Shown: positions 1 through 53,322 of the stretch, in pieces | Layout of the letters: each line of letters begins with the position of its first letter | Position numbering within the stretch: the first letter of the stretch is position 1 | Source of the DNA: Microcaldota archaeon | GTDB lineage: Archaea > Micrarchaeota > Micrarchaeia > Micrarchaeales > CABMGC01 | Length of the DNA: 53,322 bases | Assembly: GCA_021804095.1 (NCBI GenBank) | Contig: JAJZKQ010000003.1 | Location: 1 to 53,322 of the forward strand | Direction of reading: 5' to 3' | Program-made: the position numbers and the translations under genes | The notes under the pieces: model-generated | What the model was told of the DNA's origin: nothing | What the model saw: only the letters and a program-made list of their open reading frames with translations | Databases searched by the model: none

Positions 1-101
1 CTAGGCTCTATCTCGTAACCAGATAGTTATATAAGCTTTTAATGATTAAAATTAGATTATCCTAAAACATAGCAAATTTGCTAATTATATTAAGTGATAT
101 T

Positions 102-797
102 ATGTATCCAAACGTACAAGCATACGACCGCGGTGTAATGTTCAATCCAGACGGCAGACTATTCCAGGTAGAATACGCAAAGGAAGCAGTGAGAAAAGGA
201 GCAACATCCATAGGAATGACAGGCAAGGACAGCGTGGTATTCGTTGCGCACAAGGTAGTCACAGAGCCGCTCGCCATCCAATCTACAGTACACAAGGTAT
301 TCAAGATAGATTCAAACATGGGAGCTACCTACAGTGGCCTTGTTGCTGACGGCCTCCATCTTATAGACCGATCAAGGATAATAGCGCTAAACCACAGGCT
401 TGTTTACGACGATGACAAATCTGTAGAGTCCCTTACAGAAGAGATAGCATCGTATATGATGCAAGCTACACAGTACGGTGGTCTCAGACCTTATGCCGTT
501 TCACTCTTGGTAGGCGGAATGGACAACGGGCCTAAACTATACGAGATAGAGCCTGGAGCCTCAATTCTCGGTTACAAAGCCGAAGCAATAGGCTCAGGTA
601 AAAAGATAGCCACGGAGATCCTTGTTAAGGAGTACAAGGATAACATGCGTGTAGAAGAGATGATAGCACTCGGAGCAAAGATAATAAAGAAAGTATCAGA
701 GGGAAAAGTACCTCAGGAAAGCATGGAAGTGGGCTATATAAAAGAAGGCGAAGGCTACCGAGTAGTAACTCCTGAAGAAGTTGCGAAATACCTGTAG
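102..797 (+). CDS. psmA: Proteasome subunit alpha (start taken at the ATG in [11 protein letters not shown]; the ORF track extends to a TTG at 78)
   Basis: [31 protein letters not shown] signature of 20S alpha subunits; first gene of the exosome super-operon. Confidence 0.97.
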
Positions 798-802
798 ATT
801 CT

Positions 803-1483
803 ATGTCAAAAACAGTAATAGCTAAATACTCCATGAATGGAGAAGAATTCGAGATATTCATAGATTCGGATATGGCTTATGAGTACATAACCGGAAAGCG
901 GAAAGATCCCCTATCTGTACTTGAGGCAGAAGAGATATTCAAGAATGCGAACAAAGGAGAGCGCCAGAACCAGGACAAGATAAAAAAAATATTTGGAACA
1001 GAAGATCTTGCTAAGATTGTAGAAACAATATTGAAAAAGGGAGACGTACCTATAACTACCGAACAGAGACATAAATTGGTGGAAGAGAAGAGAAAACAGA
1101 TAATAAACATAATAGCAGTAAACTCGATAGACCCAAGGACTAACGCGCCACATACTCCTACGAGAATAGAAGGAGCGCTTGAGCAGGCCCATGTTGTAAT
1201 AGATCCATTCAAAAACGCAAATGAACAAGTAGACGGAATAATAAAGAAAATCAATACTATAATTCCTCTGAAGTTTGCCACAGCGCATCTTGAGCTTCGC
1301 ATACCTGCGTCTTTTGCCAATAGGTGCTATGGCACATTAAAGCAATACGGACTAAAATCAGAGGAATGGCAAAATGACGGATCTCTCAAAGTTTCTGTAG
1401 AGTTTCCTGCAGGTTTAAAGCAGGAGTTCTTTGACAAGATAAACGGGCTTACCAAAGGAGAAGCCCAGATAGACACAATCTAG
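803..1483 (+). CDS. SBDS/Sdo1-like ribosome maturation protein
   Basis: N-terminal SBDS fold sequence, ...[25 protein letters not shown]..., position between psmA and rrp4. Confidence 0.93.
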
Positions 1484-2097
1484 TGATTTTAATGAGGAAA
1501 ATAGTACTTCCAGGAGACATAATAGCGGAAAACCCGCTAAGGCTCGACCATACGATAGTCGAGAACGGCAAGACATGCTCCACAGTGATAGGAATATATG
1601 AAGATGAAAAAAATACATTCATACCAATGGAAGGATTATGGTATCCAACCCCAGGAGAGAAAATAGTAGGCATAGTAGAAGAAGCAAAGCTCAATACTGA
1701 TGTAATAGGCCTAAATGCGCCTTACAAAGGACTTGTAATATCCAAATTCTCAGAAACAAGCATGGTAAATGGCGATATAATAGAAGCTGTTGTAAAGGAA
1801 CTTGACAAAACCGGCACAGTAATACTATCAAGGCCAAGAGTACTTTTCGGAGGAAAGGTCATAGCTATAAAATCTTCAAAGGTTCCGAGACTTCTTGGCA
1901 AGCAGGACACAATGATAAGACAGATAACAGAGAAGACAAAGTCCAGCATATCGGTAGGCATGAACGGTCTAATTTGGATAAAGGGAGGCGACTCTGACCT
2001 TGCAACAACCGCTATAATGCGTATACAGGACGAGTCACACATACCCGGCTTAACTGAAAGAATAGCCAAGATGCTTGAAACTCCAAGTAAAGAATAA
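1483..2097 (+). CDS. rrp4: Exosome complex RNA-binding protein Rrp4 (start may be the ATG at 1492)
   Basis: VLPGDIIAENPLRL N-terminus, S1/KH-like region GMNGLIWIKG; operon context. Confidence 0.93.
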   Translation: MILMRKIVLPGDIIAENPLRLDHTIVENGKTCSTVIGIYEDEKNTFIPMEGLWYPTPGEKIVGIVEEAKLNTDVIGLNAPYKGLVISKFSETSMVNGDIIEAVVKELDKTGTVILSRPRVLFGGKVIAIKSSKVPRLLGKQDTMIRQITEKTKSSISVGMNGLIWIKGGDSDLATTAIMRIQDESHIPGLTERIAKMLETPSKE

Positions 2098-2111
2098 AGA
2101 CGGAAGATAAA

Positions 2112-2837
2112 ATGGAAAAACCAACATTAATAATAAACGGAAAACGGCTAGACGGCAGAGATCCAAGTACAATGCGTGAAATCAAAATATCTGTAAATCC
2201 TATAAAGAATGCGGCAGGATCAGCATACATAGAATGGGGCAACAACAAGATTGTTTCAGCTATATATGGCCCAAGAGAGGCACTCCCCAGGCATACGCAG
2301 GATTTAAACAAAGCAGTCATAAAATGCAGATATACTATGGCTCCATTTTCATCACTTGAAGAGCATGGCAGGCCGGGTATGAATAGGAGGGCAATAGAGA
2401 TATCCAAAGTAACAAGAGAGGTATTCGAAAATGTAGTGCTTACCGATCTATTTCCAGGCACAGAAATAAACATATTCATCGAAGTTCTGCAGAGCGACGG
2501 AGGTACGCGTGCGGCAGGAATAACATGCGCATCTGTAGCACTTGCGGCATCAGGCATCCCTATGAGGGATATGCCATTTGCAGTATCTGTAGGCAAAGCA
2601 GAAGATACATTAATATTGGACATGGACAAGATAGAGGATAATTACTCCACAGCGGATATGCCTATAGCGGTAAACCCAAGAACCAAAGAGATAAACCTAC
2701 TCCAAATGGACGGGGAGTTAACCTCTGAAGAGATTCACAGGGGCATCGAGATGGTCATAAAAGCGGGAGAGATAATAAGCAAGATACAGAAAGATGCACT
2801 TCTTGATCATTATCAAGAAATAGAAGAAAGAATATAA
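2112..2837 (+). CDS. rrp41: Exosome complex exonuclease Rrp41
   Basis: RLDGRDPSTMREIKI..GSAYIEWGNNKIVSAIYGPREALPRH, RNase PH family. Confidence 0.95.
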   Translation: MEKPTLIINGKRLDGRDPSTMREIKISVNPIKNAAGSAYIEWGNNKIVSAIYGPREALPRHTQDLNKAVIKCRYTMAPFSSLEEHGRPGMNRRAIEISKVTREVFENVVLTDLFPGTEINIFIEVLQSDGGTRAAGITCASVALAASGIPMRDMPFAVSVGKAEDTLILDMDKIEDNYSTADMPIAVNPRTKEINLLQMDGELTSEEIHRGIEMVIKAGEIISKIQKDALLDHYQEIEERI

Positions 2838-2846
2838 GGCGAGAAT

Positions 2847-3632
2847 GTGAATACGACTATTTTAACAGAGCAGTATCTAAAAGAGAGGCTTTCCAAAAGA
2901 ATAAGGGACGACGGCAGGGATCTTCTTTCATTCAGAAAGATATCTCTGGAAACAGGGAAGATACCACATGCAGAAGGTTCCGCAGAAATAAACCTGGGCA
3001 ATACCAAAATTCTCGTAGGAATAAAAATGGATGTGGGAGAACCAATGAAGGACAAGCCTGATGAAGGATCCATAATGACAGGCGCAGAACTTCTTCCTAT
3101 GGCTCATCATTCATACGACGCAGGCCCTCCTACTCCTGAAGCTGTGGAACTAGCCAGGGTAGTCGATCGGGGAATAAGAGCAGGCAACATAATCGATGTA
3201 AAAAAACTTTTCATAGAAGAAGGCAAATCATGGAATGTTTTCATAGATCTGTATATACTCAATTACGACGGAAATCTTTTCGACTCGTCAACGCTTGCAG
3301 CAGTCGCAGCCCTGTATAACTCGCGAATGCCAAGGTACGAAGACGGAAAAGTAATCAGAGAGGGAAATCTGGAAAGGCTTCCTGTAAACAACATAAGCAC
3401 CTCCTGCACATACGCAAAAATAGGAAACTCCATACTTCTTGATACCAACGCGAGCGAGGAAGTATTTGCAGACGCAAGGATGACAATAGCAAACGATGAG
3501 CGTTTTGTAAGGGCGATGCAAAAAGGACTCGGAGGCTCATTCCTTCCAAACGAGATCGACATACTTGTAGATGACACATTCGAGAAATCAAAAGAGCTCA
3601 GAAGAATAATACAGGAAACAAGAGGAGACTAA
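2847..3632 (+). CDS. rrp42: Exosome complex component Rrp42 (GTG start)
   Basis: RNase PH-like fold sequence GSAEINLGNTKILVGIKMDVGEP; follows rrp41. Confidence 0.94.
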   Translation: MNTTILTEQYLKERLSKRIRDDGRDLLSFRKISLETGKIPHAEGSAEINLGNTKILVGIKMDVGEPMKDKPDEGSIMTGAELLPMAHHSYDAGPPTPEAVELARVVDRGIRAGNIIDVKKLFIEEGKSWNVFIDLYILNYDGNLFDSSTLAAVAALYNSRMPRYEDGKVIREGNLERLPVNNISTSCTYAKIGNSILLDTNASEEVFADARMTIANDERFVRAMQKGLGGSFLPNEIDILVDDTFEKSKELRRIIQETRGD

Positions 3633-3633
3633 T

Positions 3634-3870
3634 ATGGCAAAAAAAAGCATACGATACGGTGTAAGCCTAAGAAAAAGGGAAGAGGCAGTAGTAAGGCAAC
3701 AGAAAGCCAGGTATGTCTGCAACACCTGCGGGAAAGAAGCCGTAAGGAGAAAAGGAACAGGAATATGGCACTGTGAATACTGCAATGCCACATATGCCGG
3801 CGGAGCATATTCTTTCCATACTGCAGCAGGAGAAGCTGTAAGCAAGATACTAGGCCGAAAATCCGAATAA
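3634..3870 (+). CDS. rpl37ae: Ribosomal protein L37Ae (eL43)
   Basis: CNTCGKEAVRRKGTGIWHCEYCNATYAGGAY zinc ribbon. Confidence 0.95.
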   Translation: MAKKSIRYGVSLRKREEAVVRQQKARYVCNTCGKEAVRRKGTGIWHCEYCNATYAGGAYSFHTAAGEAVSKILGRKSE

Positions 3871-3960
3871 TCGGAAAGCCCAGGCACCTGCGGCATCTGT
3901 TCAAGGCTCTGTATTATAAACAGAACGCATCAAAATAGGTATAATGGAAAAGATGATAAG

Positions 3961-4320
3961 ATGGTAAGAATAACATACTCTCCTATAGAAGAGCTCGTAG
4001 TGCACGAAGTGGTAGAAGTACCCAAAGACGATCTTCTCAGGGAGAGAATAACACCACAGGGCAACATGCCTCTATACTGGTGCAATGGCATCCTATTCAG
4101 TTTCTCCTCCATACCTATGACAGAGGAAATAATAAGGGATTACTTAAGAGGGAAGGTTCACTGGCTAGAGATTCATTTTACAAAAGAGCCGAAGTATACT
4201 CCGATAATGACATTGAACGAGGAGGAATACAAAGCTGTAATGAATATAAGGATAATAGACACAAGCAAGTCCAACCTTCATGTTGAGCTTGCAAAATGGC
4301 TAAAAGCAAAGACCAAATAA
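3961..4320 (+). CDS. Unknown 119-aa protein in the exosome/rpoP operon
   Basis: Intact ORF between rpl37ae and rpoP on the same strand; no family recognised. Confidence 0.75.
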   Translation: MVRITYSPIEELVVHEVVEVPKDDLLRERITPQGNMPLYWCNGILFSFSSIPMTEEIIRDYLRGKVHWLEIHFTKEPKYTPIMTLNEEEYKAVMNIRIIDTSKSNLHVELAKWLKAKTK

Positions 4321-4331
4321 AGTTACGCTTG

Positions 4332-4475
4332 ATGATTTATATGGCATATCTATGCATTCACTGTGGAAAAGAGATAAAGTCGCTGGAACGAAACAACATA
4401 AGATGTCCCTACTGCGGCTATAGGGTAGTTTCAAAGAAAAGATCCTCCATGGCAAGGGAAGTAAAGACCGATTGA
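4332..4475 (+). CDS. rpoP: DNA-directed RNA polymerase subunit P (Rpb12-like), 47 aa, absent from the supplied ORF track
   Basis: Manual translation MIYMAYLCIHCGKEIKSLERNNIRCPYCGYRVVSKKRSSMAREVKTD*; CxxC..RCPYCGYR motif; expected position after rpl37ae. Confidence 0.9.
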   Translation: MIYMAYLCIHCGKEIKSLERNNIRCPYCGYRVVSKKRSSMAREVKTD

Positions 4476-4559
4476 CCTGCCTGCCTCTCTTTCAGTAAGC
4501 AGAACTAGATTCTGAATCTTTATCAATACTTACCAGAATCAGAAAAAGAAAATATCCTT

Positions 4560-4808
4560 CTACTCCTTTCCTACGATAATAGTCTCGGAGATATTCCTGA
4601 CTCTTTTGTAAGCAACACTGCCCTTCTGTATATCTAATCTGGGATTCTGGCTTTTAATAAGTTTCTCCGGCTCAGTAAGAAGCAGATGTGATACCTCTCC
4701 TTCTTCAAAATTTATCATCACTCCCTTCACCTCGCCAAGCCTCTTTCCCTCATTCGATATTATTCTCTTCCCGTAAAGTTCAGAAACCATCATTATATCA
4801 CTCTTCAA
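4560..4808 (-). CDS. PRC-barrel domain protein
   Basis: VSELYGKRIISNEGKRLGEVKGVMINFEEGEVSHLLL resembles PRC-barrel. Confidence 0.8.
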   Translation of the reverse strand: MKSDIMMVSELYGKRIISNEGKRLGEVKGVMINFEEGEVSHLLLTEPEKLIKSQNPRLDIQKGSVAYKRVRNISETIIVGKE

Positions 4809-5361
4809 ATACCAATCTCATTATCTTTTTTGACGCAAATATTCTTATTATGTACTCCTCAAGTTCCTTTATAGCACTTGCCCTGTCTTTCTCAATGTCA
4901 CTACGCTCGCCTTCATTGAAGAGAGCCATATTTCTAGATACAAGGGCATCGAGATACTCTTTGTTCATAGCATAAAACCTGCTTCCGCAACCAATACATC
5001 TGAATATAGGAACAACAGGAACGCTATCAACATATGAGACAAGAGTGAGATCAAGCTCTCTGGAAATCTTCTCCCCAGATCCACATTTTTTGCACGAAGC
5101 AGAAATCTTAACTCTGTCATAACTTACTTTTTTCTCTACGTGCAAACTAATCCCAAGATACTTCTCCAGAGAGGATTCGGGATTTGCATCATTCAAATAA
5201 ATCTGATCTATTACTCTTCCTCCTTTCCCGAATTCGGTAATCAAGGTTCCCTTTCTTGTTCTCTCAGAGAGGCAGAATCTCTGCTCACCGTTTTTTTCAT
5301 AAGGAACTGTTTTGTATCTTCCATCAGGACTAAGATATGCAGTAATAATATTACTCATCAT
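4798..5361 (-). CDS. Hypothetical protein with paired CxxC zinc motifs
   Basis: CKKCGSG and CIGCGSRF; overlaps both neighbours in a compact operon. Confidence 0.75.
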   Translation of the reverse strand: MMSNIITAYLSPDGRYKTVPYEKNGEQRFCLSERTRKGTLITEFGKGGRVIDQIYLNDANPESSLEKYLGISLHVEKKVSYDRVKISASCKKCGSGEKISRELDLTLVSYVDSVPVVPIFRCIGCGSRFYAMNKEYLDALVSRNMALFNEGERSDIEKDRASAIKELEEYIIRIFASKKIMRLVFEE

Positions 5362-5593
5362 AGCCTCCTATGACGTACTTCATCACATCGGCCTTTGTCA
5401 CTTTCTCCCTCTTATCCTTCCTGGCATTGCCTACTGCGTGTTTTGATATCCTTTCTGCCTTTTCTTCAAGTATCTTGACTATCTCTTCAGCTCCTTCATC
5501 AGTTATATTGGCTTTGAATCTTTTCTTAACAAATTTCTTTATCGAAGCTTTTGGTATGCTTGCCATAAATTCAGCACTCAAGATCTTCATCAT
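5351..5593 (-). CDS. Archaeal histone-fold protein
   Basis: IPKASIKKFVKKRFKANITDEGAEEIVKILEEKAERISKHAVGNARKDKREKVTKADVMKYV matches histone-fold pattern. Confidence 0.88.
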   Translation of the reverse strand: MMKILSAEFMASIPKASIKKFVKKRFKANITDEGAEEIVKILEEKAERISKHAVGNARKDKREKVTKADVMKYVIGGYDE

Positions 5594-5673
5594 CCTTCAT
5601 CAGAAGTATCGCTCATCATTTATTAATAATCATCTGAAAGATATATAAATCCAAAGAGACAGAATATAATAAG

Positions 5674-5997
5674 GTGCGAAAAATGATAGAACTCAATCAA
5701 AACGACTTCGAAAAGGAAGTAATGAAATCTACTACTCCTGTTGTAGTTGACTTCTGGGCTCCATGGTGCGGCCCTTGCAGAATATTCTCTCCTGTAATAG
5801 AAGAAGTCTCAAAGGAATATTCCGGAAAGGTAAAATTTGCAAAGCTAAATACCGATGAAAACCAGGAGATAGCAGCAAAATACAACATAATGAGCATACC
5901 TTCTGTATTGCTGTTCAAGGATGGCGCAGTCAAGGCAACATCGGTAGGCGCAATGCCAAAGGAAATGTTCAAATCCTGGCTGACCAAAAACCTTTGA
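5674..5997 (+). CDS. Thioredoxin
   Basis: VVVDFWAPWCGPCRIFSPVIEEVSKEY..NIMSIPSVLLFKDG. Confidence 0.96.
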   Translation: MRKMIELNQNDFEKEVMKSTTPVVVDFWAPWCGPCRIFSPVIEEVSKEYSGKVKFAKLNTDENQEIAAKYNIMSIPSVLLFKDGAVKATSVGAMPKEMFKSWLTKNL

Positions 5998-6037
5998 ATT
6001 TCCCTACTTAACTATCAGAGAATATAACGGTAGACAA

Positions 6038-7315
6038 ATGGAATTAAGCCTTCCTCGCGGTACAAAGGATTACAACCCTGGAGAAACAATACTATTGAAC
6101 CAGATCATCCTGGTGATAGAGGAAACATTCAAGCGCTTCGGATTCCATCCCATAACAACCCCATCAATAGAGCTCCTATCAACCTTAAATGCAAAAGCAT
6201 ATGGGGAAGATGCCAAAAAGGAAATATACAAAATAGACGGAGCCGAAGAAGGCCTCAGGTATGACTTTACTGTGCCTCTTGCACGTTTTATGGCTATGAA
6301 CAGAGACCTACCACTACCATTCAAAAGATATCAGATTGGAAATGTCTGGAGAATGGACGAGCCACAAAAAATGCGCAACCGTGAATTTATACAGGCAGAT
6401 ATTGACATAATTGGCAGTTCCGAACCCCTGAGTGATGCCGAAGTAATCTCTCCAATAGCATTCGCATTCGACGAATTAGGCATAACTAATTACCGTATAC
6501 TGATAAACAACAGAGCCATTCTCGACAGAATTCTCAGCAAGTTCAAGGTTCCTGCGCAGAAACATAATGAAGCTATCCGAGTAATAGACAAGCTTGCGAA
6601 AATAAGCCGAGACGAGATAATTGAAAGTCTCATATCTATCGGAATCAAAGAAGAGGACGCCATAGCACTAATCTCATTCATAGATACCTCAAACGAGAAA
6701 AACGAAGAGACAATGGCAAGGCTTCACGCCGACATTCCAGAAGCAGAAGACTCTCTGGAAAGCCTTGAATCTCTACTCAAACTGCTGAAGCTTAGCGGAC
6801 TCGAAGAAAAAATAAAGTTCGATATATCTCTCGCAAGAGGTCTTGACTACTACACCGGTGGTGTCTGGGAATTTGTAATATATGAGGAGGGCAAGAGGCT
6901 TCCAACCATAGCATCGGGGGGAAGATATGACAATCTAATAGAAATGTATTCGAAAAACAGCATGCCTGCGGTAGGAAGCGCCATTGGAGTATCCAGGGTG
7001 TTCGAATTGCTCAACAAAACAGAGCTTGTGAGAACATATTCAAGGATACACATAGCATATATAAAGGAAGAAAACCAAGAGTATGCAACAGAGATGGCAT
7101 CTATCCTCAGAAAGGCAGGCATATATACTGATCTGGGAGTAACAAAACGACCTCTTGCCAAACAGCTCGAATATGCAAACACAATGCGCATAAAATATGT
7201 TGCAATAATAGGAAATCAGGAGAGGCTCTCAAAAAAAATCCGCCTCAGGGATATGATAAGCGGAGAAGAAGAACTCCTTGATGTTGAAGAGGTCATATCT
7301 AAGCTTAAAAGTTGA
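6038..7315 (+). CDS. hisS: Histidine-tRNA ligase
   Basis: LPRGTKDY; class II motifs; ASGGRYDNLIE. Confidence 0.96.
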   Translation: MELSLPRGTKDYNPGETILLNQIILVIEETFKRFGFHPITTPSIELLSTLNAKAYGEDAKKEIYKIDGAEEGLRYDFTVPLARFMAMNRDLPLPFKRYQIGNVWRMDEPQKMRNREFIQADIDIIGSSEPLSDAEVISPIAFAFDELGITNYRILINNRAILDRILSKFKVPAQKHNEAIRVIDKLAKISRDEIIESLISIGIKEEDAIALISFIDTSNEKNEETMARLHADIPEAEDSLESLESLLKLLKLSGLEEKIKFDISLARGLDYYTGGVWEFVIYEEGKRLPTIASGGRYDNLIEMYSKNSMPAVGSAIGVSRVFELLNKTELVRTYSRIHIAYIKEENQEYATEMASILRKAGIYTDLGVTKRPLAKQLEYANTMRIKYVAIIGNQERLSKKIRLRDMISGEEELLDVEEVISKLKS

Positions 7316-7319
7316 TTTA

Positions 7320-7826
7320 ATGGGAAAATCAGAAGTCGATGAACTTACCGAAGAGACGATAGCAAAAGGAGGCATACTTGCAAGGCTGTATTTTGACATG
7401 CAGAGCGAAAAGCAGGAAGATCTACAGCCCATAATGGCAGAGATGATAAACAACCGCCTTCTCAAATCCCAGGGGGTAATATACTGCGTAGGCGAAATAA
7501 AGGAGCCCATAAAACTGGAAGATGTTTATACCACAAGCGCATCAGTAACAACGCTTGTAAAAGACATAGGTTCCCTTGTGAATATCTCCTTCAACTTCGT
7601 TCCTGCCGCTATAGAGATACTCAAGCCTTTAGACGAAATAAGGATCAGCGCAAACGAATTGCAGTCGCTCCTGCTTGACATAGCCAACATATCCATAAAC
7701 TACTCTCAATATATACTGGGCAGAGTTCTCAGCAAGGAAGATTACGAGAAGGTAATGAAAGACATTAAAAACAGGGAAGCTCTAGGCAAAAAGATGCTTG
7801 ACGAAAATAAAAAGGACCAACAGTAG
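7320..7826 (+). CDS. Conserved-looking hypothetical protein (ORF track start 7278; the ATG at 7320 is likely)
   Basis: Intact ORF following hisS; no family recognised. Confidence 0.7.
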   Translation: MGKSEVDELTEETIAKGGILARLYFDMQSEKQEDLQPIMAEMINNRLLKSQGVIYCVGEIKEPIKLEDVYTTSASVTTLVKDIGSLVNISFNFVPAAIEILKPLDEIRISANELQSLLLDIANISINYSQYILGRVLSKEDYEKVMKDIKNREALGKKMLDENKKDQQ

Positions 7827-7841
7827 TAGCCAGACTAAAAA

Positions 7842-7914
7842 GCGCCAATTGTCTAGCCTGGTAGGATCCGAGCTTCCCAAGCTCGTGGCCCGGGTTCAAA
7901 TCCCGGTTGGCGCA
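7842..7914 (+). tRNA. tRNA-Gly(CCC)
   Basis: Acceptor GCGCCAA/TTGGCGC, anticodon arm CGAGC-TTCCCAA-GCTCG (anticodon CCC), T arm CCGGG-TTCAAAT-CCCGG, discriminator A; no encoded CCA. Confidence 0.92.
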
Positions 7915-8022
7915 ATTAATCTAACAATGCGGGCAAAAAATCCACTCTTTAACTTCAGAATTAAAGCAAACCTCAAAAGAATAGAAATAAGGTATATAAA
8001 CATGAATTATGATATAAATAAT

Positions 8023-8136
8023 ATGGATTCTAAAAGAAACTACAAATTTAAAGAGAGTTCCTCCAATAATCCACAGAACAACAGTACATTCGAAATAGAA
8101 AGGCTAAATAAGAAGGCCGAATCAAAGTTTATCTGA
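8023..8136 (+). CDS. Possible 37-aa small protein
   Basis: MDSKRNYKFKESSSNNPQNNSTFEIERLNKKAESKFI*; TATA-like ggtatataaac about 30 nt upstream of the ATG; otherwise unsupported. Confidence 0.22.
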   Translation: MDSKRNYKFKESSSNNPQNNSTFEIERLNKKAESKFI

Positions 8137-8208
8137 TAGAAAAAATTAAGATTTAGTAATAATATATAGTAATAAAGTGATTTTATCATAAACGCAATAG
8201 TTACCTCA

Positions 8209-8427
8209 TTGGACGAAGATAATCTTTTGGCAACCCCAATGGAACCTGTAGACATAAAGACACTAATAGGCAAGAAGGCTCAATATGTAGATTCAAATGA
8301 GCACATATGGCCAGGCACTGTTTCCGGAATACAGGACTCATTCATAGTAATAAAACTTGATAAATTTCCATCTGGATTGGGGCAAGGACAAATAATAGAG
8401 ATTCTGGCAGATTCTGATTACGATTGA
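8209..8427 (+). CDS. Small hypothetical protein (TTG start)
   Basis: Intact 72-aa ORF, SH3-like IWPGTVSGIQDSFIVIKLD; no ATG/GTG in frame downstream of the preceding stop. Confidence 0.5.
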   Translation: MDEDNLLATPMEPVDIKTLIGKKAQYVDSNEHIWPGTVSGIQDSFIVIKLDKFPSGLGQGQIIEILADSDYD

Positions 8428-8541
8428 TATATTCAAGAATCTAATACCTGCGCCTACTAAAATCCAGATTAATCCCAACAGAAGGCTCCCAGTTACGAGT
8501 TATGAAACTGTTAGGGATTGTTACTGCATATCGGTGTTTAA

Positions 8542-9600
8542 TTGGAGAGAAAAATAGGAACTAGGCAAATAATCTTTATACTTTCACTATTCCTACTGGC
8601 CCAATTTATAGGCCTTCTTCTAGTCATCCCTTCATACTCTCCTTCATATTCATATGCTAACAATACAATCCCCCAGCAGGGGAGTTCAATCTCGTTCTTT
8701 TTCTGGTTCATAATAGACATAATAATAATCATACTGGTGTTAATGCTTGTATTGAGATATTACAAAGGAAACATGTTCTTCAGACTCCTTGAAGCCTACA
8801 TAATCATATTCGGTTCATTCTTTTTCTTTATGACATTGATAAACGACATACTTCCAAATATAGCAATATTTCCCCTATCTGCCATTGCCCTTCTAATATC
8901 ACTCGCTCTGCTAGCATACAAGATACGATTCAACAAAATGAGAAATCTCATAACCTTGATCACAAGCATAGGCGCAGGAATATTCATAGGCGCAAACATA
9001 GGAATAGGCTTCGGCTTCCTGACCCTGTATCTGCTGATAGCACTGTTCGCGGTATACGATTATCTGGCAGTTTTCGTGCTAAAGTTCATGATACCCTTCG
9101 CGCAGGAAGCATCAAAGAGAAACCTTGCATTTATGATAGGCTCATCAGACCTTGAACTCACTCCATCAAAATCAAAGAAGAAGATAAAAAAAGAGGACCT
9201 TCAAAAGATATCAAATCCCGAAATAAGGTATATGGCAGAGAGATCTGGAACTCCTTCCATATCTGCAATAATGCTGGGAAACGGTGACATAATGCTGCCT
9301 ATGACACTTGCAGTAGGCTCTTACATGATATCAGGAAACTTATTTACAAGCATGATGATAATCACAGGAGCCGGAACAGGGCTTCTCTTTACTATCTTCC
9401 TGCTTAGAAAGTATAAGATAGGCCTTCCCGCAATACCTCCCCTATTCGCATTCATGAGTGCCTTTCTATCATTAGCATTCATAATCTCAAAACCAAGCAC
9501 TCCATCCTTATCAATACTTACTGGAGCCGCCGCTCTCATCTCCCTGCTTGTAATTTTTGCAACACTTAGAAAGATAGGCAGGAAGAAATTTGAAGAATAA
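8542..9600 (+). CDS. Presenilin/signal-peptide-peptidase-like intramembrane aspartyl protease (PSH)
   Basis: Multiple TM segments with AVYDYLAVF (YD), LGNGDIMLP (GxGD) and GLPAIPPL (PAL-like) motifs. Confidence 0.88.
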   Translation: MERKIGTRQIIFILSLFLLAQFIGLLLVIPSYSPSYSYANNTIPQQGSSISFFFWFIIDIIIIILVLMLVLRYYKGNMFFRLLEAYIIIFGSFFFFMTLINDILPNIAIFPLSAIALLISLALLAYKIRFNKMRNLITLITSIGAGIFIGANIGIGFGFLTLYLLIALFAVYDYLAVFVLKFMIPFAQEASKRNLAFMIGSSDLELTPSKSKKKIKKEDLQKISNPEIRYMAERSGTPSISAIMLGNGDIMLPMTLAVGSYMISGNLFTSMMIITGAGTGLLFTIFLLRKYKIGLPAIPPLFAFMSAFLSLAFIISKPSTPSLSILTGAAALISLLVIFATLRKIGRKKFEE

Positions 9601-9603
9601 AGA

Positions 9604-10554
9604 TTATTTTTTTGCCTTGCTTATTATCTCTCTAACTATATGCTTTGCAGGGTTTATTCCGGTAGCTTTCTTGAATCCCTGCCATGAAAGCGTAGGGTTC
9701 GTTTCAAGGACTAGATATCCCTCAGAAGTCTCCGCAATGTCTATCCCTGCATAATCCAATCCAAGCACTTCACACGAGCGTATTGCAAGCTCCTCAAGCT
9801 CGCTGTCCGCCTTAACCTTTACCGGTACGGCACCCTGTGCGACATTGCTCTTCCATGTCTTTCCCTTCCTGAATTCGGTGCCTAAGAGCTCCCCCCCCAC
9901 AACAACTGCACGATAGTCTCCCCCTCCCCTCTTCTCAAAATATTTTTGCACATAAAGGGGCTTGTTCATATTGGTCATTGTACTAAACGAGTGGATTGCA
10001 ACATCTGGATCATTAACTCTGAAAACTCCAAAACCCATCGCGCTACGCAACGGTTTTATAACCGCTTCCCCGAACTTTCTGACTGCCGAGTATGCAACAA
10101 ACATATGCTCGCTAACAATAGTTTCAGGAACGGGAAGGCCTTTATTCGATAATTTCAAAAGGGCTCCAAATTTGTCCGTAGCGAAAAGCCAGTTCATTAC
10201 CGGATTCATTACATAAATCCCCTTTTCTTCAAAAGACTTAATGCAGAACAGCCTGAATGTAAATTGCTCATAATCTCTTATTGTGCCAAGGTGCCTTAGC
10301 AATACGGCATCCGCATTAATCTCCTCCCTTCCATTAGACATGCCTGATGCCCTCTCACTCGATTGTGTAATACTTATGTTGCCTTTATTAAGGGCAATAT
10401 CTAGCGAATCGGCATATATCATAAATGGAGTATTTCCAGAAAGCGATATGGCCTTCTTAAGATCAGCCACATCCTTGGAATTCCATTCCTCAAAGACATT
10501 GCTTACACTTGTTATGCCAATCCTCACAAAGCCACCTATATGATATAAACACAT
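9604..10554 (-). CDS. RimK-type ATP-grasp ligase
   Basis: KPLRSAMGFGVFRV, YVQKYFEKRGGGDYRAVVVGGELLG, LGLDYAGIDIAET..LVLETNPTLSWQGF. Confidence 0.88.
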   Translation of the reverse strand: MCLYHIGGFVRIGITSVSNVFEEWNSKDVADLKKAISLSGNTPFMIYADSLDIALNKGNISITQSSERASGMSNGREEINADAVLLRHLGTIRDYEQFTFRLFCIKSFEEKGIYVMNPVMNWLFATDKFGALLKLSNKGLPVPETIVSEHMFVAYSAVRKFGEAVIKPLRSAMGFGVFRVNDPDVAIHSFSTMTNMNKPLYVQKYFEKRGGGDYRAVVVGGELLGTEFRKGKTWKSNVAQGAVPVKVKADSELEELAIRSCEVLGLDYAGIDIAETSEGYLVLETNPTLSWQGFKKATGINPAKHIVREIISKAKK

Positions 10555-10581
10555 AAGTTAAAAGAATCTCATGGTGCTTCT

Positions 10582-11916
10582 ATGAAAATTGGAGAACATA
10601 TCAAAGCCCGAGATCCTAAGATATATGAAGAGCTGGTAAAAGAATCCGAAAGGCAGCAGAACAGCCTTGAAATGATACCCTCAGAAAATTTTGCAAGCGA
10701 AGCAGTCATGGAAGCTTCTGGCAGCATACTTACAAACAAATACTCAGAAGGCTATCCTCATCACAGATACTATGGCGGCAACCAATTTATAGACAACATA
10801 GAATCGATAGCGATAGAACGTGCCAAAAAGCTCTTTGGCGTCCCACATGCAAATGTACAACCCTATTCAGGTTCTCCTGCAAACTTGGAAGTATATCTTT
10901 CGTTATGCAGTCCCGGCGATGTTATAATGGGGCAAAATTTAACAGACGGAGGCCACCTCACACACGGATTCAAAACAAGCGTCACGGGGAAGATCTTCAA
11001 AAGCATACCATACCATGTAAAACCCGACGGATTTATAGATATCGAAGAAGCCAGGCGTCTTGCAATGGAGCACAAGCCAAAATTAATCTGGGTAGGTTCA
11101 ACATCGTACATGCGCGAGTTTCCATTCGAAGAGTTCTCCAAGATAGCTGAAGAGTGTGGAGCATATCTTGCTGCTGATATTTCACATATATCTGGTTTGG
11201 TAGTCTCAGGAGTTCACAAAAGCCCAAGCAATTATGCAGACATTATAACTACAACGACACATAAGACTCTTAGAGGGCCCAGAGGCGCCATTATAATGGT
11301 AACTGAAAAAGGCCTAAAGAAAGACCCGCTGCTAGCAGAAAAGATAGACAAGACTGTATTTCCAGGGATGCAGGGGGGACCTCACGACCACACCACAGCA
11401 GCAATAGCCATAGCCTTGCTTGAGGCTTCCTCTCCGGAATTCGCAGAATACTCAAGACAGATAGTTAGGAATGCGAAGGCCCTCGCATCTGCACTCACAT
11501 CGAAAGGCATAAAGCTCGTAACAGGAGGCACGGACAACCACCTCCTTCTTATAGATTTGAAATCCTTCGGGAAGGGATCGGGGGTATTTGCCCAGGAAGC
11601 CCTAGAATCAGCAGGAATAACCACAAACAAAAATACGATTCCTGAAGAACCTTCATCACCATTCTTTCCTACCGGGATAAGAATGGGAACTCCGGCAATA
11701 ACAACAAGAGGCATGAAAGAAAAACAGATGGATGAAATAGCATCTATAATAGCAGGAGCATTAGAAGAAATACGAGGCTACTCCCTTCCTGAAAACAGAG
11801 AAGAACGCCACGCATATCTCGAAAAGGCATTCGGCGAACTAAGAGAGAACAAAAATCTAGAAGACCTACGCAAAAGATCCGAAGCCCTCTGCAGAGAATT
11901 CCCTCTATATCCATAA
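10582..11916 (+). CDS. glyA: Serine hydroxymethyltransferase
   Basis: LEMIPSENFAS, NKYSEGYPHHRYYGG, TTTHKTLRGPRGAIIM. Confidence 0.97.
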   Translation: MKIGEHIKARDPKIYEELVKESERQQNSLEMIPSENFASEAVMEASGSILTNKYSEGYPHHRYYGGNQFIDNIESIAIERAKKLFGVPHANVQPYSGSPANLEVYLSLCSPGDVIMGQNLTDGGHLTHGFKTSVTGKIFKSIPYHVKPDGFIDIEEARRLAMEHKPKLIWVGSTSYMREFPFEEFSKIAEECGAYLAADISHISGLVVSGVHKSPSNYADIITTTTHKTLRGPRGAIIMVTEKGLKKDPLLAEKIDKTVFPGMQGGPHDHTTAAIAIALLEASSPEFAEYSRQIVRNAKALASALTSKGIKLVTGGTDNHLLLIDLKSFGKGSGVFAQEALESAGITTNKNTIPEEPSSPFFPTGIRMGTPAITTRGMKEKQMDEIASIIAGALEEIRGYSLPENREERHAYLEKAFGELRENKNLEDLRKRSEALCREFPLYP

Positions 11917-12029
11917 ATCACTCCAAATCCTAACATCTAATAAGATTCTCAGCACAAGTAGTAAGGGTATTACTGCAGCATTGCAAAATATCCATGCAAT
12001 AGACAAAAATTCCGAACAGATGGTATCAG

Positions 12030-13151
12030 ATGGAAGAAGACTTCAACGTGACCGCATACAAAGTCGAAGGAAATGTAGACTATACTGCATTAGAAAAGCG
12101 TTTTGGAATAATGCCTATAACTGAAGACATGCAATCGAGGATAACTAGGCTTGCCGGAGAATCCCACTATCTAATCCGCAGGAAGATATATTTCGCACAG
12201 CGCGAGCTATCATGGCTTCTCGACCAATACGAGAAAGGAAACAAGTTTTATGTATATACTGGAATAGCTCCCTCAGGCAGAATGACAGTTGCACATCTCA
12301 TCCCGTTTATAATGGCACAATGGCTTCAGGAAAAATTCAATGCCGACGTGTACATACAGATCCCTGACGAGGAAAAGTTTCTAACAAAAAACGACCCGAA
12401 TCTGACCATTGAGAATATAAACAAGCTTGCACACGAAGATGCAATGGATATAGTGGCCTTAGGCTTCAAACCAGGCAAGACAAAGATATACATAGATACT
12501 GAGAATGCAACACAAATATACAAGCATGCAGTAAGAGTCTCCAAAAAGATAACTTACTCCACAATAAAAGACGCCTTCGGCTTTTCAAACGAGACCAACA
12601 TAGGCGCAATATTCTATACAAGCCTTCAGGCTGTCGGCACATTTATAAAATCGGCAGAAGAAAACAGAAAGATACCATGCCTAGTGCCTCTAGGCGTAGA
12701 TCAAGATGTACATTTCAGGGTGGCAAGGGATGTTGTTGAAAAGCTAGGATACTACAAACCGGCTATAATACATAGCAGATTTCTCCCAGGCCTGAAAGGA
12801 GATCCAAAGATGTCTTCAAGCAAACCTGAAGATGCTATATATCTATCCGATTCTCCGGAAACTGTAGTAAAAAAGGTAAATAAGGCCATAACAGGCCAGC
12901 AGTCTACTGCAGAGCTGCAAAAAAAACACGGAGGAAACCCTGAAAAATGCTCAGTCTGCCAATATTACAAATTCCTTTTTGAACCAGACGACAAAAAACT
13001 GGATGCAATATTCAAAGCTGAAAGATCAGGAAGCATTCTTGCTGGGGAACACAAGGCAGACCTATCCATGAAAATCAACAAGTTCCTTGAAAATCACAGG
13101 AAAAACAGGGAAAAAATAGAGAACAAGATGGAAGACTTCATGTTAAAATAA
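12030..13151 (+). CDS. trpS: Tryptophan-tRNA ligase (archaeal/eukaryotic type)
   Basis: YTGIAPSGRMTVAHLIPF and KMSSSKPEDAIYLSD. Confidence 0.95.
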   Translation: MEEDFNVTAYKVEGNVDYTALEKRFGIMPITEDMQSRITRLAGESHYLIRRKIYFAQRELSWLLDQYEKGNKFYVYTGIAPSGRMTVAHLIPFIMAQWLQEKFNADVYIQIPDEEKFLTKNDPNLTIENINKLAHEDAMDIVALGFKPGKTKIYIDTENATQIYKHAVRVSKKITYSTIKDAFGFSNETNIGAIFYTSLQAVGTFIKSAEENRKIPCLVPLGVDQDVHFRVARDVVEKLGYYKPAIIHSRFLPGLKGDPKMSSSKPEDAIYLSDSPETVVKKVNKAITGQQSTAELQKKHGGNPEKCSVCQYYKFLFEPDDKKLDAIFKAERSGSILAGEHKADLSMKINKFLENHRKNREKIENKMEDFMLK

Positions 13152-13152
13152 G

Positions 13153-13965
13153 TTATCCTTCGAATATCTTTCTCTGGCTTTCCTCCATTACCAAAATTCC
13201 AGAAGGCGTTATCTCAAAACGGCATTCATCGTTAATAAATTTAGAATACCTAAGTTTTACCACATTTAAAAAATACTCAAGCCTTCCTTTATTATTCTTT
13301 CTTGAAACTTTGATTACGCCATCAAACATCGACTCCTCCAGAAGGCCAGGCACCTTATTTGGATTCTGTTTTGAATTTTCAAATGTTATCAGGCTTGTTA
13401 CATTCTGGTTTCTTATGCTCTCTATTATGTAATTGACGCCACGTGTGAATGACCTGTCGTCAGTATATAAAGACCTAAGAAGGCTAAACGAATCTATAAC
13501 CAGAAATCTTGAACCGTTTTCCTCAACAGTCCTTATTATCTCGGCTACTATTGCCTGTATATTTTCAGGGCTTCTTATAACGTATTGCAGCTTTTTTTCT
13601 TCAACACGAAGCATTCCGCTGTCTATCTGTTTCTGTACGTCTGAAAGCGAGGTAAAAGTCTCTTCTGCAAATTCTATAAGTGATTTTTTCTTCTCCTCTA
13701 TTGTCAGATATGTGGAATGTATTCCCGCCTTTGCTGCTTCATAAGCAACCTGGAACGAAAGCAGGGTCTTTCCTGAGCCTGCCTCTCCCAGAAGGAGCAT
13801 CTGGCTGTTCTCAGGGATGCCTCCACAAAGTAGCCTATCGAGTCCATCAATTCCCGTTTTCAATCTCGCAAGAGTGAAGTTTTTCTGAATAGCATCCATT
13901 GCCCCGCCATTTAAGCTTAGTGCGAATCCCAAACGCACTGCCCTTTCCCATATAGCGCAACGCAA
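13153..13965 (-). CDS. KaiC-like/RadA-superfamily ATPase
   Basis: LKTGIDGLDRLLCGGIPENSQMLLLGEAGSGKTLLSFQVAYEAA; Walker B RFLVIDSFSLL. Confidence 0.88.
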   Translation of the reverse strand: MRCAIWERAVRLGFALSLNGGAMDAIQKNFTLARLKTGIDGLDRLLCGGIPENSQMLLLGEAGSGKTLLSFQVAYEAAKAGIHSTYLTIEEKKKSLIEFAEETFTSLSDVQKQIDSGMLRVEEKKLQYVIRSPENIQAIVAEIIRTVEENGSRFLVIDSFSLLRSLYTDDRSFTRGVNYIIESIRNQNVTSLITFENSKQNPNKVPGLLEESMFDGVIKVSRKNNKGRLEYFLNVVKLRYSKFINDECRFEITPSGILVMEESQRKIFEG

Positions 13966-14075
13966 GCAATCCTTATATACCTTACTCAGAAGCGACTCTC
14001 TTCGGCTTCAACATCCTGAATTAGACCCCTACCAATATATATAAAAATTTCAAATAAAAGTTGAAAGAAAACAAA

Positions 14076-14095
14076 GATATATATATTTATTTTAA
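14076..14095 (+). promoter_or_regulatory. TATA box of the regulator-grpE-dnaK-dnaJ operon
   Basis: gatatatatatttattttaa about 27 nt before the ATG at 14110, consistent with a leaderless transcript. Confidence 0.55.
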
Positions 14096-14109
14096 TATAA
14101 CCTTAATAC

Positions 14110-14538
14110 ATGACAAACACAGAGAAGCTTGTCATAAAGACAATAAACAAGCCCTCAGGAGGAGACGAAGAAGGTCTCCTGGAGTGGTTCTGCGAGGTAT
14201 TTGACCTAAACGGAAGTGGAGACCTGGAGCCTTATCTGCTAAAGGAAATAGCAGGAGGAAGCATGAAAGGCGACGGAGTAACAAGCATAGAACTGACAGA
14301 AAAGCTCAATATCCCAAGAAGCACTGTTATATACCACCTGAACAGGTTCATCTACTCAGGAATCGTAATAAGGAAGGGAAGGAAATATTATTTGCGTTCA
14401 AACGATATGGAAAGCACAATGGAGGAACTGCAGTCAGAGATACTGCACGAATTCAGCAGGCTTATCGAATTCGCCCAGCAGCTTGACCAACTAATGGAGG
14501 ATGATATCCATGACAGAAGACAAAAAGGAGGACAATAG
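14110..14538 (+). CDS. Winged-helix/HTH transcriptional regulator upstream of grpE
   Basis: SIELTEKLNIPRSTVIYHLNRFIYSGIVIRKGRKYYLR HTH; 3' end overlaps grpE. Confidence 0.82.
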   Translation: MTNTEKLVIKTINKPSGGDEEGLLEWFCEVFDLNGSGDLEPYLLKEIAGGSMKGDGVTSIELTEKLNIPRSTVIYHLNRFIYSGIVIRKGRKYYLRSNDMESTMEELQSEILHEFSRLIEFAQQLDQLMEDDIHDRRQKGGQ

Positions 14539-15058
14539 TAAAAAAGAGAAAGAGCCCGAAAACAAGAAAACCGAACCGGAAGAGAGCGTAGAGGTTCTCA
14601 GAGAGAATCTTCTAAGGTTAGCTGCCGAATTCGATAATTATAAGAAAAGAACGCAGAAAGAAATCGAAGTTTCAGAGCAGAGGGGGAAGATGAACCTTGC
14701 CAGGAAGCTCCTTTCCATATTGGACGAGTTTGAGCTCGCAGTAAATAACATGGATATGAGTACAGAAGAAGGGAAAGGGATAGCAATAGTCTTATCAAAC
14801 TTCATAGACATACTAAAGAAGGAAGGCCTATCAGAGATGGAAAGCACAGGAATCTTCGATCCTTACAAGCACGAGGTCCTGATGACAAAAGAGAGCAATG
14901 AAAAGGAAGGAACCATACTCGCAACATTGCGCAAAGGATACCTCTGGAAAGAAATGATGTTGAGGCCTGCATCGGTGGTTGTTGCAAAGCAACCAGTACA
15001 GAACCATAAGACGGAAAAAGAGAGCAAAGAACACGGAAATACGATCGATAAAAAATAG
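14501..15058 (+). CDS. grpE: Nucleotide exchange factor GrpE
   Basis: LRLAAEFDNYKKRTQKE.. and C-terminal LRKGYLWKEMMLRPASVVVAK; adjacent to dnaK. Confidence 0.93.
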   Translation: MISMTEDKKEDNSKKEKEPENKKTEPEESVEVLRENLLRLAAEFDNYKKRTQKEIEVSEQRGKMNLARKLLSILDEFELAVNNMDMSTEEGKGIAIVLSNFIDILKKEGLSEMESTGIFDPYKHEVLMTKESNEKEGTILATLRKGYLWKEMMLRPASVVVAKQPVQNHKTEKESKEHGNTIDKK

Positions 15059-15068
15059 GTAGATATAT

Positions 15069-16904
15069 ATGAAAATAATAGGAATAGATCTGGGTACTTC
15101 AAACTCAGCAGCGGCAGTACTAGAAGGAGGAAGGCCAGTGCTCATACCAAGCGCAGAAGGAATGTCTCTTTATGGAAAGTCCTTCCCAAGTTATATAGCA
15201 TTTACTAAGGAAGGGCAGCGCCTTATAGGGGAACCTGCAAAGAGGCAGGCGGTAGCTAACTATGAGGGCACAATAACCGGCTTCAAGAGAAAGATGGGAA
15301 CAGACTTCAAATACAAGATATTCGGCAAGGAATACACTCCACAGGAACTCTCGGCTATGATTCTCCAAAAGATAAAATCAGATGCTGAAGCATTCCTAGG
15401 AGAGGAAGTGAAGAAAGCCGTTATAACAGTACCTGCATACTTTAATGACAATCAGCGCCAAGCTACAAAAGACGCAGGGGAGATAGCCGGACTTGAAGTT
15501 GTACGGCTGGTGAATGAGCCGACAGCCGCAGCATTGGCATATGGTCTAGACAAGCAGAGCTCAGAAATGAAGATACTCGTATATGATTTGGGAGGAGGAA
15601 CCCTTGACGTAACCATAATGGAGTTCGGCAACGGTGTCTTCGAGGTAAAATCAACAAGCGGAGATACACTGCTGGGCGGAACAGACATGGATAATGCCAT
15701 TACCGAATTTCTCAAATCGGAGATTGCCAATAAAGGCCTCGACATATCGAAAGACGCACAGGCCCTGCAGAGGCTCAAGGAAGCCGCAGAAAAGGCTAAG
15801 ATAGAACTGTCAACAACCCTATCATCAGAGATAAATTTGCCTTTCCTGGGCATGACAAAAGACGGAAAGCCCTTCAATTTTTCGTATGTCCTCTCCAGGG
15901 CAAAATTAGAAGACATAGTTGTACAGATAGTAGAAAAGACTACAAAACCAGTGATGCAGGCACTTAAAGACGCCAAGCTAGAGCCTAAAGACATAAGCAA
16001 AGTGATACTCATAGGCGGGCCTACAAGAATGCCTATAGTACAGAGATATGTGGAACAGCTTCTCGGAAAGAAGATAGAGCGCGGGGTCGATCCCATGGAA
16101 GCTGTAGCATTCGGAGCTTCAATACAGGCGGGAGTGCTGACCGGAGAGGTGAAGGACATACTCCTCTTAGATGTTACGCCACTTACGCTGGGACTTGAGA
16201 CTCTTGGAGGAGTCTCAACACCGCTCATAGAGCGCAATACCACAATACCTGTTAAGAAATCCCAAACATTTTCAACCGCGTCAGACAACCAGCCTGCTGT
16301 AGACATACATATTCTGCAGGGAGAAAATAAAATGGCAAAATACAATATCTCTCTAGGGAGATTCCAGCTTACCGGAATCCCTCCTGCGCCTCGTGGCACT
16401 CCTCAAATAGAGGTAACCTTCGATATAGATTCCAATGGTATTATTCATGTATCCGCAAAGGACAAGGCCACTGGAAAGGAGCAGAAGACACAGATAATAG
16501 CTCCACAGAAGATGAGCAAGGAAGATCTCGAAAAGAAGATGAAAGAAGCGGAGGCATATGCGGCTCAGGACAAAGAAGAATTTGAAAAGGCAGAAACTAA
16601 AAATATGGCAGACTCTCTCATATACAGTACAGAGAGGTCCTTGAAAGAGTTTAAGGAAAAAATCCCAGCTGAAATATATGAAAAAGTAGAGTCTGCAAAG
16701 AAAGACCTTGAAGAGTCATTAAAAAAGGACAATGCCCCCGAAATAAAAGAGAAGTATGAAAAGCTTAATGATGTACTCAAGGAGATAGGAGCAAGCATGT
16801 ACGGTTCAGAAAACGGCTCCCAAGACATGGGAGGCGGGCCTGATCCTAATCAGGCTGCAGGTTCAGGGCCTGAAGGCAGTGAAGCCGGACCTTCGCAGCC
16901 TTAA
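15069..16904 (+). CDS. dnaK: Chaperone DnaK (Hsp70)
   Basis: [40 protein letters not shown]. Confidence 0.98.
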
Positions 16905-16912
16905 AAAAGGTT

Positions 16913-17620
16913 TTGATTTCAGTGCGAGACTACTACGACATTCTAGGAATTAAGAAGACTGCATCCCAGGAAGAGATAAAACGAGCTTATCGTGAGCTCG
17001 CACTGAAATTCCATCCTGACAGGAACAAAACAAAAGAAGCCGAAGAGAAGTTCAAGGAGATAAATACTGCATATGCTGTCCTAAGCGACCCTGAAAAAAG
17101 AAAAACCTATGACGCATATGGGGCAGAAGGCTTTAATGATAGGTTTTCTGAGGAAGACATCTTCAGAGGCTTCAATCCTGAAGATATTTTTAAGGATATT
17201 TTCGGAGGCAGAAGCTTCAATTTCGGCGATATGTTTGGGCAACAGGGCGAGCAGGAGCAAACTGGGATTAACATGTACTTCTCTTTCGATGAAATGGACC
17301 GCGGCATAAACCGGGAGATCTCAGTGCAGCATTATAAAACCTGCCAGAATTGCAGAGGCAGCGGCGGAGAACCAGACTCCAAACAGATAAAGTGCACCGC
17401 GTGCAATGGATCCGGAAGAAGGAATATCCAGCAGAACACCCCCTTCGGAGTAATTCGTATGGTCTCTATCTGCGACAGATGTGGAGGCAGGGGAAAAATA
17501 TTCGAAAAGGCATGCCATGTCTGCAGAGGCTCAGGGCGAGTAGTAGCATCTGACAGATACAAGATAAGTATAGAACGCGAGGTAAAGCCCCAGGATGTGC
17601 CTAAGAGAAAGTTTTGGTAA
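16913..17620 (+). CDS. dnaJ: DnaJ-family protein with J domain and four zinc motifs, short C-terminus
   Basis: [64 protein letters not shown]; ends about 24 aa after the last zinc motif. Confidence 0.93.
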
Positions 17621-17730
17621 TTAAGCCTCTTCTATTGTATAGCGCAACAGAGAATTAATCACCAAAGCTATGAAAAACGCAGTTTTCCATGCAAAGCTGA
17701 CATTGCCAATTCAGAATAAACTCCCTAATT

Positions 17731-17754
17731 TATATAAAAACCTATATAAATATT
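17731..17754 (+). promoter_or_regulatory. Tandem TATA-like elements upstream of rpoH
   Basis: tatataaaaacctatataaatatt. Confidence 0.4.
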
Positions 17755-17823
17755 ATTATTCTAATTGTAGAATACGCATACCGGCATGGTTAGCGCTAAC
17801 TATATCCTACTATTGGTGTCTCC

Positions 17824-18048
17824 TTGACTGAAAAACGCGATCATGAATTTGTTCCTGTGCATAAATTGTTATCAGAGAGCGAGGCTTCAGAAATGCTTGA
17901 AAAGATGTCTCTGAGGAGAGAGAATCTTCCAAAAATCTCTATAGAAGATCCACAGATAGTTAAAATAGGGGGCAAATCAAGCCAGGTAGTGAAAATATAC
18001 AGAAAAGACAACGGTCAGGAATACGAATACTTCAGGCTTATTGTATAA
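17824..18048 (+). CDS. rpoH: RNA polymerase subunit H (Rpb5-like; TTG start)
   Basis: HEFVPVHKLLSESEASEMLEK..LPKISIEDPQIVKIGGKSSQVVKIYRK; immediately upstream of rpoB. Confidence 0.93.
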   Translation: MTEKRDHEFVPVHKLLSESEASEMLEKMSLRRENLPKISIEDPQIVKIGGKSSQVVKIYRKDNGQEYEYFRLIV

Positions 18049-18063
18049 GCAAACGGTGTATCT

Positions 18064-19554
18064 ATGGCGTCCGATGGCAATGTTTTATTGGAATCATATT
18101 TGAATGCTGCATCACTTGTGCAGCATCAGATCGACAGCTACAACAGGTTTCTCGATACTGGGATACCTAAGGCGATGGGTGGCCAAACACTCATAGAACC
18201 TAGTGTTGAAGGCTTTGCACTGAAACTTGGCAATGTGAGGATAGGAAGCCCTTCAGTGATAGAAGCTGATAGTTCAAGAAGGAACATCCTTCCAAACGAA
18301 GCCAGGCTTAGAAACCTAACCTATTCGGCACCAATCTTCATGGAAGTGGTGCCTGTAATACGCGGAATAGAAAAGACAGCATCATATGGCGAGGTATATG
18401 TGGGAGACCTTCCTATAATGGTAAAGAGCAATCTATGTCCTACAAAGACACTTACTAAAACCCAGCTGATAGAGAACGGGGAAGACCCTGAAGATCCTGG
18501 GGGCTATTTCATAATAAAGGGAGTCGAGAGGGTCCTCATAGGACTTGACGACGTTGCCTCAAACAGAATAATAACTACAAGAGAGAAAAAGGGAAGTGAG
18601 ACTAAGAGCAGAGTCTTTTCGTCTACGCCCGGTTTCCGCGCAAGGTGTGTAGTAACAAGAAATACTACCGGAGTATTCTCAGTTGACTTCCCAACAGTAA
18701 GCAAGAGTATCGAATTGATGCTACTGCTTAGGGCATTAGGCATGCAGCCTGAAGATATAAGGGAATACGCTTCAGAACTGCCTTCCTTCAGGAATGACAT
18801 GATGCTTAATCTAGAGCTGAGCCAAATAAACAAGGATGGAGGAATGCAGCCTTCAGACGCGCTCCTCGAAGTGGGCCGCCAGGCAACTCCAGGCCAGGCA
18901 CGCGAATACCAGATAAGAAGGGCAGAGATGCAGCTTGACAGTTACCTACTTCCACACATAGGTACAGATCCAAAATCAAGGAAGGAGAAGGCCAGGTATC
19001 TTTTGGAGATGTCGAGAAAGGCAACAATGGTAGCAAACAGATTAGTAAAACAGGACGACAAAGACAATTATACAAACAAAAGGACAAGATTCGCAGGAGA
19101 ACTTATGGAGGAGCTTTTCGCATATGCGTTCAGATTCTTCCTGAAAGAGATAAAGTATCAGGTTGAAAGAATGTCAGCAAGAGGAAGAAGGCTTTCAATA
19201 CAATCAATAATAAGTCCTGACACATTAACTGAAAAGATAGCCTATGCGATGGGAACCGGAACATGGGTTGCAGGTCAGACAGGAGTATCACAGGTTCTTG
19301 ACAGGACAAACCTTATAAGCACATATGCACATCTGCGAAGGGTAAAATCACCACTCGCAAAGAAGCATCCACATTTCAAGGCAAGGGATGTGCATGGAAC
19401 CCAGTGGGGTAAGATATGCCCTTCCGAAAGTCCTGAAGGCCAGGAAGTAGGCCTTACAAAGTATCTTGCACTTATGTCAAAGGTAACTGTAGGCGCCGAG
19501 GAGGAAAGTGTAGAAAAGAGCATAAGAACTCTAGGTAAGATAGAGCCTATGTAA
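18064..19554 (+). CDS. rpoB2: RNA polymerase subunit B'' (N-terminal half of RpoB)
   Basis: GYFIIKGVERVLIG, FAGELMEELF, KARDVHGTQWGKICPSESPEGQEVGLTKYLALM. Confidence 0.97.
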   Translation: MASDGNVLLESYLNAASLVQHQIDSYNRFLDTGIPKAMGGQTLIEPSVEGFALKLGNVRIGSPSVIEADSSRRNILPNEARLRNLTYSAPIFMEVVPVIRGIEKTASYGEVYVGDLPIMVKSNLCPTKTLTKTQLIENGEDPEDPGGYFIIKGVERVLIGLDDVASNRIITTREKKGSETKSRVFSSTPGFRARCVVTRNTTGVFSVDFPTVSKSIELMLLLRALGMQPEDIREYASELPSFRNDMMLNLELSQINKDGGMQPSDALLEVGRQATPGQAREYQIRRAEMQLDSYLLPHIGTDPKSRKEKARYLLEMSRKATMVANRLVKQDDKDNYTNKRTRFAGELMEELFAYAFRFFLKEIKYQVERMSARGRRLSIQSIISPDTLTEKIAYAMGTGTWVAGQTGVSQVLDRTNLISTYAHLRRVKSPLAKKHPHFKARDVHGTQWGKICPSESPEGQEVGLTKYLALMSKVTVGAEEESVEKSIRTLGKIEPM

Positions 19555-19570
19555 AAACAAGGTTGTTAGA

Positions 19571-21391
19571 ATGAGCAACAAAAAAACATATTTGCATTTG
19601 AATGGCAGAGCAATAGGATTCATAGAAGACCCTGTAAAATTCGTAAACGAGATAAGGCAATCTAGACGAAAAGGCCAGATTTCAGGAGAAGTCAATATAG
19701 CATACTTCGAAAAGAACGGAGAGATACATATAAACACCGACAGGGGCAGGCTCAGGAAGCCATACATAATAGTAGAAAACGGAAAGCCAAAGATGACAGA
19801 GGAACTGATGGCGAAACTAAAGAGAAAAGAGATAACCTTCAACTATCTCCTAAGGAGCGGCATAATGGAATATCTCGATGCTGAAGAAGAGGAGAACGCA
19901 CAGGTGGCTCTAAGCGAGAAAGATATAAACGAAAGCACAACACACATCGAGGTTAATTACACTTCGATATTCGGGCTTACCATAAATACTTCTCCATTCC
20001 CTGAACACAACGCATTGGCACGACATGCAATGAGCGCAAATTTTATTAAACAATCCCAGGGGCTCTTCACTACAAACTTCAACCACCGTTTCGATTCGAG
20101 AAGCTATCTTCTTTATTATCCTCAGATACCTGTAGTAACTACCGCTTCATATAGATCTACTGGACTTGAAACTCATCCTTCAGGCCAGAATTTCGTTGTT
20201 GCAATCTCAACATACTACGGATACAATATGGCAGACGCGATAGTGATAAATAAGGCAGCTGTTGATCGCGGAATGGGAAGAAGCATATTCTACAAATCCT
20301 ACAGCGACGAAGAGAGAAGATATCCGGGAGGGCAGAAAGACAGGTTCAAGATACCGTCTCCGACTGCAGACGGATACATGGGAGAACATGCATACTCAAA
20401 GCTAAGCGAGGATGGAATTATAGAGCCTGAAGTATCGGTTAGCGAAGGAGATGTCCTAATAGGCAAGGTTGCACCTCCAAGATTCCTAGAAGAGAATATA
20501 GGTGCCGGAGGCCTCGAAGAAAAAATGCGTGACGATTCCACATCTTTGAAAACAGGAGAGGTAGGAAAAGTAGACAGCGTAATTCTGACTGAGACATCAG
20601 GCGCAACTAAAATTGTGAAGGTTAGAATAAGAAGTCAGAGAGTACCAGAGAAAGGAGATAAGTTTGCAAGCAGGCACGGGCAGAAAGGAGTCATAGCCTT
20701 AATAGTGAATCAAGAAGATATGCCTTTCTCAGAAACTGGAATAGTGCCAGATTTGCTTCTAAACCCCCACTCAATACCTACAAGATTAACATTCGGCCAT
20801 CTCATGGAGATGCTTGCAGGAAAAGCCGGAGCAGTCAGCGGAAGGCAGACTGACGGAACCGCATTCGCAGGAGAGGGCAAAGAGAGGCTCAAAGAGTACG
20901 GCGAGATGCTCAAGAACACCGGATTTGATGAACACGGAGACGAAGTCCTTTATGACGGAATAACAGGCGTCCCATTTAAATCAAGGATATTTACCGGAGT
21001 AGTATACTACAACAGGCTCTACCATATGGTAAGCAACAAGATTCAGGTAAGAAGCAGAGGAAAGGTACAGATACTTACACACCAGCCAACTGAAGGGAAG
21101 GCCCGTCAGGGTGCACTCAGATTCGGTGAGATGGAACGTGACGCACTGATAGGACACGGCGCAAGCCTTCTTCTAAAAGAAAGAATGCTTGATCAATCAG
21201 ACAAGACAGTGGTATTGATATGCAAGGAGTGCGGAGAAATAGGCTATTATGATCATGTTAAAAGGGCTAATGTCTGTCCTATAGACGGCAACAGCCAGAT
21301 AGTCCCTGTGGAAATGAGCTATGCATTCAAAGTGCTTCTTGATGAGATAAAGTCGATGCACATAATGCCAAGCATAAAAATGAAGGAATGA
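19571..21391 (+). CDS. rpoB1: RNA polymerase subunit B' (C-terminal half of RpoB)
   Basis: GYNMADAIVINKAAVDRGMGRSIFY, GDKFASRHGQKGVIALI, GGLRFGEMERD-like ALRFGEMERDALIGHGAS. Confidence 0.97.
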   Translation: MSNKKTYLHLNGRAIGFIEDPVKFVNEIRQSRRKGQISGEVNIAYFEKNGEIHINTDRGRLRKPYIIVENGKPKMTEELMAKLKRKEITFNYLLRSGIMEYLDAEEEENAQVALSEKDINESTTHIEVNYTSIFGLTINTSPFPEHNALARHAMSANFIKQSQGLFTTNFNHRFDSRSYLLYYPQIPVVTTASYRSTGLETHPSGQNFVVAISTYYGYNMADAIVINKAAVDRGMGRSIFYKSYSDEERRYPGGQKDRFKIPSPTADGYMGEHAYSKLSEDGIIEPEVSVSEGDVLIGKVAPPRFLEENIGAGGLEEKMRDDSTSLKTGEVGKVDSVILTETSGATKIVKVRIRSQRVPEKGDKFASRHGQKGVIALIVNQEDMPFSETGIVPDLLLNPHSIPTRLTFGHLMEMLAGKAGAVSGRQTDGTAFAGEGKERLKEYGEMLKNTGFDEHGDEVLYDGITGVPFKSRIFTGVVYYNRLYHMVSNKIQVRSRGKVQILTHQPTEGKARQGALRFGEMERDALIGHGASLLLKERMLDQSDKTVVLICKECGEIGYYDHVKRANVCPIDGNSQIVPVEMSYAFKVLLDEIKSMHIMPSIKMKE

Positions 21392-21395
21392 TAAT

Positions 21396-23993
21396 ATGCA
21401 AGCTGAAGCAATAAATTATATACGATTTGGGATAGTATCCCCTGACGAAGTAAAAAAGATGAGCGTCGCGAAGCTTACTGTTCCAGACACTTACAATGAG
21501 GACGGTTATCCTATAGATGGGGGCCTCCTTGATCAACGCCTCGGAATAATCGATCCTGGACTTATATGCAAGACTTGCGGCGCGCGTGCAAAGACATGTC
21601 CAGGCCATTTTGGGCACATAGAGCTTGTAAAGCCAGTCATACACTCAGAATTCTCAAAAGTAATATACATGATCCTTCAGGCAACATGCATGAATTGCCA
21701 TAGGATTCTTCTTGATGAGGAACAGATAGAGGCTATTAAAAAAATAGAGGCAATAGATGCTCCAGAAGCAGCTTCAGGGATAGAGCGTGTAGTGCTTGAA
21801 AATGCAACAGAAGCAGAGTCCGAAGAGGCAAACGCAAAACTTACAAAACAGTCAAAAAATCAGAAAGCCAAAAAAGTAAAGAGGACAAAAAGATGCCCTT
21901 ACTGCAATGAGGAACAGACAAAGCTCAAGTTTTCCCAGCCTACATACTTTACTGCAGGAGACAGAAGGCTTAAACCAGATGAGATACGTGACATGCTTGC
22001 GAAAATAAGCGATGCGGACCTAAGCCTGTTAAACATAGATGCACACAGATCAAGGCCAGAGTGGCTCATAATAACTTCGCTGTTAGTGCCTCCTGTCAAT
22101 GTAAGGCCTTCAATAACACTAGAATCAGGAGAAAGATCCGAAGACGATTTGACACATAAGCTTGTAGACATAATGAGGATAAATCAGCGCCTCGAGCAGA
22201 ACATAAACGCAGGAGCGCCACAGATAATAATAGATGACCTCTGGGAACTTCTCCAGTATCACGTTACCGCATACTTCAATAATGAAGCATCAGGAATCCC
22301 TCCTGCAAGACACAGAAGCGGGAGGGCCCTCAAAACCCTTGCGCAGAGGCTCAAGGGCAAGGAAGGGAGATTCAGGTATAATCTAAGCGGAAAGAGAGTA
22401 AATTACTCCGCAAGGACTGTCATAAGTGTAGATCCCTACCTAGATATAAACGAAGTAGGTGTGCCTCAAGAGATTGCTGAAAAACTGACTGTTCCATTCT
22501 ATGTAACGCAGTGGAATCTCCAATTTGCAAAGGAGCTTGCTGAGAGGACTACCTACCCTATGATACTAAATATAATCTTGCAGGATGGCAAGAGACTCAG
22601 AGTGCTGGAAGGAAACAAAGAGGAAATAATGAAGAGCATAATTCCGGGAACAATAATGGAGCGCCAGATAATCGATGGCGACATAGCACTTTTCAACAGG
22701 CAGCCTTCACTACACAGAGTCTCAATAATGGCACACAGAATAAAAGTTCTTCCAGGAAAAACATTCAGGATAAACTACTGCGCAACCGCACCTTACAATG
22801 CAGACTTCGACGGAGACGAGATGAACCTCCACGTACCGCAGACATTGGAGGCACAGGCAGAGGCAAGGCATCTCATGGAAGTCCAGTACCAGATATTCTC
22901 CCCAAGAGACGGCTCAGCAATAATAACCAACAGCGAAGACGGAATCAGCGGCATGTATGCACTTACAAAAGACACAAATTTCATAACGAAAGACCTAGCA
23001 TGCTACCTTATGGGGATATGTGGTGTCTATGAACTGCCAAAGGCAAACAAAGACGGCATGTATTCGGGAAAAGAGATATTCTCCATGATCCTACCTAAAA
23101 AGCTTAATTACAGCCAGAAAACCAAGATGGGGACTTTCGTAATAAAAGACGGAAAGCTCATCGAAGGAGTAGTTACAAAAGAGACTTATGGCAGGGACAA
23201 TGGTCTTGCCATAAAGATAGCTATGGACTTCGGCTATGAAGAGCTTAGAAAATTCATATATGTCTCATCCAAGCTTTCAGACGCATACGTAACTCTTGCC
23301 GGAGTCACTGTAGGGGTTAAAGAATACTCTATAGACAAAAAGACAGAAGATGAGAAAGAGAAAATACTAAACGATACCTTCAATAAGATAGAGAAGATGA
23401 TAGAAGGATACAAGACTGGGAAGTTTGAACCTCTGATTGGTTATACTCCAAAAGAGTCCCTGGAGCGAATGATAATCGCAGAACTCAATTTAGCCAGAAG
23501 CAATGCTGGAGAATATCTTGCAAGGCATTCAAGCGAATCCAACAGCGCAGTAGAAATGGCCCTTTCAGGATCAAGAGGAAGCATACTCAACCTAGAACAG
23601 ATGTCCATGTTTCTTGGCCAGCAGGCAACCCTAAGCGGAGGAAGAATAAAAAGAGGCTATTACACAAATAGGCTTCTGCCTCACATAAAACCTGGAGATG
23701 TAGGGCCAACTGCAAGAGGATTCATAATAACAAACTACTATGGGGGCCTCTCTCCTATAGATATTTTCAGCCATGCGGTAGGTTCAAGAGGTTCAGAGGT
23801 ATACAAGGCACTCCTAACAGGAAGATCAGGATACCTGTATCGTAGGCTCTCCAACGCACTTCAGGATTATTATGTAAAGAAAGATCTAAGCGTCAGAGAC
23901 ATAAACAATAACATAATTGAGACTGTTTACGGTGCAGATGCCATAGATCCTGTAAAGGTACAGTTTGCGAAGATGAGCGAAGAGGAAGAGTGA
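21396..23993 (+). CDS. rpoA1: RNA polymerase subunit A'
   Basis: [26 protein letters not shown]. Confidence 0.98.
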
Positions 23994-23997
23994 TTGT

Positions 23998-25053
23998 ATG
24001 AAAGAATCAAAAAATAAAAAATTCACAGTAAATTACGGAGAACCTGTAGGGATGCTTGCCGCGCAATCTATAGGAGAACCTGGAACCCAGATGATTCTAA
24101 GGACATTCCACTATGCAGGAATAGAGGCAACAATAGCAACATCAGGTCTTCCAAGAATAGTAGAATTGGTAGACGCAAGGAAGAAGCCTGCGACCCCGAT
24201 AACCTATGTCTATCTTAACTCATCGACAAAATCCAACTTTGAAAAGGCCGAGCATACTGTAAAGATGATAAATGAGGTAAGGATGGAAAACATAGCCAGA
24301 CGTGCAATAGAAAGTTTCTCAAAAGGCGCAATAAAATTCATACTGGACAAGCAGGCTCTTGTAGCAAACGATCTTACTCCATCAAATGTTGCACAAAAAT
24401 TATCAAAGGCAATGGAAGTTGAGGCAAAGGTATCAGAAGACGGAAATATAATAGTAAAGCTCAAAACAAAGAACCTAAGCGAAATAAGACAGACAAGCGT
24501 AAGGATAATGCGCAAGACCATACAAGGCATAGAAGGCGCAGGAAAGGCTGTAATACAAAGGACAAAAGAAGGAGAATTCTACATAGTGGCAGCAGGAAGC
24601 AATATCGAGGGAATAATCGACACAGAAGGCATAGACCGTTCCAGGCTGTACACGAACGATGTCTTTGCCATGCATCGATTATTCGGGATAGAAGCAGCAA
24701 GGAATACAATCGTTAATGAGTTGAAAAAGACACTTGACGAACAGAAGATAGATGTAGATGAGAGGCATATCATGCTTGTTGCAGACGCCATGACTTATTC
24801 TGGAGATATAAAAGGAGTAGGCAGACATGGTCTCAGCGGACAGAAAAATTCAGTATTCGCAAAGGCAGCATATGAAGAAACAATAAAACATCTTGTAAAT
24901 GCCGCTTCTTTCGGAGAGATAGATCCTATGAGAGGCGTAACTGAAAATATTCTTGTAGGAAAACAGATACCTATAGGTACCGGATCTGTCAGGCTCGCAG
25001 TTAAAAAGGAAGAGATAAAAAAACCAAAGGCAACAGCGCAATCAAAAGAATAG
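23998..25053 (+). CDS. rpoA2: RNA polymerase subunit A''
   Basis: [28 protein letters not shown]. Confidence 0.98.
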
Positions 25054-25085
25054 TCAGTATAGGATCAAAATCAAAGATCGCATAG

Positions 25086-25407
25086 GAATAGATGGATATA
25101 TGCTACTCAAAGACGTAGAAAAACGTGTCTGCGGCTCGGAGAAGAACGGAATAATCTACCCTTTGTATGATGGTTTCTCACTTGCAAACGTTCCCAATAC
25201 TGCCCTTGAAATCCTAGGCGCAAAGCCCGTAGGAAAAACTCTCGACAAATCCATAACCAGGCATATAGACACAAAAAACATAAAGAAAATAGTGGTGTTA
25301 TTGCTGGACGGTTTCGGCTATGACATGTTCCTCAAATCACTGGAATATGCATCATTCTTCAGGAAAGCTGCTGATAATGGCATATTTGCGCCTATAACAA
25401 GCGGATT
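25086..25407 (+). repeat. 322-bp exact direct repeat, copy 1 (second copy 26473..26794)
   Basis: By-eye base comparison; includes 14 nt upstream of the start codon and about 100 codons of the phosphodiesterase gene. Confidence 0.9.
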
Positions 25408-26368
25408 TCCATCTTCAACTGCAGTTTCAATAACTACTATGAATACAGGCGAAATTCCTACCAGGCATGGAATCATATCCTGGATCCTATATTCTGAGAA
25501 TTCAAACGAAATAATAAACGCCTTAGAGGATAATGCAGACAAGAAAAACAGAAAACTAAGCCAAGATATACTCCATACAAAAGCCACAGTATATGGGAAT
25601 TTTAAAAAGTCAGGAATACATCCATATACTCTCATAGACCGCCAAATTGACAAAACCGACTATAATCAGCTCTTCAGGTCAAAAAGAACAGGCATCCATC
25701 ATGTAAAGGACTCAGACTTTGCAATAAAGCTCAGAAAGATGCTGGAGGACGAGAAAGGAAAATCCTATTTCTATGCATACCTAAACGGGATAGACACAAT
25801 TACCCATGTACACGGACCCCACACGGAAGAATCGGAAGCCGAGATACTTCTTATATCGAATGCACTTGAGTCCGGTTTCCTGAGCAGAATCTCAAAAAAG
25901 ACAGCATCAGAAACTCTTCTGATAATTACAGCAGATCACGGGCATACCCGAATAGATCCTAAAAAAACAGTATATCTGAATGCATTTAAAAAACTTAATA
26001 ATTATTATAAATCTGACAGAACTGGAAGACCAATACTCCCTATAGGCGGTCCCAGATATGTATTCCTGCACATAAAGCCAGAAAAGCTAGAAGACGCCTA
26101 CGAATTTCTATCGGAAAAACTCTCAAAAACAGCAAAGGTAATCAAAACCGCAGAGGTATCTGAACTTGGGAAATTTCTGGGCCACAGGGAAAATAAAAGA
26201 TTTCTAAAAAGAGTAGGAAACCTCCTAATACTTCCATATTCGGGAAGATCTGTCTGGTATCAGCATGCAAAAGGTCATAAAGAAAGCAACATAGGCACAC
26301 ACGGAGGCCTCAGCAGGGAAGAAATGCTGATACCTTTTGTAGCTGTAAGGCTCTCCGAAATTCCATGA
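25100..26368 (+). CDS. Type I phosphodiesterase/nucleotide pyrophosphatase-like (alkaline phosphatase superfamily), copy 1
   Basis: VVLLLDGFGYDMF, GFPSSTAVSITTMNTG, NGIDTITHVHGP, TADHGHT. Confidence 0.85.
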   Translation: MLLKDVEKRVCGSEKNGIIYPLYDGFSLANVPNTALEILGAKPVGKTLDKSITRHIDTKNIKKIVVLLLDGFGYDMFLKSLEYASFFRKAADNGIFAPITSGFPSSTAVSITTMNTGEIPTRHGIISWILYSENSNEIINALEDNADKKNRKLSQDILHTKATVYGNFKKSGIHPYTLIDRQIDKTDYNQLFRSKRTGIHHVKDSDFAIKLRKMLEDEKGKSYFYAYLNGIDTITHVHGPHTEESEAEILLISNALESGFLSRISKKTASETLLIITADHGHTRIDPKKTVYLNAFKKLNNYYKSDRTGRPILPIGGPRYVFLHIKPEKLEDAYEFLSEKLSKTAKVIKTAEVSELGKFLGHRENKRFLKRVGNLLILPYSGRSVWYQHAKGHKESNIGTHGGLSREEMLIPFVAVRLSEIP

Positions 26369-26472
26369 TACTGCAATTTCAGAATACTAGAATTCTGATT
26401 TCTAATTTCTACTATCTCACCCAGATCTATGAAAAGCGAACTCACATATAAAGAACCCTAAGTCCAAAACCT

Positions 26473-26794
26473 GAATAGATGGATATATGCTACTCAAAGA
26501 CGTAGAAAAACGTGTCTGCGGCTCGGAGAAGAACGGAATAATCTACCCTTTGTATGATGGTTTCTCACTTGCAAACGTTCCCAATACTGCCCTTGAAATC
26601 CTAGGCGCAAAGCCCGTAGGAAAAACTCTCGACAAATCCATAACCAGGCATATAGACACAAAAAACATAAAGAAAATAGTGGTGTTATTGCTGGACGGTT
26701 TCGGCTATGACATGTTCCTCAAATCACTGGAATATGCATCATTCTTCAGGAAAGCTGCTGATAATGGCATATTTGCGCCTATAACAAGCGGATT
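26473..26794 (+). repeat. 322-bp exact direct repeat, copy 2 (first copy 25086..25407)
   Basis: By-eye base comparison, constant offset of 1387 nt. Confidence 0.9.
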
Positions 26795-27764
26795 CCCTTC
26801 CACTACTGCGGCATCCATAACTACGATAAATTCGGGACTCACTCCAAAAGAGCACGGCCTTTTAGAGTGGACATTGTATTTTGATGAAATAGATCAGATA
26901 ATAAACACACTTCCATTCACCTCAATTGCAAACGAGCCTCTCAAGGGCAAGGAGAATCCAAAAATCCTATACAGCGGCATAACCATATACGACAATGCAA
27001 AAAAATCACAAGTGCATCCATATACCCTTCTTGATCTTAAGATAGAATCTTCGGAATACAACAAACATTTCAAAACTAAAAAGACAAGCGAAACGCATAT
27101 AAAAAACTCAGACTTTGCAATAAAGATCAGAAAGATGCTGGAGGACGAGAAAGGAAAATCCTATTTCTACGCATACCTAAACGGAATAGACACAATTACC
27201 CATGTACACGGACCCCACACGGAAGAATCGGAAGCCGAGATATTATCTATATCCCATTCTCTTGAAGACGGTCTTCTAAGCAAGATCTCAAAAAAGACAG
27301 CATCAGAAACTCTTCTGATAATCACAGCAGATCACGGCCATACTTCTATAAAACCCGAGAATGTTTTATATCTCAACAAATATAAAAAATTAAATGATTA
27401 CTATGCAAGGGGAAAAAATGGAATGCCTATACTGCCATATGGGGGACCTAGAGATGTATTCCTGCAGATAAAGCCAGAAAAGCTGGAAGACGCCTACGAA
27501 TTTCTATCGGAAAAACTCTCAAAAACAGCAAAGGTAATAATACTTACAGATTCTGTCATCAGAGATCTTTTCGGTAATGAACGCCAAAACAAAAAATTCA
27601 AGTCAAGGATTGGAAACCTCCTAATACTTCCATATCAAGGAAGATCTGTCTGGTATCAGCATGCAAAAGGTCATAAAGAAAGCTACATAGGCGTACACGG
27701 AGGCCTCAGCAGGGAAGAAATGCTGATACCTTTTGCAGCTGTAAGGCTCTCCGAAATTCTCTAA
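26487..27764 (+). CDS. Type I phosphodiesterase/nucleotide pyrophosphatase-like, copy 2
   Basis: Same metal/nucleophile motifs as copy 1 (GFPSTTAASITTINSG, THVHGP, TADHGHT) with a divergent central part. Confidence 0.85.
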   Translation: MLLKDVEKRVCGSEKNGIIYPLYDGFSLANVPNTALEILGAKPVGKTLDKSITRHIDTKNIKKIVVLLLDGFGYDMFLKSLEYASFFRKAADNGIFAPITSGFPSTTAASITTINSGLTPKEHGLLEWTLYFDEIDQIINTLPFTSIANEPLKGKENPKILYSGITIYDNAKKSQVHPYTLLDLKIESSEYNKHFKTKKTSETHIKNSDFAIKIRKMLEDEKGKSYFYAYLNGIDTITHVHGPHTEESEAEILSISHSLEDGLLSKISKKTASETLLIITADHGHTSIKPENVLYLNKYKKLNDYYARGKNGMPILPYGGPRDVFLQIKPEKLEDAYEFLSEKLSKTAKVIILTDSVIRDLFGNERQNKKFKSRIGNLLILPYQGRSVWYQHAKGHKESYIGVHGGLSREEMLIPFAAVRLSEIL

Positions 27765-27829
27765 ATTTATTTCATAACTGAAAAAGCCCATACCTAACGT
27801 TTATTAAAACATTTCAATACTAATTTATT

Positions 27830-29374
27830 ATGGCAACTGATACCATTCTTATAATCGATTTCGGCGGGCAATATTGCCATTTAATAGGAAGGCGTATAAG
27901 GGAAATGGGTGTCTATTCTGAAATAGTGCCATATGACATAAGCAAAAAAGAGCTCGTGTCAATGAAGAGGAACATGAATATAAAAGGCATAGTATTATCA
28001 GGAGGGCCTCTAAGCATTTATTATCCAGACTCTCCGAAAATGGACAAAAAAATACTCGAATCCGGAATTCCAATACTTGGAATATGCTATGGCCATCAGC
28101 TTCTTGCGGATTATATTGGAGGAAGAGTCGAAAAAACTCCAAAGCCAGAATACGGAAACGCGACAGCCAGAATAATAAAAAACAGCAGCATACTAAAAGG
28201 TCTAAAAACCAAGGAAGAGGTATGGATGAGCCATGGTGACAGCGTAACAGAACTTCCTAAAAATATCTCAATTATTGCAAGCAGTACAAACTGTAGGATA
28301 GCCGCATACGAAGACAAAAAGAAGGCGATATTCGGGATACAATGGCATCCTGAAGTTGTACATACTAAAAACGGTTCAAAAATATTCTCAAACTTTATCT
28401 TCGAGATATGCAAATGCAAAAAAGAATGGAACGCTAAGAAGAATATAACACAATACCTAAACAATGTAAAAAATGAAATAGGAAAAGGACACGCCATAAT
28501 GGCGCTCAGCGGCGGAATAGATTCAACTACTGCAGCGGCAATAGCCTCAAAGGCGATAGGAGACCGTCTTACTGCTGTATTTGTTGATACGGGGCTCATG
28601 CGGGAAGGAGAGCCTCAAAGCATCTCAGAAATGGCCAAAAAGCTAGATATAAATCTTGTAAGCATAAATGCAGCAGATAAATTCCTTGCAGAATTAAAAA
28701 ACATGAAAGATCCCGAAGCAAAAAGAAAGATAATAGGCAGGGAATTTATCCGGGTATTCGAGGAAGAGGCAAGAAAACACAAGGCAGAATTCCTCATACA
28801 GGGTACTATATATCCTGACAGAATTGAGTCGGGCCACTCAAAGAATTCAAGCATTATAAAGACCCATCATAATGTTGGAGGAATACCGTCCGACTCAAAA
28901 TTCAAGAAAATTGTAGAACCATTAAGAGACCTATACAAAGACGAGGTAAGAAGTTTAGCAAAAAATATCGGCATTCCGGACGAAATGGTTTATAGGCAGC
29001 CTTTTCCAGGACCTGGTCTTGCAGTCAGGATAATTGGGGAAATAACAACAGAGAAAGTAAAAATACTTAAAAAAGCAGATTCCATATTGTGTTCAGAAAT
29101 TGAAAAAATCCCAATAAAAGAAAGACCATGGCAGTATTTCGCTGTCCTTACCGGAATAAAAAGTACTGGCGTAAAAGGGGATTCAAGGGCTTATGGGGAT
29201 GTAATCGCATTAAGGGCAGTCGAAAGCAAGGAAGCAATGACAGCCAATTTTTCTTCAATTCCTTACGAAACACTCGAAAAAATATCAGGAAGAATAACCG
29301 CTGAAATACCTTCTGTTGTACGCGTTGTATACGACATAACTAATAAACCCCCTTCAACAATCGAGTGGGAATAA
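27830..29374 (+). CDS. guaA: GMP synthase, glutamine amidotransferase and synthetase in one chain
   Basis: GICYGHQLLADYIGG amidotransferase; ALSGGIDSTTAAAIA PP-loop; C-terminal RVVYDITNKPPSTIEWE. Confidence 0.97.
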   Translation: MATDTILIIDFGGQYCHLIGRRIREMGVYSEIVPYDISKKELVSMKRNMNIKGIVLSGGPLSIYYPDSPKMDKKILESGIPILGICYGHQLLADYIGGRVEKTPKPEYGNATARIIKNSSILKGLKTKEEVWMSHGDSVTELPKNISIIASSTNCRIAAYEDKKKAIFGIQWHPEVVHTKNGSKIFSNFIFEICKCKKEWNAKKNITQYLNNVKNEIGKGHAIMALSGGIDSTTAAAIASKAIGDRLTAVFVDTGLMREGEPQSISEMAKKLDINLVSINAADKFLAELKNMKDPEAKRKIIGREFIRVFEEEARKHKAEFLIQGTIYPDRIESGHSKNSSIIKTHHNVGGIPSDSKFKKIVEPLRDLYKDEVRSLAKNIGIPDEMVYRQPFPGPGLAVRIIGEITTEKVKILKKADSILCSEIEKIPIKERPWQYFAVLTGIKSTGVKGDSRAYGDVIALRAVESKEAMTANFSSIPYETLEKISGRITAEIPSVVRVVYDITNKPPSTIEWE

Positions 29375-29446
29375 TCTAAAATAACTCTAAACAAAATTCC
29401 CGGAGAGCTAGAAAACCCATATAAATATTGTCTACGTATAAGCCAT

Positions 29447-30538
29447 ATGGAAATAACCGAAAGCAAATTAGGAAACTGTAAAAATGCATATACTTTTGAT
29501 GAGCTTCTAATGCTTCCCGGATACGCACAAATGAGCCCAAAAGATATAGACTCCTCTTCCTTGCTTGACGGGATAACTCTAAATTCTCCTTTCCTCTCAG
29601 CAGCAATGGATACTGTAACAGGACCTGAAATGGCCATAGCGTTAGGGCTCAGCGGCGGCCTTGGCGTAATACATAGAAACTGCAGTACTGAAGAGGCATT
29701 AGAAATGCTTAGGAAAGTCAAATCATTCAAAATTCCCGGAAGTAATGCCCATGCCACAAAAGATAAGAAAGCCAGGCTAGCTGTAGGTGCAGCCATCTCT
29801 TCAGAAGTTGAGCGCGCAATAACAATAGCCGAAGAAGCCGACATATTATTTACTGATGTTGCAAGCTTCCACAACCAAAAGATCTTTGAATCAGTTAAAA
29901 AGATAATCAAATCTACAGGTAAGAAGATAGTAATAGGAAACCTAGGCACAGAGCAAGGGGTACTCCACGCAATAAAAGAAATAGGTTCGGAAAACATATC
30001 CGGAATAAAGGTTGGGATGGGAGGAGGTTCTATATGCACCACTACAGATGTTACTGGAGTGGGTTCTCCTGTTCCTTTCGCTTTGGAAGAAACTACCTCA
30101 GCTCTAAGAAAAATGAAACTCTCAATACCAATAATCGCTGACGGCGGAATACGCAGGCCTAGAGACATAGCCATATCCTTCGGTCTCGGAGCATCATTTG
30201 TTATGCTCGGGAACATGCTAGCACGCTGCGATGAAAGCCCAGGCCAGAAAATAGAAAAAGACGGAAAACAATATAAGGTATATTGGGGGATGGGAAGCCG
30301 CGAGGCACGAGCAAAACGCGCAGCACTTGACAGATATCAAGATTCAGGAAAGGACATAGCCGAAGGAATAAAAATATATGTAGAAGCGGAAGGTCCTGTA
30401 AGTGATATGGTAGATAGGCTCACTTCCACTCTTAAAACCTCAATGGGATACGTAGGAGCTAGAAACATTTCCGAGATGGGAACAAAGGCTAACTTTGCAG
30501 TAATAAGGCCCAAGGAAGAGAAAAAGGGGGTAGAATGA
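29447..30538 (+). CDS. guaB: IMP dehydrogenase-like (IMPDH/GMPR family) lacking CBS domains
   Basis: SAAMDTVTGPEMAIAL, GGGSICTTTDVTGVGSP, YWGMGSREA..DRYQDSGK, SMGYVGA. Confidence 0.88.
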   Translation: MEITESKLGNCKNAYTFDELLMLPGYAQMSPKDIDSSSLLDGITLNSPFLSAAMDTVTGPEMAIALGLSGGLGVIHRNCSTEEALEMLRKVKSFKIPGSNAHATKDKKARLAVGAAISSEVERAITIAEEADILFTDVASFHNQKIFESVKKIIKSTGKKIVIGNLGTEQGVLHAIKEIGSENISGIKVGMGGGSICTTTDVTGVGSPVPFALEETTSALRKMKLSIPIIADGGIRRPRDIAISFGLGASFVMLGNMLARCDESPGQKIEKDGKQYKVYWGMGSREARAKRAALDRYQDSGKDIAEGIKIYVEAEGPVSDMVDRLTSTLKTSMGYVGARNISEMGTKANFAVIRPKEEKKGVE

Positions 30539-31521
30539 TGCAGATAGACCCAAAAGAAAAACTAGCAGAACTCCATGTACATCTTGGCGCATCTGTAGAT
30601 CCTGCAACAATGTGGGAGATAGCCCACTCACAAGGGATAAGACTTCCAACAAAAGACTACTGGAAATTTACAGATATCATAACCGTAAATTCAAAAAATG
30701 TAAAATCCCTGGAAGACTACACTTCACTATTCAAATGGACAGAACTCATACAGTCCAGCCCTCTAGCTGTAGAAAGGGCAATCTACCAAACAATAGCCGG
30801 AGCATACAGGAAAAACAACATAACCCTGCTTGAACTAAGATTCAATCCAATGAAACGCAACCGGGGCGGAGAGCAGGACCTCGACCAGATCCTTATGGCA
30901 GCTACCAGAGGTCTTGACAGGGCATCAATGGAATATCCAATAAAAGCAGGAATAATCATATGCCTGGACAAGAACACCTTCACATACAGGCAAAACGAGA
31001 TACTTGTCCAAAAAGCAATAAAATACAGAGACAGAGGAATTGTAGGAATAGACCTTGCAGACCCTATAAGCTCCAAATTCAAATATTCAGATTACAGAAA
31101 CCTATACAAACATGCAAAAGCAGAAGGCCTAGGGCTTACCGTGCATGCAGGAGAAAACGAGGACTTCCAATCAGTAATAGATTCGATAAACTATCTGGAA
31201 CCTGACAGAATAGGCCATGGAATACAAGCGCTGAAAAACACCAAGGCAATAGAAATGATAAAAGAAAACAGAATAACGCTTGAGATATGCCCCACATCCA
31301 ATTTACACACACGCGTAATAAAAGACCTCCAAGATATGAAAAAGATATTCAAAATACTGAACTCTGAAAAAATAAAATACACTATAAATACCGACGGGCC
31401 TGAACTACTAATAACAAACCTCAGAAACGAAATGAACTTCCTCATATCAAACAATATTCTCACAAGAAAGCAAATTCTAGACTCGAATAATAAAGCATTC
31501 CAGGCATCTTTTATAAAATGA
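30535..31521 (+). CDS. Adenosine/AMP deaminase-like metal-dependent hydrolase
   Basis: ELHVHLGASVDP, LTVHAGENEDF, PDRIGHGIQAL, LEICPTSNL, INTDGP. Confidence 0.85.
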   Translation: MMQIDPKEKLAELHVHLGASVDPATMWEIAHSQGIRLPTKDYWKFTDIITVNSKNVKSLEDYTSLFKWTELIQSSPLAVERAIYQTIAGAYRKNNITLLELRFNPMKRNRGGEQDLDQILMAATRGLDRASMEYPIKAGIIICLDKNTFTYRQNEILVQKAIKYRDRGIVGIDLADPISSKFKYSDYRNLYKHAKAEGLGLTVHAGENEDFQSVIDSINYLEPDRIGHGIQALKNTKAIEMIKENRITLEICPTSNLHTRVIKDLQDMKKIFKILNSEKIKYTINTDGPELLITNLRNEMNFLISNNILTRKQILDSNNKAFQASFIK

Positions 31522-32426
31522 CAGATAAAGATAAAAATACCAATTCCTTAGTCTTCATAACGGAGAAATTCATGAAAGAGCGTCTCACCATAACTCTGGA
31601 TACAGAACTGCTCAAAGAGCTAGACTCAACCATAGATGGAGTTAACATACGAAACAGATCCCATGCGATTGAGCGCCTTTTAAGCATAGTCCTCGAGCAG
31701 GCAGCCCCTAAAAAAGCAGTAATACTTGCCGGAGGAGAAGTCATCAACACAAAACATCAGACAGGGGTTCCGAAACCGATGCTGCTTGTAAATGAAAGAC
31801 CCATATTGGAATACGTTGTAAGAGAACTAAAAAGAAACGAAATAACCGAAATCCTTATAGCTATAGGGCGAGGTGGGGAAAAGATAACCGAATACTTTGG
31901 GGATGGCTCCCTTTTCGGGGTCAAGATAAGTTATATAAGGGAAGATTCCCCAAAAGGAACTGCAAACGCAATAGTTCTTGCAAAAGGCCTTGTAGGCAAC
32001 TCACCTTTTTTTGTAATAAACGGTGACAACATCTTCAAGATAAACTTACAAGATATGTATAAACAGCATATCTCTACAAAGGCGGAAATAACAATTGCGC
32101 TTTATCCTGCAGACATAACAACAGGATTCGGAGTCACAAAACTTGACGGATTTAAGGTGACAAGCTTCCTTGAAAAGCCAGCCGACGAAAAAGGCAAGCT
32201 CATAAGTGCAGGAGTCTACATATTCAACCAATCAATATTCGAGACAATCGAAAGAGAAAAATTAAACCATATAACTCTTGAAAAGAACATATTTCCAAAG
32301 CTTGCTGCAGAAGGGAAACTTTTCGGCTACGCATTTTCCAGCCCATGGTATCCATTGGAATCTAAAAACATAGAGGGAAGCCTTAGGCTGCTCGCCAAAA
32401 TTGCTAATTCTATCGAGAGATCCTAA
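31518..32426 (+). CDS. Ribbon-helix-helix domain fused to a sugar-phosphate nucleotidyltransferase
   Basis: RLTITLDTELLKELDSTIDGVNIRNRSHAIERLL (RHH-like), then KAVILAGGEVINTKHQTGVPKPMLLVNERPILEYVV..VINGDNIF..LISAGVYIF. Confidence 0.85.
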   Translation: MTDKDKNTNSLVFITEKFMKERLTITLDTELLKELDSTIDGVNIRNRSHAIERLLSIVLEQAAPKKAVILAGGEVINTKHQTGVPKPMLLVNERPILEYVVRELKRNEITEILIAIGRGGEKITEYFGDGSLFGVKISYIREDSPKGTANAIVLAKGLVGNSPFFVINGDNIFKINLQDMYKQHISTKAEITIALYPADITTGFGVTKLDGFKVTSFLEKPADEKGKLISAGVYIFNQSIFETIEREKLNHITLEKNIFPKLAAEGKLFGYAFSSPWYPLESKNIEGSLRLLAKIANSIERS

Positions 32427-32552
32427 AACTTCCGTTAACAACATTTTGGATAGCCAACAAACCTAACTTTACCCTATCATAATTTATATTAATATGATAA
32501 AGTATTACTTAGTATGATTATATCTTACAACACAAAAATTCAGTGATTTCTA

Positions 32553-33311
32553 ATGCACTCAAGCAAAAGAGCAATAACGGGAAGGGATTTGGATATCCTA
32601 TGTGGGGTCCTAAGACCTCACATGCCTTCCCCTCTCTCTTCTGCAAAATTATCGCCTCCTGAAATAACCTCCCTGCCTAGCTACGGCAATCTCCTAAAGC
32701 ATACCTGCGGGGAAGGCACAGATCTTTCCATAGTAAACACTCCACAAGGAATGATTAAAACAAGATCGCCCGAATACTCTTATACTGTTGCAATTTCCAA
32801 TGATCCTCTCACTGCTTCATGGAGGCTAGACCATTCAGAAGGAATACTGGAAGGGGTAAGAATAGTTGTGCTTCCTCCAAAAACACATTATGAAATAAGG
32901 GTCCACGGAAATTCATACCTATTCCTCCTAGAATTATGCAACAGCAAAATATTTACCAACATATCGCCCATAGGAACTGATCTTCCAAAGAAACCAATAC
33001 ATACTGAAAGATCTTCTGTAGAATTTTACACGGAAGAAAAAAAGTTTTTTATACAAGATTTCCACACTTCTTCAGAAACCAAAACCTATGTAAGCACCAG
33101 CAGAACCAATGTTATATGGCTGGAGGATCAAAAACTAAAGATGAATAACGTAACAGACTCAAAAATCATAACTGTAAATCCTGAGACTCCACACTCCGTT
33201 ATCTCAGAATCATTCCCTCTATTTACAATAACTACAAAAAACCCGAAGAATAAAAAACCTAATCATATTATGATAACTAGAAAGGAGATAATAGAAGCCC
33301 TGCGCCTATAA
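32553..33311 (+). CDS. Hypothetical protein, beta-rich
   Basis: Intact 252-aa ORF; no family recognised. Confidence 0.65.
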   Translation: MHSSKRAITGRDLDILCGVLRPHMPSPLSSAKLSPPEITSLPSYGNLLKHTCGEGTDLSIVNTPQGMIKTRSPEYSYTVAISNDPLTASWRLDHSEGILEGVRIVVLPPKTHYEIRVHGNSYLFLLELCNSKIFTNISPIGTDLPKKPIHTERSSVEFYTEEKKFFIQDFHTSSETKTYVSTSRTNVIWLEDQKLKMNNVTDSKIITVNPETPHSVISESFPLFTITTKNPKNKKPNHIMITRKEIIEALRL

Positions 33312-33335
33312 TAAATTCAAATATACTGCAGTTCA

Positions 33336-34820
33336 TTATTCAATCTTTCTGAAAAGAAGTCCTCCTCTGCTCAGGCTTCCTTCAAACCTCTCTTTGAAAC
33401 TGCAATCTTTAATCTTGAAAGTTCCCGCATCAATCCCTATCTTCGCTGATATTTTTTCTGCTGTTTCAGGTATGAAAGGATACAATAGTATTGCGGATAT
33501 CCTAAGCGCTTCCAGCAGGTTGTAAAGTATAGAACCCAGTTCAGACCCACTTTTCTTCCATGGTTCCTTCATGTTTACATAAGCATTGCAGCTTCTGACG
33601 AATTCCATAATCCTCTCCAGCGCTTCATGCAGATTCCCTTTATCCATATCCCTCAAGATATCATCCAGATGCAGGCCTTCAGCAAGCTCAACCTTTCCTT
33701 CGAAAACAGATATGCCTGATTTCTCAGCTATTGTGAGAACCCTGTTTACTAGATTCCCAAGATCTCCAACCAACTCCTTGTTATATCTGTCTCTAATGCC
33801 CTCCTGCGAAAAATTTCCATCCTCAAACGTTGAGATATCCCTGATCAGGTAATATCGCATGCCATCTGCACCATATTTATCCATAATTTCAAACGGGCTT
33901 ATCACATTTCCAAGCGATTTACTCATCTTTTTGCCTTCTACTGTAAGAAACCCATGCACGAAGAGCCTTTTAGGAAGAGCCAATCCTGCTGAAAGGAGCA
34001 TGGCCGGCCAATAAACTGCATGAAATCTTATAATATCCTTGCCTATAACATGCACGTCTGCAGGCCAGATCTTCCCGAATTCCTCCTCATTTTTCCCGTA
34101 CCCTGCAGATGTGAGATATACCGCAAGCGCATCAAACCAGACATAAAAAATCTGACCTTGGTCGCCAGGTATCGGTATTCCCCATCCATGCGCCCTGCTT
34201 ACCGATCTGGAAATACTGAAATCCTCAAGCCCCGAATCTATAAAACTCAGTATCTCGTTCTTTCTTTCCTGTGGAAGTATCATATATTCTCCGGATTTAA
34301 TTATCTCTTCTATCTTTTCCTGATATCTGGAAAGCCTGAAGAAATAATTCTCCTCCTCAACTTCATCAGGTCTGGTATTATGGTTAGGACACTTCCCATC
34401 TATTAGCTCTCCCTCAGTATAAAAGGCCTCACAACCTACGCAATAAAGCCCCCTGTATTTTTTACTATATATATCTCCATTCTTCTTGCAGGCTTCCCAA
34501 AGCTTGTATACGCCTGACCAGTGCTCTTCCTTTACCGAGGATCTAACAAAAGGACCCTTTAAGATATTCATACTTTTCAAAAGATTCCTGAAAACCTCGG
34601 AATTTTCAGCACATAGCTGAGCTGTAGATATATGGCGAAGTTCAGCTGCCCTGACGTTTTTCAGACTATTCTCGTCGGTTCCCGTGCCCAATGTCACCTC
34701 TTTCCCTAAAAGGGATTGATACCTCGCAATCACATCTGTCTGAGTATACTCAAGGGCATGGCCGATATGCGGCGAAGCGTTTACATATGGTATGGATGAC
34801 GTTATATAAAATTTTTCCAA
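33336..34820 (-). CDS. metG: Methionine-tRNA ligase
   Basis: YVNASPHIGHALEYTQTDVIARYQ and KMSKSLGNVISPF. Confidence 0.96.
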   Translation of the reverse strand: MEKFYITSSIPYVNASPHIGHALEYTQTDVIARYQSLLGKEVTLGTGTDENSLKNVRAAELRHISTAQLCAENSEVFRNLLKSMNILKGPFVRSSVKEEHWSGVYKLWEACKKNGDIYSKKYRGLYCVGCEAFYTEGELIDGKCPNHNTRPDEVEEENYFFRLSRYQEKIEEIIKSGEYMILPQERKNEILSFIDSGLEDFSISRSVSRAHGWGIPIPGDQGQIFYVWFDALAVYLTSAGYGKNEEEFGKIWPADVHVIGKDIIRFHAVYWPAMLLSAGLALPKRLFVHGFLTVEGKKMSKSLGNVISPFEIMDKYGADGMRYYLIRDISTFEDGNFSQEGIRDRYNKELVGDLGNLVNRVLTIAEKSGISVFEGKVELAEGLHLDDILRDMDKGNLHEALERIMEFVRSCNAYVNMKEPWKKSGSELGSILYNLLEALRISAILLYPFIPETAEKISAKIGIDAGTFKIKDCSFKERFEGSLSRGGLLFRKIE

Positions 34821-34908
34821 GAATTACACCGGAACTTCCACTAATCTCTTTTTCATGCATTATTTTTAATTCTTTAGAAGTTATATAATTTTCCTAAGAG
34901 GGGCAGCC

Positions 34909-36972
34909 ATGGACGAAATAGCAACAGCAGAATTAAGTGACAAATTCCTCGAATTTTTCAATGAATATTACACTGAAAAAATAAATGACATGTATATAAG
35001 TTATCCGAAGACAAGAAGCATTATGGTCAATATAAAAGACCTGGAGAAAATAGACCATGAACTTGCCCTAGAGATGATAAATAATCCTGACAGCATCCTT
35101 CCCGCAGCAAACACAGCTCTGGCAAAGCTTAATCCTAATCCCGACGCTAAAGAAAATGTATATGCAAGATTTTACGGTATAGAGGGAGCTCCCCTAATAC
35201 AGGATGTAGGCTCTGAATACATAGGGAAGATGTTAACTCTGGATTCGCTTCCGGTAAAACGCTCTGAAATAATACCAAAGGTCTCGATAGGAGTATTCAA
35301 GTGCACATTCTGCGGCACAACAATAAAAATAAAAATGGAAAGGGAAACCGCAATAGAAATATGCCCACAATGCAAGAGACGGTCATTGAAACAAGATAAC
35401 AACGAATCACACTTCACAAATCTTCAAAAGATAGCAGTACAGGATCCGTTGGAAAAGCTAAAGGGAAGCACTCCGACATGGCAACTGGAGGTATGGCTCG
35501 AGGACGATCTTGTAAATACTGTAACTCCTGGAGACAGAATAGATATAACCGGGGTTCTCAGAATAAGGCCAAGGAAATCTTCAAAAGGCAAAGAAGACAA
35601 GATGCTTTACTCGATGCTGTTTGATGCTGTGTCAATTGAGCACAAACAGAAAGAGTTTACCGATCTTGAAATCTCAAAGGAAGAGGAGGACGAGATAAAA
35701 GCGCTCTCCAAAGATCCTGAGATATTCGAAAAGATCTCCAAATCCATAGCCCCTTCAATATTCGGCTATGAAGAGATAAAGAAGGCATTGGCACTTGCAT
35801 TATTTGGCGGAACCCCAGACAAAAAATTAGTAGACGGAGCGCCTATAAGAAGCGATATACACATGCTTCTCATAGGAGACCCTGGATCAGCTAAGACAAG
35901 ACTTCTACAATCTGTAACGGCACTTGTGCCAAAAGGCATATATGTAAGCGGAAAGTCTACAACCTCTGCAGGGCTTACCGCTGCCGCAGAAAAAGACGAA
36001 TTCGCAGAGGGAGGTTGGGTCTTAAAAGCAGGAGCATTAGTCCTGGGCTCAGGAGGAGAGGTCTCAATAGACGAATTCGACAAGGTCAGCGACGATGACA
36101 AATCTTCACTTTTGGAGGCAATGGAATCCCAGACTATCAGCGTAGCGAAAGCAGGTATAGTTGCAAGGTTCAACACCAAAACTACAATACTTGCAGCTGC
36201 AAATCCGAAATATGGGAGATTTGATCCAAACGCATATCCTGCGGATCAATTCGACATTCCTCCTACGCTTCTCTCCAGATTCGATCTCATCTTCCCAATA
36301 AAGGATAATCTCGATGAGGAAAAGGACAAACAGATAGCAAGCCACATCCTCATGCAGCACAGTGCCGCAGGCGCACAATTAGCAGATCTATCCAATTATG
36401 AACAGGTTGAGACACCCCCTCTAAATCACGACCTGCTTAGGAAATATGTTGCATACGCAAAAAAGAATATAAGGCCAAGGCTAAGCCCAGAAGCCTCTAG
36501 TAGGATCTCAGAATATTATGTGGAACTCAGGAAGATAGGCATAAAGAGCGGTGCGACTCCCATCACTCCAAGGCAGATAGAAGGCTTGGTACGACTTTCA
36601 GAATCAAGCGCAAAATCGCGCCTCTCAGACATGATAGAGGAAAAAGATGCCCAGTTAGGGATCTCCCTCTTCGAATACATGCTTAATACTCTCGCAGTTG
36701 ACAGGGGCGGAAGGAAGGACATAGATGCTTTATTGACAGGAATGCCCAGAGAGAAAGTAAATAAGATAAACTCAATAATGTCCATAATAAAGAAGCTTCA
36801 GGAAGAGTCTAACGAAGGCATAGCAAAAATAGTCGACCTTCTTTCAGAAGCCGAGAAACAGGGGATAGACCGCGCAACAACAACCAGGTATCTGAGCGAA
36901 CTTGAAAGAAGCGGAGATATCTTCACCCCCAGGGGCGGAATAGTAAAAATTGTGAGAAGAGAGGATGAATAA
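34909..36972 (+). CDS. mcm: Replicative helicase MCM
   Basis: IAPSIFGYEEIKKALALALFGG, LLIGDPGSAKTRLLQ, GEVSIDEFDKVSDDDKSSLLEAMESQTISVAKAGI, LLSRFDLIF. Confidence 0.97.
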   Translation: MDEIATAELSDKFLEFFNEYYTEKINDMYISYPKTRSIMVNIKDLEKIDHELALEMINNPDSILPAANTALAKLNPNPDAKENVYARFYGIEGAPLIQDVGSEYIGKMLTLDSLPVKRSEIIPKVSIGVFKCTFCGTTIKIKMERETAIEICPQCKRRSLKQDNNESHFTNLQKIAVQDPLEKLKGSTPTWQLEVWLEDDLVNTVTPGDRIDITGVLRIRPRKSSKGKEDKMLYSMLFDAVSIEHKQKEFTDLEISKEEEDEIKALSKDPEIFEKISKSIAPSIFGYEEIKKALALALFGGTPDKKLVDGAPIRSDIHMLLIGDPGSAKTRLLQSVTALVPKGIYVSGKSTTSAGLTAAAEKDEFAEGGWVLKAGALVLGSGGEVSIDEFDKVSDDDKSSLLEAMESQTISVAKAGIVARFNTKTTILAAANPKYGRFDPNAYPADQFDIPPTLLSRFDLIFPIKDNLDEEKDKQIASHILMQHSAAGAQLADLSNYEQVETPPLNHDLLRKYVAYAKKNIRPRLSPEASSRISEYYVELRKIGIKSGATPITPRQIEGLVRLSESSAKSRLSDMIEEKDAQLGISLFEYMLNTLAVDRGGRKDIDALLTGMPREKVNKINSIMSIIKKLQEESNEGIAKIVDLLSEAEKQGIDRATTTRYLSELERSGDIFTPRGGIVKIVRREDE

Positions 36973-37054
36973 TCGTATGCCAATTCCATTCATCTGCCAG
37001 CTAACTAATTAGAATGGGTTTTTAAATTATTTCCTTCTAAAACTATAAGATAAA

Positions 37055-37525
37055 ATGGCAACGTCTTCATCAAGAAAAAGAACCAAAAAGAATTCTCCAG
37101 CTGAAAATCCAGTGCAGGCAACAGCAGAGGCTAAGAAAAACAAGCCCATCGCAGCAAGCCTGCTTGCGATACTCGGAGGAATACTCATAATATTCTCAGC
37201 CGTTTATGTACTCTCGTCCTTCCATTATATATTAAGCCATCCGGCTAATTTTACAACCGAAATAAACGCAACAACCCTGGCCGCTGTTCATAAAGCCCTG
37301 CCTTATGCTTCAGAGCTCACACTGATCTCAGTAATATGTGGGATATTGATAATAGCATTTGGTTTATTCGCCCTCTTCATACCAAAAACATTGAAGCATT
37401 CTAAACTTATGGCTATAGCAATAGCAATTGCAGCGTTCATAAGCCTGCCTATGGGTGGGGGGTTCATAATAGGGCTTATATTATCCGTAATAGGTGCCAT
37501 ATTACTATTTATATTCAAAGGTTGA
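37055..37525 (+). CDS. Small multi-TM membrane protein
   Basis: Four hydrophobic segments after a Lys/Ser-rich N-terminus. Confidence 0.65.
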   Translation: MATSSSRKRTKKNSPAENPVQATAEAKKNKPIAASLLAILGGILIIFSAVYVLSSFHYILSHPANFTTEINATTLAAVHKALPYASELTLISVICGILIIAFGLFALFIPKTLKHSKLMAIAIAIAAFISLPMGGGFIIGLILSVIGAILLFIFKG

Positions 37526-37552
37526 CAATCAAAACTAAACAAAGGCGCAATC

Positions 37553-38389
37553 ATGAACGCGGCAAACTCTTTGAAAGAAGCATACTTAACCCTAAAGGAA
37601 AAGCCAACGATTATACTTTTGTTTATAACATTTGCAATAATTTCCCTTTCTCTTTTCTTGCTCTACTCAATCAATTTAAATTCTATCAGTAATCCAACAA
37701 GCAATTCACTTGCAACAATCTTAATGTCATATATAGTAGGATTAGTGTTATTTGTATTATTTTTTATTTTGGCTTCAATTTCTGTGATGATAGCCAAACA
37801 AAAATTCTCTGGCGAAAAAATTCTACTGAAAAAAGCATTCAACGATGCTAAACCCTTTTTCATAAGAACTGTAGGGCTATTTATTGTAATATTTTTAATC
37901 CTAGGTATACCTATGGGCATTTTTATATTTGGAGGCGGAATTCTTTTCGACTCTTTAGTAGCATACTCCTCCATAGTAATTTCCTTGGCGGTAAGTGGTA
38001 TTGTACTTCTTATAATAGGTATTATACTCTTAGTCTTTCTCGGAGTTGGAGTATCTCAGTCACTACCTATATCCATGATCGAAAATCTAGGAATAATAGC
38101 ATCTATCAAAAAAAGTTTCAGCAAATCTTACAAATCTTTCTGGTCCATCTTCGGTATAGGATTTACAATTTTTATGATATCGTTAGTTTTTGATCTGATA
38201 GAATATCTGATATCAACATACATTTCATCCCTCATAAGCTACTTCTTATATGTGGCATATATAGCAATACTCTATCCAATTGTCTTAATCGCAATTCCAA
38301 TATTCTATCTTTATTCTAATCAAAAGCCAGATTCAAATAAGCCTAAAATTGGCACAGATTCAGCATCTCCAAAAATCAGCCAAGGCTAA
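37553..38389 (+). CDS. Multi-TM membrane protein
   Basis: Several hydrophobic segments; no family assigned. Confidence 0.7.
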   Translation: MNAANSLKEAYLTLKEKPTIILLFITFAIISLSLFLLYSINLNSISNPTSNSLATILMSYIVGLVLFVLFFILASISVMIAKQKFSGEKILLKKAFNDAKPFFIRTVGLFIVIFLILGIPMGIFIFGGGILFDSLVAYSSIVISLAVSGIVLLIIGIILLVFLGVGVSQSLPISMIENLGIIASIKKSFSKSYKSFWSIFGIGFTIFMISLVFDLIEYLISTYISSLISYFLYVAYIAILYPIVLIAIPIFYLYSNQKPDSNKPKIGTDSASPKISQG

Positions 38390-39527
38390 CCTTAAGATTC
38401 CTGCTTCTGAGTCCCAACAGGTTTCTTGCCATCTCACTAGGCATATCCATGTCCCCATACCTGCCAAGGAATCTGCCGAAACCCAATCCTTCAAGAATCT
38501 TCAGGGTCAGACCCATCCCTCTGTTTCCAATTCCCGAATAGAAACTCTTTACCATAGCATGCATCCACATATCTAACATGAAAGTTCTCCTGTAAGTTCT
38601 TTCATATTCATAAAGATCCCCTCCATGCTCAAAATAATTCTTTATTGTATTAGCGGCAAGAATGCCTGCAAGGCTACCGTATATTATGCCTCCACCGGTA
38701 GAAGGCTTGACCTGGCCTGCAGCATCCCCTACAAGCAATACCCTGGATTTAACTTCTACTATGTGTCTGCGCAGTGAGACTGGTATAATGCTTGCCCCTT
38801 CAGAGATCTTTTTAGCGTTTCCTACCATGTCTGAAATTTCTTTTCTTGATGTAAACCTGTTAAATGAAGCCAAAGCGTTGCCAGAAGAAGAATCAATACC
38901 GATTCCCACCTCCAGTATGTCCTTTGAATTTGGGCATATCCATCCAAACAGGCCCTTTGCAACACCACTATCAAAGAAAACATCAACCACTCTGTGGTCA
39001 TCATGGCCTATATTGTACTCCGCCTTATATGTAAGCAGATAATTTTTGATACTGCCAATTTTATAGTGCCTTGCAACTTCTGATACTGCCCCATCCGCAC
39101 CAACCACTACTCCTTCCGAAGAGAATCCATCAAGTTCTCTTCCTGTTACTCTCTTTCCTAAAAGAACATCAGCCCCTTCGGCAACAGCTTCATCATGGCA
39201 TATGTCATTGAGATGCTTCCTGTCAAGAACATGGGCCACTGCAGGCTTCGAGTAAATATTCATGGTCCTGCCATTAGCATGTATCCTTGCTCCATGAAGC
39301 GTGTTAGTGACTGCACTGCCATAACTTATGCCTATTCTCTCAAGACCTTTTACCGAAAGAATGCCAGAAGCCCTGACTGGCTCTCCTAAAACCTTCTTTT
39401 GGTCATAGACTACAGTATTTATGCCGAGCTTTGCAAGCCTCCTAGCTGTAACAAGCCCTGCCGTGCCTCCTCCAATTACTGAAACCTTTTCTTCCATCAC
39501 GTCCACATTAAAATTTGATAATAACAC
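38376..39527 (-). CDS. FAD-dependent geranylgeranyl reductase family protein
   Basis: VSVIGGGTAGLVTARRLAKLGINTVVYDQK, VLLVGDAAGQVKPSTGGGIIYGSLAG. Confidence 0.9.
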   Translation of the reverse strand: MLLSNFNVDVMEEKVSVIGGGTAGLVTARRLAKLGINTVVYDQKKVLGEPVRASGILSVKGLERIGISYGSAVTNTLHGARIHANGRTMNIYSKPAVAHVLDRKHLNDICHDEAVAEGADVLLGKRVTGRELDGFSSEGVVVGADGAVSEVARHYKIGSIKNYLLTYKAEYNIGHDDHRVVDVFFDSGVAKGLFGWICPNSKDILEVGIGIDSSSGNALASFNRFTSRKEISDMVGNAKKISEGASIIPVSLRRHIVEVKSRVLLVGDAAGQVKPSTGGGIIYGSLAGILAANTIKNYFEHGGDLYEYERTYRRTFMLDMWMHAMVKSFYSGIGNRGMGLTLKILEGLGFGRFLGRYGDMDMPSEMARNLLGLRSRNLKVSLG

Positions 39528-39676
39528 TTACAATTAAAAAATTAAGAAACTTTATGTTCTGCCCATATACAAAAAATTTTTTCCTAAATGAAACGTCATC
39601 TATATAAATATGACCTAAAAATATTATGCTGTAATCGATAGTGTCTAAAACACATCATTAAATAGTTATACAACCA

Positions 39677-42600
39677 ATGGTTTCTACAATGCTCTTTACC
39701 GACCTCCTAATCGGATTCTTATCAATAATGCTTCCAGGTTTCTTCCTGGCCTTAGGCCTCCTAAAGAAAACCAAGCTTAACCTGTTTGAGATATCGGTTA
39801 TAGGATTCATATTTGGAATGATATTTCCTCCTATGCTTACTTGGACAGAATCATACTTCAGGGACATCATACATGCATTCTCTTTTTCAGCAGGTCTCTA
39901 CAACATAAATGTAATATTGCTTACTATAATCGGAATTGCCATATCCTATCAGCAGGGTGCTCTAGACCTCTCTTTCCTTAAGAAAAAGGTCTCTTCTTCA
40001 AAATCCAATTCAAGAGTCATAACAGAAATAAATGCATCAGCAAGAGAGCGGATAACACATCTCAGAAAGCAGTTTTCTTCAGCAGAACTGGACATGACTA
40101 TGGTAAAGGCACATGAAAAAGAAGAGGAAGACCTGGTAAAAAGAAACAGTGATGAGATTGAGGCCCTAAAAAAGAAAGGCGCAGGTTCAGAAGAATTGGA
40201 ACATGTAAAAAAATCCCATATAGAGGAAGAAAACAGGCTCATAAGCGAGCATGAAAGAGAGGAAAAACATTTTCTAAGCAGTGGAAAGAGCACAGCAGAG
40301 AAAAGCTCTTCTTCAGACTCAAGGAAATGGGCTTATGTTGTATGGGGCATTCTCTTCGCGATAATGCTGATTACATTTGCTTCAAGAATAATAAATATAG
40401 GGAACTCTCCAAAATACTTCGAATTCGATCCCTATTTCGATATGTTAAGTACAAGGCAGATATTAGCCTACGGCTATCAATTCAGGCTTGACTACTCCGC
40501 ATGGCCTGTAAACAACGGCACTACAGACAGGATACAGCCATTGATTCCTTATCTGGAAGCATATTGGTATCGAATTGCAGATACGCATCCAAGTTCATCT
40601 ACAATAAGCACCAATCTTCTATCCCTCGTAAGTTCATATTATCCGCCAATAACAGCAGCGCTCCTTGTTTTCATAGTCTTCATGTTTGTCTATCATGAGT
40701 ACGGATCCCTGCCTGCACTTACTGCTGCAGCACTTGTAGCGACAATGCCTACCCTGATAACTACATTCATAGCAGGAGAGCAACTTCTTGAACCATGGGG
40801 TATCTTTGCATTATTCTTCATGGTGGCAGCATACTCTCTCGCAGTAAAAAATCCAAAAGAGAAGAGATATGCAATACTTGCCGGAATAGCATTCGCATCT
40901 AATTTCCTAGGAGCCCACTACTACAATGTAACCGCTGCAGTCCTTGCACTTTACATACTTGTACAAGGAATACTTGACACTCTGAGAAAAAAGAGCAGCA
41001 TAGACTTCTTCAAATCAAATGGGATTATGCTCCTTGTCATAATAATATTCTATGTAATATATGCTCCTTACAATGCAACCCTTACAAACAGGATCCCTAG
41101 CATACTTGGCATACCAACCATCATAGGTTTCCCACTCATAGCGTTTATAGCTGCACTGATATTCGAATATCTTCCCATGTATCTTGAAAAGTACAAACTC
41201 CTGAAAAGAACAACTGTAAACGATCTTGTAGTAAGAATAGGGCTTCTTGTCCTGATCCTGGCTCTTGCAGTGCTCAGTCCTCTCAGCAAGCCTATAACAT
41301 CTTTCTTAGCACTTGCTTCTCACTTCACAACACCTTCAACTCCCCTATTCATGACTGTACAAGAATACGTTACTACCGGAGCCGGATTCAACTTCGGATC
41401 AGCAGGATTTGGAGTTATAGGAGCAGCAATATCCGGATTTCCTATAACTGTATGGATAATTCTTGTACTATTTGGAATATTCACCATATATGATATTTTC
41501 GTAAAAGATTCAAGGTCCGCAATATTTACTTTCGTCATGGTAGCTGTGCTTACTGTGGCAGGAATGAGTGAAATAAAGTATCTTCCACACTTCGGTGTAG
41601 CTTACATAATCGCCCTTGGAATCGTTATAGGCGAACTTTACATCTTTATAAAAAAGCTTGAGCCTTCAAAGAGGCAGATCGCAACGTATGCCCTGATTGC
41701 TATCATACTAATTGCAATAATATTCGAATCAGTATCTATGCTAAGCACATTCACCGCCTATGGGAAAAGTTGCAATAATGTAACAAATGTCGTAGCCGCT
41801 ACCATGTATTGCAATACTCTTACAAACCAATGGCTAAATGCACTTTCATGGATGAAAAGCAACATAGGCCCCCACGCACCCAGAATACTCGCATGGTGGG
41901 ATTATGGAGACTGGATAAACTGGTTTGGAAATAGCAATGCCGTAATAAGAGGCGATAATGCAGTCGCAACACTTGACTACAATGTAGCAGCACACTTCGT
42001 TCTAGGCAACAAGGATGGATACAATGCTACCAGGCTTGCATCATTCATGGACAACACAGCCCAGGCAGGATATCTTTTATTTGACAATCAACTAGTGCAG
42101 AAATGGTCTGCCCTAGACTTCCTCGCCTGTGTAGACATAAACCAGACAAGCCGTGCCTATGCAATATCACAGGGAGTGCAATATAATCAGCCGTTCCTGA
42201 TAGGCACATCCCCATGCGAGACGGCTCATGATCCGGTAGACATAGCCATTCCAGAACAGCCTACTATAAACCAGTACTGCAGCTTTTCCAATACCACCAC
42301 TGCGGTTCAGGGATTAGCCCTTGTAGGAGAGACCATACCTAATGTTCTAAACTCATCGTACTGTGTCTCAACAACTCCCAACTCAAACGGAGTTCTGGAT
42401 GTATACAACGAAAACGGCACCAAGACCAATATAGTACTTTCTACTAACTATATTTTAGGAAACCTTCAGGGCCCTAACGGCCAGACGCTACTGGAATTCT
42501 TTGCAATATATCTACCAAACGGACCAAATGATACTATTACGAATGCCCCTACTGAGTTTTACAGCTCGACATACTACAAGGGCTTCTTCTTCGGGAAACT

Positions 42601-42763
42601 GCCAGGATACACTCTAGTTTATCCTGAGAACTTCTCCGGAATAAACATGGTGAACTCATCAAACCAGGTAATGATACTGAAGCTCAATAACTACACTGGA
42701 AAGCTTCCATACATACCTCCCAAGCCCAGCTGGGTTCACAACAATTACACTATACCTGGATGA
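39677..42763 (+). CDS. aglB: AglB/STT3-family oligosaccharyltransferase with an N-terminal extension
   Basis: FEFDPYFDML, GEQLLEPWGIF, catalytic-motif-like WWDYGDWINW; many TM segments and a C-terminal soluble domain. Confidence 0.92.
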   Translation: MVSTMLFTDLLIGFLSIMLPGFFLALGLLKKTKLNLFEISVIGFIFGMIFPPMLTWTESYFRDIIHAFSFSAGLYNINVILLTIIGIAISYQQGALDLSFLKKKVSSSKSNSRVITEINASARERITHLRKQFSSAELDMTMVKAHEKEEEDLVKRNSDEIEALKKKGAGSEELEHVKKSHIEEENRLISEHEREEKHFLSSGKSTAEKSSSSDSRKWAYVVWGILFAIMLITFASRIINIGNSPKYFEFDPYFDMLSTRQILAYGYQFRLDYSAWPVNNGTTDRIQPLIPYLEAYWYRIADTHPSSSTISTNLLSLVSSYYPPITAALLVFIVFMFVYHEYGSLPALTAAALVATMPTLITTFIAGEQLLEPWGIFALFFMVAAYSLAVKNPKEKRYAILAGIAFASNFLGAHYYNVTAAVLALYILVQGILDTLRKKSSIDFFKSNGIMLLVIIIFYVIYAPYNATLTNRIPSILGIPTIIGFPLIAFIAALIFEYLPMYLEKYKLLKRTTVNDLVVRIGLLVLILALAVLSPLSKPITSFLALASHFTTPSTPLFMTVQEYVTTGAGFNFGSAGFGVIGAAISGFPITVWIILVLFGIFTIYDIFVKDSRSAIFTFVMVAVLTVAGMSEIKYLPHFGVAYIIALGIVIGELYIFIKKLEPSKRQIATYALIAIILIAIIFESVSMLSTFTAYGKSCNNVTNVVAATMYCNTLTNQWLNALSWMKSNIGPHAPRILAWWDYGDWINWFGNSNAVIRGDNAVATLDYNVAAHFVLGNKDGYNATRLASFMDNTAQAGYLLFDNQLVQKWSALDFLACVDINQTSRAYAISQGVQYNQPFLIGTSPCETAHDPVDIAIPEQPTINQYCSFSNTTTAVQGLALVGETIPNVLNSSYCVSTTPNSNGVLDVYNENGTKTNIVLSTNYILGNLQGPNGQTLLEFFAIYLPNGPNDTITNAPTEFYSSTYYKGFFFGKLPGYTLVYPENFSGINMVNSSNQVMILKLNNYTGKLPYIPPKPSWVHNNYTIPG

Positions 42764-42774
42764 GGGATTAGTGA

Positions 42775-43926
42775 ATGAAACTTCTCATAATACAGCCATA
42801 TGTATCCCTTAAAGGCGGTTTTGAGCGTGTAATGCTGAAGATAGCCGAACACTATTCCGCATCTATATATACTCTCGAATACAATCCAAAAACAACATTT
42901 CCAGAATTCAAAAACCTAGACATAAAGGTAATCGGAAAGGATGTGCCTTTCTCAGAAGCACTTCCATACAGGGCATCGCAAGGCCTCAGATACGGGTACA
43001 ATTTCTATAATTTAAAGATAACCGAAGATTATGATGTGCTAAATGCACATATCTCCCCAAGCGAGTGGATACGCCATAAGAACCAGAGAGTCTTATGGTA
43101 CTGCCATACTCCTCCAAGGGAGGTTTTCGACCTCTACTCTGAAAGGATGAGGTATCGGTCATACAAAGAGAAATTCCTATATTCTGCAATGACCAAAGCC
43201 TACAAGCTGATATCCCACAGGGTTATAAAAAACATAGAAGCCATAGCTGCAAATTCAACAAATACACAGGCAAGAATCCTGAAATACCTTGGAAGGGAAT
43301 CCGAAGTCATAAATCCCGGGATAGACTATGAAAAATTCAGTAATCATGGAGATGACAAGTATTTCTTCTATCCTTCAAGAATACTTACCAACAAGCGCCA
43401 AGATTATGTAATAGAAGCATTCAAGCGGTTCAACAAGTCCTCTAAAAAAAGGTACCGCCTTATAATTGCAGGTACCCTGTCTGAGAATCCAGAACACCAG
43501 GCCTATTATAAAAAGTTAATATCCCTATCCAAAGGTCTAGACATAAAGATAAAAACAAACATAACAGACAAGGAGCTTTCAGGTCTCTATTCCGAATCTT
43601 CCGCTGTGCTCTTTTCCGCAATAAACGAGGATTATGGGTACGTGCCCTTGGAAGGAATGGCAAGTTCCAAGCCTGTAATATCTGTAAATGAAGGCGGACC
43701 GAGAGAGACAATATTGGAAGGAAAAACCGGTTTTCTAGTCAATTCGCCAAAGGAGATGGCCGAAAAAATGCTTTACCTCACAGAGCATCCAGGAGAATCA
43801 ACAAAGATGGGCAGAAATGGGAGGAAGCGAGTTATAAGCAACTATTCCTGGGAAATCTTCTTTAAAAAATTTGACAATGAACTCTCAAAAGCCAGCAAGC
43901 AGCCAGAAGACAAAAAAGAGAAATGA
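42775..43926 (+). CDS. Glycosyltransferase family 4
   Basis: FYPSRILTNKRQDYVIEAFKRF, YGYVPLEGMASSKPVISVNEGGPRETILEGKTGFLV. Confidence 0.92.
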   Translation: MKLLIIQPYVSLKGGFERVMLKIAEHYSASIYTLEYNPKTTFPEFKNLDIKVIGKDVPFSEALPYRASQGLRYGYNFYNLKITEDYDVLNAHISPSEWIRHKNQRVLWYCHTPPREVFDLYSERMRYRSYKEKFLYSAMTKAYKLISHRVIKNIEAIAANSTNTQARILKYLGRESEVINPGIDYEKFSNHGDDKYFFYPSRILTNKRQDYVIEAFKRFNKSSKKRYRLIIAGTLSENPEHQAYYKKLISLSKGLDIKIKTNITDKELSGLYSESSAVLFSAINEDYGYVPLEGMASSKPVISVNEGGPRETILEGKTGFLVNSPKEMAEKMLYLTEHPGESTKMGRNGRKRVISNYSWEIFFKKFDNELSKASKQPEDKKEK

Positions 43927-43978
43927 TGTAAAAACTGTAATGTATGCAATATTTACCCTAAAAACACATTAAATGAAC

Positions 43979-44020
43979 GCAGGGGAAGCCCACGCCGTTT
44001 ACGAGTGGAAGGATGTCAAG
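43979..44020 (+). mobile_element. Possible relic of an IS200/IS605-type (TnpB-associated) right end
   Basis: gcaggggaagcccacgccgtttacgagtggaaggatgtcaag resembles, from memory, the CCCACGCC-GTTTA-GGCGTGG-(G)AGGATGTCA hairpin ends of archaeal IS605-type elements; no tnpB ORF in the window. Confidence 0.35.
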
Positions 44021-44324
44021 AGATTACATACTTTGATATGACCTTTGTTGCCCTCTCGAGTACTATCTTTATGTCCTTGGTTGTATTTGATCCGGTACAG
44101 ATCAGTTTACCATTTTTGAATAATATTATAACTGCCTTAGGCTCCTTTATCCTATATATTGCCCCTGGAAATTGTTCAGGCTCGTAATCGACTTCCCTGA
44201 TATTCTTCGAAAGAGAAAATAAGTCTATATTGGCATGGAGATCCGATTTTACCACTATGTTTTGTATCTTTATTTTAGGATTTATCTTAACTAAGGGCTT
44301 TCTGCCTTTTTCTTCCTTTGCCAT
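44016..44324 (-). CDS. Single-repeat (half-size) TATA-binding protein
   Basis: [81 protein letters not shown] matches one TBP repeat only; 102 aa. Confidence 0.88.
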   Translation of the reverse strand: [102 protein letters not shown]

Positions 44325-44445
44325 GGTATTCAGATATACTTATAACATGAAGCTTTTTAAAGCTATCTTGGAAAATTACTCTTCCATAAGCTCTATTTTC
44401 ATATAAAGAGCAGGCATCTATCCACCAAACCGCTTTCTCCAAAGG

Positions 44446-44457
44446 TATAAATATTTT
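44446..44457 (+). promoter_or_regulatory. BRE/TATA-like promoter of the thermosome gene
   Basis: ccaaagg tataaatatttt upstream of the ATG at 44547. Confidence 0.5.
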
Positions 44458-44546
44458 GCCTGGTATAATATATTGTATTTCAGAATAGTGAGAATTGTTT
44501 TGAAAACGTCTCTATTTGTACTTAAAAAAGAAAAACAAGTGATAAT

Positions 44547-46199
44547 ATGGCAGAAAACCAACTAGGAGGGCAACAGTATTTGATATTACCTGAAGGGGCA
44601 AGCAGACTAATCGGAAAGGAAGCCCAACGTACCAACATTGCAGTAGGGTATGCAGTATCCAGCATAGTGCGAACTACTCTGGGTCCAAAGGGAATGGACA
44701 AGATGCTGGTAAGCGAATTAGGGGACATAATAATAACTAACGACGGAGCAACAATCCTGCAAGAGATGAATGTAGAGCATCCTATAGCAAAGATAATGGT
44801 TGAGATAGCCAAGACACAGGATAAGGAGGTAGGCGACGGAACAACCTCTGCAGTAATAATAGCGGGAGAGATGCTAAAGAACGCAGGAGGCCTGCTTGAC
44901 CAGGGAATACCGCCTGCAGCAATAATAAAAGGCTACGAGATGGCAAGATCCAAGGCATATGAGATATTAAACTCAATAGCCGGCAATATAAGCCTAAACG
45001 ATGAGGAAAAACTGCAAAAGATAGCAATGATCTCAATGGGCTCAAAGAACATAGGAAGCGCAGAGACAAAGCAGATGCTTGCCAAATTAGCATTGCAGGC
45101 AATAAAACAGGTATCCATAACCAACGGAGCCAAAGTAACAATAGACAGGGACTTCATAAAGCTCGAGAAGAAGGAAGGTAGCTCTATAGAAGAGACCAGC
45201 TTCATAAATGGGGTTCTTATAGACAAGGAAATAGCACATCCTGGAATGCCTAAACAGATAAAGGACGCAAAGATAGCTCTACTTGACGTTGCTCTGGAAA
45301 TAGAAAAGACAGAAACAGACGCAAGGATAGAGATAACCTCTCCAGACCAGATGCAGGCATTCCTAGCCCAGGAAGAAAAAATGCTTAAGGAGATGGCCGA
45401 AAAGATAGCAAAGAGCGGTGCAAACGTAATATTTGTCCAGAAAGGGATAGATGATGTTGCACAGCATTATCTCTCAAAGGCAGGCATAATGGCTGTCAGA
45501 AGGGCGAAGAAGAGCGACATGGAAAAGCTTGCAAAGGCAACAGGCGCAAGGCTTGTAACAAGCCTTGACGACCTCACAAAAGAGGATCTTGGATACGCAG
45601 GTCTGGTAGAAGAGAAGAAAGTCTCAGGAGAACAGATGGTATTCGTAGAGAAATGCAAAGATCCAAAGAGCGTCACCATCTTCATAAGGGGAGGCGCAAA
45701 ACAGACAGTTGACGAGGTAGAAAGGGCACTTACAGATGCTCTAGGCGCACTCGCAAGTGCAATAGAGTCAGGCAAATATGTGACTGGCGGAGGAAGCACT
45801 GAGATCGAGGTAGCCTCAAAGATAAGGGATTATGCAACTGATGTAGGTGGCAGGGAGCAGCTTGCCATACAGGCATTTGCAGACGCATTGGAGGTTATAC
45901 CTAAGACTCTTGCAGACAGCGCAGGAATGGATGCCATAGATACTCTAGTAAATCTAAGGACTAAGCATAAAACCGATGCCGGTAAAGTCTATGGAATAGA
46001 TGTATACACCAACTCCATAGCCGACATGGAAAAGCCAGGAGTAATAGAGCCTCTAAAGGTAAAGCTCCAGGCTCTTTCAAGCGCCACAGAAGCCACAGCC
46101 GCAATCCTAAGGATAGATGATATGATAAGTTCCAAAGGAAGATCGGGAGGCGGAGGAGGAGCAGGAATGCCTCCAGGAATGGGCGGAATGCCTGAATAA
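44547..46199 (+). CDS. thsA: Thermosome subunit (group II chaperonin)
   Basis: VRTTLGPKGMDKMLVSELGDIIITNDGATIL, GDGTTSAVIIAGEML, Gly/Met-rich C-terminus. Confidence 0.98.
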   Translation: MAENQLGGQQYLILPEGASRLIGKEAQRTNIAVGYAVSSIVRTTLGPKGMDKMLVSELGDIIITNDGATILQEMNVEHPIAKIMVEIAKTQDKEVGDGTTSAVIIAGEMLKNAGGLLDQGIPPAAIIKGYEMARSKAYEILNSIAGNISLNDEEKLQKIAMISMGSKNIGSAETKQMLAKLALQAIKQVSITNGAKVTIDRDFIKLEKKEGSSIEETSFINGVLIDKEIAHPGMPKQIKDAKIALLDVALEIEKTETDARIEITSPDQMQAFLAQEEKMLKEMAEKIAKSGANVIFVQKGIDDVAQHYLSKAGIMAVRRAKKSDMEKLAKATGARLVTSLDDLTKEDLGYAGLVEEKKVSGEQMVFVEKCKDPKSVTIFIRGGAKQTVDEVERALTDALGALASAIESGKYVTGGGSTEIEVASKIRDYATDVGGREQLAIQAFADALEVIPKTLADSAGMDAIDTLVNLRTKHKTDAGKVYGIDVYTNSIADMEKPGVIEPLKVKLQALSSATEATAAILRIDDMISSKGRSGGGGGAGMPPGMGGMPE

Positions 46200-46210
46200 T
46201 GAAAAACTAA

Positions 46211-46270
46211 AACAGGGCCGATGAAATCTGAACAAAAAACAGAAAAGGCCCTGTTATTTTTATTTTTTTT
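46211..46270 (+). terminator. Hairpin plus T-rich tract after the thermosome gene
   Basis: aacagggcc (46211-46219) pairs with ggccctgtt (46247-46255), followed by atttttatttttttt. Confidence 0.55.
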
Positions 46271-46374
46271 ATTTCCATCTATTTCTATGAAATAATAATC
46301 TTTCAAATAGCGGATTAATGTTCTGGAGAAACATTGGCTGGAATCCCGATCTCTAATCTTAAATAACTAGTCCA

Positions 46375-47328
46375 CTAAGCTGAAGCACAACCTGGACGAT
46401 TAAATCTACCAATAACAATGCCACTATTTGCATCTACGTATATGCCTCTTTCAAAATTAGGATTGAGACAATTTCCCATATTTTTACCTTCAATATACAC
46501 CGCCCAGACAAATATCAAAGGCGAAATATCTGTATAGTTATTATCTGTTTTAACAACATAGCTTAATGGCTCTAAATATGTATGATTCATATCTGATTCA
46601 ATCCCAAATCTTTTAGCTACTCCGATAGCATAACTCGGCGAGACTGAAATATAATATGGCTGCATTGGACCATCATACAACTCCCCAGAATTATTTGTAT
46701 CAAGTATTACCGAACCATTATTATAAACTGGCACAGCTATTGAGTCTTCTATGGTGTTGTTAACTATAACTATTCCAGAGTTCTGCACTATAGTATTACT
46801 CATAATGAGGTAATTTGCAATAGGTATATTATATGAAAAATAAACTATACTGACATTCGGATTAAACATAACAACTTCAGGCAGAGGATTTACATACATA
46901 TCATAATAATGCTGTCCTAGTCTATTTTCAAGAAAATCCGATGCGGCGCCTATCGCATTAGAAGCTATACTGGATTTAACGTCATTAGTGTTAATTGTTG
47001 CATTGTTTTGATTCAGCATCGGCAAAAAGTAAGATACTGGATAAAATCCATAATTTGTTGTATACCATCCGGTCTGCACCGATCCATAGCTGATTTTAGG
47101 CAACAGATAATAAATTGATAAGAGATTGCCAATGTCTGCAACTATAAAATTAGCTCCCTGAACCTGTACGGATACCAACCGGTATATCTGATTCGGAGAG
47201 ATCTGATTTAATTCAGAATTACGTATAATTCCAGGAATTACTACTAAAAATGCAAGCAGTACTATAAGTACTATAACTATTCCTATAATAGCAGATATGA
47301 CAAATACGATCCTCTTCCTACTATACAT
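46375..47328 (-). CDS. N-terminally membrane-anchored extracytoplasmic protein
   Basis: Single TM segment VFVISAIIGIVIVLIVLLAFLVVIPGI followed by an Asn/Tyr-rich soluble region. Confidence 0.7.
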   Translation of the reverse strand: MYSRKRIVFVISAIIGIVIVLIVLLAFLVVIPGIIRNSELNQISPNQIYRLVSVQVQGANFIVADIGNLLSIYYLLPKISYGSVQTGWYTTNYGFYPVSYFLPMLNQNNATINTNDVKSSIASNAIGAASDFLENRLGQHYYDMYVNPLPEVVMFNPNVSIVYFSYNIPIANYLIMSNTIVQNSGIVIVNNTIEDSIAVPVYNNGSVILDTNNSGELYDGPMQPYYISVSPSYAIGVAKRFGIESDMNHTYLEPLSYVVKTDNNYTDISPLIFVWAVYIEGKNMGNCLNPNFERGIYVDANSGIVIGRFNRPGCASA

Positions 47329-47655
47329 AAATTGATTTATACAAAACTATCTAAAAACATTCCGATGTCAAGCTCCGTATTTTATATTGGAGTAGTTCTT
47401 GCAGAAAATGAACCTTTTTCATTCATATTGCCTTTCTTATGTCTCTTTTAAGCATTACCGGATACGGCCTAAGTAATTTATCACCCCAAGATCCATTTGT
47501 GTTTCCTGGAAGGCGCAGTGTGCAATCACCTCGCTCCATTAGTGAACCTCAAGCCAGGACATACACCAAACCCAACGCAGACAAAAAGCTATATATCTTG
47601 AATACCATTATGTATTGCTGTTGAATAATCTTCATTATAAATACTGCGTGTTTTT

Positions 47656-48222
47656 ATGGCTAAAATAATAGTAACCGGCACCCCAGGCTCTGGAAAGTCA
47701 ACCATACTAAATAACATAAAAATTATCAGGATAATAAGCCTTGCAGACGAAATGCTCAAACGATCCTCAATAAACGGCGTAGTCGACAGAGACAAGCTAA
47801 GGTATATGTCCTATGACGAGATCGCTTCTATAAGGAAGGATGTTATCCTCAACACAATAAACAAGATAGATGGAGACCTTATAATAGATACACACCTGAC
47901 TGTCAAGAAGAAGACACGATATGTGCCTGGCTTCTCCAAATTCGATCTCGATTCCTTCAAAGAGCTAAAAGGCATAATATATATAGATGCTCACGCAAAC
48001 GATATAATGTTCAGAAGGCTTATCGACAAAACAAGATCAAGGGAGGACGAGCCAGAAGAAGAGATACACGAACAGCGGCGTATAAATATCTCAATGGCAT
48101 CATATTATGCAGCACATCTAAACCTGCCTTTATATATAGTAAAAAACAGGCAGAATCAAGTGGAACGCGCTGTCAGTGACATGGAAGAAGCAATAAATGA
48201 GATACTTGGAAAGAGTGTTTAA
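47656..48222 (+). CDS. adkA: Adenylate kinase, archaeal AdkA type
   Basis: IIVTGTPGSGKST; position upstream of DUF106 and rpl34e. Confidence 0.88.
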   Translation: MAKIIVTGTPGSGKSTILNNIKIIRIISLADEMLKRSSINGVVDRDKLRYMSYDEIASIRKDVILNTINKIDGDLIIDTHLTVKKKTRYVPGFSKFDLDSFKELKGIIYIDAHANDIMFRRLIDKTRSREDEPEEEIHEQRRINISMASYYAAHLNLPLYIVKNRQNQVERAVSDMEEAINEILGKSV

Positions 48223-48723
48223 ATGATACCCCTTCAGGCAGAAATAATACTAGTTGCAGCAGCTTACTCAATACTACTCATAGCACTACAAAGAGTAATC
48301 ATCGATGTAGACCGAATGTATGAACTGCGCGCACATATGAACACACATCAGAAACACCTGATGGAGCTCACAAAAAGAAATGCGACAAAGGAAGAAATTG
48401 CAGAAAAGCAGAAGGCGCTGATGGCTGTCAGTTCCGAGAGCATGAAGATGCAGATGAAGCCAATGATAGTAACCCTTCCATTATATGCTGTACTATATTA
48501 TCTAGTATTGCCACGCTACTTCAGCAATGTGCCAAACTTCCATATATTCTCATTCACTCTGAATTATGGGCTAGCATTTATAGTCTTTTCACTTATATTG
48601 ACTATGGTGCTCCAACAACTTATCGCATATTATGACCGAAGACGCCTAAAAGACAAGTACAATTTCGGCATAATGCAATCATCATTCAAAGAAGAGCCAA
48701 ATAATAATAACAATAATAATTAA
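48223..48723 (+). CDS. DUF106 / YidC-Oxa1-like membrane protein
   Basis: MKMQMKPMIVTLPLYAVLYYLVLPRYFSN; conserved adk-DUF106-rpl34e order. Confidence 0.86.
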   Translation: MIPLQAEIILVAAAYSILLIALQRVIIDVDRMYELRAHMNTHQKHLMELTKRNATKEEIAEKQKALMAVSSESMKMQMKPMIVTLPLYAVLYYLVLPRYFSNVPNFHIFSFTLNYGLAFIVFSLILTMVLQQLIAYYDRRRLKDKYNFGIMQSSFKEEPNNNNNNN

Positions 48724-48731
48724 ACTTAAAG

Positions 48732-49067
48732 GTGTTAAATTTGCCAAAACCTATGCATAGATCAAGAAGTATGAGAAGGCTGGACAGGGTAACTCCATCC
48801 GGAAAGCACGTTGTGCATTACGTAAGAAGGAAGAACTCAATGCCTCACTGCAGCATATGTAAAAATGAGCTTAGCGGAATATCAATCCAGAAGAATGCCA
48901 AAGGAAAGAGCCTAAAAACTAATTCCAGAATATTTGGAGGAGTACTATGTGGGAAGTGCGCTTCAGAAGTAGTCAAATATGCAAGCAGAATTGAGCATGG
49001 AGAGATGAAGATGAGCGATGTCAGCGTAAAGCAGAGAGCATACATCCTTCAGATGGTATCTCATTAA
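48732..49067 (+). CDS. rpl34e: Ribosomal protein L34e (eL34); the TTG at 48741 is a possible start
   Basis: HRSRSMRRLDRVTPSGKHVVHYVRRKN..CSICKNELSGI. Confidence 0.93.
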   Translation: MLNLPKPMHRSRSMRRLDRVTPSGKHVVHYVRRKNSMPHCSICKNELSGISIQKNAKGKSLKTNSRIFGGVLCGKCASEVVKYASRIEHGEMKMSDVSVKQRAYILQMVSH

Positions 49068-49226
49068 AGGCAATTTTTAAGCCCTTTCCACTGCAAATTA
49101 GCTACATAAGCGCATCAAGGAGATTGCTTACGATACAAAGCGACATCTTCGCAGTTCAAGTACAGTAACAAAGAAAGCCTGAAAGCAAGAGCAAGCCTAG
49201 AGCCTTCCGAATTAATACCTGTTTTC

Positions 49227-49625
49227 TTATTCTTTCTTCTGATTCTTCCTCTTCCCAGTATCTTTATCCTTCTGGTTAATCTTTAACTCAGGCATATAAC
49301 TCAGGAAGGAAAGAAGGTACAATGCACCGACTATGATTATCCCGGTTATAATGGCCAATACCTTATTCTGTGCAACTATTATTCCAAAAACAGCAAACAA
49401 CACTCCCAGTATGATATAAGTCCTCTGCCTTGATTTGTATTTCTTAAAATATTTTTTATAATTATCATAGCAGTCATTGCATATTACTACCTTGTTCTCT
49501 GAAAGCGGTTTCTTAAGAATATCATGCTTGAACCACCTTATACTGCGTATCACATCATCTTCTTCTATCTCTATGCCTCTCTTCTCCTTCCCGCACAGCA
49601 TACAGTAGTAAACCTTCTTCTCCAT
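49227..49625 (-). CDS. Small membrane protein with paired CxxC zinc motifs
   Basis: YYCMLCGKEKRGIEIEEDD..VICNDCYDNYKKY then two TM segments. Confidence 0.65.
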   Translation of the reverse strand: MEKKVYYCMLCGKEKRGIEIEEDDVIRSIRWFKHDILKKPLSENKVVICNDCYDNYKKYFKKYKSRQRTYIILGVLFAVFGIIVAQNKVLAIITGIIIVGALYLLSFLSYMPELKINQKDKDTGKRKNQKKE

Positions 49626-49922
49626 TCAATCTACCTCAAGTTTCACAAGCCTTCCGAAAGAGCTCTTTATCCTCTCTTCATCAAGTACATTAAAGACCTC
49701 GGCCACTGTCGTGTCATCCACTCCTATCCTTCTCAATATGTTGTTTATATCATACTGCCGCAAGCCCAGCTTCTCAAGCATATCAACGAAGAATACCACA
49801 TTCACATGCCTATGCATCTTGTTGAGCTTATTGACCAGCTCTTCTGCGGCCCCCTCTCCTATCCCTAAAGCTGTAAGCATCTTCTTCAGATCTATTCTGC
49901 TAACACTGAAGCTTCCGGGCAT
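49626..49922 (-). CDS. Small helical protein in the ATPase operon
   Basis: 98-aa ORF directly abutting the ATPase gene; resembles the ATPase C-terminus (see findings). Confidence 0.7.
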   Translation of the reverse strand: MPGSFSVSRIDLKKMLTALGIGEGAAEELVNKLNKMHRHVNVVFFVDMLEKLGLRQYDINNILRRIGVDDTTVAEVFNVLDEERIKSSFGRLVKLEVD

Positions 49923-51457
49923 CAGCCACCAGCCTCTTTGCGCTCATACGAAAATACCCTGGTTATCAGCATATCGGATAAGCCTATGTCCCTGAGCAGG
50001 GCAACCACAACATCCCTTCCTATGTTCTCTGAAAGCAACAGCTCCACAAAATTCCTTACATCAACTTCCTTTTCCTGAGCGCCCATCTCCTTGAATACTT
50101 TAATATAGCTTTCAGGATTTAGCCCGTTCTCCACAAACTTCGCATCAAGCGTAATCCTATCGAATGTAAACTCTTTCTTTATGTCGGAGCCTTGAAGTTC
50201 TCCAGGTTCCAGAAGATTCTCTATGCTTATAGTGTACATATCCAGAGGAAGCTCTCCGACGATATGCTCAATCAGGAAGACATTTGGGAATTTTACCGAT
50301 GTGTTGAATGACATGTCTACTGCTGCTTGGCCTACCCCGAGCTTGCTTATTTCAGACCTCATGAAATCAGAGAAATTAAGCGATCCCTGGAGATACTGCA
50401 TAAACTTCTCGAATTTTATTCTAAGCATTATGGTAGTCCCGACATTGGAGAATATTGCCTCGTTTATGTCTGTCGGGTTCTGCGATGCGACTATAAGCCC
50501 AAAGGAGTACTTCCTTCCTTCCCTTATGATTGTAACAGCATCGCTCCTCTCATCGCTAGCTATCTTCCATGCTTCATCAAGTGTTACTATTGTCTTAAGC
50601 CCAGCATTAGAGCTCCATGACTCCATTCTCATCTTTTCCTTAAGGGTCTGGAGTATGAAAAGGGCAGCTAGAGCCCTAAATCTCTCATCAGGAAGGCTTG
50701 AAAGATCGAGGTCGACAAGTCCTGAAGTAGTAAGCTTGCCTATATCTATGGTGCTCCTATTTGCAAAATAATCCTCACCAGGCCTTGAGAACTGCCTGAG
50801 CCTGTATATAGCATTCTCAAGCTCTGCAGGGTAAGCGTATGTTCCCTCTGTCTGTTTCTCTTCAAGAAGGCTAACAACATCCTTGAGCGTTGGCGCCTCC
50901 TTCCCTTCAGGCGGATGGTTTGCTATATTGAACCCGAAATTTACATATGCCTGTTCAACTGCCTCAGCGGTAAGCCTTCTCTGTTCAGGATACTCTCCTA
51001 TATCTGTAAGTATATCAAGAGAGTTCATTATCTGCTTGGTTCTATCAAGAGGTCTCATCCCTGAGAGGTCCATTATATTCATGTAATCCCCCTTTGAGAA
51101 GGAGATTACCCTGCCTCCGCTCTGCTTAACCCATGATATATACTCCCCTGCCCAGTCTATTATTATCGCATTTGTGCCCCACACATAGCTTGCCCTTGTA
51201 AGAAATGTCTTTACGAAAAAACTCTTTCCAGAACCTGTTATGCCTACCACGCTTATGTGCGGATTTGTGAGTGAAGCAAATGTCCAGGTAAAAGGCACAC
51301 CGAAAAGTTTTGTTATTCCTACGAATATGGAATTTGTAGGGTCATTTAATAAGAATTCGTAAGGAGGCTCCGGCGGCCTGCTAAGAAATGTTCTCTTAGC
51401 AAGCTCATTTGTCATAATATTCTGAATCCTAAGCAGTCCCATGTTAATTTTAAACAA
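49922..51457 (-). CDS. VirB4/HerA-like P-loop ATPase
   Basis: NPHISVVGITGSGKSFFVKTFLTRA, TIVTLDEAWKIASDERSDAVTIIREGRKYSFGLIVASQNPTDI. Confidence 0.88.
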   Translation of the reverse strand: MFKINMGLLRIQNIMTNELAKRTFLSRPPEPPYEFLLNDPTNSIFVGITKLFGVPFTWTFASLTNPHISVVGITGSGKSFFVKTFLTRASYVWGTNAIIIDWAGEYISWVKQSGGRVISFSKGDYMNIMDLSGMRPLDRTKQIMNSLDILTDIGEYPEQRRLTAEAVEQAYVNFGFNIANHPPEGKEAPTLKDVVSLLEEKQTEGTYAYPAELENAIYRLRQFSRPGEDYFANRSTIDIGKLTTSGLVDLDLSSLPDERFRALAALFILQTLKEKMRMESWSSNAGLKTIVTLDEAWKIASDERSDAVTIIREGRKYSFGLIVASQNPTDINEAIFSNVGTTIMLRIKFEKFMQYLQGSLNFSDFMRSEISKLGVGQAAVDMSFNTSVKFPNVFLIEHIVGELPLDMYTISIENLLEPGELQGSDIKKEFTFDRITLDAKFVENGLNPESYIKVFKEMGAQEKEVDVRNFVELLLSENIGRDVVVALLRDIGLSDMLITRVFSYERKEAGG

Positions 51458-51470
51458 AATAAATCTAAAA

Positions 51471-51492
51471 GCCCTCTTGTTTACAAGAGGGC
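51471..51492 (-). terminator. Hairpin downstream of the LamG pilin-like gene
   Basis: gccctcttgt-tt-acaagagggc perfect 10-bp inverted repeat; T-rich on the minus strand after it. Confidence 0.5.
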
Positions 51493-51505
51493 CTTTAAAA
51501 TAAAA

Positions 51506-52330
51506 TCAAGGCGCTGTGTATTCAGACTGCCATGCATTGGTGTATACTACGGATCCTACGGATGCCCCATTCTGGTCATTTCCGCTGTAGTCGTTAGGAT
51601 TGCCGTTAAGAGGCCACCATCCTACAAGGCTCCCTACTACTGAAGGCACTACTCCTATGCCGCTATGATACATTGCAAGTACCTCTGCAGGGCTTAATGT
51701 TGCATTATAGTACTGCACGTTAGATATCATTCCATTAAATGTGGTGCCTGATGTTCCTGCAATATCTCCTACGTATACTGTAGGGTTGGTGGTAAAGCTC
51801 CCTGCTGCGGAGTAGACCTGTTGCCCATTCACATATACTGTATTTATTCCGTTGTATGTTACTGTTACAAAACTCCATGTGTTGGAGAGTGTTGATGTTC
51901 CAGTATATCCGATTCCATCAACTCCAAGTCCTCCGCTTCCAAAGCCTATGTAATTTCCTCCTGCAAATGAGAATACTCCAGATTGCGCAGGCTGTGTGCT
52001 CTTGGGATCCATCCAGAAAGATATTGTTCCGGAAGAACTTCCGGAAATAACTCCGGTTGCCTCAACGTAAGAATCTGAAAGAGGATTGAAAACCGCAACC
52101 TGATCTGGCTCTCCGTTTGTACACTCTCCCTGTGCAGATGCGTGTGCAGACGTTCCGGGTCCATTAGGCCTTTCTATCTGGCATGCTCCAGGTCCTACTT
52201 TAGGAGTAAGAAATCCTGCATTAAAGACTCCCAAACCAAACAGCGCACCTAGAACTACAGCAATTATAAGTATTGCCCAGCCGTATGTCATAAGATACTC
52301 CATTGCACTTTGGAGCTTGAAATTTCCCAT
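51506..52330 (-). CDS. Type IV pilin-like N-terminus with LamG/concanavalin-like domain
   Basis: KLQSAMEYLMTYGWAILIIAVVLGALFGLGVFN class III signal/pilin-like segment; GTISFWMDPK..WSFVTVTYNGINTVYVNGQQVYS..GMISNVQYYNATLSPAEVLAMYHSG LamG-like. Confidence 0.88.
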   Translation of the reverse strand: MGNFKLQSAMEYLMTYGWAILIIAVVLGALFGLGVFNAGFLTPKVGPGACQIERPNGPGTSAHASAQGECTNGEPDQVAVFNPLSDSYVEATGVISGSSSGTISFWMDPKSTQPAQSGVFSFAGGNYIGFGSGGLGVDGIGYTGTSTLSNTWSFVTVTYNGINTVYVNGQQVYSAAGSFTTNPTVYVGDIAGTSGTTFNGMISNVQYYNATLSPAEVLAMYHSGIGVVPSVVGSLVGWWPLNGNPNDYSGNDQNGASVGSVVYTNAWQSEYTAP

Positions 52331-52478
52331 GTAATTCGATTATATTAGAAAGGAAGCCTTTATAAAGTTATACTAAAACCAGAGAGGGGTCTACTCTCAC
52401 GAACCCTTGCCGCGTTATAGCCTTAATCCTCAGTAATATTTTTATAATATAGCATGAAAGGTATAATCAGGAGATAAT

Positions 52479-52619
52479 ATGGAAGCATATTGTGTTAAAT
52501 GCAAAGAAAAGAAAGAGATGAAGGGAGCGAAGGAAGTAACCATGAAAAACGGCAAGAAAGCAATGACCGGAACATGCGAATCCTGCGGAACCAAAATGTT
52601 CAAGATAGGAGGAAAGTAA
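52479..52619 (+). CDS. 46-aa zinc-ribbon protein (DUF5679-like), absent from the supplied ORF track
   Basis: Manual translation MEAYCVKCKEKKEMKGAKEVTMKNGKKAMTGTCESCGTKMFKIGGK*. Confidence 0.8.
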   Translation: MEAYCVKCKEKKEMKGAKEVTMKNGKKAMTGTCESCGTKMFKIGGK

Positions 52620-52750
52620 GAAGGCAAAATAAAAGCTAGCCTCTACAACCGGATAAAATATCCCCTATCTATTTATGGTTTAAAACCCGAATCCCGTTTA
52701 ATTCGAATTTATTTTATTTTTTCTTTATTCTTACAATAAACAAATTCTGC

Positions 52751-53287
52751 TCAAGGCTTGTGTATTGCTACTACCTCGATCTTAAACACGAGAGTATGCC
52801 CTGCAAGCGGCGAATTGAAGTTTACAGTTACATCATTTGAGCCTACAGCTGCAATAACTCCGTGCTCCTGAATCCCATTAGCTATTCTTGTGACTGGTGT
52901 TCCTATAATTATATTAGCTGTGCTGTTTACTCCGAATGCATTTACCGGAACGCTCACGAAAAGCGAAGAATTGACTTCACCATAGCCTTCCTGCGGTGTC
53001 ACTGTTATTGTCTTGTTCTGGTCAAGCCTCATTCCCACCACTCCAAAATCAAAACCAGGTATGAGCTGCCCTGCACCAACTGTAAAGTTAAGCGGTGCCT
53101 GGCCCACATTTGAACCGAAGACTGTACCATTGGTAAAGCTTCCAGTGTAATATACACTTACATTGTCCCCTGCCTTCACAACCTCGGCGTTTGCTGCCGA
53201 TACGAAAAAGAGGATGCCTACAGCTGCCATTATAACTACTACAACAATTGCCAATATCGCATATCTTCCAAAATTCATAAAATTCAC
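52751..53287 (-). CDS. Membrane-anchored FKBP-type (SlyD-like) peptidyl-prolyl isomerase
   Basis: GDNVSVYYTGSFTNGTVFGSN, IPGFDFGVVGMRLDQNKTITVTPQEGYGE, N-terminal TM. Confidence 0.92.
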   Translation of the reverse strand: MNFMNFGRYAILAIVVVVIMAAVGILFFVSAANAEVVKAGDNVSVYYTGSFTNGTVFGSNVGQAPLNFTVGAGQLIPGFDFGVVGMRLDQNKTITVTPQEGYGEVNSSLFVSVPVNAFGVNSTANIIIGTPVTRIANGIQEHGVIAAVGSNDVTVNFNSPLAGHTLVFKIEVVAIHKP

Positions 53288-53322
53288 TCTGTTTTTTTTA
53301 TCTTCTATACTGTTTAGATAAT

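Follow-up and report, generated by a model that had tools for sequence, protein, structure and literature searches.

The two fused repeats of the TATA-binding protein (TBP) are a textbook case of ancient duplication. Archaea and eukaryotes are assumed to have as many N as C lobes (PMC7221094), and the duplication that produced them is assumed to have been a single event (PMC4910066). Two acidic positions of the C lobe, C.L3.2 and C.L3.4, contact TFB, and the N-terminal domain of RNase HIII is known to bind a nucleic-acid duplex with just one TBP-type lobe (PMC7221094). Haloarchaea possess more than one TBP gene, which may let them select among TBPs (PMC7289017). A genome comparison across DPANN archaea found TBP conserved in about 89% of genomes and left its size unremarked (PMC8407392). 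Our survey of the searchable literature, which misses some relevant papers, recovered no earlier report of a single-repeat TBP.

The window analyzed here, a stretch of 53,322 nucleotides from a Micrarchaeota genome, contains a single-repeat TBP gene on the minus strand (44016..44324), which we refer to as copy B. Its open reading frame starts with ATG, encodes 102 aa, includes the stop codon within these coordinates and has no internal stops. Pfam TBP (PF00352) matched the protein only once, at residues 17-99 and over the whole profile (1-85), with 88.1 bits and E = 3.6e-25, far above the curated cut-off of 22.9 bits for the TBP repeat family; the half-size TBP proposed by the first-pass annotation of this DNA was thus confirmed. 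AlphaFold2 predicted a single TBP lobe for the monomer (mean pLDDT 89.5), formed by this sole repeat (44028..44276, minus strand), and the top 44 solved-structure matches in a fold search with the model were all TBPs.

Alignment of 36 half-TBPs revealed that N22, V24, F52, F69, and I75 are invariant and T77 is nearly so. Phe52 (44169..44171, minus strand) and Phe69 (44118..44120, minus strand) occupy the first and second DNA-kinking Phe positions of a TBP lobe, both kept as initially noted, and Asn22 (44259..44261, minus strand) corresponds to the Asn with which each lobe touches the center of the TATA box; we take these DNA-contact roles to be those seen in established TBP-DNA structures. All per-lobe contacts of a classical TBP, i.e., two intercalating Phe, the central Asn, Val/Ile, and Thr, are present in copy B. 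In the motif YEPEQ (residues 47-51; 44172..44186, minus strand), both Glu residues, E48 and E50, are also invariant in the 36 proteins and correspond to C.L3.2 and C.L3.4. The earlier impression that the repeat resembles the C-terminal half of TBP holds for this C-lobe TFB motif but does not extend to overall similarity, since repeats 1 and 2 of Methanocaldococcus jannaschii TBP are matched near-equally (63.0 vs 65.7 bits), nor to origin, on which the trees are discordant. A classical TBP comprises two tandem repeats in one chain of ~180 aa and forms a saddle of two lobes that binds TATA DNA and bends it, whereas copy B has one repeat in 102 aa. Since this defining architecture is lacking, we class copy B, whose sequence, fold, and contact residues are those of a TBP, as a single-lobe TBP and not as a classical one. 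Upstream of the gene, we read by eye a candidate TATA box, TTTAAAAA (44354..44361, minus strand), at -37..-30 from the start codon, and a second AT-rich stretch, TTATAAGTATAT (44334-44345).

The source genome comprises 811 kb in 41 contigs and is 82.8% complete. Using a six-frame search that reads through stops, we detected two TBP repeats in the whole genome, copy B and copy A, the latter a second single-repeat gene on another contig (C30:5570-5818) that codes for a protein of 120-123 aa. This whole-genome search found no two-repeat TBP in the 82.8% of the genome that is covered, and even a half-TBP model at E <= 10 returned no further TBP repeats in it. Since stops were read through, a hidden frameshifted second repeat at the locus is excluded, and no second repeat lies nearby on either side, in agreement with the first-pass annotation. 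The same annotation had proposed that the half might homodimerize, pair with another half, or compete with a full TBP encoded elsewhere. The first two proposals were strengthened: many near-complete relatives encode one half-TBP and nothing else, and copy A could serve as a second half. The third is unsupported: neither this genome, at 82.8% completeness, nor most relatives yielded a full TBP; our candidate of a full-length TBP elsewhere in the genome was rejected when another half was found instead. A split TBP consisting of one N-type and one C-type gene is not supported either, since A and B group with other half-TBPs in the repeat tree and neither groups with ordinary N or C repeats.

Copy B is flanked by genes for a GT4 glycosyltransferase (42775..43926, plus strand) and a thermosome subunit (44547..46199, plus strand). 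The single-repeat gene is present in all five genomes of the same genus (5/5), where it adjoins the same GT4 and/or thermosome gene wherever the sequence extent permits a check; close relatives thus carry the same half gene at this locus and not a full two-repeat gene. The thermosome gene is the other neighbor of copy B in about 11 relatives, and tblastn showed the GT4 neighbor to be conserved in families f1 and f2, with an identity of 83% in the same genus, 59-83% across f1, and 45-55% in f2. Because the same GT4 gene adjoins copy B in both families, copy B predates their split. Its dN/dS within the genus, taken where dS is not saturated, is about 0.05, with values of 0.04-0.09. Copy B is a conserved old paralog under purifying selection. 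The f2 genomes whose loci were read contain both A and B; many near-complete f1 genomes contain A only and have probably lost B. Elsewhere in the window, positions 39677-42763 (plus strand) encode a 1028-aa membrane protein with the oligosaccharyltransferase motif WWDYGDW and an unusual long charged coiled-coil-like insert near the N-terminus (about residues 105-220).

Half-TBPs are widespread in the relatives, most of which are represented by assemblies from metagenomes. Among 60 relatives drawn from its genus, family, and order, 59 have TBP repeats, with open frames that are almost all single-repeat genes, and a draw across the phylum Micrarchaeota gave a TBP match in 272 of 295 genomes. Judged from the open reading frames of about 135 loci, single-repeat TBPs occur in families f1, f2, f8-f11, f13-f15, f17, f19, f21, f22, f24, and f25, and two-repeat TBPs in f3-f7, f12, f16, f18, f20, f23, and f26. 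At a completeness of >= 90% and a contamination of <= 5%, 24 genomes have exactly one TBP repeat genome-wide (11 from f1 and 13 from other families), and every near-complete genome with one match whose open frame was examined proved to be single-repeat. G033 (a single contig), G007 (97% complete), G014, G028, and G029 each have a sole TBP repeat, and a model built from half-TBPs retrieved no second one in these five genomes at E <= 10. A second phylum-level group (the phylum of G297, 19 genomes) also encodes mostly half-TBPs, one to three per genome, with two-repeat TBPs in G308 and G309. The loci of Woesearchaeota, Thermoplasmatota, and Thermococcaceae show two repeats throughout. An apparent quarter-TBP in G307 was rejected as a contig break.

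Several individual loci deviate from this pattern. Three f11 genomes (G081, G087, and G099) contain two or three near-alike half-TBP genes each (L081-L084, L041, and L057), in G087 with two head-to-tail copies about 1 kb apart, a pattern that looks like recent copy-number growth. G093, a half-TBP genome, has a small contig with a two-repeat archaeal TBP of the ordinary kind (L034, G093:C43:2733-3251), which probably came from a contaminating archaeon. Besides normal repeats, G158 (L106, G158:C12:19300-19539) and G101 (L105, G101:C3:8789-9031) encode additional single TBP repeats that are strongly diverged (about 41-42 bits) and are possible regulators. L281 (G315), L285 (G314), and L287 (G308) are half- or two-repeat TBPs with long Lys/Ala-rich tails like those of histone H1. 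In G308, a 726-aa open frame (L286, G308:C8:9538-10695) contains four divergent TBP repeats and, after them, an apparent membrane segment and one more domain; a TBP-like protein with four lobes and a membrane anchor would be new. The two TBP-like repeats of L282 (G315:C1:23919-24398) stand behind an apparent lipoprotein signal peptide (AILLAGCTS), which suggests an exported TBP-fold protein.

To place the two-repeat TBPs of these groups, we compared their repeats with each other and with those of ordinary archaea, where N and C repeats are 44-57% identical and 91 residues apart. In the two-repeat TBPs of Micrarchaeota, the repeats are, with rare exceptions, 51-82% identical and 92-94 residues apart; in those of the second group, they are 83-86% identical. 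A leader of the KPxFKIEN type precedes both repeats of the two-repeat Micrarchaeota proteins, as it does in half-TBPs. In the repeat tree, all half, N, and C repeats of both groups fall on one side of a branch (100/99), and constraining all N and all C repeats into opposite clades was rejected (lnL lower by 105.8, AU p = 9.8e-5), which rejects one N/C duplication common to all of them. This common branch and the rejected constraint show that the two-repeat TBPs of both groups are no simple continuation of the ordinary N/C pair. In an aEF2 tree with other archaea as the outgroup, all 17 Micrarchaeota genomes with two-repeat TBPs form one clade (100/100) nested among half lineages; the sister of this clade is f21, a family with half-TBPs (96/99), and the second phylum-level group is outermost. 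Given this nesting, the most economical account suggests that one lobe was lost in a common ancestor and that re-duplication followed later, once in Micrarchaeota and again in the second group.

Like repeats would also be produced by gene conversion, in which case the two-repeat TBPs of the phylum would be old and never lost, their repeats homogenized, and the halves the result of many separate losses. In favor of this account, the aEF2 data alone do not reject holding the single-repeat Micrarchaeota together (AU p = 0.106). We nevertheless regard it as rather unlikely, since the two-repeat genomes are a well-supported clade inside half lineages, their repeat spacing differs from that of ordinary archaea, and the half-TBP-type leader stands before both repeats. 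A further point against it comes from an f1 genome, in which two half-TBPs that agree at 98 of the 99 bases they share form an in-frame tandem at a contig end (L028, G021:C39:11027-11422). This tandem looks like either a very recent fusion in progress or an assembly artefact at the contig end.

L157, a Micrarchaeota TBP with two fused repeats that are 74% identical, was predicted to form a normal saddle (mean pLDDT 94.6) with a TM score of 0.90 to the TBP of Sulfolobus acidocaldarius. This model may be viewed as a natural stand-in for a fused dimer and lends indirect support to the idea that a dimer of halves would take the same shape. We are fairly confident that the window gene encodes one TBP lobe and that the TBP of this lineage is a dimer of one-lobe subunits, with A as the ancestral subunit and B as a paralog. 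In half-only genomes, two identical or similar halves probably make up the working TBP, and as one-lobe subunits they would join edge to edge into the usual TBP saddle. Copy A would be the ancestral housekeeping subunit, acting as a homodimer in relatives that have nothing else. Judged by its residues alone, copy B would make B/B or A/B dimers and so provide a second form of TBP. Since each half has full DNA contacts and the TFB-contact motif, such a dimer would present TFB with two equivalent stirrups, and the BRE beside the TATA box would set the direction of transcription.

TFB itself is ordinary, with two cyclin repeats, in 28 of the 30 genomes searched, half-only genomes included, so that the possibility of TFB being halved too was rejected; the two-repeat TFB of the source genome is located at G000:C35:1920-2444. 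G007, a genome with a single half-TBP, also encodes a second, longer TFB-like protein (480-aa frame, G007:C3:462822-463433). TATA boxes were sought in G033, whose G+C content is 56%. Averaged regions upstream of start codons gave little signal, probably because of poor start calls at this G+C content, and we therefore used the regions upstream of 20 tRNA genes. These revealed an AT-rich block at about -36 to -24, with an AT fraction of 0.80 at -30 vs about 0.35-0.4 further upstream and TATA boxes such as ATTATTTAAT, TGTATATAAG, and TAATTATAAATA. An unsupervised motif search upstream of protein genes returned the nearly palindromic ATWTWTWWAT, which correlates with its own reverse complement at 0.72. 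The TATA-like boxes show that TBP activity is present in G033 and are silent on how its TBP is built. As an eight-base TATA box needs two lobes, a homodimer is the simplest reading for this genome.

For copy B, a different role is conceivable. It could be a regulator that dampens or redirects the A/A dimer, either by pairing with A or by binding to TFB or to one half of a TATA box. Consistent with this, copy B occupies a long branch of its own in the repeat tree (0.84, 100/100) and, being missing from a good part of f1, is dispensable and need not be a general factor. We consider such a role unlikely: none of the residues that contact DNA or TFB has been lost from B, and purifying selection on it is strong, as is more to be expected of an active factor than of a dominant negative. 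In the dimer-of-halves reading that we prefer, the many near-complete f1 genomes with A alone mean that general transcription can run on A and that B is an additional TBP subunit.

The origin of the half itself allows two further accounts. The half-TBP could be the original TBP, kept since before the founding duplication and without any secondary loss. Unrooted repeat trees place the half clade near the division of N and C repeats with no clear attachment, and the half state is basal in Micrarchaeota and the second group in the aEF2 tree. Woesearchaeota are usually counted in the same DPANN assemblage, yet their TBPs have two repeats, an N and a C repeat of the ordinary kind, so the idea needs the half-TBP clade to have branched off ahead of all other archaea; loss is simpler under the outgroup used, and we hold an ancestral half to be quite improbable. 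We give still less credence to the wider proposal that these archaea still recognize promoters with the undivided prototype of TBP, a never-duplicated symmetric homodimer of one-lobe chains and the source of the two-lobe TBP of eukaryotes and all other archaea, with the two-lobe TBPs of the relatives as separate later inventions. On 80 alignment columns, half-TBPs lie near the C repeats in one tree and nearer the N side in another. A C-terminal half left by loss of the N repeat, favored by YEPEQ and by one tree, was not kept in a tree with more outgroups, in which the ordinary C repeats are one group (90/80). Finally, despite the draft state of the genome (41 contigs), there is next to no chance that copy B is an artefact of a frameshift or a contig break or a remnant of a full TBP in decay, a reading already refuted by the conserved single-repeat gene in relatives: the gene is intact, distant from contig ends, of similar length in five congeners, present in dozens of species, and under purifying selection.

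If loss of a lobe followed by renewed duplication is true, the statements of equal lobe numbers (PMC7221094) and of a single duplication (PMC4910066) fail for these groups. Much of a phylum without the TBP fusion breaks the rule of two fused halves, and some two-repeat TBPs of this phylum and of the second group look as if newly assembled from halves. Together, the half-TBPs and the fused TBPs related to them would offer a direct laboratory test of the step from a symmetric dimer to an asymmetric two-lobe protein. They would also allow testing whether TBP, or instead TFB with the BRE, sets promoter direction.

Among known systems, archaeal TBP (PF00352; M. jannaschii 2z8u, Pyrococcus woesei 1ais, S. 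acidocaldarius 1mp9) resembles the half-TBPs in repeat, fold, and DNA- and TFB-contact residues, with sequence matches down to E = 9e-37. It differs in having two repeats per chain, whereas half-TBPs have one and both of their would-be lobes carry the C-lobe TFB motif. The N-terminal TBP-like domain of RNase HIII (DUF3378, PF11858) shares with them the single TBP-type lobe, but its profile matches copy B only weakly (17.1 bits, below the cut-off of 27), which places copy B outside this family, and the 102 aa contain no nuclease or other domain. The multiple TBP paralogs of haloarchaea, which form alternative TBP/TFB pairs, are comparable in that more than one TBP gene is found per genome. Haloarchaeal paralogs are full two-repeat proteins, whereas in the present lineage the selection would be made among the halves that enter a dimer. 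The closest relatives of the half-TBPs are the two-repeat TBPs of other Micrarchaeota, which differ from them in having two fused lobes and in which both repeats resemble the half.
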